NCBI GenBank assembly: GCA_963855995.1
Contig: OY979716.1
Coordinates: 123,690,237 to 123,754,236, forward strand
DNA length: 64,000 bases
Direction of reading: 5' to 3'
Source: Muricea muricata
Taxonomy: Eukaryota; Cnidaria; Anthozoa; Malacalcyonacea; Plexauridae
The translations under genes were made by a program, and so were the position numbers. Below, one piece after another: positions 1 through 64,000 of the stretch. Every line of letters starts with the position of its first letter. Positions within the stretch are counted from its first letter, which is position 1. A model generated the notes under the pieces. It saw only the letters and a program-made list of their open reading frames with translations, was not told where the DNA came from and did no database searches.

Positions 1-128
1 AATTTTGCCATGCTAGTACTAAATATTTCAACAAGTTATTTTGTTTTGATGCGTAAAAGTAGGACTTCCTTGGTGAGCTGGACGGCTTACTTCAAACTTG
101 TGGGGGATGCCAACTATTGTATAAATAC

Positions 129-251
129 CTGTGCAGGTGTGGCCATCACCTTGGTAACCATTGTGACATTCACATACATATGAACCTGGGGTATTTGTAC
201 ATCTAGCATCTTTATGACAAACACCTTGTGTTTGGCAACACTCGTCGATGT
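129..251 (-). CDS. Calcium-binding EGF exon, most 3' exon seen of the PAN/EGF gene
   Basis: A 123 bp exon encodes one calcium-binding EGF module. It opens with the DIDEC-type calcium motif and carries six cysteines, with [10 protein letters not shown] and a GYQGDGHTC ending. The acceptor reads ttttttcatttttag just upstream and the donor is CAG|gtattt. Both borders are phase 1, the usual arrangement for shuffled EGF exons. Such modules sit in extracellular or secreted proteins and form rod-like tandem arrays stiffened by calcium. The exon follows the one ending at 1635 in transcript order. Downstream exons lie outside the window, so the C-terminus of the protein is unknown. The domain identity is seen directly; membership in one gene with the other four exons is inferred from strand, phase and domain order. 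Confidence 0.88.
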
Positions 252-642
252 CTAAAAATGAAAAAAAAAACATTCCAATGTTTGAATACAAATTTTAACA
301 TAAATAAGCTATGTGAAAAATGCGTTACGATTTCCATTCAATAGGTCGTTTTATACAACTTTTTCACACTCTTAAAAGCGCACCTTAGACTAAAATATAT
401 ATCGATATCTCAGTTGATATTGCCTCAAAATCTTATAGTAATATACAAAAAATTAGGTTAGTCGTTCTTGGATAAGACCTATTTTATTTAGTTGTGATAA
501 CTTTTTTCTGTTACAGTAACGAGTGGGTTAAGAGAACCAACCTGAAATAACCAAAAATACAAGAAACACTTCATATTGGCAAATTTAGCTGGTTCTTAAA
601 CAACTTTACTTTGCAATTTTACCTGAATTAGTTACTCTTTAA
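252..642. other. Intron, nothing recognised
   Basis: AT-rich intronic sequence between EGF exons. No reading frame, repeat or RNA gene is apparent to me here. Confidence 0.5.
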
Positions 643-1160
643 AGGGAAATGGCAACAAATTATTGTCTCATTTGAAAGAGACTCCAAAACAATATATAGA
701 AGTCTATTACAGAAATTTTATATCTGCCTTATTTAGTGAGATATTTTGGCTTGAAATCTTTAGTTGTCCGCCATCTTGGATATTTGTGGATATGCACGAT
801 ACGTCACAACTGGGATCACGCGATTTTTTTTTCTTACGACACAAAGGTTAATATGCTAGCAAAACCGCATGCATGTACGGCAAGTATTTCGGATTTCAGC
901 ACGGACTGAGAAGATTTCCAGCAATATTTGAGTGTTGGTAGGTATTTAGGAGGATTTTCGACAGGCTCATCCCTGTTGTGACGTCACCAAAACATTGTTA
1001 ATGAGGTGAAAAATTAATCTAAGATGGCGGACAGTCCGTTGATTTAGGTAAGAATATCTTCCAAAGTAAAACAGATATAAAAATTTTGTAGTAGACTTCT
1101 ATATATTGTTTTAGAGTCTCTTTCAAATGAGACAATAAAATTTTTTGTTGTCATTTCCCT
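643..1160. mobile_element. TTAA-flanked MITE (Kolobok/piggyBac-type target site)
   Basis: The ends are long imperfect inverted repeats. AGGGAAATGGCAACAA at the left matches, reversed, TTGTCATTTCCCT at the right. The similarity runs about 100 bp inward, including a shared piece around GAAAGAGACTC that reads on opposite strands at about 672 and 1120. The element is flanked on both sides by TTAA (639-642 and 1161-1164), the target duplication of Kolobok and piggyBac elements. There is no transposase; the short open frame at 663-851 is just TIR sequence. The interior also contains an inverted pair around GTCCGCCATCTTGG. It is a non-autonomous element; its superfamily rests on TTAA alone. Confidence 0.82.
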
Positions 1161-1289
1161 TTAAGACATAATTCGTGTTAGCATTGTCTTTCATCCACAT
1201 TGCACATGCATTTATTTTATCAAAACAACAACTGTTTTTGAATGGAAATAAGAACCGCGGGGCTCGCGATCAGTGTCGATTAATTTTTA

Positions 1290-1498
1290 CAGTGGCGGAT
1301 CTAGCGTAAGACAAAATAAATTACCACAGCTCATTCTAGGATATATTTACATTTTAAAATACCTTCAAAGCGACTTCATTGGTTAGATTATATTTTATTC
1401 TTTTGAAATTCATAACCTATGACATTGTTATAAAGTTATTTTGAATTTAAAATTGAGCTGCGATAATTTATTTTGACTTACCCTGGATCCGCCACTGA
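1290..1498. mobile_element. hAT-type MITE, copy 1
   Basis: A 209 bp element with TIRs starting CAGTGGCGGATC and a perfect 8 bp target duplication AATTTTTA (1282-1289 and 1499-1506), which is the hAT signature. A second copy lies at 37951-38153 in the opposite orientation and is similar over its whole length. There is no coding capacity. Confidence 0.92.
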
Positions 1499-1634
1499 AT
1501 TTTTAGTCGGCACACTATGCCGATTGATGATTAATCGGCATAGTTCTTAGCCAATCAGAAATGAGAGACAAAGAGAAATTATGTTTGGAGGAATTTTAAT
1601 TTATTTTTAAATAAGAGAGAGGGTTTTTGTCTAC

Positions 1635-1760
1635 CTGTGCAAATTTTCCCATCTCCAGTGTAGCCATTGTCGCACATGCAGTTGTATGAACCTGGAGTGT
1701 TGGTGCACGTCGCGTTGAAGTTACATTTATTAGTCCATTCCTCTGAACATTCATCAATAT
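1635..1760 (-). CDS. Calcium-binding EGF exon
   Basis: A 126 bp exon encodes a calcium-binding EGF module. It starts DIDEC, has a [15 protein letters not shown] core and ends GYTGDGKICTG. The acceptor is gcataaag|AT and the donor CAG|gtagac, with phase 1 on both sides. All six EGF cysteines and the aromatic/Gly positions are present, so the exon looks functional. It is transcribed after the exon at 17295-17170 and before the one at 251-129. The intron on its 5' side is about 15 kb and contains the DIRS/LINE insertions plus a decayed EGF exon copy near 14.7 kb. Confidence 0.9.
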
Positions 1761-2027
1761 CTTTATGCAAAATTAAAGAAAGTGAGTGATATTACAAAAA
1801 AATATTAAGAAAAAACATTACGTCAAACAAGTGAGCAGACTAAACTTTGAAGAAACTGACATAAGTTTGAGGTGTATGATGCGCTATTATATTCAGTCTT
1901 GCAAAAGTCGTAATTATTTGAACCAAATTATGATTACACAATATTTTGAGTCGCATTGTCCAAGAATGTATTTATTATTGCATTTTTCAATACAGGTGTA
2001 ATATATAGTATTTGCACGCATAATAAG

Positions 2028-2150
2028 TGTTGACAATAGCCAGACACCAATTATAAATGTTATTAAAATGTGCGCACGCACATAGGACACAATCGATCGA
2101 CACTAAACAACAAACAATTTTTTGGTGGAGTAGCAATCTATTTTGTTAAG
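2028..2150. repeat. Intronic repeat unit, copy A
   Basis: About 120 bp nearly identical to 14492-14650 (copy B), including TGTTGACAATAGCCAGACA, the GTGCGCACGCACATAG stretch and TAGCAATCTAT. A looser third copy lies at 16020-16170. Copy A breaks off where the DIRS element begins, and copy B continues into a decayed EGF exon. The unit may be part of an old intron-plus-exon duplication in the EGF gene, or a dispersed repeat. Confidence 0.75.
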
Positions 2151-2154
2151 GTAA

Positions 2155-2698
2155 ATGAATTTTCCTGCGGAAGTAGCAGGCTTGATGGCATGCAAATTCA
2201 TTCAGGAATTTGCTAATAGTACAAATACGTGGATCACCTCTGAATTAGCATCACGTGTAGCACACTACGCCTCAACACACAAGCTTGCTTTAAAAAAAAA
2301 TTTCCTCGTTGGAAATTTTTCTCATTTGCAGGCCGTCGATTTCCTAGTTCAGGCGACTTCTGTTTCCGGTGAGGCAAACGCGGGCACTGTGCCGAAAACT
2401 GCTTCAAATCCAATAACAACGCAGCCTCCCGACAAATCCTGCGCACTTCCATGTCAGAAAATTCAACCAGATGGGGCGACGCCCCCGGACAAGGTTTTAA
2501 ATGAGGATGTAGTTCTAGATGAAGACATCGAGCAGGTACGACACTGGGAACTGCTTAATGATTTGCAGCCCATGAACGCGCATGAATACGAAAGTCCTAG
2601 TTTGCCCCACGTGAAAGGCAGGTTAAAATCGCACATACAGTTTTGGATAGGCATCCAAACACCTGACTTCATCCTGGATTGCATTAGAGACGGCTATA
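2155..2698 (+). pseudogene. DIRS-type retrotransposon, Gag-like region and start of RT
   Basis: An open frame of 181 codons belongs to a DIRS-like tyrosine-recombinase retrotransposon. The first part is a weakly conserved Gag-like region. The end (VKGRLKSHIQFW, then a TPDFILDCIRDGY stretch) matches the conserved block just before DIRS reverse transcriptase. The frame is cut inside the GY motif by a plus-strand LINE (2699-9484). At 9485 the DIRS frame resumes in phase with the expected IPF residues, so the 6.8 kb between is an insertion into an already present DIRS copy. The frame after 2698 is LINE sequence. Assignment rests on motif recall and on the clean rejoining of the frame. Confidence 0.72.
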
Positions 2699-2717
2699 CA
2701 AGACGACTACAACTCCA

Positions 2718-3382
<665 letters not shown>

Positions 3383-3383
3383 G

Positions 3384-5697
3384 TTTATTCACAATTGATT
3401 ACAATACAAAGAATAAATACAATATTACTCATACACATATACAAACAAATACATGAAAAATTGTGAAAGGAGCTGGAAGAGGTTATCCCTTTCTAGTCCA
3501 CCTCCCAAACACTAAGCTAATAGTGAAATATAAACAATAATATCTATAAAAACTATACACAATATATAATATAATCAATAAATTTAGAAAACATGTTTCT
3601 TTAGATACTTCTTAAAAGTTCCTAAATTATCTGCTTCTGCAATCTCTTTTGGTAAATTGTTCCACAAGTTTATAATACGTATAAAAAAAGAGTATTTATA
3701 GCTATTTAATTTGGCAGATCTTGTTTTTAACTTAAAGCAATGGTTAGATCTTAATTGCCTAAATTTGTCAGCAAATATGAAAAATTCTTGAGGATCTAAA
3801 CCATTCAGCCTATTAATCGTCTTATAGCATTCACATAGAGATGAAAAAAGTCTTCTTTTTTCCAATGTTGGCCATTTTAATCGATTCAATCGTTCATCAT
3901 ATGGCATATCTTTAGCACCAATACCAAGTGCGAATCTTGAAGCATGCCGTCGTACTTTTTCTAGGATCTCAATGTCCTTCTTCAGATGAAGGGACCACAC
4001 TGGCGAACAATACTCAAGTATTGGCCTAACTAAGCTTTTATACAGTTTAGAAAATAAATCTGGACTCTTAGGCCCAACAATCCGTTTAATGAATCCAAGA
4101 AGACTATTAGCTTTATTTGCGCATTTAGTGGCTTGCAAGCTCCATGACAAGCTTGATGTAATATAAATGCCAAGATCTTTGAACTCAGATACTGTCTTAA
4201 GTGTGCTGCCACATAATTTGTATCCAGGAATTGATTTATCATTCCTTTTTGAGATTCGCATCACTTCACATTTTTTAGTGTTAAAGTCTAGTTGCCACTC
4301 AGTACTCCATTGCTCTAGAGAATACAAGTCTTGCTGTAATGCATACATATCTTCGTTGGTGTTTCGTAGTACTTTATACACTTTCATGTCATCAGCAAAT
4401 AATTTGCACTGTGATGTTAAGTTCCGTGTTATGTCGTTGATGTAAATAATAAATAAAACAGGGTCTAAAACCGTCCCCTGTGGTACCCCAGAGAGTACTG
4501 ATGTCCAGGATGAATGGTTCCCCCCCTACTATCACACGTTGATGGCGATTTGTCAAAAAGCTTCTCACCCATGATAATAGCGGGTCTCTAATTCCGTACG
4601 AATGGAGCTTTAATAACAGACGTTCGTGTGGGACCGAATCAAACGCCTTGGAAAAATCCAAGAACACAACATCCGTTGATAGAGCACTATTTCTATTGCT
4701 TGACCAATCATGAAAGACTGTTAGTAGTTGTGACAGACAAGACCTACCTTTCATAAAGCCAAATTGATCTGGAATAAATATATCCTTAGTTATCCAGAAA
4801 TCTACGAGATGTTGCCTTACGATTTTCTCACACACCTTACAGGGAATTGAAGTCAATGACACAGGACGATAATTATCGCGTTTGTTTTTTCATCCTTTTT
4901 GTGCAAGGGGATAATATCAGCTTCCTTCCAACTGTCCGGTATCTTGCCTGATGAAAATGACAAATTAAAGATCATACACAGTGATACGGCTAATGAATCT
5001 GCACAATTCTTTAAGATCAATGGGTGGATGCCGTCAGCACCTGGAGACTTGCGAGGATTTAATTCTTTGAGTAACTGCGCAACTTCATCAGTTGTACAGT
5101 GCAGAAAACTGAGGCTATCATCTGCAATGGCCTGGGCAAATGTTGGAATATTCTCGATGTTTTCACGCGTAAAGACTGATGCGAAGAATTTATTCATACA
5201 CTCAGAAATATCACCTTCATCAGTTAATGTGTTTTCATTGTCTAATTTAATAACTGTTAAGTCATTAGAACCTCCGCGTTTTGAGTTGACATAATTCCAA
5301 AAGAGTTTGTGTTCTTTCTTATCGTGCATATTATTTGCTAAATTCCTCAAGTAATCCCAACGGGCCTCATTCCATTTCCTTTTGAGCATGTTGTTTATGC
5401 TTTTATATTTCGACCATAAATTAGCATCATCTCCTGCTTTAGCTTTCTTATATAAACACTTCTTTTTTCTAGCAATTTTGATTATATCATCCGATATCCA
5501 AGGAGCACACCGATTTTTCTTCTTGTTTTTCTTAGGAATACACTGATCAACAGCAGTATTGTAAAGGTCAACCCACGAATTCCATACATCATTTATATCA
5601 TTTGAAATGAAAGCACAGTCCCAAGGGATATTATTAAATAGTTCATTTAAATCTGACCAGTCAGCCTTGTCAAAATTATAAAATTCTTTGGCTGATT
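3384..5697 (-). pseudogene. 5'-truncated CR1-like LINE (RT and C-terminus)
   Basis: Read on the minus strand from 5697, this copy holds the linker after the endonuclease, then the RT. Visible RT landmarks are NPRKSPGADGIHP, DQFGFMKGRSCLSQ, VFLDFSKAFDSVPHERLL and an intact LFADDMKVYK (YADD box) at about 4400. After these comes the C-terminal LEYCSPVW segment. Frameshifts near 4862 and 4400-4500 break it into pieces at 5389-4853, 4862-4392 and 4387-3584. The endonuclease is missing, the usual result of 5' truncation during target-primed reverse transcription. The TAA run at 3249-3382 is its tail. It lies inside ORF1 of the plus-strand LINE, so it is the younger insertion. Confidence 0.85.
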
Positions 5698-5699
5698 TT

Positions 5700-6367
5700 A
5701 AAAATATTCAACTAAGGCAAAACGACCTCGAAAAAATTATCAAAAGTCAAGAACAGGTTATTAATACTCCCAACAAAAATGCTTATTTTTTGAGTGAAAA
5801 TTTGAATCTCTTGAAAATTTAATGTTTAATGATCCGCAATTGTATGCCTCGCCTCACTCCGATGGAGCGTTTCCAACTGAAGCGGAACCAAGTGACAATG
5901 TAAGTGATATAAAGAACCAGTCAACCTTATTAGGCGCTGTTTCAAATGAAGAGAATTGCATTGAAAAACTAAGTGATGAAGTAATTTTAAATGACTCTGG
6001 AAACAATGCCCTTTCTCATGCACCGGTTAACAGAGCGAATCTTATTGATAAAGTTCCTCTATGTGTTAGCAAACAGCTTCCTGATTTGAATAACAATTCG
6101 GGCCTTTTGAACAGCGAAAACGTAAGCGGCGTGATTCAAAAATATGAAATTACATGTTGTAACGACCAGTCAGTTAATTCGATTATAAAGAATGTTGAAC
6201 AAATTACCAGCCAACGGGAAGACGAGTTGAATAGACATAGGAATGAAATTACAATGTTAAAATTACAACTGAAGAATAGCACAACAAATACAAGGAAAGC
6301 CGTTGCTCTTATTTGTCAAAAGGCTCTACTCCCTGCCCTTTTCTTATGCGTCGGGGCTGGTGTGTAA
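5700..6367 (+). pseudogene. LINE ORF1, C-terminal half
   Basis: Sequence after the inserted minus-strand LINE resumes ORF1 of the plus-strand LINE. The open part (5822-6367) is hydrophilic, rich in Asn, Ser and Asp, and has a predicted coiled-coil stretch near its end (REDELNRHRNEITMLKLQL). Coiled coils are usual in LINE ORF1 proteins, where they drive multimerisation. No enzymatic motif is visible. The frame is lost shortly before the zinc-finger region that starts at 6392. Confidence 0.6.
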
Positions 6368-6391
6368 AGGGCAATCGCTGCGATTTTTTGC

Positions 6392-7351
6392 ATGCAAAAT
6401 CACCTATTCCGGCCATCTTTTGGCGAACAAAAAAATAGAGTCCCATGCCCCTTCTTGAAAAGAAGAGGCTACTGTTTGAAAGAGAACGTTTGTGACTTTC
6501 ACATGATGATTCTCCTCCTAATGTACCCGTTTCCAGGCATAATTACTCGACCTCCCCTTTTTTTTCAACCACCGCAGCCCTATGAATTTAGGTCCTCAGG
6601 GAATGCAGAACAACCAGGGTCTGCCATATCTTCAGCCACCATGGGTGCCTCAGCCTTGGATGAAACCATTGATGAAAGTCCCAGTTTATCCATTTTCTTT
6701 CTACCTACTATATTACTGGCTAATGTTCGTTCTGTAATAAGCAAAGTTGACGAATTGAAGGTGGTAGCTGATATAAATGATGCTGATGTTATATGTCTGA
6801 CAGAGTGTTGGCTAAACCCTTGTGTCCCTGACTCAACGACATCTTTATCAAATTTCACACAATTTAGAAAGGATCGTACATTCTCCTCTGGAGGTGGCGT
6901 GTGCGCATACGTTAAAACGGAAGTTCATTGTAGACGACTAGAAAAATTTGAACACCCTTCTATTGAATCCATTTGGTTATTAATTAGACCTAAGCGTTTA
7001 CCGAGATCTATATCTACCATCCTGTTAGCAGTTATTTACCACACTACTTCTTCTGGTGCAAATGAGAACTCAGAACTTTACAATCATATTCAGCATAATA
7101 TGGATTGCTTTCCGTCCTTACATCCTGATACCCTCGTTATTGTCACAGGAGATTTTAACCCTGTTAGTACCGCTTTCGATGAGAAACACATTAAAAGACT
7201 TACTGGTTTATCTCAAATTATTAACGTCCCAACACGTAATAATGCCATCCTTGATTGGTGCCTTACAGACAACAAGAAAGCTGGTTTTGACGTAAGTCAA
7301 CTTCCCCCTATTGGCTCGAGTGATCACAATTCCATATTGATTAAGCCCTAA
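6392..7351 (+). pseudogene. LINE: CCCH-like motif followed by AP endonuclease
   Basis: The frame begins with a CCCH-like motif (CPFLKRRGYCLKENVCDFH, spacing C-x8-C-x5-C-x2-H, one residue short of the common C-x3-H end). A spacer follows, then an apurinic/apyrimidinic endonuclease-like domain. Its landmarks are LLANVRSVISK, DVICLTECWL, VIVTGDFNPV and IGSSDHNSI, covering the catalytic Glu, Asp-x-Asn and Ser-Asp-His blocks. A CCCH motif in or near ORF1 is an RNA-binding feature. Its fusion with the endonuclease in one frame probably reflects loss of the ORF1 stop or a frameshift. The domain then breaks at 7351. Confidence 0.75.
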
Positions 7352-9293
7352 GTTGATCGCCCAGAGAAGCCATGTCATAAGCGAGTATGTAAAAGAGATT
7401 TGAGAGATAGCAATATCAGGTACTTTGGACAATTTATGACATCTTTTAGCTGGACGGAGGTGTTTGAAATTACCGACCCCAACATGAAGTATCGACGATT
7501 TAATGAGATAACTTCTTCATTGATGAATTTTTATTTTCCAAATAAATCGACCAGTGTTAGAGTGTGTGACAAGCCATGAATGACGTCATCACTTAAGTCT
7601 TCCATTCGTAAACGTCAAAAATCGCTTCACAAATATGGGAGAAATTCACAGCCTTATAGATTCTGGTGGAACAAAGTTCAATGTGATGTTAAGGATGTTC
7701 GTGGCAAGTATTATATCAACTCAGTTAAAAGACTAAGATGTTCTAGCCCATCCAGATGGTGGAAAGAGGTGAAATCACTAGGTGGTCTTACACCTAGCCG
7801 AGAATCTTGGTTTTATCAACTTCTCTCGAACGAGAACCCAACTTGTGCAGACCTTGCCGAGGTTTATAATGACTATCTTGTTGAATCAACCTCACATTTT
7901 AAACCGCTTGTGGAATTGCAGAAAGACCCGGAGAAAGAAGTTCCTAATAATCTGCTTGTTAGTGCAAGGCAAGTGTTTTCTGAACTGCGACATCTTAAAA
8001 CCAATAAATCTCCTGGACCTGATTCCATCCCGAATAAGATCTTGAAAACCTTCGCTTTTGAGTTTGCTCCTGCTATTATAGACATTTATAATGCCTCAAT
8101 GCTACACGGTGTTTTTCCCGACCAGTTAAAGAAATCCTTTGTGGTTCCAATACCTAAGGTTACACCTCCTCAGTCCATCCAAGATGACCTTAGACCCATA
8201 TCTTTAACAACCCAAGTGTCCAAAGTGATGGAGGGATTTACGTTAAAATCTTTAATGTCTGATGTGGGCCATCAATTGGATCCGAAGCGGTTTGCTTTGC
8301 CAAAAAAGTCAACTACTCAGGCCCTTGTTTATCTTCTCCATGTGATCCATGCCAGTCTTGACCGTGGCCACTGCTCCGTAAGAACTTTTTTCGCTGATCT
8401 TAAAAAAGGGTTTGACCTCGTTGACCATAACGTTATCATCGATGAACTTATAAAACTTCAAGTGAATCCTGCTGTTATGAAGTGGATAAGATCTTTTCTC
8501 ACCTCTCGTGAACAGTGCGTGAAAATCGGATCATCTGCTTCCTCATGGAAACACGTCAATAAAGGTCTTCCTCAGGAGACCAAACTTGGTCCTCTCCTTT
8601 TTGCCGTATTGATCAATCCCCTTTTAAATGATTGGCATGGGCGAATCAAATTCGTTGATGATGCTGCTGCGGTAGAGATTGTTCCACGTTGTTCCCTTAG
8701 TTTGATGCCTATCCTTGTAAGTGAAATGTCGCAGTTTGCCTCAAATAGGGGAATGAAACTTAATTGAAAGAAAGGTAAAGAGATGTTAATATCCTTCCTC
8801 CAATACCGTCTCCCGTATGACAGTCCGATTTACATAGATGGCAAACAAGTGGAATCAGTATCATCCTTTAAACTGCTGGGCGTCATGTTAAACGACGACC
8901 TCTCCTGGGCTGACCACGTTGATTATGTAGTAAAAAAAGGCAAACTCTAGGCTCTATGCCTTGCGGCTGTTAAAAAAAGCCGGTTTAAATGTCAAAGATC
9001 TTGTTTCCATATACACTTCCTTCATTAGGACACGTATTGAGTACACCTCATCTGCATGGGCTGCACTCACAACGAATCAGTCAGATACCATCGAATCAAT
9101 CCAGAAAAGAGCACTGCGGATTATTTTTCCTGAACTATCATATCATGATGCCTTAGACTTGTTTTGTTTGGAAATGCTAATTACACGGAGGCATAACACT
9201 TGTAAACAGTTCGTGAATAATTTAAGATGTGTTAGCGGTTTAGATAACCCTCTTCGTGACATTGTTACAACGCATATAACTCCAGTTACTTAA
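7352..9293 (+). pseudogene. LINE reverse transcriptase and C-terminal region
   Basis: The linker and RT occupy 7580-8767, with landmarks SPGPDSIPNKIL, DDLRPISLTTQVSKVMEG, FFADLKKGFDLVDHNVII and LGPLLFAVLINPL. The YADD box reads IKFVDDAAAV. The C-terminal part continues in other frames to 9293 (IRTRIEYTSSAWA, then IQKRALRIIFP). Stops at 7349-7351, 7577-7579 and 8765-8767 and a shift before 8960 show the copy is dead. LINE RT acts at a nicked target to prime cDNA synthesis. The 3' untranslated region runs to about 9484, where DIRS sequence resumes. Confidence 0.82.
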
Positions 9294-9484
9294 TATAACC
9301 TTAGATTTGAACCAACATATTCAATAAGAATTAATACGGACCGGTTTAAAATTTTCGTTACTGTAAAATACATATAAATAGATTTTTTTAAATTACGTAG
9401 ATTTTATTTAGTCTACCATGTAATTCAGTTTTCAACTGCCAAAGCGGTCTTATTAAACAAATTCATTCATACATTCAATCATTC

Positions 9485-11240
9485 AAATACCATTCTTTTC
9501 CACGCCCGAGCCAGCCACCTTCAGCAACAATCGTTCGTCCCAAGCTCATACAGAGTTTGTCGCAGATGCTATCACCGAACTATTTTCTTTGGGTAAAATA
9601 CACCAAACATGCAAAGAACAATTACTAGTCATTAGTTCCCTCTCTGTATCTGTTCAACAAACGGGCAAAAAGCGCTTGATACTAGACTTGAAATACGTTA
9701 GTCAGCATGTGTACAAACAGCGGGTCAAATTTCACGATTGGCGTACAGCTATAAACTTTTTTGGGAAAGGAACCTATTTTACAACGTTTGATCTTAAAAC
9801 TGGGTATCACCACTTAGAAATATTGCAGGAACACCAAACCTTCCTTGGTTTTTGTTGGACCTACCCAGACGGAAACACGTGTTATTATATGTTTTCGGTC
9901 TTGCCTTTTGGGTTATCATCAGCCCCCCACATTTTTACTAAGTTACTGCGTCCGCTCATACGCCACTGGCGTAGTTTAGGCATACACTCCACTATTTTTC
10001 TCGATGATAACATCGACATGGAAAAATCGTTTGAAACATCTGCACGACACGCTCAGATTCTCCGAGCCGACGTTCCAGGTCTGGTCTTGTCGCGAATGAC
10101 GACAATTCAGTATGGGTTCCGACCCAAAACATCACTTGGCTCGGACTTACCTGGGACGGAAAAGACGGGACGTTGGCCATAGCTTTGCACCGGATAGAAA
10201 AACTGATTTCCGCATTAAATAGGGTACTTAAGAACACACACGTTTCCGCTAGAGTATTAGCCAGCGTTGTTGGCCAGATTATATCAACAGGGCCGGTGAC
10301 GGGAAACCAGCCCGGATCATGTCACGACATGGTCAGATGTCCATAGCCTCTGCATTCGAATGGGACACACCTTTCGAGATTGATCAATATTGTTTACATG
10401 CACGAGTTGAAATTCTGGCACACCAACGTACCAGCCATAAACTCTAGATCTTTCACTGAGTCTTTGGCCACAAATCAAACCATCTATTCAGACACCAGTG
10501 CAACGGCCTGTGGGGCGTTCATGGAGGGTACAACCCACGCAGCCCATAGAATGTTTTCGAGCTCTGAACAAAACACGAGACTTATCGAGAACTATTGGCA
10601 ATACATATTCAACTTATCGAGAACTATTGCCCTCCAGGCATTCCAACTTCTCTTAAAGAATTGTAATGTAAAACTGTTCACAGACAGCAAAATGGCAGGG
10701 CGAACTACCGAAGTAGGGAGTATGAAATTCGAATATCATCAATTAGCTATCGGTATTTTTTCTGCCTAGCTATTTACACACAAAACATCCATTTGGACTT
10801 AAAGTGGTTACCCAGAACCGCAAACGAGCAGGCGCACTATTTGAGTCGTCTTAAAGATTTCGATGATTGCGAGGTATCCTCCAGCACTTTCAGCAGATGG
10901 ACGTTTTACTAGGTCCACATACTCTAGATGCTTTTGCCAATTACAAAAATGCGAAAGTTCCTCGGTTTTTCTCTCGTTTCTGGAATCCCGGTACAGCCGG
11001 GGTGGACGCCTTCTACCAAGACTGGCCATAGGACGTCACGTGGGTTGTTCCCCCCATACCTCTCGTCCCAAGGGTGTTACAGTTTATGTTCCAAAATGCC
11101 TTCCAAGGCACATTAGTAGTCTTACATTGGCCTTCGGCGGCATATTGGCCATTACTATCTAACAATTTCGCTCACTTCATTACGAACGCTGTCGTGTTGA
11201 AAGGAAACATAGCGCTGAAGCAAGGGAAGAATTAACAGTC
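9485..11240 (+). pseudogene. DIRS-type retrotransposon RT and RNase H
   Basis: Continues the DIRS frame cut at 2698. RT blocks are RLILDLKYVS, FTTFDLKTGYHH, LPFGLSSAPHIFTKLLRPL and a divergent catalytic box FLDDNIDM. RNase H follows: SDTSATACGAF, and FTDSKMA near 10680. A block typical of DIRS elements comes next (FFSRFWNPGTAGVDAF, about 10970). Frames change near 10160, 10380 and 10860, so the copy is broken. I could not find the methyltransferase or tyrosine recombinase expected downstream in DIRS. The sequence after about 11280 is unrecognised up to the next LINE, suggesting an internal or 3' deletion. Confidence 0.75.
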
Positions 11241-11627
11241 CTTGCTCGGTTCTAAAAAATTGCAACGAAATATCTTGGCTTGCCGCGTTGATTTTAGACG
11301 TTTGAACAGCTCGTAGCCTGTACTAGTATGTAGACGAGCGGCCAAGAGTGTGGCAGTTTGAAATAAATTTATTATGACTTGCTTAGTATTCATGTTTTTC
11401 AGCTATTCTCATCACTGAATCACCGGGTGGTAATGGCGGGCCCTTGCCGGGGGGCGAAAGGTAACAATATAGATTCCTGCCGGACGGCAACAAGAATCGA
11501 AGTGTAAGAATTCATGCCGGATGGCAAAAGAGAATGATTACGTTTGCATAATGCACGTTTGAAGGCTAGTCATACGGCGCTCATTGACGTAATTAGAAAA
11601 GCGGGGCGTACCCGAATGCCTATAACT
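11241..11627. other. Unassigned, possibly DIRS 3' end
   Basis: Less AT-rich than its surroundings and containing two CCGG(A)NGGCAA-like words (about 11480 and 11517). It may be the non-coding 3' end of the DIRS element. No gene is seen. Confidence 0.35.
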
Positions 11628-12659
11628 ATGTATGTATGTATGTGTATGTACACTTTATTTAAATAGGGTACGTAATTACAGTATATCTGTATTCTCCCTT
11701 ACGGCCCTATATTTAACTAGTAGGTATACGCGTATATACAATAAAATAAATACAATAAACATAATAGAACTATACACCCTATTAGCTAAAATATAGTTAA
11801 AACTTTAAAATTATCACGAGAATAATTGTTCATCATACTAGCTAAGTGTTCCTTACCATCTTTACTCGAGCGAATAGAATCATCAAGATTATCCCAATGC
11901 CTTATTACATTATAAAAAAATGATCGTTTTAAGTTATTTGTTTTTGGAACAGGCAAATGATATTCAGGTTTTAAACGGGTACTATATCTATGTGAGTATT
12001 TAAAAGTCTCTAATTTGTTTATTAAGTATTCAGGAGCCAGTTTATTCCTAATTTTCTTAAATAAATGAAGACGGCTCGCCAGACAAAGTGTTTCAATAGA
12101 GTACTATTTCAGCTTTCTAAAGAGATCAAGTGGTCTTGAATCAAATGCATCATCCAACATTAATCGATCGGAACGATTTTGCAATTTGAAAATATCATCA
12201 AGAAGCCCAACACCAGTTTCCCCAGACATATAAACAATATTCCATTACTGGTTTAATGCTAGCGTTGAATAACATCAATCGATATTTTAACGGTAAATAC
12301 TTTTTTAATCGTTGAAGGACGCCAATTCTTTTTAACATTTTTTTCCTAAGCTCTTCAATTTGAATTTCCCAGGAAAGACTTGGATCAATATGAATACCCA
12401 GCAGACATTCTGAAGTTGATCGTTTAATCTGATCTTGACCAAGCCATAAATACAATGTACAATCATCCACGTGACTTAGTATTTGTCTTGTTCCCAGTAT
12501 CATATAGCTGGTCTTATCGTTATTGATCGCCATTGCATTTTCTTCAGTCCATTTCAAAGTTATATCGATGTCAGCTTGTAGTTTTTGTTGGATCGTGGAC
12601 AAATTTGGAGCACTCGTGTAAACAGTGGCATCATCCGCATTTAGTATACACGTAGCCAC
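11628..12659 (-). pseudogene. LINE RT 3' half, tail at the left
   Basis: Minus-strand LINE. The frame 12659-12198 starts at the catalytic box region (ILNADDATVYTS) and runs through WTEENAMAINNDKTSYMILG, LLGIHIDPSLSW and the ASIKPVMEYCLYVWG block typical of the RT C-terminus. Frame remnants continue to about 11850 and an ACATACATAC-type simple tail lies at 11628-11646. The upstream half of the same RT is at 13755-14035, so about 1.1 kb of unrelated sequence has been inserted just before the ADD box. A 5'-truncated dead copy. Confidence 0.8.
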
Positions 12660-13754
12660 GGTCTATTACAAATGAAGACTTTTGATTGGCTTCTCAACCA
12701 TGGTCTATTCGTGATAGGCCATAGTTGGGAAAAACAACAAAACATAATGGCGGAAAAAGTTTGTTTGGTGAGTGTTTCGAAAGAATTCCTCAAAAACGGG
12801 ATATTCTAAGAGCCTAAAAGACTACAAAAAAGGGTCCGAAGACTTCCAAAGGTAAGAAGCAACATTTAAACAACATATTAACGATAAATCTACTTTTATT
12901 TGCGTGAAAATGTGACACGAAGACAGGTGGAATTGCTTAGGCATATATTTTACTAATTTTAGTTTATATTGCAAACGAAATCGTTAAAACTACAGTCACT
13001 CATAATTATTTAACCATGTTTTCCGGGTCTTCCTAGCGTTTTACGTGCTTTAAGTGTAAATTTATGCTTATAACTCTAATATTTTACGGGTTTTTTTAAA
13101 CTTTTAAATTATATTTTTTGTATGTTTCGAGATTTCCCGCCATAAATTGCTGCCTTTATAGCTTTTGAGTTTTTCGTTTAAATTCTGTGTTAAACTGTGT
13201 TTATGCATCTCAGACGAGAGCAATTTTCTCGACAGGCGTTATTTCATCGACAAGAGCGAAATTAGTGTTGTTTTTTGTTCATTTTAAACCCATTCTTAAC
13301 GGAAAATGAAGCAGGATTTCGAGAAGCCATATAGCTTCAGTGTTTATAATTAAACCCGTGTTTAAATTTTTGCTCATTTCATGGCCTCTTCTGTTTTTAT
13401 ATCGCACTCCAATGCCTATGAAAACTTCTTTTGTTATTTTCTTGACAAATATGTCGGTTATGAGATGTGTTTTGTGATGTTGTTTAATGCTCACGAGATG
13501 CATAGATTCTGTCGTATCGGTTAAGTTGCAAAAAGTAAACAAAACGTCCCACGCGAAGATTGCGAGATTGAAATTGTTAGAGCTTTGATATTTGGTTAAA
13601 TTTTTTTTCCAATTTCCTTTACAATTTGTATTTTGGTTAGGAGTGTATACTAAAACAATTAGACAACTCGGCCTCGTTGTCTCTAAACAGATAGTAAACT
13701 CGAGCTGCGCCCTCGTTGACGTCAGCTCATAGACAACTCGTCCTCGTTGTCTAA
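12660..13754. mobile_element. Unclassified 1.1 kb insertion splitting a LINE RT
   Basis: The LINE RT frame stops at 13755 and resumes at 12659 on the minus strand, so this segment is an insertion. It contains the word GGTCTATTMRNRATGARR twice near its left end (12660 and 12702) and GACAACTCGNCCTCGTTGTCT twice near its right end (about 13667 and 13732). It has no clear TIR, transposase or poly-A tail. The open frame at 13761-13279 has no recognisable domain. Confidence 0.45.
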
Positions 13755-14035
13755 TTGTCAAATAGATTAGAATTATTACGCCAGTTTATTGCTAAGTCAT
13801 TGATAAAAAGTAGAAAAAGAGTGGGGCCCAAGATGGTACCTTGAGGGACCCCATAATATAATGTCTGTGGGTCTGAAAGGTGTTCATTTAACATAACTTT
13901 TTGACGTCTGTTTGAACCTTCATAACTTTTAAACCAGTTTTTTCAATAATATGTCATGATGTATCAAATCGAGAGCCTTGCGGAAATCTAAAAATACGAG
14001 ACCCGTATTTATGGCGACTGTTGTAGACCAGATGC
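13755..14035 (-). pseudogene. LINE RT, middle part
   Basis: Upstream half of the RT whose 3' half lies at 12659-11628. On the minus strand it reads FLDFRKALDLIHHDI, then a KNWFKSYEG block, then a YGVPQGTILGPTLFLLFINDL block, which are the RT palm motifs just before the catalytic ADD box. It is truncated at the 5' end near 14035. Single-base damage is present around 13945. Confidence 0.75.
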
Positions 14036-14491
14036 ACTGAATATATTAGCTCGATAATAATGTCAATCATAAATAATTCTGGTAAAATTAGGTACAATGA
14101 TTTATATAATCATGGGGAAAAAAGGAACAGTAATTTCTACAACTAGTACATGTAAACGATTTATACACTTTACATATTGATAGAAATTTGATGTTGAATT
14201 TAGTTGTGTTTTAATGTGTTGTGTTGCCTGATCCGATTTCTTGAAATTTATGTGGTAATGAAAAATTAAGAATATCATTTGTGCGTGATATAAATACTAT
14301 CAGTATGAGTATATTGCCAAGATATGGTGTTCGGAGCTTCGCCCTTAAGGATTATCCTTTTGGAGCAGGGCAGGATTTCTTCTACCTTGACAGAATACCA
14401 AGAAACGTTTCATAACTTGTGCGCGAGTGAACCAGTATAAAAACAACCACAACAATGCCATATGATACAGAAATAAAAATTAGAACAATAA
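14036..14491. other. Intron, nothing recognised
   Basis: AT-rich intronic DNA without a supported gene or element. Confidence 0.4.
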
Positions 14492-14715
14492 CTGTTGACA
14501 ATAGCCAGACACCAATTACAAATGTTATTAAAATGTGTGCACGCACATAGCACACAACAATAACCATTGATTAGCACGTTGGATGCAATAAACCATCGAT
14601 TGACTTTGAACAACAAACATTTTTTTGTAGAGTAGCAATCTATCTTTTATAAGGCAATGAGTTCTTGTCTACCTGTGCAATATTTCCCATCGTCAATGTA
14701 TCAACCTGGAGCGAG
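14492..14715 (-). pseudogene. Decayed EGF exon with attached intronic repeat, copy B
   Basis: 14492-14650 repeats the intronic unit at 2028-2150. Directly beyond it, about 14664-14712 on the minus strand is a shortened EGF exon: remnants of PGSY, then DDGKYCTG, then the donor CAG|gtagac exactly as in the exon at 1635. The cysteine-rich middle is deleted and a TGA falls in frame. It is therefore a dead exon copy from a duplication within the gene, lying between the live exons at 17295-17170 and 1760-1635. Confidence 0.7.
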
Positions 14716-14899
14716 TCCTTACTCGCCCTTCGGGCTCGCGCTTTAGCTAAATTTGGTGAAGTAGATACAGTCCCAGTGAGTGAGAATAGTGAGTGAGAAT
14801 AGTTTTAATAAGCATAGTTTTACTAAGAAAGAATATAAGAATATAAGAAAAAAAAGCATTCAAAAAATTAAGAAGAAGATAAAAAAAGTATAAAAGAAA

Positions 14900-14975
14900 A
14901 GCGCGTAACCGGGCTCGAACCCGAAACAAACAGGTCAAAAACGCAAGACCTAGACCACTGAGCTAATGCGGCGAA
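14900..14975 (-). repeat. tRNA-like segment (SINE head or tRNA pseudogene)
   Basis: The minus strand has an A-box-like TAGCTCAGTGG and a B-box-like GGTTCGAGCCC at tRNA spacing. The acceptor, D and anticodon stems do not pair well, so it is not offered as a working tRNA. It could be a tRNA-derived SINE head. Confidence 0.4.
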
Positions 14976-15227
14976 TCGAAAGTTTACCGTTAAAAACATA
15001 TTTATGCCTGGTGATTTATTTGCCAAGGCTGAAGACTATTGTGTTCAGCCTTCAACCTTACATACATCGACAGTTCGTTTCGTTAGGTATCTGACACCTA
15101 TTATCACCGCATGTATGCGCCAATTACGTTTCAATTTCATGCGCTTAAAGCGTGTAATTATAGACGTATTGGGTGCAGGGGCTGATAACATGTACGCTAA
15201 TGACGCAATGCTTAATCTCTCCTATTA

Positions 15228-15746
15228 GGGCCTGTTTACATGAAGGTAGGGTGACCCTAGTAGAAGGGTTACCCTAGCAAACGGGTCAGAAAAAAGCGAG
15301 CGTTTACATGAGATAGGGTAACCCTACTGCTAGGGCTATGTTCACCGGTAGGGTCACCCTATCTTAACGTGGTCGCTCAGCAGTTCATTTAAAAAATTAT
15401 ATTAACGTGCGAAGTTCTTGTGGTATGCTGTGTGATACTATGTCTGGCTAATTTTGTTGTTTCATTTCAGTGTTGTGACCATCTTTGTTTGTTTGACTTT
15501 TACTGAAGGCGAATAACTCGACCCGCTTGATAGGGTGACCCTACCTGACGCGTTTACATGGCTTGTGTAAACAAAAAGATAGCCCTACTGCTAGGGTAAC
15601 CCTATCTATTTGATAGGGTAACCCTACCGCTAGGGTAACCCTAGCGCACATGTAAACGCTTCCTATAAAACATATTGTAGTAGGGTAACTCGCTTGCTAG
15701 GGTAACCCTTCTGCTAGGGTCACCCTACCTCCATGTAAACAGGCCC
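15228..15746. mobile_element. Harbinger-like MITE with repeated TAGGGTNACCCTA palindromes
   Basis: A 519 bp element with inverted termini starting GGGCCTGTTTACATG, flanked by TTA on both sides (15225-15227 and 15747-15749), matching the TWA target duplication of PIF/Harbinger. The subterminal parts carry many copies of a near-palindrome TAGGGTNACCCTA, about six on each side, which are likely transposase-binding or cruciform sites. There is no coding capacity. Confidence 0.85.
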
Positions 15747-16019
15747 TTAGTTGACCTGCATTCAAGGACGTACCTATATTCATTTATAAAATTTACATAC
15801 ATTAAAATCTCAGGTTTACTTGGTTGCATCAAGGCCATGTGATAATAAGGAGCTTAGAAGGGATACAGGCACATGCATAAATTATATTTGTATGTGGTTT
15901 CCATGGAAAAGTTTCCTTTGTCATTCTGACATTACTTAATTCGTTCTGGTAACCTACAAAGGAAACCTTTCGGTGCGTTCTTATCCGTAGCAAAATTAGG
16001 AAAACTAATTCAGTGATGG

Positions 16020-16170
16020 TGGAATTAATAGTAGTGCAACATAGTATTTGCACGGAGATAACAGTTCTCAATTGCACGCACATAGACGCACAATAAACCA
16101 TGGATTAATATAGCACATAGCACACAATGGACCATTGATTGACTCTAAATAATAAACAAAGAAACATTGT
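16020..16170. repeat. Intronic repeat unit, copy C (diverged)
   Basis: Shares ATAGTATTTGCACG with copy A, and GCACGCACATAG, CAATAAACCATNGATT and ATTGATTGACTNTRAAYAAYAAAC with copy B. This makes three related units within the same stretch of the EGF gene. Confidence 0.55.
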
Positions 16171-16559
16171 GGCACAGGAGGGATAAGCCATAAAAATAAC
16201 AGAGACAGACGCGTACTCCTATCTTTTCTTAGCGAAAAATTTGTCGCCAGAAAATGGCCAATCCTTACAAATGGCCATTTCAGAGTTCTATCAACGTCTT
16301 TTTGAAAGATCAGTGAGCTCATTGATAGAACCGTGTGTGCGGTTTTAACGCCACGATGTCGTCAAAAATGGATCTAAGCACTTAAAAAATTAGACAAATC
16401 GAGTAACCAAATTAAGCTACCAAAGCAAATGCTGCTGTCTAGCTATCACTTTAAAATATTTTAAATATATAAACGTTTACGCATATAGAATTTAAATTTA
16501 TATTTGTTTTCAAATGCTTCAATCACGACTTTCACAGAATATTCTGTAAAATCATTGCA

Positions 16560-16660
16560 TGAATATTTTTTTTGGGGGGGGGGGGGGCAAAGGAATTTCG
16601 GCGCCCCACAAATATTTTTTTTTGGGGGGGGGGGAGGCGCCCCTTCCTAGGCCCCTGGAT
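16560..16660. repeat. Two G-runs in a tandem AATATTTTTTTTGGGGG unit
   Basis: Two nearly identical units, each T8 followed by 12-14 G and then GGCGCCCC-like sequence. It resembles the G-rich core of the MITE at 24191 but has no matching termini. Confidence 0.6.
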
Positions 16661-17169
16661 TGGGCAAGGGCATATGAGGTGATTTATCGACCTTTATCAG
16701 CATGGTTTCTTCGCAATTTGCCTGACTGGTCTGCGCGGTTGGTATGCGCGAAAGGTTGATATGAGTTTCCAAATTCACAATACTTGTATGTAATTAATCT
16801 GGACAGGTGATATAATACCAATACTACATAGTGCCATGCAGGGCCAAGATGAACCAGAACTTCATGAGCACATTTATTTTTAAAACATCTGGTTGATAGG
16901 TATAGTAAGTTATTTTAATTGTTTTATATTCTGCAATATTTGTATGCTTACCAGACGTTTTTCAAGCAATTGTGATAAATATTTGTACATCAAAATATTC
17001 CGACGGCTTGCTCCTTGAATTGGAAGCATATAGCTACTAATGTTGCAACACTAAACATCATCAACACGACGACTTCATACGCACATACTATAGCTGCCCA
17101 GCATAACTATTTTCTGCCGCTGTATGAGTTTTCTACAGTTTTCTGAGTGCTTTAAGGCATTCCACATAC

Positions 17170-17295
17170 CTGAACAATTTCTTCCATCTCCTGTAAAACC
17201 AGCAATACACTTGCAGTTGTATGAGCCGACTGTGTTTGTACAATTGGCATTCAAATGACATTGGTTAGTAGATTCCTGGGAACATTCATCCTCAT
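17170..17295 (-). CDS. Calcium-binding EGF exon
   Basis: A 126 bp exon with a DEDEC start, HLNANCTNTVGSYNCKC core and GFTGDGRNCSG end: a complete calcium-binding EGF module with six cysteines. The acceptor is attctttag|AT and the donor CAG|gtatgt, with phase 1 on both sides. It is preceded in the transcript by the exon ending at 22788, which also ends in phase 1, so the join is in frame. The 5.5 kb intron between them contains the 18.1-21.7 kb repeat-ended element. Confidence 0.9.
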
Positions 17296-17299
17296 CTAA

Positions 17300-18134
17300 A
17301 GAATATAAACATATGAGATTCATTAGATTTTCAATGAAGCTTACCTGTACATAGGCTTTAGGTAGAGAGAACCCATACATTTCGTGCACTAGCCTTACAC
17401 TATGTCCAAAAATTATCTGCGGGTTTCTTGAATTTTAACCGATGACTCTGACCATTTCAGAGGCAGCTACTACTCTTAATACAGGAAACCACTAAGAGTT
17501 GTCCCGTTTAATAGAAGCCAATTGTTATACATTTTTACTGTAAGACGTTTTTAATGCATGAGCGGATAAGAATATGTGAAGCATCACCTTGAAAATGTCT
17601 GGTTTAGTGACGAGTGCATAATGTAACAATGGTATGATGCAGGAGAACTACGACGGCGACGACGACAAAGTAGTCAACAATGTCGCTGTGAGATCATTCT
17701 CTGAACATTAGTTATTTAGTCCGAACTATTTGGCCCATTTAACACAATGGGTAAGTTAAAATGTGCGCTGATGAGCAGCATTATTTTCGATTCAGAATCG
17801 CCTTCTGTCATTATTTTAATCATTCGTTATTGGATTTTCGTAAGTAATGTACACATTCAGCAGCGAAGCGGGTAAGGCGTGGCGAATTTTGAAATTCGCT
17901 CCGTCTTTGTTTTTTGCCAATGTCGAAAATCTTAAATAGGTTGAAAAAATGGGTTGAGAGGGCTCTTTACTGAAAAATTCCCACCCGAAATGTTCTAAAA
18001 CGACAAATTTTGGCAGATTCGATATCAATCAATGAGTCATTGAAAGTGTTTGAAATGTGGCGTCAACCCGTCACGGATATTTTTAGACAAACCATAAGAT
18101 TTTCAATACATTGACAAGGTTATAATTAATCTAA
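17300..18134. other. Intron, nothing recognised
   Basis: No gene or defined repeat is seen. A short GACGGCGACGACGACAAAG run lies at 17650. Confidence 0.4.
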
Positions 18135-18138
18135 AAAA

Positions 18139-18565
18139 GGTGTGTTAATTTAACACACCTTTTTGTCCAAATTTTAACACACCTTATGGTGGGTTTTAAA
18201 ACACGCCTTAAGGTGTGTTTAACGCACCCTAAGTTGGGTTTTACAACACACCCTTAGGTGTGTTTAATACACGTTAAGGTGTGTTAAACACACCTTTAGG
18301 TGTGTTACAAAACGCACCTTAAGGTGTGTTTTCTGCCTGTCCAAATTTCAACACACCTTAAGGTGGGTTTTGTATAAAGGTGTGTTTTCTAGCACACCTT
18401 GGTGCGTTTTCTAACACACCTCGGTGTGTTTTCTAGCACACCATGGTGTGTTTTCAAACACACCTTGGTGGGTTTTGTTACACACCTAGAAAGTGCTTTA
18501 TATCACACCTTCACAGAAGGTGTGTAATATAACACACCAATAGACATGCTTTTTTACACACCTTT
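18139..18565. repeat. Left array of AAGGTGTGTT/AACACACCTT
   Basis: About 25 half-units of the motif with small variations (GGTGGGTT, GGTGCGTT), arranged as palindromes. Confidence 0.9.
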
Positions 18566-19331
18566 TGAAACGCACATGATTCAGTTTTACCTGAAGAAAA
18601 CACACTATATATAGTTATATAAGTACAGATACATGAACTTGTTGAGAATGTATTATCCTTTAACTGGTAAATTCATAAATGACACTTTTAATTTCTATTG
18701 TATCAGACTAATAACACAAGTTACAGAATATACACAGCACATGCAGTTAGGAAATATATAATAATCACTCAGTCATCAACCTCAATAAGCATTCTCACTG
18801 CAGTTCAAAACAATTTCATAAAAAATAAACAGCACCACAATCATACTGTGAGGGTAGGACTTGGCAAAGACATATAATACTGAGATCATATCCATCAGAG
18901 TACTGACAAGGCCAGTTTTCATACAGTTAGATGCATCTGAGTTTAAGTTTATTTTTTAACAAAAAAGTAACTGTTTAAAACAGCCAAGGAATAAATGGTC
19001 CACAAAGTAAATTTTTTTGTTGTTGTTGCTCTAAATAGTTGTTTTTAGCTGTTTTAACCAACAAATTTATGAATAATTCAGCCAATTAGTTTTCTGGTTG
19101 TGTCACAGACATGTATATCAACCATTCAATGGTCTTGGGTACAGTTAGTATGTTTATTACATATACCAATAGGTAATCACTACATAATTACTAATTAGTG
19201 CAGAGTTCAAAATTTTCATTGTCACACATTTTCAAATATCATTTTCGAATGCTGTTAAACTGCTTACTGGAGTTACCGGTCTGGAATCCCAAATTTTCCA
19301 AGGCTGAATCATCAATCAAAATATCTTGCAT

Positions 19332-19467
19332 CTAATTGTTGAAACCTTGCAGCACTTGATTCAACTCTTTTAAACCAAGCCTTGCATCGTGTGCTTTGAC
19401 TTCGCATGCAAGTTTACCCAAAGCTGTTTCCAGGCAGTTATATGCATGCAATCCAAATTTTGTAGGT
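19332..19467 (-). CDS. Possible terminal coding exon of unknown protein
   Basis: On the minus strand, an acceptor-like ttgttatag precedes an open stretch of about 45 codons, ending with TAG at 19332. It reads as a hydrophilic helix: PTKFGLHAYNCLETALGKL, then KAHDARLGLKELNQVL. The composition looks protein-coding (regular amphipathic spacing, few low-complexity residues). No upstream exon was identified and I do not recognise the family. It lies inside the repeat-ended element, so it may be a remnant of the gene that mobilised it. It could also be a chance frame. Confidence 0.35.
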
Positions 19468-21366
19468 CTATAACAAGATAAGTCATATATTAAGATAAGT
19501 ATTATATCTTACATAACAAGGTATAACTTAGGCATTCAATGCAATAATACTGTAAATGAGGTTATCATAAATCACCAATCAAAAAATATTCTATTATTTG
19601 ATTTGACAAAAAAACAATGCATTAAAGAAGTATCAGCACTCTTCCTAGTACATTTATCAGAAATGAATAATAAAATAGCAAAGTTTATAATTTTACATTT
19701 AACTCAACAGATTTACTAGTGGCACTTTTTCATTGATGAATGGAATTGTTTGGTGTCAAGCAAATTGATCAAGTATATGGCATAAAGGTTTATTGTTCAA
19801 CAGAAGATGCTCTGCCTCTGAAAGAGCAGTGAGGCTAATTCATGGTAAATTAGGGCAAATTGATATGTAATTTTAGACATTTGCACCTTCCCCCCTAAAA
19901 CTGATTTCATTTCCTTTACCAACATTTCAATGTCGCACAATATTTTATCATTATCATGAATTAAACACTATTTCTTTCCTCCCAGTTATACAGCAAGTTT
20001 GATTAGAGGGGCAGGAAGTCTTTATTCGAATGACACAAATCTTAGCAGTATGGTGTCAAACATGTTTAGAAGGATTCTTCAGTACCGGTAATAGGATATT
20101 GACAGCAGGCCAATCAGTATCTTTGACTTTACACATCACAGTGCTTACAAGCATTTATGCTTGTAATAATAGGTGATATAAGGTTAAGGATGTAATTCTA
20201 ATATTTTGTTGAGAAGCATTCCAATAGTTGGCCACATTAAAGCCAAGTTATCATTGCAACCAAAATATTTTACTGCCATTCAAAACTATATAAACCCTGA
20301 GTAGACTTTTACATGACTATTAATGTAGTTTCAACTGGATAGCCAAAAACTTTTTTACTGGAGCATATTAATGCAGCATAACAAATCTTACAATGAAACA
20401 GTTTGAGCACTAATGAAATTGTTTGAACTATGAAAGTTTTAAGTACTTATATTTTTGTAAGTAAATAAATGTTAAAAACTCAACAATGTAGAAAGTGGTT
20501 AAAGGCCATTAAATTTCCCTGCTTAGATGATCAGTCAGCCATTGAGTCTGGCTTCAAGCCTTTATGACCACATCATAACATGACCCCCTCAGGCAATCAA
20601 GGCAAGAGACACTATAAAAACCTTGCCAGTCCAAAAAAAAACAGGTTAACAGAATTGAGCTAAACGCTATGCATCAAGGAAAATAAAGTAAATGAATTTA
20701 AATCTATTTATTTCCAAATACTATCGCGCGAAATTCAAATTTTAAATGCAACACGATTCTATTAAAATTATAAACGATGGAAGGAAGTAAATATTACACG
20801 TTAAATTTGCTTTATCCATACAAAAATCAAAACAATGTGCTTACCTGACTTTTACACCTTCCTTTGTGATGTATTGGAAGTTATTTATTTGACAATATTG
20901 CTTAAAATACTGTTTCTTTTGCTATAAACATCACCATTTATAATACAACGTGCAAAAATATGGATTCCAAGTGTGAAGATTCCCGGTGAGCTTTGCGCGC
21001 GTAGTACTACCACTGATCTCTAGAAACAACTGGATAAAAACCTACTTGCCCGCGGAACGAAAAATGAAATAGTTTACATTTTTATCGGGTAAGGTAAAAA
21101 TAAATACATAACATTCTTATCTAACTGCTACTGGACAACCCGGCGGCATAGATTTGATGTGTTGTGAGAGATTTAATCATATTTTGGCTAATATTTTTAA
21201 CACATCCAGATTTGAATATCTAAGACTAAGCTCGATATTCTGAGTCGCTATGTTAGGACGGATAAACTGAAGTTAACACCATGTTAATATGATGGTGACA
21301 AATTATATATCATTTATATTTACCATATGAAATTCTTCATACTTTTGCTTCGTAACATACCAAAAA

Positions 21367-21724
21367 CAAGGTGTGCTTTCTAACACACCTAGCTGTGTTT
21401 CTCAAGCTTGTGCATGGTGTGTTCCAAAACACACCATAGTGTGTTTTCATCAAAAAGGTGTGTTTCCCAACACAGCTTGTATTTTTCAAAGGTGTGTAAT
21501 AAAAGGTGTGTAAAAATAGGGTGTGTTTTTGTACACATCTTGGTGGGTTTTCTTACACATATTGATGTGTTTTCCAGCACACCTTGGTGTGTTTTCCAAC
21601 ACACCATTGTGTGTTTTCTGATTATAAGTAAAAAGGTGTGATAAAATTACACACCTTTGCGTGCTATTGTGCACACCTTGTGTGTACTAAAACACACCTT
21701 GGTGTGTTATTAAACACACCTGTT
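21367..21724. repeat. Right array of AAGGTGTGTT/AACACACCTT
   Basis: The same motif as at 18139-18565. The open frames on both strands here (21389-21674) are by-products of the repeat. Confidence 0.9.
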
Positions 21725-22787
21725 TTTAGAAGTATTTCAGAATATTTAAACCAATTTTCATGTTTACCCATCTTGCCCCACCTGAGCTATTGTGAATTGT
21801 AGTGCGAAACTCGCTCCAGTTTGTTGCCAATTTCTTTTTTCAAGCAAGCTGGAGTGAACGTTAGGCTGAAGCTCTAACCGAAATATATTTCACCGAACGG
21901 ATTAACTTATCCAGAGGAATTTTAGCAAAAGCACTGTATGAAATACGAACAACAGTTACGAATTATTGTTTAAAGAGAGAAAAATTATGATGCTAACATT
22001 GAAAATTGTCTTCCACAACTGCTGGATAAAGTGCTTTAAAACTATTATTGAGCCATTGAGTTTTGCAATTTTGTCATGGCAATAATAAGCAAATAATCAC
22101 GCAATGTTGTTCGCAAGTTGGGAGTAATAATAATAATACTCGTGATCGTCGAAAATTTTAGCAAATAGTCGCCTGGCGACTCGTCCAATAATTTTGTAAA
22201 AAATTCCACACATCACTCGTACTATTAATCCAAAATTGTACTCGCCGTCGCATGATAACCTATTCTAATATATCCTGAAAAACCAATAAAGTTATAAGCG
22301 AAAATATTGAATCAGCTATTCCAACGTTGATGGAATGTTATTTCCTTTATTTGGGTTTAAAGATTTAGAGCAACAGTCGTCAGTAGCTCAACCCGCCCGA
22401 CGTTTAGTCCTGCTGTGCAAATATTTTCATGTTCATTGACTGTGAAAACAACAATTCCCAAAGAAATGAATAATTATTCTTAAAGAAATGAATAATTATT
22501 CATTTCTTTGGATTGTTGTTTACGCATATTTCACTAACGTTCGCTCCAGCCTGCTTAAAAAATGATTTGAAATTTGCATAGTGGGACTAAATTGTCGTCG
22601 AGTGGCAAATACGTATGCCTCATTATACCTGCTAGAGAACAGATCATTCATTAATACAAACGATGATTGTTATGCAAATTATATGAAGATCTTTGAAGAT
22701 CTTTAAAACACTCGCGTGTACATGATAAAACACTCTGCTCGTGTTTAAATGGTACTTAAAGAACCATTAAACAAATTGATGTTTTAC
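21725..22787. other. Intron with inverted repeats
   Basis: AGCAAGCTGGAGTGAACGTTAG (about 21842) recurs inverted at about 22537 as CTAACGTTCGCTCCAGCCTGCT, so the 0.7 kb between may be a decayed MITE. A tight hairpin around AAAGAAATGAATAATTATTC lies at 22455-22515. No gene is seen. Confidence 0.5.
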
Positions 22788-22905
22788 CCTTTTCACAAAA
22801 CCCTCCTTCATAGCCATCCATACATTGGCAAGAGTAAGGTTTGACTGGATCCCATATCGCTGTTCCTCCATTATGACATTCATTAGTTTCTCCTGTGCAG
22901 GAAAC
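22788..22905 (-). CDS. EGF-like exon following the PAN exon
   Basis: A 118 bp exon that starts in phase 0 and ends in phase 1. It encodes an EGF-like module: VSCTGETNECHNGG, then PYSCQCMDGYEGGFCEKG. The third cysteine of the usual six is replaced (the site reads GGTAIWD where GGTC is expected), so one disulfide would be missing or rearranged. It is not a calcium-binding type. The acceptor is attccag|GTT and the donor AAGG|gtaaaac. The phase-0 start matches the phase-0 end of the PAN exon at 23897, and the phase-1 end matches the next EGF exon at 17295. Confidence 0.85.
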
Positions 22906-22989
22906 CTGGAATGGAATTATAGGCAATGTGCCAAAAAACCACAAAAATTATTAAAAAGCATTAAGAGTTACTCACGTATTATTACAAAT

Positions 22990-23292
22990 TCTTTCTTGGA
23001 TAAAATATATAGTTAATAATGATTCCGTTTTAGGCTCAGCCGCTTAGCAAAATACTTGAATATATGAATATATATTAAATAATTATAATTAATAATATTA
23101 ATAATTATTCTACATTTTATATAATTTTTATGGTGTATGAATTCATTTGATGCCTCAACTCCAAAACACTGAATTGAAACGAAATTTTAAATGCACAATT
23201 GACGCGTGCCTACTCGACAGGATTCGCCAAAATACGAGTCGTTCACGGCAAATCGCGGTGTGTAAACGTACCTTAGGTAAACCAAGTATTAA
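22990..23292. other. Intron, nothing recognised
   Basis: AT-rich intronic sequence with alternating TTAATAATTA stretches. Confidence 0.4.
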
Positions 23293-23477
23293 ATAGGTGA
23301 TTATTGAAAATTTTCCACGCTGATTGGTTTGATTTTGAGGTGATTATAACGTGATAAACACCTAAGCGATTTTCTAAAATTATGGCGGCCGTCGGCATAG
23401 CCGTTTTGACTAAATAAAGAAAATGTGTTGGGTTTTTTTTGGTTTTTTTTGTGGTTTTCCCAAATAATCACCTATGA
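23293..23477. mobile_element. Small MITE-like inverted repeat element
   Basis: 13 bp ends ATAGGTGATTATT and AATAATCACCTAT in inverted orientation, 185 bp apart, with an internal GGTGATTATAACGTG repeat. No clear target duplication. Confidence 0.5.
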
Positions 23478-23896
23478 AATCATACTAAAAGAATTATTCG
23501 CCCCAGGCTCGGTGGTTATTAATAAATGAAAACTTCGACTTTATCTTTGCCCCTACTCAACGATAATCACACAGCCTTCGGCGAAAAATTGTTAATTATT
23601 TCTGTTTCTATATTTATATTGCTATTTTGTAAAGGGCCCACTGTAATTGGTGTTAAGCTGTTGGCGTATCCCAGCTTCTTTAATGCAATTATTGTATGAT
23701 GTTTGGAAGCGAAGCACAATAACTAAATAAATTTAATAATACACTTCCTTTGCTTATCCTGGCGCAACAGTTTATGCTTATATTTACCATTAAGTTCAAA
23801 TATTGTAAGTTAGTATTTTATTTATTATGACTATAATTGCATAATTTAAATACTAAATCACCGCCTAATGCTTTATTAAAATGCTAAAATACGTAC

Positions 23897-24135
23897 CAAA
23901 ATGCCTCGATCAGAATTGACTTTTCGAAATGTCCAAATTTTGGCTTTTTTCCTTGGATTTTCCTCAAATTTAGGTTTCGTTGTATTTGTCAGTTGACAGT
24001 TCGGTCCTTTTTCATCAACATATTTCTTGTAATTAGTCGCAGCGCAGAAACGATGTACTGTGCAATGATGAACACAAAGGGCATAAATCGGTTCCGTAAA
24101 TTCTGCAATGATGTTGGTTTTTAAGCGAGGTACAT
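23897..24135 (-). CDS. PAN/apple-like domain exon, most 5' exon seen
   Basis: This exon lacks an internal start, so it is easily missed. After the acceptor tttcag at about 24137, a 239 bp open stretch (entry phase 1, exit phase 0, donor TTG|gtacgt) encodes a cysteine-rich domain. Landmarks are YALCVHHCTVHRFCAATNYK, then a PNCQLTN motif and a KIWTFRKVNSD end. This pattern (C-x3-C, then C, a NY pair, and CxL near the end) is typical of PAN/apple domains in secreted and surface proteins of cnidarians, which bind proteins or carbohydrates. The next exon in the transcript is the EGF exon at 22905. A preceding exon with a signal peptide is expected upstream (beyond 24135) and was not found. Confidence 0.82.
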
Positions 24136-24190
24136 CTGAAATTAAACTTTAATCTTTAATAAAAATATTTAAACACGATAACCTTTCAGG

Positions 24191-24383
24191 CAGTGGCGTA
24201 GCCAGGGTCATTGTTTGGGGGGGGGGGGGGGGGGGGCAAGTAGCAAGCGGTGAAGGCATTCTAGGGTTTCCGCCCCCCAACGATCTACACGGATTTAGTA
24301 GACTTTTCGAATGATCCTCAACACAATTGTGGGGCAATTGCCCTCCTGCCCTCCGCCCCCCCCCCCCCTTAACTACGCCACTG
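24191..24383. mobile_element. hAT-type MITE with G-rich core
   Basis: Termini CAGTGGCGTAG in inverted orientation and CTTTCAG(G/C) flanks of 8 bp (7 match), indicating a hAT target duplication. The inside contains a 20-base G run and a 14-base C run. The TIR starts like that of the 1290 family but the body differs, so it is a separate family. Confidence 0.8.
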
Positions 24384-24419
24384 CTTTCAGCTAATAATAT
24401 TTACAATGCTGGTTTTCAA

Positions 24420-26712
24420 AGGGTCGTGTATTTACAACAATACTATATATTAGCAAGCAAAAATATAACTATTTACAATAGGTTGGAACATGTGAATTGA
24501 GTAATTGCCGTTTGAACGACAAAATTGAACGATTGTTGTAACTGGCTGTGGTTTCACTTGGAAGTTCGCTCGAGGACCTCGCAGCCCTGTATAAAAAACT
24601 TCTTTTGAAAAAATTTGTTTTTGGTTTAGGAAGTTTCAATTTAGTTTGGTTACTTCTTAAATTGTAATTGTCATTTTGATTTACTGAAAACAATTTTTCA
24701 AGATATCGAGGTGATCCACCAGATAGTATTTTAAATGCCATTATTATTTCTCGTTGTTTTAGAGTTCTTCTAATGGAAGCCAAGGTGTGTTTGAGTGGAA
24801 CGAACATCGTACGTGTCCCCAGTTATCACACCCGCAGCTCTCTTTTGCAATTTGAACAATTTATCAATTATCGAACAACATCCATCATTCTAAATTGTTG
24901 AACAATAATTGAAATAAGGCCACGCTAAGGCATTGTACATTTTAATCAGACTATCTCTAGTGACAAACGATCTTGCTCTTTTAACAGGGCGATGTTATTT
25001 GAAATCATTTTACATTGCTTGTCATTATGTTTATTTCATTTTAGCTGCTCATCTAGGATCATGCCTAGTGGCTTTTTTGGAAAACCCGTTTAATGTTGCT
25101 TCCCCCTAATGTTAATACTGGGCTATTTTCAATTGTAGTTAAGCGATGTCTTGATCCTATTATCATAAATTCAGTTTTTTCATATTTAATGACAGCTTAT
25201 TAGCTTTTAATCACCTATGAACATTTTCAATGTCTTTATTAAGTTTAATCTAAATTTCATATGGACTAAACCCATTACAAGAAAGGTTTGTATCATCAGC
25301 AAAAAGATTTTCTTTAGTTGTCTCCAATTTACAATTGGGAAGATCATTAATGTACAATAGAAATAAAATAGGCCCAAGGTTAGAGCCCTGAGGTACCCCG
25401 CATTTTAGTTGTTTAACAGATGAGATCCTGCTATTCACAGAACATATTTGGTTTCGACCAGAAAGACATGATTCAAACCATTTTAGGCTAGTACCTTTAA
25501 TACCGCATAATTCAAGCTTTGATAATAGAATGTGATGGTCGACAGTATCAAAAGCTTTTTGAAGGTCTTGAAATAAAACTCCGCTAAGTAAACCTCTGTC
25601 CATATTGAACAACCATTCATTCGTAGAACTAAGCAGTGCAGTTTCAGTAGAATGTTGATGACGGAAACCAGACTGCTGCTCCACAAGAATGCCATTCAAA
25701 CTCAGAAATGAACTTAGCTGACACACTAATTTTTCGAAAAGTTTGGCCACAGCTGAAATAACAGATATTGGTCTGTAGTTTCCACAGTCTGCTTTGTTTT
25801 CTTGTTTAAAAATAGGGGTCACTTTTGCTAGTTTCCAATCATTAGGAAAAATTGCCCTTTGAAGGGATACATTGAAAATATTCATTAGTGGCCCAGCCAC
25901 AATGTAAGATGCGTCTTTTAGTAACCTAATACTAATACCATCAATTTCTGGAGATTTACTACATTTTATCTTATTGAGTGCTACTATTATTTCTTGAGGT
26001 GTAATGCTAATAAAGTTAAATAAACTACCATGGATAGGAGTCACAAACCTCATTGGGTCAATGCCGTTACCTATAATCTTGTCAGACAACGTGTTGCCAA
26101 TTGTAGAGAAATATTGATTGAAAGCATCTGCAATTTCATCATCATCCGTAATAAGTTGGCCATTAAGATCTAGTTCTTTAACCTCTGTACTTTTGGGCTT
26201 ATTGTTTAATTAATAGTTTGCCAACTCTCTTTGCTATTTTTAGCATTGCTTAGTTTATTTCTAAAGTATTCATTTTTAGTCTCTTTTATGAGATTGTTTA
26301 ACTTGTTTTTATACCTTTTGTAAGCCTTATCATAATCCGTAGATCTTAGTTTAATACTGTAGATTGCCTTTTTAGGTAATCCCTATGATAGCTCATATGC
26401 TTAATTTCGTTTGTTAGCCATGGCTTATGTTCACTCCTACCACGACGTTGTCTGATTGGTGCATGTTTATCTGCGACGCTCAAAAACTTAATTTTAAAAT
26501 TATTCCATAAGGCATTTGGGTCATTTAAGATAGCCGAATCCAAGGGTAAACTAAAAGCCTCACTTAGATGATTATTAAACTGGTTAACTTCGTAGTTTTT
26601 ATAATGTCTAGTAAAGAAAGTTTTCGGAGGCGCCTTTGGAACGCCTTTGAAATTAATAAATATTGAAATCATCATTTTATAGGCTAGGCAATTATCAGCG
26701 GCGTTCACTGAA
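24420..26712 (-). pseudogene. 5'-truncated CR1-like LINE
   Basis: The minus-strand LINE starts near 26712 in the region between endonuclease and RT (FLSVADKHAPIRQRRGRSEH). The RT frame is 26089-25250: CSKSPEIDGISIRLLKDA, NYRPISVISAVAKLFEKLV, FQDLQKAFDTVDHHILLSKL, CGVPQGSNLGPILFLLYIND and an intact FADDTNLS box. The C-terminal part continues in broken frames to 24469. The region between 26346 and 26089 has a frame break. The RT palm is unusually well preserved, suggesting a fairly recent insertion. It is related to the LINE at 56.9-61.5 kb, sharing WFNMDRGL-type and DTVDH blocks. Confidence 0.85.
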
Positions 26713-26954
26713 ATATACAGGTAGTCTCCCGAGAAAACGTTAGATGACCAGGAGAGCCGTAGGCTTGAGTCATAACTGATCCGAATGAGCGTGTAAATAT
26801 TTTAACTTTATCCTTAAACTATGACTGTTTCCATCATTCGTTTCTCACTCGTGTCATAGATTAAGAAATGAATATCTGGCTCACTCCTTCGAAGTATGCG
26901 ACGCTCGCGCCGCCACGCTTGACTGCCGCATAGATTATGAGAAATGAATAGATG

Positions 26955-27510
26955 ACTCCGTACTGGAATATGCAGCACCAATTTGGAGTGGACTGCCACA
27001 ATATCTAGCGGATGAAATTGAAAAAATCCAAAACAGATCTATGAACAGTTTTATTATTCCTCGAAATAATTTGCAGACGTTAAAAGAGAGGAGAGACATT
27101 ATCACCGTGAAAGAGTTCAAACCAATTCAATCTGACACGACTTATCCACGTAAAAAATTTATTCCTTCACCCATATCGCACACATATGATCTGAGGAAAG
27201 ATTCCGTTTTGCCATGCCAATTTCCCGCACAAATAGACATTAATCATCCTTCATTCCCAGAGCAATTTCTATTCTGAAAAACCTCCAAACTGCCTAGAGC
27301 AATTTCTAAACTCTATTAACACTATCTAACACTGTTTTTCATCTACTAATGCTATTTTTTAAGTAAATCAATAGATACATTAATTGATAGATCTTTAATA
27401 TGCATATTTTGTGGATATAGATATATTGTATATAGTTTTTCATCATTGTAAATCCATTGTAATTTTCTTGCTGAAGATGGATAATAAAGACCATTATTAC
27501 TATTATTAAT
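26955..27510 (+). pseudogene. LINE 3' end fragment
   Basis: Plus-strand C-terminal end of a LINE ORF2: VLEYAAPIWSGLP, then IEKIQNRSMNSFIIPR, ending with a stop near 27275. A 3' UTR follows, and an ATT-rich tail near 27500. A severely 5'-truncated copy. It belongs to a different group from its left neighbour. Confidence 0.75.
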
Positions 27511-28060
27511 ATAATATTATTTCTTCCCTAGCATGACAGAACCTGTCGTTCCTCGCGAATATTCTTTAGTACGACTCGAGCGAAACCCACATGTTTTAAG
27601 AAACATGCTACCGAACACGAATGATTAAACCTTTAGGCGATGTGATTTTTTTAAAAAAATTTTTTGTTAAGCTTCTTTCGCGTCAAAATTCTTGACATCA
27701 GGCCAATTTCTACAATGATATCCTTAATGTGGATCTAAGTAAAGTAGAAATTTCATGTTTTAATACTATTATAGAATTTAATAGCGGGATATATTGAGAA
27801 ATTTATTTTGAACATGAATTTGATCAATTTGAATTTAATTTGAAAAAAAACTCGTCGGGCAGAATGCGACTATATGAATATACACTCCCTACTCCTAAGT
27901 AACGTTCTAGCTACGGCCCGGTCAGTTTTTTACTTTAACAACTCTATTGGAACCACAATATAAATACGTGTATGCAACCAATGACCCAAAGGTGAAATAA
28001 TTATGCGAACGGGACAGTAACTACGTCCCATGCAAGGCATCTCCCTCACAGTAATATGGA
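27511..28060. other. Intergenic, nothing recognised
   Basis: AT-rich DNA with no supported feature. Confidence 0.35.
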
Positions 28061-28061
28061 A

Positions 28062-28316
28062 CATAGATATTAGAAAAAGGGATGGATTGGTAACTCTTTT
28101 GTGATCTATATTTTATCTTCATTTGAGCACACCGGAAGCAAACTTTGTCCAACTTGTATGGTAATTATGCTCATGAACTCAATTTCGTTTATGCGCATAA
28201 TTACCATAGCGAGTTGTGCAATATTTGTTTCCGGTTTATTCAAAATAACTGAACCGAAGATCGTGTATAGTATTGAATAGCGTTGCCAATCCATTCCCCT
28301 TTCTAATATCTATGAT
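28062..28316. mobile_element. Foldback-type MITE
   Basis: CATAGATATTAGAAA at the left and its inverse at the right. The similarity extends about 110 bp inward on each side with only a short spacer, through ATGGATTGG, CCGGAA and TATGGTAATTATGC. Almost the whole element is one imperfect hairpin. Target duplication is uncertain. Confidence 0.75.
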
Positions 28317-28449
28317 AAAAAGCATGTGCACATTGTACAGTTCACAATACAACAAACAGTACTCAACACAAAACAACACAACACAACAAGAGAAGAACAA
28401 TCTAGCCAGAAGCAAATGATGAATAGTAGAATGATATAACTTAGCTTGT

Positions 28450-28860
28450 AAGTTTGAAAAACTAGATTCATATTAATCTGACACTGCAGAAAACAACGAA
28501 AAATTCGTTGTCTCGAGCGGGATTCGAACTAGCATCTTCGGGTTTCTAGACCGCCGCTCTACCAATTGAGCTATCGAGCCAACTGGGATTGGCAGTGAGT
28601 TTTATCCAATTTAAGTGCACGAAATATTTTCGTGATGACTTAACGCTTGTCTTTGAGGACGCGCAGTGTTTCAATTCTATTTCAGAATCATCCTCAGAAA
28701 TATGAAAAACTAGATTCATATTAATCTGACACTGCAGAGAGACACAGCGCATTAATATGCGAGTTCGAATCCCGCTCGAAACAACGAATATTTTTCGTTG
28801 TTCATATCTCTGAGGATGGTTCTGAAATAGAATTGTACGTCTGAGTTATGCATGTGCACC
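28450..28860. repeat. Rearranged tRNA-derived SINE pieces
   Basis: 28581-28500 (minus) is tRNA-like: GGCTCGATAGCTCAATTGG with an A-box, and AGTTCGAATCCCGCTCGAG with a B-box; 6 of 7 acceptor pairs form but the anticodon stem is poor. A second B-box part on the plus strand starts at 28760. Both are followed by AACGAAW5TTCGTTG. The stretch ACTAGATTCATATTAATCTG occurs twice (28460 and 28708). This is best explained as overlapping, inverted copies of one SINE family. Confidence 0.6.
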
Positions 28861-29139
28861 GACCAAAGAAAACGAATCCAAAACATTTTCTTACTGCCGA
28901 AATAAACAGCATTGCAGAGGACTACATAAATTTTCTAGCGGTCTACTTAAGGGCATGTAATGAAGGAAGCGTATCAGAAGAACACAATCTCTGAGCACTT
29001 CTAACCACTATTACTATATACAAGCAGTTGGCAAGGCAATCCACTAACATAAAGTATTGATCCAAGGGATAGTGCATTTTTCATTTTTTTATTAATTTTA
29101 CTGTGGACGTTGTAATGCTTCCGATTCCATGATCATGAT

Positions 29140-31095
29140 TTATTTCTGTTGATCACCTCTTTTTACAACATACGTACTCTGCTTAAAATTGTACTGGATC
29201 ACACGTGGGATCAGCAACTAACGGCAAAGTATACATCGGGCCTCCTTCGCATTATCGTAAAAAAGGGCCAGCGATCAGCCCGACAATTTAGTCCTGCTAT
29301 GTCAATTTTAACTCTGTTATCATTATTCATTTCCTTAGAAATTAATTGTTTTCCCAGTCAGCGCAAACAGGGGAGCGCGCATTTGAGTAGCAGGACGTAA
29401 TCGATAATTTAGCTGCGCTGCTGAAAAGGAGCTAGTGATTCGACAAGCCAGTTTCCAAATAAATACAGTTTCCAAGTTCATGTCACATTATCCGACTTTG
29501 TCGCAAAAACACTGGTACACAAAGTGTTTTCATGTTATTTTAACGAATATTATCTATTAAACTACGAGAGCTCTAGCTTATTCACATGTAAAAAACTTAA
29601 TTTCAATGTAAATAAACATGTTCAGTAATTTACGTGCATTATAACGCTATGCCATTCGTCTATTAGTCAAACTTTTGAATTGGAAAAACGTATTCATCAG
29701 CCCAGCTGGAAAGAGCGTCCTAAATTTCATAAAATTGTGAAGTTTGGTTGCAAAATATAGTAAAATGGGGAAACTATATTGTCCAGTGAAATTTGAATTT
29801 TTTTTGTAATTTTGTATTAGTTGCGAAAAAGGCTTACTACCATGCTGCAATTGCGTACGCAAAATTTATTCCAGTAACACGAATTTCGAAACAAATTCAC
29901 CTATAAGTGACACGAAGTATGTGTTGTTCTCTAAAAAATGGATACGTTAAGCAAAAAATCATTTATTAACCAGATCACTACACGTGCATCGGTCTAATAT
30001 TATCAACTCGACAAATATTAAATGACTCAGCCTAAGTACTAAAATGAAACGAGCAGCACAGAGTGCTTTAAGGAGGGGACATCAGGGATTTTCGGTTTTG
30101 CGGATTTCGCTAGTTTTCAGATTTTCGATTTTTGCGTCAAGTAACTGCGGTTTTTCGTTTTCGGTAACATTTGCTGTTTACGGTTCAGTTTTTGGTTTTC
30201 AGCTAAAACACTCACGGTTTTTTGGATTTGGTCTGGGAAGTAATTTTCGGATATGAATTCTTCGATGTAATTTTTACATTGTAATTCAATGCGGTTTTTC
30301 GGTTTTCATTCGATTTTGTTGAGTTTTTGGATTCTATATAATAGACCCCAACGCTCCCGTCTAGTAATATACCTTATTTTGGATTGCTTTGTTAGTAGAA
30401 GTTAAAAGCCATATTGCCACAGTGATACTACAAGCAAATTGCGAAGCATCACAGTTTTAAAAAGTCAACGCACATGGCTTCCTCCTGCATTTTGCCAGTA
30501 ATATAGTGAAAGCCATCAGAATATGTTTACATGATTTTGTTTGCTGCTTTTAGTACAGCATACTTTTTTTAAAACTGTGCTAGATTTAGACTTACTTCGC
30601 ATTGTCGCTGGAAAGAAGTGACCCGACAAGCCAGTTTCCACATAAATATTTCCTTTTGATGATGCCACCACATACAGTCCAAAAATCAAAAAGTGCATCT
30701 GAATTTGTAGCAAAGACATTGCTACACAAAGAGCTTTCATGTTATCTCAACGAACATTAAATAAATTACTAAACTATACGTAGGTAATTGCTGGTAAAAT
30801 AAATTGCTTGTAAATAATATGCTAATTTAAGTGCATTTACAACGATGAAGGTATTATACTAATTTTTAATCCTTCTTGCTGTTTCGTTTTTAACTTCAAG
30901 AACACCTTTTTTGGAACACATATCGCGCTGGAACAACAAATTCGCATACATGTATGCATGGATTAAAAGTTTGATGTATTATTTTGTGAACAAGGCGGTA
31001 TCCTAACATGTGATCATACTAACAAACACATCATTAACCCGACAGCTGCGCGCATCTTTCGAATATTATTCTAACTCAGTCTACTGTAAGTGCAG
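29140..31095. repeat. Diverged tandem duplication (29140-30045 and 30500-31095)
   Basis: The two halves share ordered words: CGACAAGCCAGTTTCCA (29430 and 30625), ACACAAAG.GNTTTCATGTTAT followed by AACGAA (29518 and 30724), and AATTTACGTGCATT versus AATTTAAGTGCATT. A further stretch from 29860 resembles that from 30895. Between them (30080-30330) is a T-rich tract with repeated TTTTCGGTTTT. No coding frame is supported in either half. Confidence 0.6.
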
Positions 31096-31598
31096 GGGCC
31101 AGTTTTATAAAAAAAGTGGTTAACTTAAACGATAGTTAACGCTAACTACCGGAGTTAAACCTTTAGCCGTAGTTAGTTAACTTAAGGACTTAACTAACTG
31201 GGTTGCACAAAACGTAGTTTGTCGAGTGATTAAATAATTACGTCGTTAACTTGCGTGGCCCTTGCTTGGAGTTGTTAAACAGTAAATTTAACTAAAGAAA
31301 ACAGTTACATCAGCAACATGAGAAATTCAAATCCATGTATTCTTTGAAAATAAAAAAAAGATGGCTGGCACAATTTTTTTACCTCAATTTTACATTCTAA
31401 TACTATATGTTATTCATACAATGTACGGTAGCTCACAACTGTCACTTGAAAATCTTAACGCTCACGTCAAAAGGGAACTTCACAGCTTCAAAAACAAAAC
31501 ACTTACGTCAAAAGCAAAACACTTGCGTCAAAGAACAAAACGCTCGCGTCAAAAGCAAAACTGTCGCGCGCGTCTGAAGAAAACTGTCGCGTCAAAGG

Positions 31599-31918
31599 TG
31601 TTACGAGGCCTTCTGAAGTCAACTCAGCTTTTGCGCGAGGGCCTCGAAACCAAGCGAGATCTTCTAATCAGTGAATGCTCAAATGAGTGAATACAATTTA
31701 CTCTTAAGTCTTTATTTCAAATAATTAACAATACAATGAGTTGGTAAGGGAAAGTAGGAGCTCTATACAATCCCTACCCAAGATTGATCACTGACTAGGC
31801 ACTAATACCGATGGGTATATTTAGGTTGAATGACGTAGAAGATTGTGAAATGTAGATTAATTAATCTAAAAATAAGACATTTGGACGCCTGTTCCGTTAG
31901 CTGTACAAACATTTAACA
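31599..31918 (-). repeat. LTR of the TRIM-like element (3' LTR if minus)
   Basis: Direct copy of 32600-32920 with TG...CA ends. Confidence 0.85.
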
Positions 31919-32023
31919 TTCACATGAATTTGAGTGACACAATGAATACTAAAACAGAACCAAATACATGTTTCATAACATTCTTCCCTTCGTGGATTCA
32001 AGCCTCCCGGCTTGATACAAAAA

Positions 32024-32510
32024 CTAAATAATTTTTTCTTTATATATTATAGCTCCTTTTAAATCATTTTCATTATTGAATTTACTTGACTGCACGCTTG
32101 GTTTGCAGAGATTCATTCTTTCCTCAAGCAAATCTTTAATGACAACACACATCTTATTCATAAGTTCAATTTTTAGCCGCATTTCCTTCTTTGTTTCTAT
32201 TGGCATTGAACAACACTCTTCTTCATAGTGATTCATAACATGCATGCCTTAAATATTTCGACTTTTTAAACAGTTCTAGCTCTAACTCGTCGATTCTCTG
32301 TTACTGCTTAATAATAAGTTCTTCGTATTTCTTCGTTTTAGTTTCTTCGACATTTATACATTCGGGGACATTTATTTTATTATTTGCACTGTTCTTGTCT
32401 TCTAGTTTTTGTCTCTTCTTTCTTTCAATGAACATGGACATTCTTTTTCTATCGCTATCTTGACACGATTTCGACTCTTTCTTTCGCGTAATAGTTTTTG
32501 TCGGATACAT
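32024..32510 (-). CDS. Short charged, coiled-coil ORF inside the TRIM-like element
   Basis: An ATG at 32510 opens a lysine-rich frame (69 codons) interrupted by one stop at 32301-32303. After a further break near 32250 a related hydrophilic frame runs to 32024. The sequence is strongly basic at first (ITRKKESKSC, then ERKKRQKLEDK) and then has heptad-like Leu/Ile spacing (YEELIIKQ, RIDELELELFKK, MRLKIELMNKM). It could be a small gag-like or captured bZIP-like protein. I recognise no family. Low-copy TRIMs normally lack proteins, so this is unusual if real. Confidence 0.35.
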
Positions 32511-32599
32511 TATTTATATTTTCATCAATGGGAACAATTTCTTGTCGTTTTACTTATTTCAGCATTCAGCATCTGTATTCTGCCCGCATCCTCCACCAA

Positions 32600-32920
32600 T
32601 GTTACGAGGCCTTCTGGGGATCAACTCAGCTTTTGCGCGAGGGCCTCGAAACAAAGCGAGATCTTCTAATCAGTGAATGCTCAAATGAGTGAATACAATT
32701 TGCTCTTAAGTCTTCATTTCAAATAATTAACAATACAATGAGTTGGCACGGGAAAGTAGGAGTTCCATACAATCTCTATCCAAGACTGATCACTGACTAG
32801 GCACTAATACAGATAGATATATTTAGGTTGAATGACGTAGGAGATTGTGAAATGTACATTAATTAATCTAACAATAAGACATTTGGACGCCTGTTCCATT
32901 AGCTGTACAAACATTTAACA
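32600..32920 (-). repeat. LTR of the TRIM-like element (5' LTR if minus)
   Basis: Direct copy of 31599-31918. Differences are mainly single substitutions. Confidence 0.85.
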
Positions 32921-34350
32921 AAGGCAAAAAGCTCACCTCAAAAGCAAATTACTGGTGTAAAACGCAAAAGTAAACGTACGGTTTTGAATCTCGTCTCTAA
33001 ATCACGATTTGGTAATTGCAACTATGCATGTGGGATTGATGGACAAAAGAGTTGTCAATTTATCTTTTTTTGAAAGCATATATATATAGAGAGTGCATTT
33101 AATAAATAAAAACTTGCATAGCTATCTCGTCGCCCAGAATTTATATTAATACTTTTGGCTATGATCGCGGGATATGTATAACATTAGCAAGTTTAGCGTT
33201 GTGTTCTTTTGTCTGTTCAGTGCTAGCGCTAGGATTATACATAATGAATACAAGCCTTGTCTGACCAAATAATTTTATAATTATTATACTAAGCCAAATG
33301 ATTTAAAATAATTCATCATATTTTACTATATCAAAAAATAATTTATAACAATTTAATAAATATTTTAAATTATAATATTCAATGGTGACCTATCCACCTG
33401 TATTTATTGTAGAATAGACCCTTAGACACTTGGGCAGGCAGTTTATATGCATGATATGATAGACCCGTATCAATGCAATCCATGTAGAAATATTAAAACG
33501 TATTGACTATTGAGAAAATACTAAGTGATGCTAACAAAGCAATTAACGTGAATAAATCCATTTCCAACAATATCGAAGAGTTTGACAAATTATATGCCGA
33601 AGTGGCGAATGTTGTTCGTAAGGAACAGCTCACATTAAAAACCATGGAGATGTTCCGACACTTGAAAACAACGACGAGAAACTGAATTTCCGTTGCGTCT
33701 TATCTTAGGTACAAACAGATGCACCAAAAATAAAGATCAAAACTAAACCCAAAAAAGGCAGTCCATGCGAGGCTGTGGGAGAATAAAACAATTTTGAAAC
33801 TCTGCACAAACAACTCTGCACACTTGACCGTATTAATTAGGACTACAGGATCCGGGTGTCGAGGATCACGACGCACATCACTAACTTTGCTCCCACTCCC
33901 CCCAACTCTGAATTGCAATTGCATTTCTACTTCCGAAGGTGTACTTCGAACTCATTTAAGTTGTGGAGACGATAAGCCGCACGTAAGCCTTGTAACTGTT
34001 AGTTGACTTAAACGATCAACAATAAAACTTGAAATGAGACTACCTACATAAACATGACAGTTGGCAATAAAACATAGTCATATGTCCAGTTTATAGTTCT
34101 TTTCCGTCCCTCTAAAAATAGCACGCTACAAAACGTCTATTTACCTAATCAACATGCCACCCTTTCAGTTACCCCTGGTTTCACGGTTCTCGGGAAACAT
34201 TGGCGGTCTGTCAATAAATAAAAAATAAATCAGGTCATAGAGACTATAGATAATCTCAGAATTTATTGGCATAGCGCTTTGCTCATAGGGGGGGGGGGGA
34301 TTTGGACAAAGAGAAGTTATGACGAAGAACTTTTGAGAAGAATGTATGAA
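32921..34350. other. Intergenic, no gene supported
   Basis: The AT-rich part at 33240-33380 has many TTATAATTATTAT-like inverted words. An open stretch at 33503-33685 encodes a Lys/Glu-rich helix without a recognisable domain. A G-run lies at 34289. Confidence 0.35.
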
Positions 34351-35946
34351 TAAACAGTGCAACTCACGATATTAGTGAAAATTCTAACTTAGGGATAAAA
34401 AACTAGTGAATTTGCATATTGTAGGGAGAATTATACAGAGGCTATGCAGGGAGCCTACCTATACTTAAGATGAATAAAAAACGTGTGACGCATTCAAGAT
34501 AATGCAAAACAGTTTAATTATTAATTTTCTTCATTTTTACCTGAACCACAATAATAGTTTGTATATTCGAAAAAAAAAATTTGCTTATCAAATGCAATTA
34601 TTAATCGTTATATGGGTACATACTTCGAAGCTAACAACGTTGTCACAACATTATTAACATGTAGTTAACTTTCAATACAAAAAACAGCGCTTTAAGCAAA
34701 GGAGAGTAGGTCATTTACCAACGTGAGATCCATTAAGTCTTATAATGTCAAACAATCTTTCATTCGCTGATTCTGCAAGTTTTCTTATCAAGGATCTTGG
34801 TATAGAGTCTGCTGCTTGTTTTTTGGCTTCCCACAATGCATCTTTTGAAGAATATTGCTTTCCAACCGCATAGACTCGTTGCTTAACGATTGCCCATAAG
34901 TTTTCTATTGGGTTTAGATCTGGTGAGTTAGGAGGCCAAATCATCATTGTTTTGTTCTTGAAACCAATTGACTCCAAGTATTGAGTTGTTGCTTTAGCGG
35001 CATGAGAAGGAGCATTGTCATGCATATAAATCAGGTTTCTCAAACGTGACAATGGGACGTCTTCAAGCCATGGTTCAAGAAAGCTCTGAAGAAACTGGCA
35101 GTAAGTTTGTGATGTTAGTTTAACACCTTCTTTTACACGAAAAGGGCCAACAAGCTCATCCCCGACAATACCAGCCCATAGCATGACTCCACCTCCTCCC
35201 TGTTGACGTCTAATTCTTGTTGGACACTGGTCGCCACGGATGACCCATCCTCTTGACCAACCATCAGGGCCATCTAATGTTGCTCGTGAATCATCTGTAA
35301 ACAATACATGTTTCACATCTGTTTTCATGTATGTTTTAGCCCAATCGATGCGCAAGGTCCTATGTCTTCTCGTTAGTAAAGAAATTTTCTTTGGACATTT
35401 GGTCTCGGCCATCTTTGCTAGAACTCTATTTCGCGTACTTTTAGAAATGTCTGGTACACCAGCTTCTTTAAATATTCTGGCACTAGTTGCTCCTGGTAGT
35501 TTTCATAGTTTTCTCTTCAAAGAATTTAATTAGTCTCGCTTTGAAACAGACTTCCTGGACCCGCAATCAGCGCGGATCTTCCTCTTCTTCAAAGGATCAT
35601 TCACAAACTTGTTCACTGTAACGACATGACAATTGATTTTGCTTGCAATCATTTCAGGGGTTGTTGCATTTGCTAATTCTTTTACAATTATTGGTTTTTC
35701 ATCGTCGGTGAGATCTGTGCGGCGTCCCATGGTCATACTCAACTAGAAAAACTATTATCGTGGACCGCCCTTTATATAGAAAGCCTCCATAATTCCGCAA
35801 TCACGTGACTTAGCGAATGTAAACATTGAGGACATACTTCCAGTATTCCACTTGAAAAATTCATTACTTCGGGAAGATGAAAGCGCTTAATAACGTTTAT
35901 TGTTACACGAATTTGTATTCTCACTAATATCGTGAGTCGCAGTTTA
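34351..35946 (-). mobile_element. Tc1/mariner-superfamily element, about 1.6 kb
   Basis: The ends TAAACAGTGCAACTCACG (left) and TAAACTGCGACTCACG (right, reversed) continue into ACGATATTAGTGA on both sides, giving TIRs of about 28 bp. The element encloses a broken Tc1-type transposase on the minus strand. The expected TA target duplication is consistent with the flanks but overlaps the TIR start, so exact ends are uncertain by a few bases. Confidence 0.82.
34711..35742 (-). pseudogene. Tc1-like transposase with DD37E spacing
   Basis: The N-terminal helix-turn-helix part starts at 35742 (GRRTDLTDDEKPIIVKELAN, then TPEMIASKINC). Two frameshifts near 35530-35415 separate it from the catalytic part (35412-34711). 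Catalytic residues are in VLFTDDSRA (first Asp), YMHDNAPSH (second Asp) and SPDLNPIENLW (Glu). Counting between the second Asp and the Glu gives 37 residues, so this is a DD37E type rather than the common DD34E of Tc1. The transposase would cut at TIRs and paste into TA. The catalytic half is intact for 233 codons, so inactivation is fairly recent. Its TIRs are at 34351 and 35946. Confidence 0.85.
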
Positions 35947-36687
35947 TACGCGTTTATTACTGACCAATCCTCTCAAAGTGATATTGGCCTCTTAAAAGCA
36001 ATAAATTTCCACAAAAAATTAAAGCATTTTATTGATATTTCAAATATTCATACAGAATTCATAAATTATTGGAAAATCATGTCACATATGAGTCCATGAA
36101 AAAGTGCTAATTCGAATGACACCTTATATAATCTGTCATGATCGTTGGTATTAATTCTTCTTAATTATGAGTTCATCCTAATTACACTGGCCGCAGCCAG
36201 TGTCATAAAATGCCATCACTGTCTTTTTCGGGGTGTTTTTTGCGACGCAAGTGTGACCATAGAGATTATAAAAGAATAGAGTCGGCGTTGCGGGAAGAAC
36301 TGCGGCCAATCTAATGGGGGGCAAATTTAGGTCCCGGATGTATAGCGATGAAAGCATACTGTTTTTGACAATTTTTGCTTGTTTTTATGACCAGTATGCA
36401 CACAGATACTGACTATACTAGGAAAACATGTTTTTAGCTTTCTAGTTCTTGTAATTTTGGGTGCAGACAGCCAGATTTTTGTGTAAGTATCAGAGTTTTT
36501 GCTTTCAGGCAGTTATCAAAATTGTTTTAGAGATGCAACAAGGTGTACAACCACAATACTGCGACTATTTAAACTTTAAATACTTTTCAAGCCTGTTCAT
36601 CTGTTTTTTCGAATATAAAAATTGCATTTTCGCTCACAAATACTCAATATTAAACATACCCAACTTTATCCAGTATTCAAAACTCGG
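35947..36687. other. Intergenic, nothing recognised
   Basis: No gene or repeat supported. Confidence 0.35.
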
Positions 36688-37398
36688 TAGCGGTAGTTGG
36701 TAATTGTATATATATATATATATTAATAAGGTTGGCAACTAAATACAAATTATTACAATTTTACTATCTACAATCTCAAGAATATTGACAAAAAAACATT
36801 GCAAATATACCAGATAACACAAAACAAACTATATAACTATAAAATTTGATATTTTTGCTTGCTTCCTGGTAAGTTTTTTGGTTGCAAACGACTCGAAAAA
36901 TAATGAAAATTTAGCAAAGTGTTGCGTGTTGTTATATATTTTTTGCCGTAACGATGCTGGATGCCATTTACCTGATACTGGTTTTCGCTTCAATTGATGA
37001 AGCAGTGAATTCATTGGCTGCTGAAATTACTGCAATTTTAGCAGCCAATAAACTCAAATGAAATAATTTCAGCAGCCAATGAATTCACTGCTTTGTCATT
37101 TGAAGCGAAAACCAGTATCAGGTAAATGGCATCCAGCATCGTTACGGTGAAAAAAATATAACAACACGCAATGCTTTGCTAAATTTTCATTATTTTTCGA
37201 GTCGTTTGCAACCAAAAAACTTACAAGGAAGCAAGTAAAAATATCAAATTTTATAGTAATGTAGTTTGTTTTGTGTTATCTGGTATATTTTCAATGTTTT
37301 TTGTCGATATTCTTGCGTTGATAGATCGTAAAATTGTAATAATTTGTATTTAGTTGCCAACCTTATTAATATATATATATACAATTATCAACTACCGC
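36688..37398. repeat. 0.7 kb near-perfect palindrome (foldback element)
   Basis: 36690-37036 reads almost identically, inverted, in 37067-37396. Landmarks in both arms are GTTGNTAATTGTATATATA, AAGGTTGGCAACTAAATACA, CGACTCGAAAAATAATGAAA, and AGCAGTGAATTCATTGGCTG at the centre. The spacer is only about 30 bp. It has no coding capacity. It is either a foldback MITE or a palindromic duplication. Palindromes this long are unstable in cloning and assembly, so the structure needs checking. Confidence 0.88.
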
Positions 37399-37950
37399 CA
37401 CGCCACAGACCTCAATATAAAATTGAATGGATCTTGAATTTATCAAAACACTAAAAAATTTTGGGCTTCCTAGGCTTCAATTAGTCCGTTTCATTCTAGG
37501 TGATCTGAAAACACAAAAAAAGTACTGGCACTAGTTGTCAAATAGAAATCCATTTTTCCCATTTTTCGAGCCAAGCTAGCAAATTTTTCATTAAGTATAA
37601 TTTACTTCGGTTACAAATTTTTGGTGGACTTATAATTTCTTTTGCTGAACATGATTACAAAGTTTGAACAAGTTTCATAAAGGAAAACGAAAGATATAAG
37701 TGATTAAAAACAGCAAAATGGATTTTTATTCGGTGGCTAGTTCCAGGCCTTTTACTCACGGTCAGATCAGCTGGTTGACATATATACATCTGGACTGCCT
37801 GCTTGCAAGTGCTTGCATGTTTTTTGACTTAAGTCCTGCGTTATCGATTGTAAGCACGAAAGCTGACGAATGATGACGAATATGAGAGTGTTTGCTAATG
37901 GTGAACATCGCTGACGTGCAAATGAATTACAGCGCAGGCTCTGTTGGAAG
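37399..37950. other. Intergenic, nothing recognised
   Basis: No gene seen. Confidence 0.35.
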
Positions 37951-38153
37951 CAGTGGCGGATCCAGGGTAAGTCAAAATGAATTATAGCAGCTCAATTTTA
38001 AATTCAAAATAACTTTATAACAATGTCATAGGTTATGAATTTCAAAAGAATAAAATCTAACCAATGAAGTTGCTTTGAAGGTATTTTAAAATGTAAATAT
38101 ACCCTAGAATGAGCTGTGGTAGTTTATTTTGACTTACGCTAGATCCGCCACTG
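37951..38153. mobile_element. hAT-type MITE, copy 2
   Basis: Same family as 1290-1498, opposite orientation. TIR CAGTGGCGGATC; flanks GTTGGAAG and GTTGGAAA (7 of 8 bp match) as target duplication. It sits about 55 bp outside the left arm of the HECT/integrase element. Confidence 0.9.
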
Positions 38154-38207
38154 GTTGGAAAAAAAACGTTTAGTTTTGCCATATGGCCGTGTATGGTAGG
38201 CGGAATA

Positions 38208-38575
38208 GTGCAATATTCAAGAACTCATTCGCATTCACTAAATTAACTATTCATAATCAACAGATTGTATTTATATTTAAAAACGTAAATATTCTTATTC
38301 AACAAAACTCTTATTCATATTCAACAAAAATCCAATTCATGCATATTCAACAAAAATCCTATTCATATTCAACAAAAATCTTATTCATATTCAACAAAAA
38401 TCTTATTCATATTCAACAAAAATATTATTCATATTCAACAAAAATCTTATTCATATTCAACAAAAATCTTATTCATATTCAACAAAAATCATTCGCATTC
38501 AACAAAAATCGCATTCACATTCAACAAAAAAAATCGCATTCATATTCAAACATTCACATTCAACAAATCCCAGAA
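38208..38575. repeat. Left inverted arm of the HECT/integrase element
   Basis: Starts GTGCAATATTCAAGAA, then CACTAAATTAACTATTCAT and TTTATATTTAAAAACG, then about nine tandem units of TTCATATTCAACAAAAAT. The inverse of the same string of features occurs at 55566-55816. The HECT-like reading frame starts at 38613, just inside. The open frame across it is repeat-derived. Confidence 0.8.
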
Positions 38576-38612
38576 ACCGTTGCGCGTTTGTCACACTCAA
38601 AGATTTTACAAA

Positions 38613-39519
38613 ATGGCAATTTCCCTTCGCGAAGAAATACGTGCATGTGTACAAGAAGAATTACAAAAAATTGAATGAACTCCTAGTCAAACAAGCAACG
38701 CAAATTTGGTACAACGAACACGTAGCCTAATTGAAGCATCTGCGACATCAGCATCTCGTAATCTAGCCAGAAATGAGTCACTACGTAATAATTAAAGTAG
38801 TAGCAATAGTCCATTGGCATCGACGCCACATTTGTCCAGTAACAAGCGACCTGCACCTGGACATCCTTTGCGATTTACCGGCAAGAAAACAAAGCAGAAA
38901 ACAAACAATACTGTTACACCTCAAATAGTTCCAAAGACAGTTTATCTTATTGACAATGTGGATTCTCAGCATAAATCTGATTACAGTTTGACAGCATTAA
39001 TGATTCTTGTAAAAGGCGAGTGTGACCTTAAATCAGCATATTTGGAAGACGAAATTTGAGCAGAACTTACCAGCTTGTTTGAAGTAAAACTGCTTCTTAT
39101 TACTAAGAAAGATTTCGACTTCGATAGACGTGAAAGAAACATCATTACTACTCCTATTGCAAGGCTGAGCATCAGTGGGATTTTAAACACGTTAAACAGT
39201 TGTGTGGACAAGGCAAACTATATGTTAGACTTAATGTTATTAAAGATATCCTCACTGACAATGAAAAAGCTGCAGATTGTGATCACATTACTGAAATTGA
39301 AAGTATACATGATGATATGGCTGCAAATGTCGATGTTCAAAATGTCAACATTTCATCACCTGTGGTTCATATTGATAGCCAAGAGCCTTCAACTTCGACT
39401 GGTCACTCATTTTTTGATGAAAGTCTGGGTAATCTAAGAATGATTTTCCCAGAAAAAGATGTTGATGTAGTTACAGAGACTCTAATTAGGTATGAAGATC
39501 CAGACATTGCAACACATGC
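38613..39519 (+). pseudogene. HECT-type E3 ligase-like gene, N-terminal part
   Basis: The ATG at 38613 (MAISLREEIRACVQEEL) opens a frame with three nonsense codons (38676 TGA, 38793 TAA, 39057 TGA) and a frameshift near 39170, yet the protein is clearly continuous between them. It contains a Ser-rich N-terminus, a basic KRPAPGHPLRFTGKKTKQK stretch, and an HQWDFKHVKQLCGQGKLYVR block. Just before the break comes a CUE-like segment (LRMIFPEKDVDVVTETLI), a ubiquitin-binding type helix bundle. At 39519 a Ty3/gypsy element is inserted. The frame resumes exactly at 50356-50360 in the same phase. In cnidarians and fish, many-copy HECT proteins of this layout exist. Its position just inside the left inverted arm suggests it is carried by a mobile element. 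Confidence 0.72.
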
Positions 39520-39652
39520 TGTAGTATATTACATGAAGTATTATGGAGTTAAAAAAGCATGTGGACAGTCGGAGAGAATTGTTTTATGTATGACAATAAA
39601 GTTCTTAGCATTGTGTAGTTAAATCCTGTATTTCTGTACGCAAAACATCACA
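39520..39652 (+). repeat. 5' LTR of gypsy element
   Basis: Contains an AATAAA-like polyadenylation signal (ACAATAAAG). Followed by a PBS-like TTCTGGCGATGAGGATTA. Confidence 0.93.
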
Positions 39653-39736
39653 TTCTGGCGATGAGGATTAAAACAACGAACGCATATTTGACAATATACG
39701 GTACGAGATAGATCTGTATTTACTTCCAACGATAAT

Positions 39737-40735
39737 ATGGCCGTATGTTTATCGGGACTACCAGCACCCAAAGAATTCGACACCGTGGGCGAACCTGCCA
39801 CATTACAACAAAGATGGACAATCTGGCGTAGTGAATTCGAACTTTTCTGCGCTGCATCTGGGATAAAAGAAGCCAAGCAGCAACGTGCCTTGCTACTTCA
39901 CCTTGCTGGCACCGGAATACGAGAAATTTTTCGCAGTATGCCCGACGAAAAAAAAGGGGAAGACAAAGACTACAAGAAGGCAATGGATTCCCTAACTGAA
40001 CACTTTCAGCTGAAGAAAAACATTCCACAAGCTCGCCAAACCTTCCTTACTACCACACCAAGACCAGGTGAGCGAATTAACAATTTTGTAACCCGACTAC
40101 AAACCCTTGCTGAGCACTGCGACTATAATGATGAAAAAGATAATCAAATTCGTGATCGTACCCTGACGTTTGTTACTAACAAACAGCTAAAAGCAAAGTT
40201 GTACCAAGAAAGTGACCTCACCTTGAGTAAGTTACTTGAAATCGTTTCTAGTTTTCATGACAAGGAGGCCCTAATCCTCATCCCTGCGAATCCCAATCAA
40301 GCTGTTAATCACCTCAACACCTCTCGACCAGCAACACACAAATTTCAGGGACGGTGTCACAAATGTAACAAAGTGGGACACTTGGCCCGTGATTGTCGAT
40401 GCAGCCAAGGTCATAAATGCACCAAATGTGGCAAAGTTGGCCATTATGCAATCTGCTGCAAATCCAAACCAGCCAGTACCAAAGACTCTAAGCAAAGCCC
40501 TCGACAAGTTCTCAACAAAAAACCACCTCATCATATCAACTCAGTAGAATCAGGCATGAATACACCCAACCATATTCCTGATGATGATGACTATTATGCA
40601 TTCACTGCTGCTGACAATTCTGAGTCCCCCAGCACTGTTCAAGTCTTAATTGAAGATAAGCCCATTGATATAATGGTCGACTCAGGGGCAAGCTGCAACC
40701 TGATATCAAATGAAGTCTTTCAATCTCTGTTTGGG
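39737..40735 (+). pseudogene. Gypsy Gag and start of protease
   Basis: The ATG at 39737 starts a Gag with the capsid-type block TLQQRWTIWRSEFELFCAAS and an ARQTFLTTTPRPGERINNF segment. Two CCHC zinc knuckles follow (CHKCNKVGHLARDC and CTKCGKVGHYAICC), then the aspartic protease active site IMVDSGASCNLIS. Gag packages the RNA and the knuckles bind nucleic acid. The frame breaks at a run of nine G (about 40731-40739), a typical slippage position, and the rest of protease and RT continue in another frame from there. Confidence 0.9.
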
Positions 40736-41738
40736 GGGGGTAGTCTCTGTCACACCTTGTAGTAAACAAGTTTTCCCATATCTTGCAACACAGGCTCTAG
40801 ATCTTGTAGGCAGCTGCACACTAAATGTAAGTGTCCCCCAGACACACACAAGCAAGCATGCTGAATTCTGTATTGTTCCAGGACGAACAGCAACCCTTTT
40901 AGGGCGAGAGTTATCAGAATCCTTAGGCATTCTTACAGTAGGAGTACCTGTTAATAATTGCAACATAAACATGAACCCTCAACCTAATAAGAAAGCTGTT
41001 CTCAGAGCCAAATACCCTAGGGTGTTTCAAGGCTTAGGTAAACTTAAAGGTTTCCAGCTAAAATTACACATCAACCCCAATGTTAAGCCCCTAGCACAAC
41101 CCATACGCAGAATCCCATTTAGTCGTAGGCAAAAACTGAACGAAAAGCTGGGGGAACTTGAGAAACTGGGTGTAATCGAAAAAGTAGACACACCGACCAG
41201 CTGGATCAACCCTCTAGTCGCTGTAGAGAAACCAAATGGAGACGTACGCGTATGTCTCGATATGCGGCAAGCCAACCAAGCCATTCAGAGAGAAAAGCAC
41301 CCCGTTCCAACTGTTGAAGAGACATTGCAAGAGATCTCGAGTGCAAAAGTATTCACAAAACTTGACCTCAACATGGCTTTCCACCAAATCGAATTGCACC
41401 CTGATTCCCGTGACATCACTACCTTTGCGGCACCAGATGGCCTCTATCGATACACCAGACTCCTGTTCGGAGTAAACATGGCTACCGAGAAATTTCAGAA
41501 CCTGATCTGGCAAGTCCTCAAAGACTGCCCTGGTACGCACAACCTTCATGATGACATCCTAGTTGTGGGAAAAGACGAAAGAGAACATGATGCAAATTTA
41601 GAGAAAACCCTGCAAAAGCTTGAAGAGTCCGGACTGACTCTAAACTATGACAAGTGCCTTGTTGGTGTAAATAACATTGCATATATGGGAGACATTCTCT
41701 CAAGTGATGGATTGCAGCTATCTGAAGAAAGGGTATAA
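40736..41738 (+). pseudogene. Gypsy protease end and reverse transcriptase
   Basis: Protease C-terminus, then RT with VRVCLDMRQANQAI, FTKLDLNMAFHQIELHP, a LLFGVNMATEKFQ block and the catalytic box NLHDDILVV. His replaces the usual aromatic of YxDD, as in some Ty3 lineages. The frame is open from 40710 and ends at a TAA (41736) in place of a sense codon, directly before the connection to RNase H, which continues in the same direction from 41739. RT copies the genomic RNA into DNA in the capsid. Confidence 0.9.
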
Positions 41739-43445
41739 GCCATTGCAGAAGCACCAGCACCAAAAAACCAATTTGAAATGAGAAGTTTCCTAGGTTCCAT
41801 ACAATTTTGTGCCAAATTCATTCCCCAGTTTGCCACGATATCCGCTCCTCTTTGGGACCTAACCTCCAAAAATGCAAAATGGCAGTGGGGCTCCAAAGAA
41901 GCAGCAGCATTCTCCCAAATTAAACATTTGTTGACTTGCGCACCGGTCATGGCTTATTACAACCAAAACGCAACAACACGAGTAACCACAGATGCATCAC
42001 CAGTGGGCCTAGGGGCCATCCTTGAACAAGAGCAACCTGATGGTGGATTTCGACCTGTCTATTATGCCAGTCGCAAACTGTCTAAAACTGAACAGCATTA
42101 TTCTCAATTCGAACGAGAAGCCCTCGCTGTGAAGTGGGCATGCGAAAAGTTTTTCCTGTTTCTCTACGGAACCGAATTTGAGATACGGACAGACCATAAA
42201 CCCTTGATCACAGTCCTAGCAGCAAATTCCAAGCCCCCATCTGCTCGAATCGAACGGTGGCTCCTGTATCTGCAGCAATTCCGTTACAAAATCACTCGTA
42301 TACAGGGAAAATACAACTCTGCTGATGTCCTAAGCCGCTTACCAGTTGGCCCTGCCCAATCCAATGACTCCGCAGCAGCTAAAGTTTACGCATGCAGTGT
42401 AGTGAGCGAAGCCGTGCCGTCTGCTCTAGCCGCCAAAGAAGTTGAGCTCGCCTCTGAAAGAGATCCTACCTTAAAATTAATCCGAGATGCCGTTACCAGT
42501 GGAGATTGGAAACATCTATCCGGTACCATGTACAAAGCCATATCTGACGAGATCTGGGTCTTGGGACAAATCGTCATGCGCGGCCATCGTATTATAATAC
42601 CTGAGAGCCTCCGGAAACAGACGTTGTCACTGGCACACGAGGGACATCAGGGCATTGTCCGTATGAAAGCCCGATTAAGAGAAAAGGTATGGTGGCCAAA
42701 CATGAACAAACAGGTTGAACAGCTTGTCAAAGCTTGCTACCAATGCCAATTAGTGGGACCACGACCCAAACCAGAACCTATACGGTCCACAAAGCTACCC
42801 GAAGGCCCTTGGAACGACATTGCAGTGGACCTCCTTGAAATCCCAGCTGGTAACCACCTCTTAGTAGTGATCGACAATTTTTCCCGCTGGCCCGAAGTAG
42901 TGTTGGTCAAGAAGACGGACGCACAACATATAATTACAGCAATGGAAGGCATATTCAGAACACACGGCCTTCCCCAAAGCATCCGAAGTGATAATGGACC
43001 CCCTTTTGCATCAAAAGAGCTCGAAAGCTTCTTAGAACATCTTGGCATCGAACACAGAAAAGGCATACCCTACTGGCCCCAGAGTAACGGCGAAGTTGAG
43101 CGATTCAACCAGACCATCTTGAAAGTCATCCGCATAGCCAATCTTGAAGGAACAAACTGGAGCACTGCGCTCGAGAACTTCCTATTCCAATATCGAACGA
43201 CGCCCCACTCTACGACCGGTTTATCACCAGCCAAACTCCTGATGGGCAGGACCCTTCGTGACAAACTTCCCAAGGTAACAATACCCGAGGACAGAGCAAC
43301 CGAAGCAGAATGGCAACAGCTCCTCAGAGAAAGAGACGCCCTGTATAAACTAACAAAAAGAGTACGCTGACACAAAAAGATCTGCAGAATATAGCATCAT
43401 TCAGGAGGGTGATGAGGTCCTCTTGAAGCAAACACGCGAAAATAA
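41739..43445 (+). pseudogene. Gypsy RNase H and integrase
   Basis: RNase H: VTTDASPVGLGAILEQ, then FEREALAVKWACEKF and IRTDHKPL. Integrase: H2C2 zinc site HEGHQGIVRMK with CYQC, then the catalytic triad in AVDLLEI, RSDNGPPF and NGEVERFNQ. The frame shifts near 43352 and continues in another frame (YADTKRSAEYS, then GDEVLLKQ) up to 43445. There the DNA transposon is inserted with TAA duplication, and the same frame continues at 49826. Confidence 0.92.
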
Positions 43446-43485
43446 TGCACCTATCAATGTTAGCCGGCAGGGGGGGGAGGCCGGG
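43446..43485 (+). repeat. Left TIR (40 bp) of the PHD/TDP-43-N transposon
   Basis: A perfect inverted match to 49786-49825. Confidence 0.95.
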
Positions 43486-43743
43486 AAAACCAGGGGATTT
43501 GATTGAAAATTTTAATTTCTTGTCAAATATCCGACCCAGGGAACTTCTTTCATAGTCAAATATGATCAAATTCCCGCTATTGGAAGAAAGGTGATGACCA
43601 AAAGATTACAGCACGACGTAGAAAACACAAATTTTAATTTCAACTTTATTCCAGATGCTGAGCATTCATATTAAATTACACAGAAACTTCAATATAAAAC
43701 TTGACAAAAATCTTGTGAGTATCATAACAGTGATCCTTTAAAA

Positions 43744-46700
43744 CTACCAATTGCATTCTAAGCACATCCACATCTCTGGTAAACATCCCTCAATTAATCC
43801 TACGCAATCAACATGATGCCAACGCAGGCAGCTATCACACTGTATCCAAGAAACTGTGCATTGTTCATTGTCTAAAACTGGATCTCGCAGGTGACAAATC
43901 ATACAAAGTTCATTGTTCTTATCGCCTTCATCCACTGTTTGTTGCAAGTCACGATTCCCTTGGACCTGTATGTTTTGTGTTTGCTCTTTTTCCTTAGCCT
44001 TTCGCTTTCTTGTTTCTGCTGCTTTCTTAGCTCCTCTTTTCCGGTTTTGATGAATTTGGTGGAGATGCTCGAACCAAAACTTGACTTCTTCTGGAGTAAG
44101 AAGCACCTTTCTCGCTATTTGATGTATAATTTCTTCACTGGGTACAGACTTTGATTCTTGGTAGACTGTAAGAATCACATCTGATGGTGGGGAAGGATTT
44201 CCAACTACACCATTGGAATTATAATGTTCAATAAGCTTGTCAGGCTTCATGAAGTGCCCTGCACAAAGGCCTTTACATTCTTCACACTGTCCTCCGTAAG
44301 GTCTGAGTGGATCGGGTGTGGGTATGGGTACAAACTTCAAATTTGGCCCACTTGAATACCAGCAACGTTGTGGATCACTTCGCTCTCTTTGACACACGGG
44401 ATGAATGCAATTTGGTTGATAGCAACAAAGAAGGTAGAATAAATACTTTGAAGGAAACAATGGATTGCACAGGTGCCTTTGACGTAATTGCCATACTCTT
44501 TCAAACTTTTGGTACATTTCTGCGTGATTTGCTTTCAGTTCCTCCTTTTGTTTCTTCTTGCCTTTGAGAAAAATATTTAACAATTTACTTTCTTGTCTCT
44601 CAGTAGCACTCTCGGCTCCTTTGTACATATGTATTTTTGTTGATGCACAAGGAGCACCATCAACTCTGGAGATATAAACAGCAATTGCCGCTTCTAAGTT
44701 CTTATGCAACAAGCTTTGGTCAATCTGACCGGACTCAGAACGGCACGAGCCATGCAGCGTTGATGGAATGAAAACGTTAGCATGTGCTAACGCCAGACAC
44801 CCATTCTGCAGTTCAACACGGTTAAGGTAACTTCCACCACTGCTCCGAGATGTCACCATGAGAGCTCTAGTACCTTTCTCAAGGTGTCTCAAAGTCCACC
44901 AGTACTGTATTTCTTGGTGAGCTGGACCCTCATCGAAGCTTCCATCGACCCTTATACATTCAACGTCTTTCATATCAGCATTGATTGGATTAGTGAATGC
45001 CGGCTTGATAGTATCTTGTTGCTCCAGGAATCTGAGATCAGCCATGTGCTGTGGAGGGCCTTTTTCGTGAAGTCCTGCAGCCTTCACAACGCCCGCACAT
45101 ATTTCACCAGTTGTTGCTGTTGCTGGGAAGTTGTACGAAGTTGTTTGCAAGGTTGAAGGATAGTTGTTGACGTAATCTGTCCGCGTCGTTAAGGCTTCTT
45201 TTCCTGATACACATAGTGACGCATGGAGTTTGTGAGTGCTCATAGTATCAAGCCGGAATCCGGCTTGATCATCCCTTCCAATATTTGCAATGTTGGTACC
45301 ATCAGTGTACTGGATTTTATTTAGTCCAGAATATAATGCTGAACTCCAGTGACTATCCGGGTTAAAACGAAGGTTGAATCCTTTCCTTGCCCGTCTATGC
45401 ACAACTTTAGCGATTCCCTTATAGCGACCAGCAGAACGCCTTCTCTTATTCCTTGCAATGCACATCTGTACTACACTTCCATATGCAAAATTGCGATTGT
45501 ACTTTTTCTCTAAAAATGCTTTGATGCGTTTGAAAGTTGCCTTTTTTTGAACTTTTCTGTTGCCGTCAAAGGTAACAACGCCAGTCCGCCGCCAGGCATC
45601 AGCACCTGCACCGCACTGGGAAACATACTCTTCTATTGCTTCACCAATTCCGGGACATTCTTGAATTATTTTGCCAACTCGTTTACTGCGTCGTCTTTTA
45701 AGGAATCTTTTTTCCATTATTTTTCTTTTTGCCTCTCTGGTTGCCTTCCTTTTTAAGGACGCTCTCTTCTTTTGAATAAGTAGTCTGCCATTATTGTCAA
45801 AAACATTTGATACCCCGTTCTTCCACACTTCTGCATCACTTGAATCTGAGTCCGAGACTATCATTCCATCTTGAAGATCTGCTTCTTTTTGCGAACTCTT
45901 ATTGACAAGAACGAAAGCTTGTCTGGATTGTTGAAGAAGCATGTTATCTTCTTTACGCAAGCCCGGCACGCTGGGAAGTTGCTCACTAATGGTCAAAAGC
46001 GACTGTTCGATTGTTTCTTTGGGTAGCAATGGGAATTTTTTACTTATGGCCTCCTCGAGTGCAAACCAGTTAAACTTGGTAAGTTTTAAAACATCTAATA
46101 TATCTTCAGATTTTACTTCTGTAATATCTGGCTGCTCGTCCTGATGAGACGTATCATCTCTGGTACACACCATATCATTCTCAACACCAGCATAATGTTC
46201 CTTGCGCTGTTCGGATAACTGACTATCATCATCCTCTTCACTGTCAGACGTGTCGTCGTTGCTCATAGTGTCTTCCAAGCCAAAAGATTCCAAGAGTGCC
46301 CTATCCTTCAGATGTGCAATATTCATTATTGAATCCTTAAGTTCACATGCTTCTTTGTATGCTGATTCTACTGCTTCAACCCTTCTATTCATATTATGAA
46401 AACCGAACACTTTTTGTGCTTTTCCAGCAGACATTCCAGCCGATTTCACAACTGCATACTTTATACGCTCTTTTTCCGCTTCACTTTCAGCAAGGGTGAG
46501 CAAATTTTTCATTTCCTCCTTAGTAACAAAGGATGCGCGATTTCCAGCCGTCTTTCCTATAACCTCATTCAAAAGTGACTGAAACACAGCATAGTTAGTA
46601 CCCGTCTGTTTTTCTACCAAATATATGCAGTAAGTTCCTGCAGTCTTACTACCAATCCCAACTGCAGCAAAAGGCATTTGCAGCAATTTTCTTTTGGCAT

Positions 46701-46983
46701 GATATGATGTATAAGTAACACCTGGGCTGCACATTTCGAATGCACGTTTTAATGTAATGTACCCTTCCTGCTTTACATGCTTGGCAACGCTTAGTTGTAA
46801 ACTACAGTCTTGGCAAGTCTTTGCATGATGTGCTTTGCAAAATAGAGAACGAGCTTCAATATACTGTGCCAAACTTAATCCCTCAAATTTTGAAACGTAA
46901 ACATCATCTCTGATCTGTTCATAATTGGACAAGTTCATGCTTTTCTGGTGTTTATAAATCTCTAGGACGTTTTTCCCTTTCAT
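43744..46983 (-). CDS. Large DDE-like transposase candidate with C-terminal PHD finger
   Basis: A single uninterrupted frame of 1079 residues. Residues 1-240: Cys-rich region (CKAHHAKTCQDCSL at 49-62) and helices. 238-290: acidic. About 380-437 and 510-535: strongly basic, nuclear-localisation-like. 558-745: a probable RNase H-fold core with Asp561 (QYTDGTN), Asp680 (IRVDGSFDEGPAHQE) and Glu724 (LNRVELQNGC) as the best catalytic triad. 850-910: Cys-rich (CCYQPNCIHPVC, CEECKGLCAGH). 958-995: a homeodomain-like helix and basic stretch (TPEEVKFWFEHL, NRKRGAKKA). 1027-1077: PHD finger, C4HC3 with Cys1027/1030/1049/1052, His1057/Cys1060 and Cys1074/1077. A PHD finger could guide insertion by reading histone H3 tails. 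I do not recognise a named superfamily. The D-D-E call is an inference; an upstream 5' exon may exist. Confidence 0.82.
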   Translation of the reverse strand: MKGKNVLEIYKHQKSMNLSNYEQIRDDVYVSKFEGLSLAQYIEARSLFCKAHHAKTCQDCSLQLSVAKHVKQEGYITLKRAFEMCSPGVTYTSYHAKRKLLQMPFAAVGIGSKTAGTYCIYLVEKQTGTNYAVFQSLLNEVIGKTAGNRASFVTKEEMKNLLTLAESEAEKERIKYAVVKSAGMSAGKAQKVFGFHNMNRRVEAVESAYKEACELKDSIMNIAHLKDRALLESFGLEDTMSNDDTSDSEEDDDSQLSEQRKEHYAGVENDMVCTRDDTSHQDEQPDITEVKSEDILDVLKLTKFNWFALEEAISKKFPLLPKETIEQSLLTISEQLPSVPGLRKEDNMLLQQSRQAFVLVNKSSQKEADLQDGMIVSDSDSSDAEVWKNGVSNVFDNNGRLLIQKKRASLKRKATREAKRKIMEKRFLKRRRSKRVGKIIQECPGIGEAIEEYVSQCGAGADAWRRTGVVTFDGNRKVQKKATFKRIKAFLEKKYNRNFAYGSVVQMCIARNKRRRSAGRYKGIAKVVHRRARKGFNLRFNPDSHWSSALYSGLNKIQYTDGTNIANIGRDDQAGFRLDTMSTHKLHASLCVSGKEALTTRTDYVNNYPSTLQTTSYNFPATATTGEICAGVVKAAGLHEKGPPQHMADLRFLEQQDTIKPAFTNPINADMKDVECIRVDGSFDEGPAHQEIQYWWTLRHLEKGTRALMVTSRSSGGSYLNRVELQNGCLALAHANVFIPSTLHGSCRSESGQIDQSLLHKNLEAAIAVYISRVDGAPCASTKIHMYKGAESATERQESKLLNIFLKGKKKQKEELKANHAEMYQKFERVWQLRQRHLCNPLFPSKYLFYLLCCYQPNCIHPVCQRERSDPQRCWYSSGPNLKFVPIPTPDPLRPYGGQCEECKGLCAGHFMKPDKLIEHYNSNGVVGNPSPPSDVILTVYQESKSVPSEEIIHQIARKVLLTPEEVKFWFEHLHQIHQNRKRGAKKAAETRKRKAKEKEQTQNIQVQGNRDLQQTVDEGDKNNELCMICHLRDPVLDNEQCTVSWIQCDSCLRWHHVDCVGLIEGCLPEMWMCLECNW

Positions 46984-47551
46984 ATCATGAAAGGGAGAAA
47001 CCGAAAATCCTGCTTCTCTATGTCTCCAATTTGAGTTTCTATATATAAATAAAAATAAAATTTACCATGTTACTATAAATTACCAACAGAATTTGAACAG
47101 CTAAATAGAATCTGCATCTGCACTTACAATAAAACCAAACAACACAATTAAAAATTTGGCAATAAATCATAACAATCTTCCATTTGATTTAAATGGATTG
47201 TTGAACAATAATAATAGATTGCACAGTACTATTTAGTGCACTCTTGCCCCAATTGCCTCGATTTCATGTGGTTATTTCCTCATATTTTGCAAGTTCAAGG
47301 ATATATTTGTGACTGGGCTCAGTATCAAAGGAAAACATATTTGCACACGAAACATGGAGACACAACCTTCACACGTACTGCCATGCTAAAATAGACAAAC
47401 ATAGAAACGAGACCAATGGGACAAAAGTGCTATAGATTAATTGGCAAAGTAAACAAAACTTGTAAAAATATACAGCAAACGTTTGTGTTAAATGTACCAC
47501 ACCAATTGTTAAAACAAGTTTGTATACTCATTACAGCTATTTTCACAGTGT
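46984..47551. other. Spacer between the two transposon genes
   Basis: AT-rich, no open frame. It probably holds the 3' UTR of the upstream gene and the promoter or 5' UTR of the transposase-like gene. Confidence 0.5.
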
Positions 47552-49560
47552 TTAGTGTGCAGTAGATATTTCTGTATCACCTGAAGAATTATCTGAGCTA
47601 TCACTGTCCAAGTTTACACATTCCTTGTTGCTCAACTCTTCATTATCCTTGCCCATTCTTTGGAAAGCAGCTTTCAAACCACCACTTTTCATAGGCTTAG
47701 CTTGAGGACTTGCAAGGGATGTGGATGTTTTATTCTTGTGATACCACACTGATTTGGACTCTTTTTTCTGTAAGACTGCTAGCTGCTTTGAGTAGTCATT
47801 CTTTTCTTTAAATAATTTCCTGATCTTGTCAGAAATTTCAGCACACTGACTGTAGTTATTAACAGTTTTAGCTCTGCCTAGCTCTAACTCTCGCATTTTA
47901 ATGTTGTCTTCTGCCATGGAAATTAACTGTGACAAGTTTTGTATCTCTTTCTGTCGTTCACCAGACATCAGCTTTGCTCTTTTGGGGCGATTGCCGTCAT
48001 CTTCACTGCTGGCACTGCTCGATGATTCAGATCTGGAGTATCCTTTTTTGTACTTATATGAACCTTCTGACCTGACCTTTTCAACAGCTTTTTGGAGAAG
48101 AGTTCCTAAAAGACAATATAAAAATAAAGAATGAGTCAGACAAATAAACTTTATAAACAAGAAAAGAAGTATTGTTTTTAGATTTAGCTTTTTAGATTGT
48201 AAACAGCTCAAAAAATCCCAATATTGAATTTGATTTTGAAACTCGATCTCGCTATCTCACCTATATTTACACTCATTAAAGGAAAGTTTTTTGCAAACAG
48301 TACCTCTTTGGGTCAAGAGTGTTGGGTCATCCTTTGCTAGTTCTGCTGCAGCAGTGTTTACTGCCTCTTCATATGGTTTTAAAGGTCTTTTCATATCTTT
48401 GTTGAATATTCTGGCACTTTTTGCAAAATCATTATCTAGCTTTACAGGTTCCTCTGAATCCTTATAATAAATAAACATAATTTCAAGATATTAGCTAACT
48501 TGAGCATTTCATTGAATATGTGAAAATAGACTACAATCATTAGTAGAATAATTTCAGCAACACAAAAAACTAGTTTTGTTTGTTGGCTCAAGCAGAATTT
48601 GAACAATACAACTACTTACAGTTAATGTTGGTCCAATGGTAAGTGATCCTCCTTCAAGAACAAGTGTTTTTTGGCCACCTGAAGGCTTAGGCTTCTGTTT
48701 AATGAATATTTCAGGATCTGAAAATATATAGTATTATGACTAGATGGACTTTAAATATGTTAATTGTCAGTATAAACACATTCAATATAAGTATAAACAA
48801 TAAACATATGGCAACGATTAAAATCAGTCTCAACATGCATGTTGCTATGTTGTCAAAGGTTGTGGTTTGATTGTGATTCTATGAGTTATCTTGTTATCCA
48901 ACTCCCCATTCCAGACATTCCACCCATATCCTACTCCTGACAGAAATATGAATATATCCTAGACCTGCCCCTGCAGCCCTGCCTACATTCTATTATAAGG
49001 TTATTTGACAAAAGGAAGTTGTATTTTTGCTTCATTAAAAACATATCATTCATTTGCATACCAAGAATTGTATATATCCAAATGCTACTTTTATTAATAC
49101 CTTTTATAGTGGTTGTATCTTTGTCACTTGTGACAACATGGTAGATTCTATTTCCCCAACCATGTTTTGGTGGTAAGAATTTCTCGCCAGTCATCCTGAT
49201 GCCTCTTGAGCGATTATTATCAGCGTTTTCATTCGGCCAGTAGAGTAGTTCAGTAGCTGTCGACCATTGAGATTTTAGAGTACTAAACAACAGTGATTGA
49301 TCGTCTTCAAGCTCCATTTCCACCTCCTTCCCTTGGTGACAAATGACAACACATTCTTCTGGTTCCACATCTTGACAAATAAATGTTAACATTATATTTA
49401 AATATTTTTACTTTGAGAAAAGTAGAATACAAGACCAAACAAGTTTAGTTTAATTTGTGATGAATATTTATTAACAAAAAGCCATTTAATATATTTAAAT
49501 ATTAATATATTTAAATCAATGACACAATCAACACTTACCGCGTTCTGCATTGCCCGCCAT
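47552..49560 (-). CDS. Five-exon gene, TDP-43 N-terminal-like domain plus coiled coil
   Basis: Exons by splice sites: 49560-49539, 49370-49101, 48717-48620, 48460-48304 and 48105-47552. Phases fit (1, 1, 0, 1) and the sum is 1101 bp, giving a 366-residue protein with one stop. Exon 2 encodes a compact domain with EECVVICHQGKEVEMELEDD, then STLKSQW, a RGIRMTGEKFLPP block and GWGNRIYHVV. The order and GWGN-x2-Y-x-V core match the N-terminal oligomerisation domain of TDP-43. Exon 4 is helical, and exon 5 has a Ser/Asp-rich part, a coiled coil (QKEIQNLSQLISMAEDNI onward) and an acidic tail (NLDSDSSDNSSGD). There is no RRM. The domain likely mediates head-to-tail self-assembly, perhaps of the transposition complex. 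Alternative: a domesticated accessory protein with a regulatory role. Confidence 0.8.
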
Positions 49561-49785
49561 TTTGAAGAACTGATATAAACACGTGTTGGTATAAACAAAA
49601 TTAACCCCAGATGTACCATTGATGTTCCTGTGATCCAACTGTGTCCCTGCTGCTTTATATATGCGAAACAACAAAATGGCCTCCAATTTTTTTCAAATTT
49701 GTCAAACGCCCCTGCCCCGGGACTGTTTTGATGGTCAAATTCCCCATTCATGGGATATACTTTCTCGTCAAATCCCGCCCCCTTG

Positions 49786-49825
49786 CCCGGCCTCCCCCCC
49801 CTGCCGGCTAACATTGATAGGTGCA
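49786..49825 (-). repeat. Right TIR (40 bp) of the PHD/TDP-43-N transposon
   Basis: A perfect inverted match to 43446-43485. The TAA duplication follows at 49826-49828. Confidence 0.95.
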
Positions 49826-50099
49826 TAAGTTGGATACAAATTTCGAACCAACACCCTATAAAGTTGTCCAGAAAGACGGCAACGCCTTATTACTTGAGAA
49901 CGATGAAGGTGTTCGAAAGATGCGCAACGTAGCGCATGTAAAGAAACTGGTTAAGCAGTCAAGTGCTGATGGTCCTGCAGAGACGATGGTATCAAAACAT
50001 TCAACCCTTCCTGTCTCAACACCAGAAACTACCGCTGACTCGCGTCCTGTGCGTCAAAGGAATGCGCCGTCGAGATACGAAGACTATATACTTGTTTAA
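49826..50099 (+). pseudogene. Gypsy integrase C-terminal domain
   Basis: Continuation of the integrase interrupted at 43445: KLDTNFEPTPYKVVQKDGNA, then a MRNVAHVKKLVKQ block and a Pro/Ser tail ending SRYEDYILV and a stop at 50097-50099. The first block is the SH3-like GPY/F-type module that follows the Ty3 integrase core. A polypurine-like run (GTTGGTGGGAGA) lies just before the 3' LTR at 50223. Confidence 0.88.
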
Positions 50100-50222
50100 T
50101 CTATGATTGGTATGATCTATAGTTACCATATACATTATTGAACATTTCAAGTTAACAGTTATAAAGAAAAAAAGCAATCGTACATTTTTAAGATGACAGT
50201 TTTAGTTTAAGTTGGTGGGAGA

Positions 50223-50355
50223 TGTAGTATATTACATGAAGTATTATGGGGTTAAAAAAGCATGTGGACAGTCGGAGAGAATTGTTTTATGTATGACAAT
50301 AAAGTTCTTAGCATTGTGTAGTTAAATCCTGTATTTCTGTACGCAAAACATCACA
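50223..50355 (+). repeat. 3' LTR of gypsy element
   Basis: Nearly identical to 39520-39652 (GGAGTT versus GGGGTT is the difference I see). Confidence 0.93.
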
Positions 50356-53090
50356 ATGCTTTAATGGATAAGGTGGAGGTTACAACATCAGGAGTGGAAT
50401 TGGAAGAGAGTGATGAGCCAGTTCCAGAAGTGCTTAAACAGCTAAGAAAACAAATGGGAAATGAAGGGAGTGTAGTAAAGTTAAAAGTTGATGAAGAGGA
50501 TTTGGCAGTTGACTTTTTTCAGTATTATAAAAGCAGTTCTTTTGATCCAAAGATACCAGTAAAGATTCAGCTAAGAGGTCAGCCAGCTATTGATTCTGGA
50601 GGTGTACTGAGGCAGGCTTTCACCACTATTTTTACACTCCTTTCAAGAAATGATTTCCTTGGATTGCGATTATTCACTGGTCCATCCTGTCAGTTGACAC
50701 CAGTATACAGTAGCGAGTGTATATTAACTGGTGTTTTTGAAATAATTGGAAGAATGATCAGTCACAGCATGGTACAGAATGGCCCCGGGTTTCCCTACTT
50801 TGTACCAGCAGTTTATTCATATATTGCCGCAGGAAGTCTAGAAGAAGCTGTTACTAAAGCGTCTGTTGTTGATATTGCGGATCCTGATCTTGTTGAGTTT
50901 GTTGCAAAGGTTATATTGTACTTACATGTACTTTTAATCTTTACAATTTATTATTTTATATAAATACACAAGCAAGTCTGAAAATATTAGTTTTCTTGGA
51001 TTTTTCTACTGAAACCTAGTTAAAAAATTGTAAATTTCAGATTCAATTAATAACAAAAAATGACCTGCTTTATTAATGTACAAAGTTTACAAAAAACTAG
51101 CTACATATAGAACAATAAAACAATTATTTCAAGTTACAAGCTGTTTGAGGGATTTTGGCTTTATATTTCGTTTTTTTCTGAGCTCTCTAGTTATTCAGGT
51201 CATTTTGTTATAAATGAATGTAAAATTTTGCATTATTAAACTATAATAGAATTCAAAAGGAAAATCAAAGAAATTGAATATTTCAACTGTTTTGCAACTT
51301 CAAACTGTGTATTCGTCTTTGGTATATATTTTTGCACTAATATATATTTTGTTTTTGTGATTAAGGAAATAATCTCTATTTCTAGGTCATGTTCATTGTT
51401 CACCTTGTTGTATAAAATTGATATGTTTGTCATTTGCAGTTCACTTTTTACACCACTGGCAATCTTTATTACTCTATTTTGTAAATGGCAGAAGAAAATC
51501 TCTATTTTCTAATCATTATAGATTAGGGATGCCAAAGCTACAATGCTAAATGAAGTGATTACAGTCATTGCTAATGAACCTTCATTCATATACCTCATGC
51601 AGGAATGTGGTGATAATCGCAGACTAACTGTAAGTGTGCAAGCATTTTTGGTTCTATATCTTGCTTTGGCGCACACAGACGAAAGTGCAAAGCACAAGTA
51701 CCAGTATATGCAAGCATGTTTTACACTGATTCTGTATAGTGTGCGGAGGACAGCAACTCATATTATTTTAAATTACTTGCGAAACTAATGCCAATTTTAT
51801 GTACGTTGGGATTATTATTGCAGATCTTCACTATTAGTGTGTAAAATGATCTGAAGTTACATGAAGCTTGACTAATGAATCCTAAAATTAGTGTTTGCTA
51901 GTATAAATTAAAGCATTTTTCGATTTTCCAAAAGTGTGCAGCCCAATTTTGGCCGAATTTTGAAAGTGGTCCCCTCCTGAGCCTCCTGAGCCAAAAGTAA
52001 AAAAGTTGAGAACAAAGGTTCTTTCCGATCAGATGATGGTGAACTTTGTTCCCATTAAAACAGCATTAATGCTACTTTCGAACATCTCGTAGGTTGTGAT
52101 GGTCGATGGTAGGTTGAATAACAAAATACAAGTAGAGGCAAAAAAGCCTTGAATATTTTCAACTGAAACCTTGATACATCCATTTGAAAACGAACCGATG
52201 CAAGATTGACTGCCACTTAGAAAGGCTAATAACGCTGCTAGGTTTTCCGCACTAGCATGTTCAATATACTTGAAAAGCATTTCCACTTGCGGTTTTGCAA
52301 TCGACGCTTCTTCGACTTTAGCAAGGCCCTTGACATACGATGAAGAAATCTCCTCTTCCTCGTGTAGAAAGAAACTTTTAACTTGTCTGCTTCCTTTTCA
52401 ATCTCGTTCAGGAATCCAAGATTTGAAAGTCCCTTTCGAAGTTGGTCTAATGCAGCTTTGTGTTTTACAAAGGCTAGCTGCAGCTATAGCCAGATCTAAA
52501 AAAACAGTTCCTTTCTTTTTTTAGGTCCAAAACAGGCTTGATGTTATGCAGACACTAATCCTGCATGCCACAATTGTAAAACACAAAGCTGCATTAGATC
52601 AACTTCGAAAGGGGCTTTCAAATCTTGGATTGCTGAACGAGATTGAAAAGAAAGCAGACAAGTTTAAAAGTTTCTTTTTCTACACGAAGAAGAGGAGATT
52701 TCTTCGTCGTCTGTCAAGAGCCTTCTTAAAGTCGAAGAAGCGTCGATTGGAAAACCGCAAGTGGAAATGATTTTCAAGTATATTGAACATGCTAGTGCGG
52801 AAAACCTAGCAGCGTTATTATCCTTTCTAAGTGGCAGTCGATCTTGCATCGGTTCGTTTTCAAATCGATGTACCAAGGTTTCAGTTGAAAATATTCAAGG
52901 CTTTTTTGCCTCTACTTTTATTTTATTATTCAACCTACCATCGACCATCACAACCTACGAGATGTTCGAAAGTAGCATTAATGCTGTTTTAATGGGAGCA
53001 AAGTTCACCACCATCAGATCGGAAAGAACCTTTGTTCTCAACTTTTTTACTTTTGCTGAAACAAACTCATGTTTTATATCATGTTAAACT
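50356..53090 (+). pseudogene. HECT-type E3 ligase-like gene, HECT domain exons
   Basis: Resumes the gene cut by the gypsy element. 50360-50909: HECT N-lobe (PVKIQLRGQPAIDSGGVLRQ, then FFxxY-like DFFQYYKSS and MISHSMVQNGPGFPYF). Introns follow: donor AAG|gttata at 50909; exon 51522-51629 (DAKATMLNEVITVI, then MQECGDNRRLT) with donor gtaagt; acceptor ttttttag before 52525. The last exon (52525-53090) holds the C-lobe: HKAALDQLRKGLSNLGLL, then a frameshift near 52675, then FKYIEHASAENLAALLSFLS and VSVENIQGFFASTFILLFNL. The catalytic Cys expected in ASTC is Phe here, and the stop is shifted downstream. HECT enzymes form a thioester at that Cys, so this copy could not ligate ubiquitin. An inverted copy of the last exon sits in the preceding intron. 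Confidence 0.8.
51992..53058. repeat. Inverted duplication of the HECT C-lobe exon
   Basis: Arm 1 (51992-52470, minus) and arm 2 (52574-53058, plus) are inverted copies of about 480 bp separated by about 100 bp, roughly 90% alike by eye. Arm 1 keeps the catalytic motif FASTCILLFNLPS and the stop codon after FTII; arm 2 has lost both. Each arm has its own frameshift in the T-run near the HEEEE segment (one base lost in arm 1, bases gained in arm 2). The arrangement therefore arose before or during decay, possibly from a second element copy. Confidence 0.85.
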
Positions 53091-53467
53091 GAGCTTTAAC
53101 TATTTAAGAATCCATTCGTGTTGTAGATTTATATTTACTATACAGTCGTGTTATAGTTGATATTTTATTTGTGTTGATAACCGAAACGCTATTGCCTGTA
53201 CAGGCAAAGCCAACCACGCACATTTGTCATAGGTTGCTGGACTTGCTATATTATATATTTTGTAAAATGTCTGTGTTTGCAATTAATTTGGAAGGTTTGA
53301 ATAGATATACAGGGTGTGTAAAAAAGCTGGTGTAAGCCGTTGGTGGATGTGTCAGCCGTTTTACAAAGATGAAGCAATTTCCGATTTGTTCAGTTTTTGT
53401 ATACACCTGTATATTGCAGTGTGACTGGTAAACGAGTTAATTCCAAATTACATATCTTATAACTTTA
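53091..53467. other. 3' flank of the HECT-like gene, nothing recognised
   Basis: AT-rich, no gene seen. It separates the convergent HECT-like and integrase-like genes together with the MITE that follows. Confidence 0.4.
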
Positions 53468-53659
53468 AGGCCGCGATTCACACGATATCTCATGAGGTCG
53501 CATGCAATTCTTTTTCCGGTGTATTTAATTGAGTAAATGTGCGTAAAGATGCCCCCATGTTTTCAAATTTTGATTAGAACTGATAAACGGAGATAATAAC
53601 GTTCTCATACGCCAGAATGACAATCGCGTACGACAAGTCGTATAGTGTGAATCCGGCCA
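53468..53659. mobile_element. Harbinger-like MITE between the convergent genes
   Basis: Termini GGCCGCGATTCACACGAT and, inverted, GGCCGGATTCACACTAT, 192 bp apart, with TTA on both sides (53465-53467 and 53660-53662). No coding capacity. Confidence 0.7.
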
Positions 53660-53892
53660 TTACAAAAATAATCGGGTACTTTACAAAAGAACTGACTGTA
53701 AGTCTATAGCTGTATTACCTTTTCAAACTGTTAATGTTAATCTTTGGTGTTTGATATATTATAATTAAAGCTAAAAAAAATTACAGCTGCAGTGGTAGAT
53801 GCATGACTGCAAGTAGTACTGTAAGCTAGTTGTTTATTAGTTCTAATAATTCGGGTCACAGACATTTTTTATTCCGATTTCTTTTGCTACAT

Positions 53893-55542
53893 TTACCAAG
53901 CAAACAAAAAACTATTATCAACATTTTGAGCGTCAAAGCGATAAGAGAGTGTCAACCGTAATGAATTCAAAATAGCAAAATCTCTAAATCTGCTGTTATG
54001 TGTAAATACCACACCGCGAAGACAACTTTTAATTTCTTCGTTGATCAAGGCAAGGGCTTGTTCATAAATGTCAATACCAAAACTGTCAGAATGAGCCAAA
54101 GGATTGATGTGTGATATAGCATCAAGGTTAATATCCGGTATAGATGTACGTCATTAACATCCACAACAGATAAGCCATCATCAGTTGGTGTGGGTGCGTC
54201 CGGATCATGACAATACCACTCAAGATCATCGATTTGGTCGTCAGCCACAGATATAGAGCTAGTCCGGTTGCGATTACGAATATCTACCATTCCATTTGTC
54301 CACATTTGAATTGGGGACTAATTCTGTTCTGTCCGCATGGGGTGGTGATTCCAAGCCTGAACAAAACTTTCAATAGCTCTGTTCACCCTTGGAACGAACA
54401 AGTAGTTCAGGATAAGCATATGTAGACTACTTCCACGCTGAAGTAAGCCAAAACTTTCCATCGCTAGGAATGTGTTATAAAATGTATGACACACATTGCA
54501 GAAAACATCTCTCCACAAGCGCTCTATGCGCTGGTTGTGTACAGATGATGCAGCAATGTAACTTCCTCGATTAGGCCCTCTTTCTTCCTCCATGAGCTGC
54601 CAAACCTCGACATTTTCCCCTCCAAGATCAGTTCGCACTCTAGATGGCCACTCGTATTGCTCCGTCGCAGAAAGAAAGAAAGAGATTTCTCACAGTGCTA
54701 GTCTTATTATTTGTAGAGCAGTGAAGGAACACGACAAGCCGTGAAAAGCCGTCAATAGCTCCACGAATGACGAGTCCCCAATTTACTAGACTGTGGTGGC
54801 CATCTAAGTGCCACAAGCTGTTTGGGCCAGGGACTGAATACGTTCGTCTTGATGTAACCACAGCCCACCTTAAACGAAAATTTGTAGGGTCTACCCGACC
54901 GATGCTAGCTCGAAAGCAATCTCGTTGAGCCCTGAGCCCAATGGATTGCAGATAGCCACCAGTCATGGAAAAACCAACTAAATTTCCGTGCTGCATAAAG
55001 TTTGGGACATGACCATCCAGTTGCTCATCGCTTAACTGTAAGAACCCTGTTACGTCTTGAATTCCATATTCAATAACTCTTCTTATGATTGTCCAGCGCG
55101 AGACAAGCAACATATCAGAAATATCTTTCCATTTGAATCCGAGAGAACGAAGTTCCAGGATAACATTTTCATTTATGCCTAATTTAGGTCTTCCCGACAA
55201 TCCTGTATATATTCGAGATGGTTGCTCCAAGGAGTATATTGCTAAACTAGTGCATTCGGTATTCGATGAAAGTGTTCTACTCATGTTTAGGTCAAGCGGT
55301 CGAAAATTACTTGCCAGTTCTCCTAAGAATGTACGACATATTTCAGCAGACGCTAACGGCAACGCTTGGTTCAATGCCGAAACTGCACATTCTAAACGTG
55401 AAAGAAGATTTTCGCGTACTTCGTTATTTTCCTCATCAGCTAGGTGTTCATACTCATCAAGAATTGACAAGAGAGAATGAAAAAACTGTTGCCAGTTCTC
55501 CTCGGAGGTTTCAATTACGTTCTCGACTTCGCTGGCCTCCAT
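53893..55542 (-). pseudogene. rve-type DDE integrase/transposase
   Basis: The ATG at 55542, only about 25 bp inside the right arm, opens a frame with an N-terminal helical region and a helix-turn-helix at about 122-160 (GFKWKDISDMLLVSRWTIIRR). The catalytic core has Asp247 in LWHLDGHH, then GAIDGFSRLVVFLHC. After a frameshift at about 54639 the core continues with RTDLGGENV (second Asp) and [11 protein letters not shown] (Glu). A TAG interrupts at 54318 before SPIQMWTNGM, and a further shift lies near 54130. The fold is retrovirus-integrase-like, as in the Ginger and IS3EU groups and related cellular integrase-core proteins. It would cut and paste DNA at the element ends. Convergent with the HECT-like gene. 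Confidence 0.82.
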
Positions 55543-55565
55543 ATTTTATTGGTTTTAGCACTCAG

Positions 55566-55816
55566 GGCCTGTTTATATGAAATTTTGTTGAATGCGAATG
55601 ATTTTTGTTGAATATGAATAAGATTTTTGTTGAATATAAATAAGATTTTTGTTGAATATGAATAGGATTTTGTTGAATATGCATGCATGGGATTTTTGTT
55701 GAATGTGAATAAGAGTTTTGTTGAATAAGAATATTTTCGTTTTTAAATATAAATACAATCTGTTGAATATGAATAGTTAATTTAGTGAATGCAAATGAGT
55801 TTCTTGAATATTGCAC
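55566..55816. repeat. Right inverted arm of the HECT/integrase element
   Basis: The inverse of the left arm: ATTTTTGTTGAATATGAATA units (about five), then the TTTTAAATATAAATACAATC, TAGTTAATTTAGTGAATG and TTCTTGAATATTGCAC blocks. Its inner edge starts GGGCCTGTTTATATGAA, resembling the start of the Harbinger-like MITE at 15228, which leaves open which edge is the true terminus. Confidence 0.78.
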
Positions 55817-56321
55817 CATAGCCGTGAAACGAATATATTGTGAAATTCAAAAGTATATGGCAAAATCGTTCATTTTTCACTTAATTCCTTTCCGATTAAT
55901 GGTTGATCGTGTAGTCATGGATGTTTATTACTGCAAAAGTAACGCACATGGCTTTATAAAACTGTTTATACAATGGTTTGAGATTGACTGTCTACACCGT
56001 TTTTTTCTGAAAATTGCAAACACTGGTAAGTTTTGTTTATTGTGTTTGATCTTAATAATGTAATTCATTCATATGGAATGATAAATGATGGCGAGATATT
56101 TACAAGTTTGTACATATTTAAAAGCGATATATGTACATTGTACAGGTATGATTTGCGTAAATGCTCCTTTGGATGTGCTCTAATTACAAACTATATATTT
56201 ACAAGTTTATACACATTCGTTTGTTAAAAATATTGTACAAGTGTGTCACACTTGGTGCCATTCAACAATACTGTTTTGTTTTACTGATTTTTAAACAATA
56301 TCAGTTTTGAAAGTTGTTTTC
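55817..56321. other. Between right arm and P-element, nothing recognised
   Basis: AT-rich. A word TTTTGCCATAT lies (inverted) at about 55855 and also at about 38176 outside the left arm, hinting that arm similarity may extend outward. Confidence 0.4.
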
Positions 56322-56900
56322 TTACTTTTTCCCAGTAATATTGTCAGTAAATCTCTTTCCTTGGTGCTTCATTCTGATATAGGTGAAGATTTGGGCACAT
56401 GTTTTGATTATTCTTGCAATGTGATTATTTGTTGCCGTTGTATCATACATGTGACTCTCTAAACTTTTGAACACATTTGCATCAATACATGGAGCAAGCA
56501 CAACAATTGCAATAGCTCCATGCAGATTTGAACAAACTGGCAAACGACCACCTGTAGCATTTATCATTCTCACGATACATTTCTCTGTCTCAGTACATAC
56601 ACGGATTAATGATTGTGAAGGAATGGTGAGTCCACCATTGTTTTTCCATGTAACAAAAGCAGTAAGGTTGTTGGTTGTTAAGGCATCAACACAACTCGGG
56701 CAGGCAATCTTGTTTACTGCTTTCTTTGCAACGAAGCCGGCAATATATGATACGGCTGCTTCTTTATACTCTGTCACCATAACTATATTTGATATGTCAC
56801 AATAATCATAATCACTAGCTTGCGGAGCTTCTCTTGGCTCTAAATCATATCGTCGTATATTTTGCATATCAGTTAGACTTGCTTGAACACTGTTAACATT
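56322..56900 (-). pseudogene. P-element/THAP9-like transposase, C-terminal part
   Basis: Open on the minus strand from 56867. Landmarks are AAVSYIAGFVAKKAVNKIAC followed by PSCVDAL, a common pattern near the C-terminus of P-element and THAP9 transposases, then CTETEKCIVRMINATGG and a helical end. The upstream part of the same protein is at 62680-61510, beyond a 4.6 kb CR1-type LINE. The last stop is near 56322. Confidence 0.75.
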
Positions 56901-57044
56901 GTTTTATTATTATTATTATTATTATTATTAAAACTGTATTTCAACACGTTAGCCACTTCAACTGAATGTTGATGTCCAAGTGGGACGTGATACAACTATA
57001 AATATACACAACTAGAAATATGTACAAAATAAATAAATTACTAC

Positions 57045-59893
57045 ATTAATACAATCATATATTATTGTTGAACAGGCTGGCATTAGCTAGAGATATTAGC
57101 ATTAAATATGGACAGAGATTTGCTATTTCTAGCTTGTTCGGACAAAGAATTCCATATTTTTGGGCCTCTAAAACTGATGCTTTTTTTAAGATATTCAGTT
57201 TTTGGACGCGAAAGGAAGAGAGTGGAATTAAATCCTCGTAAATTATGGCCATAGTTTAGACATATTAAAAATCTCATTTAACTTTGTTGGTGCCATATTA
57301 TGCAAAACCTTATACATTAGTCTAGCTGTACTCTGAGCCCTCTGTTCTTCCAGGGTTTTCCATCCAAGAATACCAAGGGCCAGATTTGACTGACCATGCT
57401 CATTTTTGCTATTCATTATGATTCTGGCACTTCTATTGTGAAGCTTCTGTAATCGATTTGAAAGGGTCGCATCAATTGAATCCCAAACTTCACAGCAGTA
57501 ATCAAAATGAGGCTGGACTAATGCATAGTAGACCGACTTCAAAGTGTCTTGATCCGTATATTCTTTAATTCTTTTTAATGCACTTATACCAGCAGAAATT
57601 TTACTGGAAATATGATCGACGTGACTGTTAAATGCTAGATGTCCGTCTAATTGGACTCCAAGAGCTTTTGTCACTTGAACTCTTTCTATCGCTTCATTGC
57701 CAACGCAAACATTCGGTTCTGAACTCAAATGTTTTATATTATGGGGAGAGCCAATCAAAAGATATTCAGTTTTAACAATATTCAGAGTTTATTTGCTAAA
57801 AGCCACTCCTTGACATTAAGAAGATCAAGATTGATGGTCCGCTCCATTTCCTCAATTGATTTACCACTTACTGTTATATTCGTGTCATCTTCAAACAGTT
57901 GAGCAGATGTAAACTGTAGACAGTTTGGCAAATCATTGATGTAAACTAAGAATAGAAGCGGGCCAAGAATCGATCCTTCTGGTACTCCACAATTTACTAT
58001 TCTTGGATTTGAAAGTTTACCGTTTACAGAACATACCTGTAAACGTTCAGCAAGGTAAGATTTGAATAAATTAAAAGCTAATCCAGTACCCCCATAAAGC
58101 TCAAGTTTCGCTAATAGCAACACATGGTCGACTGTGTCGAATGCTTTCTTTAAGTCCAAGAAAACGACTAAATTGTAAAGACCACGGTCCATGTTAATGT
58201 ACCACTCATTTGTACAATCTAATAAAGTCGACATGGTAGAATGGAAACGTCTGAAGCCAAACTGTTGTTTAGACAAAAGATTGTTAGATGTTAAATATTC
58301 ATAAAATTGATCATATAATATTCGTTCGAATACTTTACTAATAATTGGTAAAATTGAAATCAGACGATAATTTTCCATTAGATTTTTTGAACCTTTTTTA
58401 TGCAAAGGGGTGACTCTCGCAATCTTCCAATCCAACGGAAAATATCCAGTCACAATAGAGCAATTAAATATCTTAGTTATTGAGTTGATAATAACTGGGG
58501 CAGCTAATTTAAGAATTCGTGCCGGAATTTCATCCACACCAGTAGCTTTAGAAGTTACTAATGCCTCAAGAAGTTTAAAAACTTTTGAATGACTAACAGT
58601 TTGAAAAGTAAATGAGCTTTTGTTGACTTTAGCAACATAGTGTTCATAATTTGAATTACATCTACCAATTGAATTTGGGCCAGCATTCGCGAAATAATCA
58701 TTGAAACATTCGGAAATTTTGATTGGTGATGATACAGTATTGTGATCTACTTTGATTTCATTAATTGTATCATTCTTCCTACCGCGTCCAAGGATATCAT
58801 TCACAGTTTTCCAAGCTTGTTTAGGATTATTTTTTTGGTTCCCTATTCTATTCCTATAATAATCTACTTTAGCTTTACGCATGGCAATATTGACACTGTT
58901 CCTATAAGACTTATATGTTTCCCAGTCAGTACTCAAATTTGTCGAAATCGCTTGTTTTTTGAAGTGATCTCGATTTATCATCTTGCTTCTGATCTCTCTC
59001 GTTATCCATGAAACACTACCTTTGTTTCTCACTCTTCTCGACATTATTGGAGCATGTTTATCAACTACGCCTAAAAACAATTCTTTCCACAAATTCCATT
59101 TTTGATCAACGTTACATAAAGTATCAACTGTGTCCCATGGCTGATGAAAGAGATCATTTTGAAATGCTATACTATTAAAATGCTTGAAATTTCGAAAAGA
59201 AATTTCTTTAGTTGTATTTGTTTTAGTAGTAGCATTAATTTTTCTGACCACATAGATCAAACTATGATCACTTCCTCCCGTATGAATCACATCAGAACAC
59301 ACAATTTTGTCAGGTGCAGACGTAATACATACATCAAGCAAACTAGCTGAGGATTCTGTAATTCGAGTTGGTTTATCGATAACTTGTATCAGTTGATATA
59401 TTTCCATAATCGAAGCCAACTTTTTAGCTGCGAAATTTGTAGTATCTAGAAGATTACAATTTAAGTCTCCCAACAAGTAGATTTCTTTATCTTCATTACC
59501 TACATTACTTAATAAAGATTCAATCTTGGTAAATATATCAACCGTAGCGGATGGTGGTCTGTATATAGTAGAAATAATAAAAGGGCATGAATTAGGTTTT
59601 CTTACTTCCACAGAAATAGATTCAAGACCTTCTCGGACTAAATCACTATATTTCTTACATACATACAGACACCATGCACCTCCATTTCTATCTCTGTCTA
59701 AGCGCAAGATGTCATATCCTCTTATGTGAACTTGCCCATTAGAGATACTTGAATTCAACCTAGTTTCACTTAAAGCTAATACATCAATGCTTCGGTCAGG
59801 CAATAATATACGAATTTCATCCAAGTGTTTTGGCAGACTTACAACATTGAGCATCGCCATTTTGAATCCTCTTACCTTCGGACATGCAAACAA
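57045..59893 (-). pseudogene. CR1-type LINE ORF2: endonuclease and reverse transcriptase
   Basis: 703 codons are open from 59893 to 57782. AP endonuclease: KMAMLNVVSLPKHLDEI, VLALSETRLN, LLGDLNCNLLD and HTGGSDHSLIY. RT: SKATGVDEIPARILKLAA, NYRLISILPIISKVFERI, FGFRRFHSTMSTLLD, VVFLDLKKAFDTVDHVLLLA and CGVPEGSILGPLLFLVYIND. The catalytic box reads LFEDDTNIT, with Glu in place of the usual Ala of FADD. The frame breaks at 57780 and the C-terminal part (57758-57243, VQPHFDYCCEVWDSI) continues in another frame. The endonuclease nicks target DNA and the RT primes there. The copy is nearly complete but inactive. Confidence 0.92.
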
Positions 59894-59929
59894 ACTTGGA
59901 GTTTCCTTACGCTCAGCCTGTTCAGTATG

Positions 59930-61517
59930 TCAACAATTCTTTAAATTATTTAAGATATTCTTCGATAAAAGCCTGCTGCCCTTGTGGTTCAAATGTAGAC
60001 CACGACAGTTTAGGCATGAAAAGTCAATATTGTCATTACTTATAAAAGCCCAATTTCTTTGGGCACAAAAGGATGCTGATAGTGCATTTGTATGTTTAAT
60101 TTTGGCTATGAGATTTGAACTATCTCTTCGTAATATTAAACCAGAAATGGTTACCTTTGTCTTCGGCGAGTTCTCTTGAATTTGCAATCCCAGATTTACA
60201 ATATGGTCAGCTAACATACGCGCTGATTCTTGTCCCTTAATGTTATTAGTGCCAACATGTAAAATAATCTCGTCTGGTTCTCTCCTGATTAAGGGTTTAA
60301 GATAGTCTTCCATGTCTTCAGTCTTCGCTCCGGAAAAGGATTTTACAGCGACATGCGTTTCATCGTCCGATAGTTCCCATCCATGTACGTGCTGGACAAT
60401 GGAATCTCCTGCAACAAGTACCATTCTTTTAGTAACGATACTTTGATTATGTTGATTTTCGCCACTGGAATTTATATTTCGATTTCGATGATCTGATATA
60501 TCTATATTGTCTTGCACGTTACTCTGCTCACTACTTTTCTCACGAATTTTCTTACTATTTCGCTCATTGTTCTGATCGATACTTTCTTGGCGATATTTCC
60601 CGGTTTACAGCTTGTGTTTCCTCCTACGTTTCTGTTTACGGCTTTGCTTTTGGCATCGTTAAATTGATCACTTCTGATTTCTTTAATCTGCATAACATCA
60701 TCATCACACTTTTCTTCATGAACATTTGTTGTTTTGGTTTCAATAAAATTTTCACGGTTATTTTCACTGTCCGCTTGTAAAATTTTTAAAGGGGTGATAA
60801 AGCTACTTTTCTCACATTCAATCTCCTTGATTTTAGTGTGAAGGTCAGACATAGCAAGAGACGCGATAGCATTCTTATCGCGTAGTTCACTGTTTTCAGC
60901 CTTCAGCGTATTGATTTCATCCTGCAGGGTCATAATAAAGACTTTTGATAGATTATGTTGTTTAAGGTCATTTACTGCAGATGACAAGGAATCTATTTTC
61001 GCCGTTGTTGTTGCTACAAAGTGCTCCATTCTAATCCTGAAGTCGTCTTGAGAAGAATCGGTCAACTGAATACATTCTCTATTCTCACCCAAGGGATTAT
61101 TAACAGGGTCGATCATACGCAAATTCTCGCCACTTTCAGGTGGATGCAAATTCGCCCTTATTTTATTTCTATTTTGTATGATAGATATCAATTTTTCCTT
61201 TACTTCAGCAGATCTTTCTCCTTTCAATGTTAGTGTGTTAGTTTCCGAGTACCAACGTATCGCCAATTCACTGGTTTCACCAACTTAGCTGCACCACGAG
61301 TTGACCACTTCGTCGCTGTTGAAATCCGTTTAGCGTTTATAAAATTTTGAAGGGTTTCAAAAGAACCTTCCCACTTCAAATTACCTTTAGCTGTCAAAAC
61401 CAAATAATCGTCAACACTGGTATCTTCGTTACTCACATCAGTGGTCGAATTTAAGAGATCTTGAGTCGCATCTAAAACATTTGCTACCGAGCTATTTTCT
61501 ACGTGACTAACCGCCAT
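59930..61517 (-). pseudogene. CR1-type LINE ORF1 with esterase-like domain
   Basis: N-terminal part from 61517 (MAVSHVENSSV, then KGNLKWEGSFETL and KWSTRGAAKL), frameshift near 61255, then IRWYSETNTLTLKGE and a long helical region with a coiled coil (60950-60850). The last part (60517-59930) is an SGNH/GDSL-like esterase domain: MVLVAGDSIVQHVHGW (catalytic Ser block), ILHVGTNNI (Asn block) and a HLNHKGSRLLS end supplying the His. ORF1 esterases are a known mark of CR1-clade LINEs, thought to help with membrane or lipid contact. A further frame break near 60520 separates the last two parts. Confidence 0.85.
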
Positions 61518-62680
61518 GTTGCAGTTTTTCTGTTTGGAGTGTATTGTATTGGTCTTCTATGCTGTTGAGAATTTTTGTGTCATCTTGTGCTTTGCAATTA
61601 ACATCTCCTCCTTCAATCGTATGCCTCATTAATAGTTTTTTGTGTGCAGAAGTAAATTGGGATGTAGTGGGGTTGTTATTCGAACCACCAGCAGATCGTA
61701 CTGCAGCAAAAAATAGTTCAAGATGGTCTTGGCTAAATTCATATGTTAGAAAGTACTTCAGGAGTGGCTTTGGAGATATAACCAATTTCTCGTAAAGGGC
61801 TTAATGCTCTTGATTGCTATTAAAAATCCGAGAAAACCTGTTTTTTCCTGATTCAGCGATGAAAATTCCTTCATCATTTTTCAGTTTGCTGATGTAATTA
61901 TATGATTGATCTAGGAATTTTTCTATGTGGCTGTAGTTTAAGGGTCTTAATGGCGCTTTAAAGTTTTTGATAGTGGATTTCGTGAATTTAGCACATCAAA
62001 TAGGAGATCAAATGTGCGGATAAATTTTGCTGTTGCCTGGCAGTGGGAGAATGCATCCATTTCTAGCTGATCAGAACAATAATCGAGCGCATCAGCAACA
62101 CTGCTACTTAAAGATTGTGCAGCCTGGTTGACTTTTATCTTTTGTTGATGCCAGTTAATGTGTGCTGATCTAAGCTTGTTTGCCATGTGGACTCCTTCTG
62201 ATTTTTGCAATTCATGGAGTTTTACCAAATATTCCAATTTTATTTCTTTACCATCGCCATCATATATAACACCCAGTATTGCCCAATTATTTCTAACAAG
62301 CTTGAGGATGTGGCATACATCGAGAAATACATATATGTATTTTGACGGATCACTTGGGTGTTGAAAATATGGAATCAGCTGCTGTAGTGATAAATTTGTT
62401 CCTAATTCCTTCAGCATTGCATAGTGGTGAGATGGACCATCACACGTTAATGAAATAACTTCAACTCCAGCATCATGCAACTTTTCCAAGCAGGTTGTTA
62501 CAAGACTAGCTTTCTCTTTCCCTTTCATTCCATCAATGAAAAATACCCACATGTGGAGCCTTCCAACTTGAGTTGACTGATACAACCATAAACACAAAGG
62601 TATTGGATGCTGCTGGCAATGAGTCATCCTTCACTTCAGTTCCAATATCAACAAATACATTGCATTCGGAAGACAAGAAA
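61510..62680 (-). pseudogene. P-element/THAP9-like transposase, central part
   Basis: Main open stretch 62627-61947: MWVFFIDGMKGKEKASLV, VISLTCDGPSHHYAMLKELG, YIYVFLDVCHILKLVRNNW, then MANKLRSAHINWHQQKIKVN and FDLLFDVLNSRNP. These are the RNase H-fold and GTP-binding/insertion-domain blocks of P transposases, with Asp in TCDG and in the DVCH motif as likely catalytic residues. Sequence upstream to 62680 belongs in another frame (a base appears lost in a T-run near 62540). After 61947 the frame shifts twice before 61785-61507, where LTYEFSQDHLELFFAAVRS and SNNNPTTSQF are typical of the family. The CR1 LINE then cuts the gene. Confidence 0.85.
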
Positions 62681-63345
62681 GACACACACACTTAAACCAG
62701 AGCTTAAACCTTTGATATCGCGTGAAATTTTGAAAACTATTGTACAGTCCTCTTAGATAGTAATATAGTATCAGTTTACCAGTGTTTACTACAAGGTCAT
62801 AAAACGAATTATCGCTCGCTACTGAACTAGCATTTCATCATACAGCTCTTTAGTCTTTACTTCTTTCGTAGGATCAGTCTCATAATTAATTACACTGTTT
62901 TGGGTATATTTATGTTGAGATATCCACACTTGTGGTGACCACATTTTCTCTGTGTCTTCTAGATATACACGCTATATGCTCTTAGTATATTTTCCACATT
63001 AAATTTTGTTCATTGAGTGGCTTTATTATTCTTCCGTGAGGCAGTTTTTTCCTGACACAAGTCAAACAACAATTCTTCGAGCCACCTTGTCATCCGGAAA
63101 ATACGCCTCTCGGAGATTAGGTAAACCCTCTCTAATAACAATCTGCTAGTCTCAATTAATCGCAGGAAATGCTATTTCCGAGGTTCTAGATTTGAAACCC
63201 CCCCGAACTCCCCTAGTTGGGTCGCGCCTTTGGCACGACATGGCGGGACCATTATTTCAAGCTGGCTACGTCACTATATATGGACTCTCATTACAGATAA
63301 ACATTCATTACTGGACTATACAACTTGACAACATACAAAGTTCAC
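62681..63345. other. P-element intron or degraded middle
   Basis: Lies between the second THAP exon and the transposase core. The linker exons expected here (leucine-zipper-like region) could not be recognised. Confidence 0.4.
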
Positions 63346-63533
63346 CTGCTTGGCTGTATAAAATTTGGAGTGTTGCTCGTTTATCAGTGTGAACAATCAG
63401 TTCTTCCTCAAAGTGTTTGGAGCATAAACGGTTCATGTACTTGGTTCTGCTGGGAACATATCCTGGTTTTGTGACTTTGGCATTCGATGTCCACATTTCC
63501 CATTGTTCTGGGTATTTTAGTGCACAGGGAAAT
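63346..63533 (-). CDS. P-element/THAP9-like gene, THAP exon 2
   Basis: Second half of a THAP zinc-finger DNA-binding domain. After the acceptor atcactag the frame reads FPCALKYPEQWEMW, then NRLCSKHFEEE, giving the FP, W, Cys and His landmarks of the C2CH THAP finger. It enters in phase 2, matching the phase-2 end of exon 1, and ends in phase 1 with donor CAG|gtgaac. THAP domains recognise the element's own terminal sequences. Positions may be off by one base at the 3' end. Confidence 0.82.
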
Positions 63534-63903
63534 CTAGTGATTTTTATAAAAATGCAGTGACCTTGATAGACGTTATATTCACTCAGATAAATCTTGTATG
63601 CATATAGTAGTTTTCTTTGCCAAATATGATACATATATGTACCTTCAAATAATGTTTTAAAACAATAAGTATTTACAAAAAGAAAGTATTACCAACTGCA
63701 CAGTACATGTTCATTTTTTACATTGTAAACAAAAACAATTTGTTTTTCGTATTGTGCATGCATGCAAATAAAAAAATTGTGTTATTTAATTACCTTCTCT
63801 GGTAATTTAATTCGTTTACAAGTTTCGAATTATGCAGTTGGTATGTCAATTCTTAAAAGTTTTGCATTATGGAAAGTTAGTAAGAAAAAACAATGAAACT
63901 TAC

Positions 63904-63992
63904 GAGTGAAAGGAGATTGTGTTTTCTGTGTTTTTATTTTTTAATAATCGAGGCTGACTGCTTGAACAGCCCGCGGCAACGCAAAATGGCAT
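63904..63992 (-). CDS. P-element/THAP9-like gene, THAP exon 1 with start codon
   Basis: ATG at 63992 followed by PFCVAAGCSSSQPRL and ISFHS, then donor CACTC|gtaagt. C-x3/4-C near the start and the ISFH end are the first half of the THAP finger. Joined in phase with exon 2, it gives a complete C2CH set: Cys and Cys here, Cys and His in LCSKHF. The exon is 89 bp and lies at the window edge, so the promoter and left TIR of this P-element are just outside. Confidence 0.85.
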
Positions 63993-64000
63993 TCTTATAA

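What the first reader, a model, noticed from the sequence alone, without database searches (positions are those of the whole stretch)
43446..49825. A recent DNA transposon pairing a PHD-finger DDE-like protein with a TDP-43-N-like protein
Seen: 40 bp perfect TIRs, TAA target duplication, an uninterrupted 1079-codon gene and a five-exon gene whose phases and total length fit exactly. The second protein begins with a domain bearing the GWGN-x2-Y-x-V core and preceding RGIR block of the TDP-43 N-terminal oligomerisation domain, but has no RRM. The large protein has a possible Asp561/Asp680/Glu724 triad and a C4HC3 PHD finger. I cannot place it in a known superfamily. Inference: a self-assembling accessory protein plus a chromatin-reading transposase.
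Basis: partly seen in the sequence, partly recalled or inferred. Interest (0 to 1): 0.92.

Follow-up and report, generated by a model that had tools for sequence, protein, structure and literature searches.

The report
Transposon with swappable self-assembly domains
A recently active animal jumping gene carries, beside its cutting enzyme, a helper protein whose front end is the self-assembling domain of the ALS protein TDP-43, and related elements in the same genome carry a different self-assembling domain in the same slot, which suggests that chain formation matters for how these elements move.

Summary
Confirmed: a complete 6,380-bp DNA transposon (43446-49825) with 40-bp perfect inverted ends and a TAA duplication, beside a Ty3/gypsy-type pol frame; a second copy is 99.92% identical. 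It encodes a 1,079-aa protein with a predicted RNase H (DDE) core and PHD finger, and a five-exon, 366-aa helper whose exon 2 is a true TDP-43_N domain (Pfam 6e-16). The first catalytic Asp is probably D571 or D572, not D561. New: the helper's rear half lies upstream of the transposase at 14 of 14 loci read in this genome, but its front domain changes: TDP-43_N, CIDE-N or an unnamed domain; an octocoral relative with an 81%-identical transposase has yet another. TDP-43_N and CIDE-N are published head-to-tail polymerising domains; six of seven tested TDP-43 contact residues are kept in four of four transposon versions. The transposase tree disfavours one TDP-43_N clade (p-AU 0.015, group named afterwards). 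Best reading: a transposon family whose helper must polymerise, by whichever domain. The superfamily is unresolved. Polymerisation and its role in transposition are inferred, not shown.

The parts
43443..43445 (.). target site duplication, left copy (TAA)
   Evidence: right copy 49826-49828; TTA at the second full copy L009
43446..43485 (+). left terminal inverted repeat, 40 bp, perfect with the right one
43744..46983 (-). transposase gene, 1079 aa, one open frame: predicted DDE/RNase H core about residues 533-783 (D571/D572, D680, E724), homeodomain-like helices about 940-972, PHD finger about 1037-1078
47552..48105 (-). helper gene exon 5: end of NCD2-like part, Ser-rich and basic stretch, coiled-coil hairpin, stop
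   Evidence: coiled coil modelled on relative P0121
48304..48460 (-). helper gene exon 4: start of the NCD2-like part
48620..48717 (-). helper gene exon 3: GGSLTIGPT motif, similar in the other helpers aligned
49101..49370 (-). helper gene exon 2: TDP-43_N domain
49539..49560 (-). helper gene exon 1: start codon, MAGNAER
49786..49825 (-). right terminal inverted repeat, 40 bp
49826..49828 (.). target site duplication, right copy (TAA)

Best explanation
This is a recently active cut-and-paste DNA transposon of a family with two genes on one strand. The large protein is the DDE transposase, with an RNase H core and a C-terminal PHD finger that probably reads histone H3. The helper is a NAB-like scaffold: an N-terminal head-to-tail polymerising domain, an NCD2-like region and a coiled-coil hairpin with basic stretches. 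The polymerising domain is a replaceable cassette: TDP-43_N here, CIDE-N or others in relatives. Proposed mechanism: helper chains form on or near the element, gather transposase and bring ends 6.4 kb apart together (or hold many transposases at H3-marked chromatin). Shown by sequence: the gene pair, the domains, their change along the transposase tree, and the retained contact residues. Predicted: the transposase fold. Inferred: that the chains form, that they bind transposase or DNA, and that they help transposition.
Confidence: 0.6

Rival explanations
1. The helper is a chromatin or transcription regulator of the element rather than a part of the transposition complex: like NAB co-repressors (oligomerising domain plus NCD2) it polymerises to set expression of the transposon or to fight silencing.
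For: NCD2-like region shared with NAB proteins, whose other conserved region is itself a SAM domain (Pfam SAM_NCD1 plus NCD2 in P0131; profile hit 5.4e-9); PHD finger on the partner.
Against: NCD2 score is under the cut-off in the window protein (24.3 of 25); no known binding partner; pairing with the transposase fits either role.
Confidence: 0.25
2. No exchange took place: all front domains are one ubiquitin-like (beta-grasp) domain that diverged beyond recognition into TDP-43_N-like and CIDE-N-like forms.
For: TDP-43_N is ubiquitin/DIX-like in fold (PMC5491494, passages), and CIDE-N is (recall) also of that class; all sit in the same slot, with a phase-1 intron behind it in 4 of 5 spliced models (in the fifth, C16, other donors nearby are possible).
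Against: The transposon TDP-43_N is clearly kin of host and human TDP-43 (E 1.1e-13 to human), with the splice donor of the C4-14.0 copy at the same residue and phase as in the host TARDBP exon; the CIDE-N hits are kin of DREP2/DFF40 and are coded by two exons. Two host-type families in one slot need at least one exchange unless host TDP-43 also came from here.
Confidence: 0.1
3. The TDP-43_N exon is a passenger: a host exon picked up by chance, as transposons often do, without a role.
For: Capture of host exons by DNA transposons is common (recall). The only substitution count made, between one intact and one decayed copy, has dN 0.039 and dS 0.057 over 79 codons, which is no sign of strong constraint but is too small to tell.
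Against: The exon is spliced in frame in two families, at 30-43% identity to host and human yet with 6 of 7 published contact residues kept; CIDE-N occupies the same slot in relatives.
Confidence: 0.05

Closest known systems
PIF/Harbinger (PHIS superfamily)
   Same: TWA target site duplication and two genes, transposase plus a second protein (PMC4482050, passages)
   Different: Second protein there is Myb/SANT; here NCD2-like with a changing front domain. No DDE transposase family stands among the 25 families shown (of 38) for 40 proteins
IS630-Tc1-mariner group (Tc1/mariner, pogo, Zator, Sailor)
   Same: Core region aligns with Mos1, SETMAR, Sleeping Beauty, tied with IstA and retroviral integrases; E motif SYLNRVEL resembles SPDLNPIEN/HCELNPIEL (PMC8533490 section 15); pogo-Fot also makes TAA duplications (PMC7386202, passages)
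   Different: 1079 aa with PHD finger, separate helper gene, TWA rather than TA
RAG-like transposons
   Same: two-gene DNA transposon of animals (search listing and starts of abstracts only)
   Different: there the PHD finger is on the partner RAG2 (recall), here on the transposase; no Kelch or RAG hit at E<=1
TDP-43 (TARDBP) N-terminal domain
   Same: Pfam TDP-43_N; contact residues shared, and splice donor phase as in the host gene
   Different: no RRM hit; fused to NCD2-like region and coiled coil
NAB1/NAB2 co-repressors
   Same: oligomerising domain (SAM NCD1) followed by NCD2 (P0131)
   Different: TDP-43_N, CIDE-N or others in place of NCD1; NCD2 remote

Membership tests
Cut-and-paste DDE DNA transposon | terminal inverted repeats and short target duplication in several copies | tested here: met
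   matching TWA duplication at 6 of 7 loci with both ends read
Cut-and-paste DDE DNA transposon | RNase H fold with D-D-E/D in place | tested here: met
   predicted only; strand 565-577 (D571/D572), two more strands, D680 after strand 674-679, then E724; conservation; alignment to DDE enzymes
PIF/Harbinger | TWA target duplication | tested here: met
PIF/Harbinger | second ORF with Myb/SANT domain | tested here: not met
   no Myb/SANT at E<=1 in the 366-aa helper
PIF/Harbinger | transposase of the Harbinger DDE family | tested here: inconclusive
   no DDE family among the 25 shown of 38 Pfam families for 40 proteins; no profile-profile comparison run
IS630-Tc1-mariner group | RNase H core related to mariner | tested here: inconclusive
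IS630-Tc1-mariner group | TA duplication | tested here: not met
   TWA; but TAA is known in pogo-Fot
Zator | transposase kin of TP36 | tested here: inconclusive
   Pfam PF07592 (its link to TP36/Zator is recall) is not in the tables; a genome search for it did not complete
TDP-43_N domain family | score over Pfam cut-off | tested here: met
TDP-43_N domain family | head-to-tail polymerisation | not testable with these tools
   contact residues 6 of 7 kept (N76 lay beyond the chain used); needs protein
CIDE-N domain family (relatives in the same genome) | score over Pfam cut-off | tested here: met
   (some exons joined by eye; the single exon of L012 alone gives 4.7e-14)
NAB (NCD1 plus NCD2) | NCD2 over cut-off | tested here: inconclusive
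   24.3 of 25 bits in window, 29.1 of 25 in the C4-14.0 helper, 22.7 in C4-12.3
SAM domain (octocoral relative P0121 front end) | Pfam SAM or PDB SAM match | tested here: not met
   low-confidence four-helix model; the resemblance is by eye only

The most novel reading that the evidence does not exclude
These elements form an undescribed superfamily in which head-to-tail polymerisation of a helper is a required step of transposition, so that any polymerising domain works and domains are exchanged; and the traffic may have run both ways, the N-terminal domain of animal TDP-43 having itself come from such a helper gene (transposon domestication), later serving in RNA processing.
Probability: 0.08. 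Interest if true: 0.97.

Novelty: new variant of a known kind. Interest (0 to 1): 0.8.

Why it matters
If polymerisation is the conserved property while the domain that provides it changes, natural domain swaps have already done the experiment that tells which property of a transposon helper matters. It would add filament-forming scaffolds to eukaryotic cut-and-paste transposition, give a natural context in which the TDP-43 N-terminal domain works without its RNA-binding and aggregation-prone parts, and supply near-identical, intact two-gene elements for a transposition assay. It also touches the open question what the second protein of two-gene transposons does; for the PHIS group that was called unknown in 2015 (PMC4482050, passages).

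Tried and rejected
Superfamily placement: Pfam scans of the transposase and 39 relatives showed no DDE family (25 of 38 families shown); the 30 PDB sequence hits at E<=1 were short matches to PHD or other zinc-finger proteins at the C-terminus; Foldseek no hit at E<=0.001; two classification papers not held. KolobokP was considered: Kolobok makes TTAA duplications and KolobokP's second protein is a His-Me nuclease (PMC9587614, passages), so it does not fit. Viral contigs: 37 pattern matches, 0 confirmed relatives. SAM reading of the octocoral front end: no support; kept only as a by-eye lead. Unnamed front ends: no match; 'ubiquitin-like' is by eye. Model of P0121: mean pLDDT 54, front end unreliable; its fold search shows only the coiled coil. 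Substitution count for the TDP-43_N exon between C4-14.0 and C1-36.9: 3 synonymous and 7 nonsynonymous changes in 79 codons, dS 0.057, dN 0.039; too few, and C1-36.9 is a decayed copy; the transposase part of that script ran across a frame shift and is void. The splice model for C1-85.0 failed and the one for C1-119 was not finished; their CIDE-N exons were joined by eye. In the C16 model I chose among possible donors to keep the frame. Literature: the listings (20 of 40; 15 of 41; 17 of 17; 15 of 25; 10 of 14,326; 10 of 133) show no paper on this transposase family or on TDP-43_N or CIDE-N in a transposon; Repbase was not on hand.
Full report
What is in the window. Positions 43446-49825 hold a 6,380-bp element with 40-bp perfect terminal inverted repeats and TAA on both sides. 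It lies just behind a frame with RNase H, integrase zinc-binding and rve domains of a Ty3/gypsy-type retroelement. That frame already ends at a stop at 43371, before the insertion; the codons on the two sides of the insertion run on without a break if one TAA is counted, in another frame than the scanned one (read by eye). An empty copy could not be searched. The window lies in a 453-Mb assembly. Its nearest relatives by protein are two loci of the octocoral Dendronephthya gigantea listed with contigs of the same length, 1,171,076 bases (P0001, 80% identical to the transposase; P0121, 67% to the helper), so the host is probably an octocoral (inference).

Copies. A second full-length copy on contig C2 differs at 5 of 6,380 bases and has TTA on both sides. 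A 1.02-kb internally deleted copy keeps both ends (L010). Of 7 loci for which I read both ends (window, L009, L010, L011, L012, the C8 copy, L013), 6 have matching TTA or TAA, in L011 at a right end whose last bases have changed; L013 has TTA and CTA. The genome gave 54 match segments to the transposase (a lower bound). Ten of these are one family at 40% identity with almost equal scores; of the four fetched, three are 99.95-99.97% identical to the first over 5,847 bases.

The helper. Five exons, four GT-AG introns, 366 aa. Exon 2 is TDP-43_N: 58.5 bits against a cut-off of 27.1; best PDB sequences are TDP-43 (3.9e-4). Behind it come a GGSLTIGPT motif, an NCD2-like region (24.3 of 25 bits) and a coiled-coil hairpin (modelled with high confidence on P0121 residues 234-303). 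A profile of five helpers finds, besides the ten relatives, a NAB1-like protein of Physella at 5.4e-9 over 15% of the query, and one further protein with NCD2 at 8.6e-4.

The front domain changes. I read the upstream side of 14 distinct transposase loci: window, C2-6.9, C1-71.1, C4-12.3, C12, C8, C4-14.0, C1-36.9, C4-7.4, C1-119, C1-15.7, C16, C2-4.5, C1-85.0. L025 and the other hits were not read; L027-L029 repeat C1-15.7. All 14 carry the helper body, whole or in part, on the same strand. Front domains: TDP-43_N at 4 (window, C2-6.9, C1-71.1 partial, C4-14.0); CIDE-N at 6 (C4-12.3, C4-7.4 partial and C1-85.0 by Pfam; C1-119; C12 and C8 by near-identity); an unnamed domain, ubiquitin-like by eye, at 2 (C1-15.7, C16; 32% identical to each other); none seen at C2-4.5 in 3.8 kb read as open frames; C1-36.9 has a TDP-43_N exon about 10 kb upstream whose membership I did not establish. 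P0121 of Dendronephthya shares the body (68% identity in the alignment) but has a different, helical front end; it is a gene prediction and could be wrong there. In the models of window, C4-12.3 and C4-14.0 the introns behind the front domain have phases 1, 0, 1; C1-15.7 has 1, 0 and C16 0, 0.

Tree. A 21-row maximum-likelihood tree of transposases puts the window beside Dendronephthya (100/100) and the C4-14.0 TDP-43_N element with CIDE-N elements (94/93, just short of the program's mark). Over the 10 rows with known front end the tree needs five changes, two for TDP-43_N against CIDE-N alone; holding window, Dendronephthya, P0002 and C4-14.0 together is rejected with p-AU 0.0146. The group was named after I had seen the tree, so this p is optimistic, and the front end of P0002 is not known.

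Origin of TDP-43_N. The genome has 12 TDP-43_N matches, best at C5:16030294 (93.9 bits). That locus is the host TARDBP gene: the exon is followed by both RRMs and a Gly/Met-rich tail, read by eye from the open frames. Its first coding exon ends in phase 1, after 14 residues counted from the G of GWG, and so does the C4-14.0 transposon exon; in the window the exon is six residues longer, with the same phase. Host and human share 58%, host and transposon copies 30-40%, so the transfer is old or the copies evolve fast. Capture from a host gene is the simpler direction; the reverse is not excluded.

Why polymerisation. TDP-43_N forms head-to-tail chains through an acidic face (E14, E17, E21, Q34) and a basic face (N45, R52, R55, N76), and E17A/E21A or R52A/R55A abolish this (PMC5491494, passages). 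CIDE domains form head-to-tail helical filaments through opposite charged faces (PMC8647176, passages). In all four transposon TDP-43_N sequences 6 of 7 tested contacts are identical to human (E14 is lost, N76 not tested), hypergeometric P 0.003 for the window and 0.015-0.022 for the other three; the four are related and not independent. For the C4-12.3 CIDE-N I mapped the published DREP3 residues by eye through the alignment, with an offset of 111 inferred from the spacing: 3 of 4 basic positions keep Lys and 4 of 5 acidic ones stay acidic; at 165 the chain has Glu where the passage prints Asp, so the numbering is not fully certain. The shared property of the two identified domains is thus chain formation; for the other two front ends nothing is known.

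Mechanism and limits. I propose that helper chains gather transposase and ends. That the helper polymerises, binds transposase or DNA, and helps transposition is inferred. A regulatory role like that of NAB co-repressors is the main rival. No paper on this family was seen in the listings, but Repbase was not available, so the transposase family may already have a name there.

Noticed in passing
41778-43370 and 49821-50099: The element sits just behind a Ty3/gypsy-type pol frame (RNase H, integrase); a stop lies at 43371, before the insertion.
   Followed up: partly
38290-38530 and 55583-55733: Tandem arrays of the same 22-bp unit in opposite orientation (TATTCATATTCAACAAAAATCT and its reverse complement, by eye), one on each side of the transposon region.
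   Followed up: no
18172-18487 and 21488-21721: Two neighbouring groups of arrays with a self-complementary 22-bp unit (GGTGTGTTTTCTAACACACCTT type).
   Followed up: no
L026, L027, L028, L029 (C1:15690585, 56194873, 95788918, 114365530): A second family (40% identical transposase) with about ten copies of almost equal score; of four fetched, three are 99.95-99.97% identical to the first: a very recent burst, with an unnamed front domain on its helper.
   Followed up: partly
L048 (G000:C5:16024300-16030550): Host TARDBP gene; first coding exon is the TDP-43_N domain and ends in phase 1.
   Followed up: yes
P0131: A Physella NAB1-like protein (SAM NCD1 plus NCD2) is the best host-type match to the helper body; NAB and the transposon helper share the plan oligomerising domain plus NCD2.
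   Followed up: partly
L043 (G000:C2:54780441): A further TDP-43_N exon (57% identical to the window's), with a stretch like the C-terminal part of the transposase (by eye) on the same strand: a remnant of another related element.
   Followed up: partly
L013 and L014: Further places with related TIRs: L013 has both ends about 0.8 kb apart (2444 to about 3267, TTA/CTA flanks), L014 one end; contents not studied.
   Followed up: no
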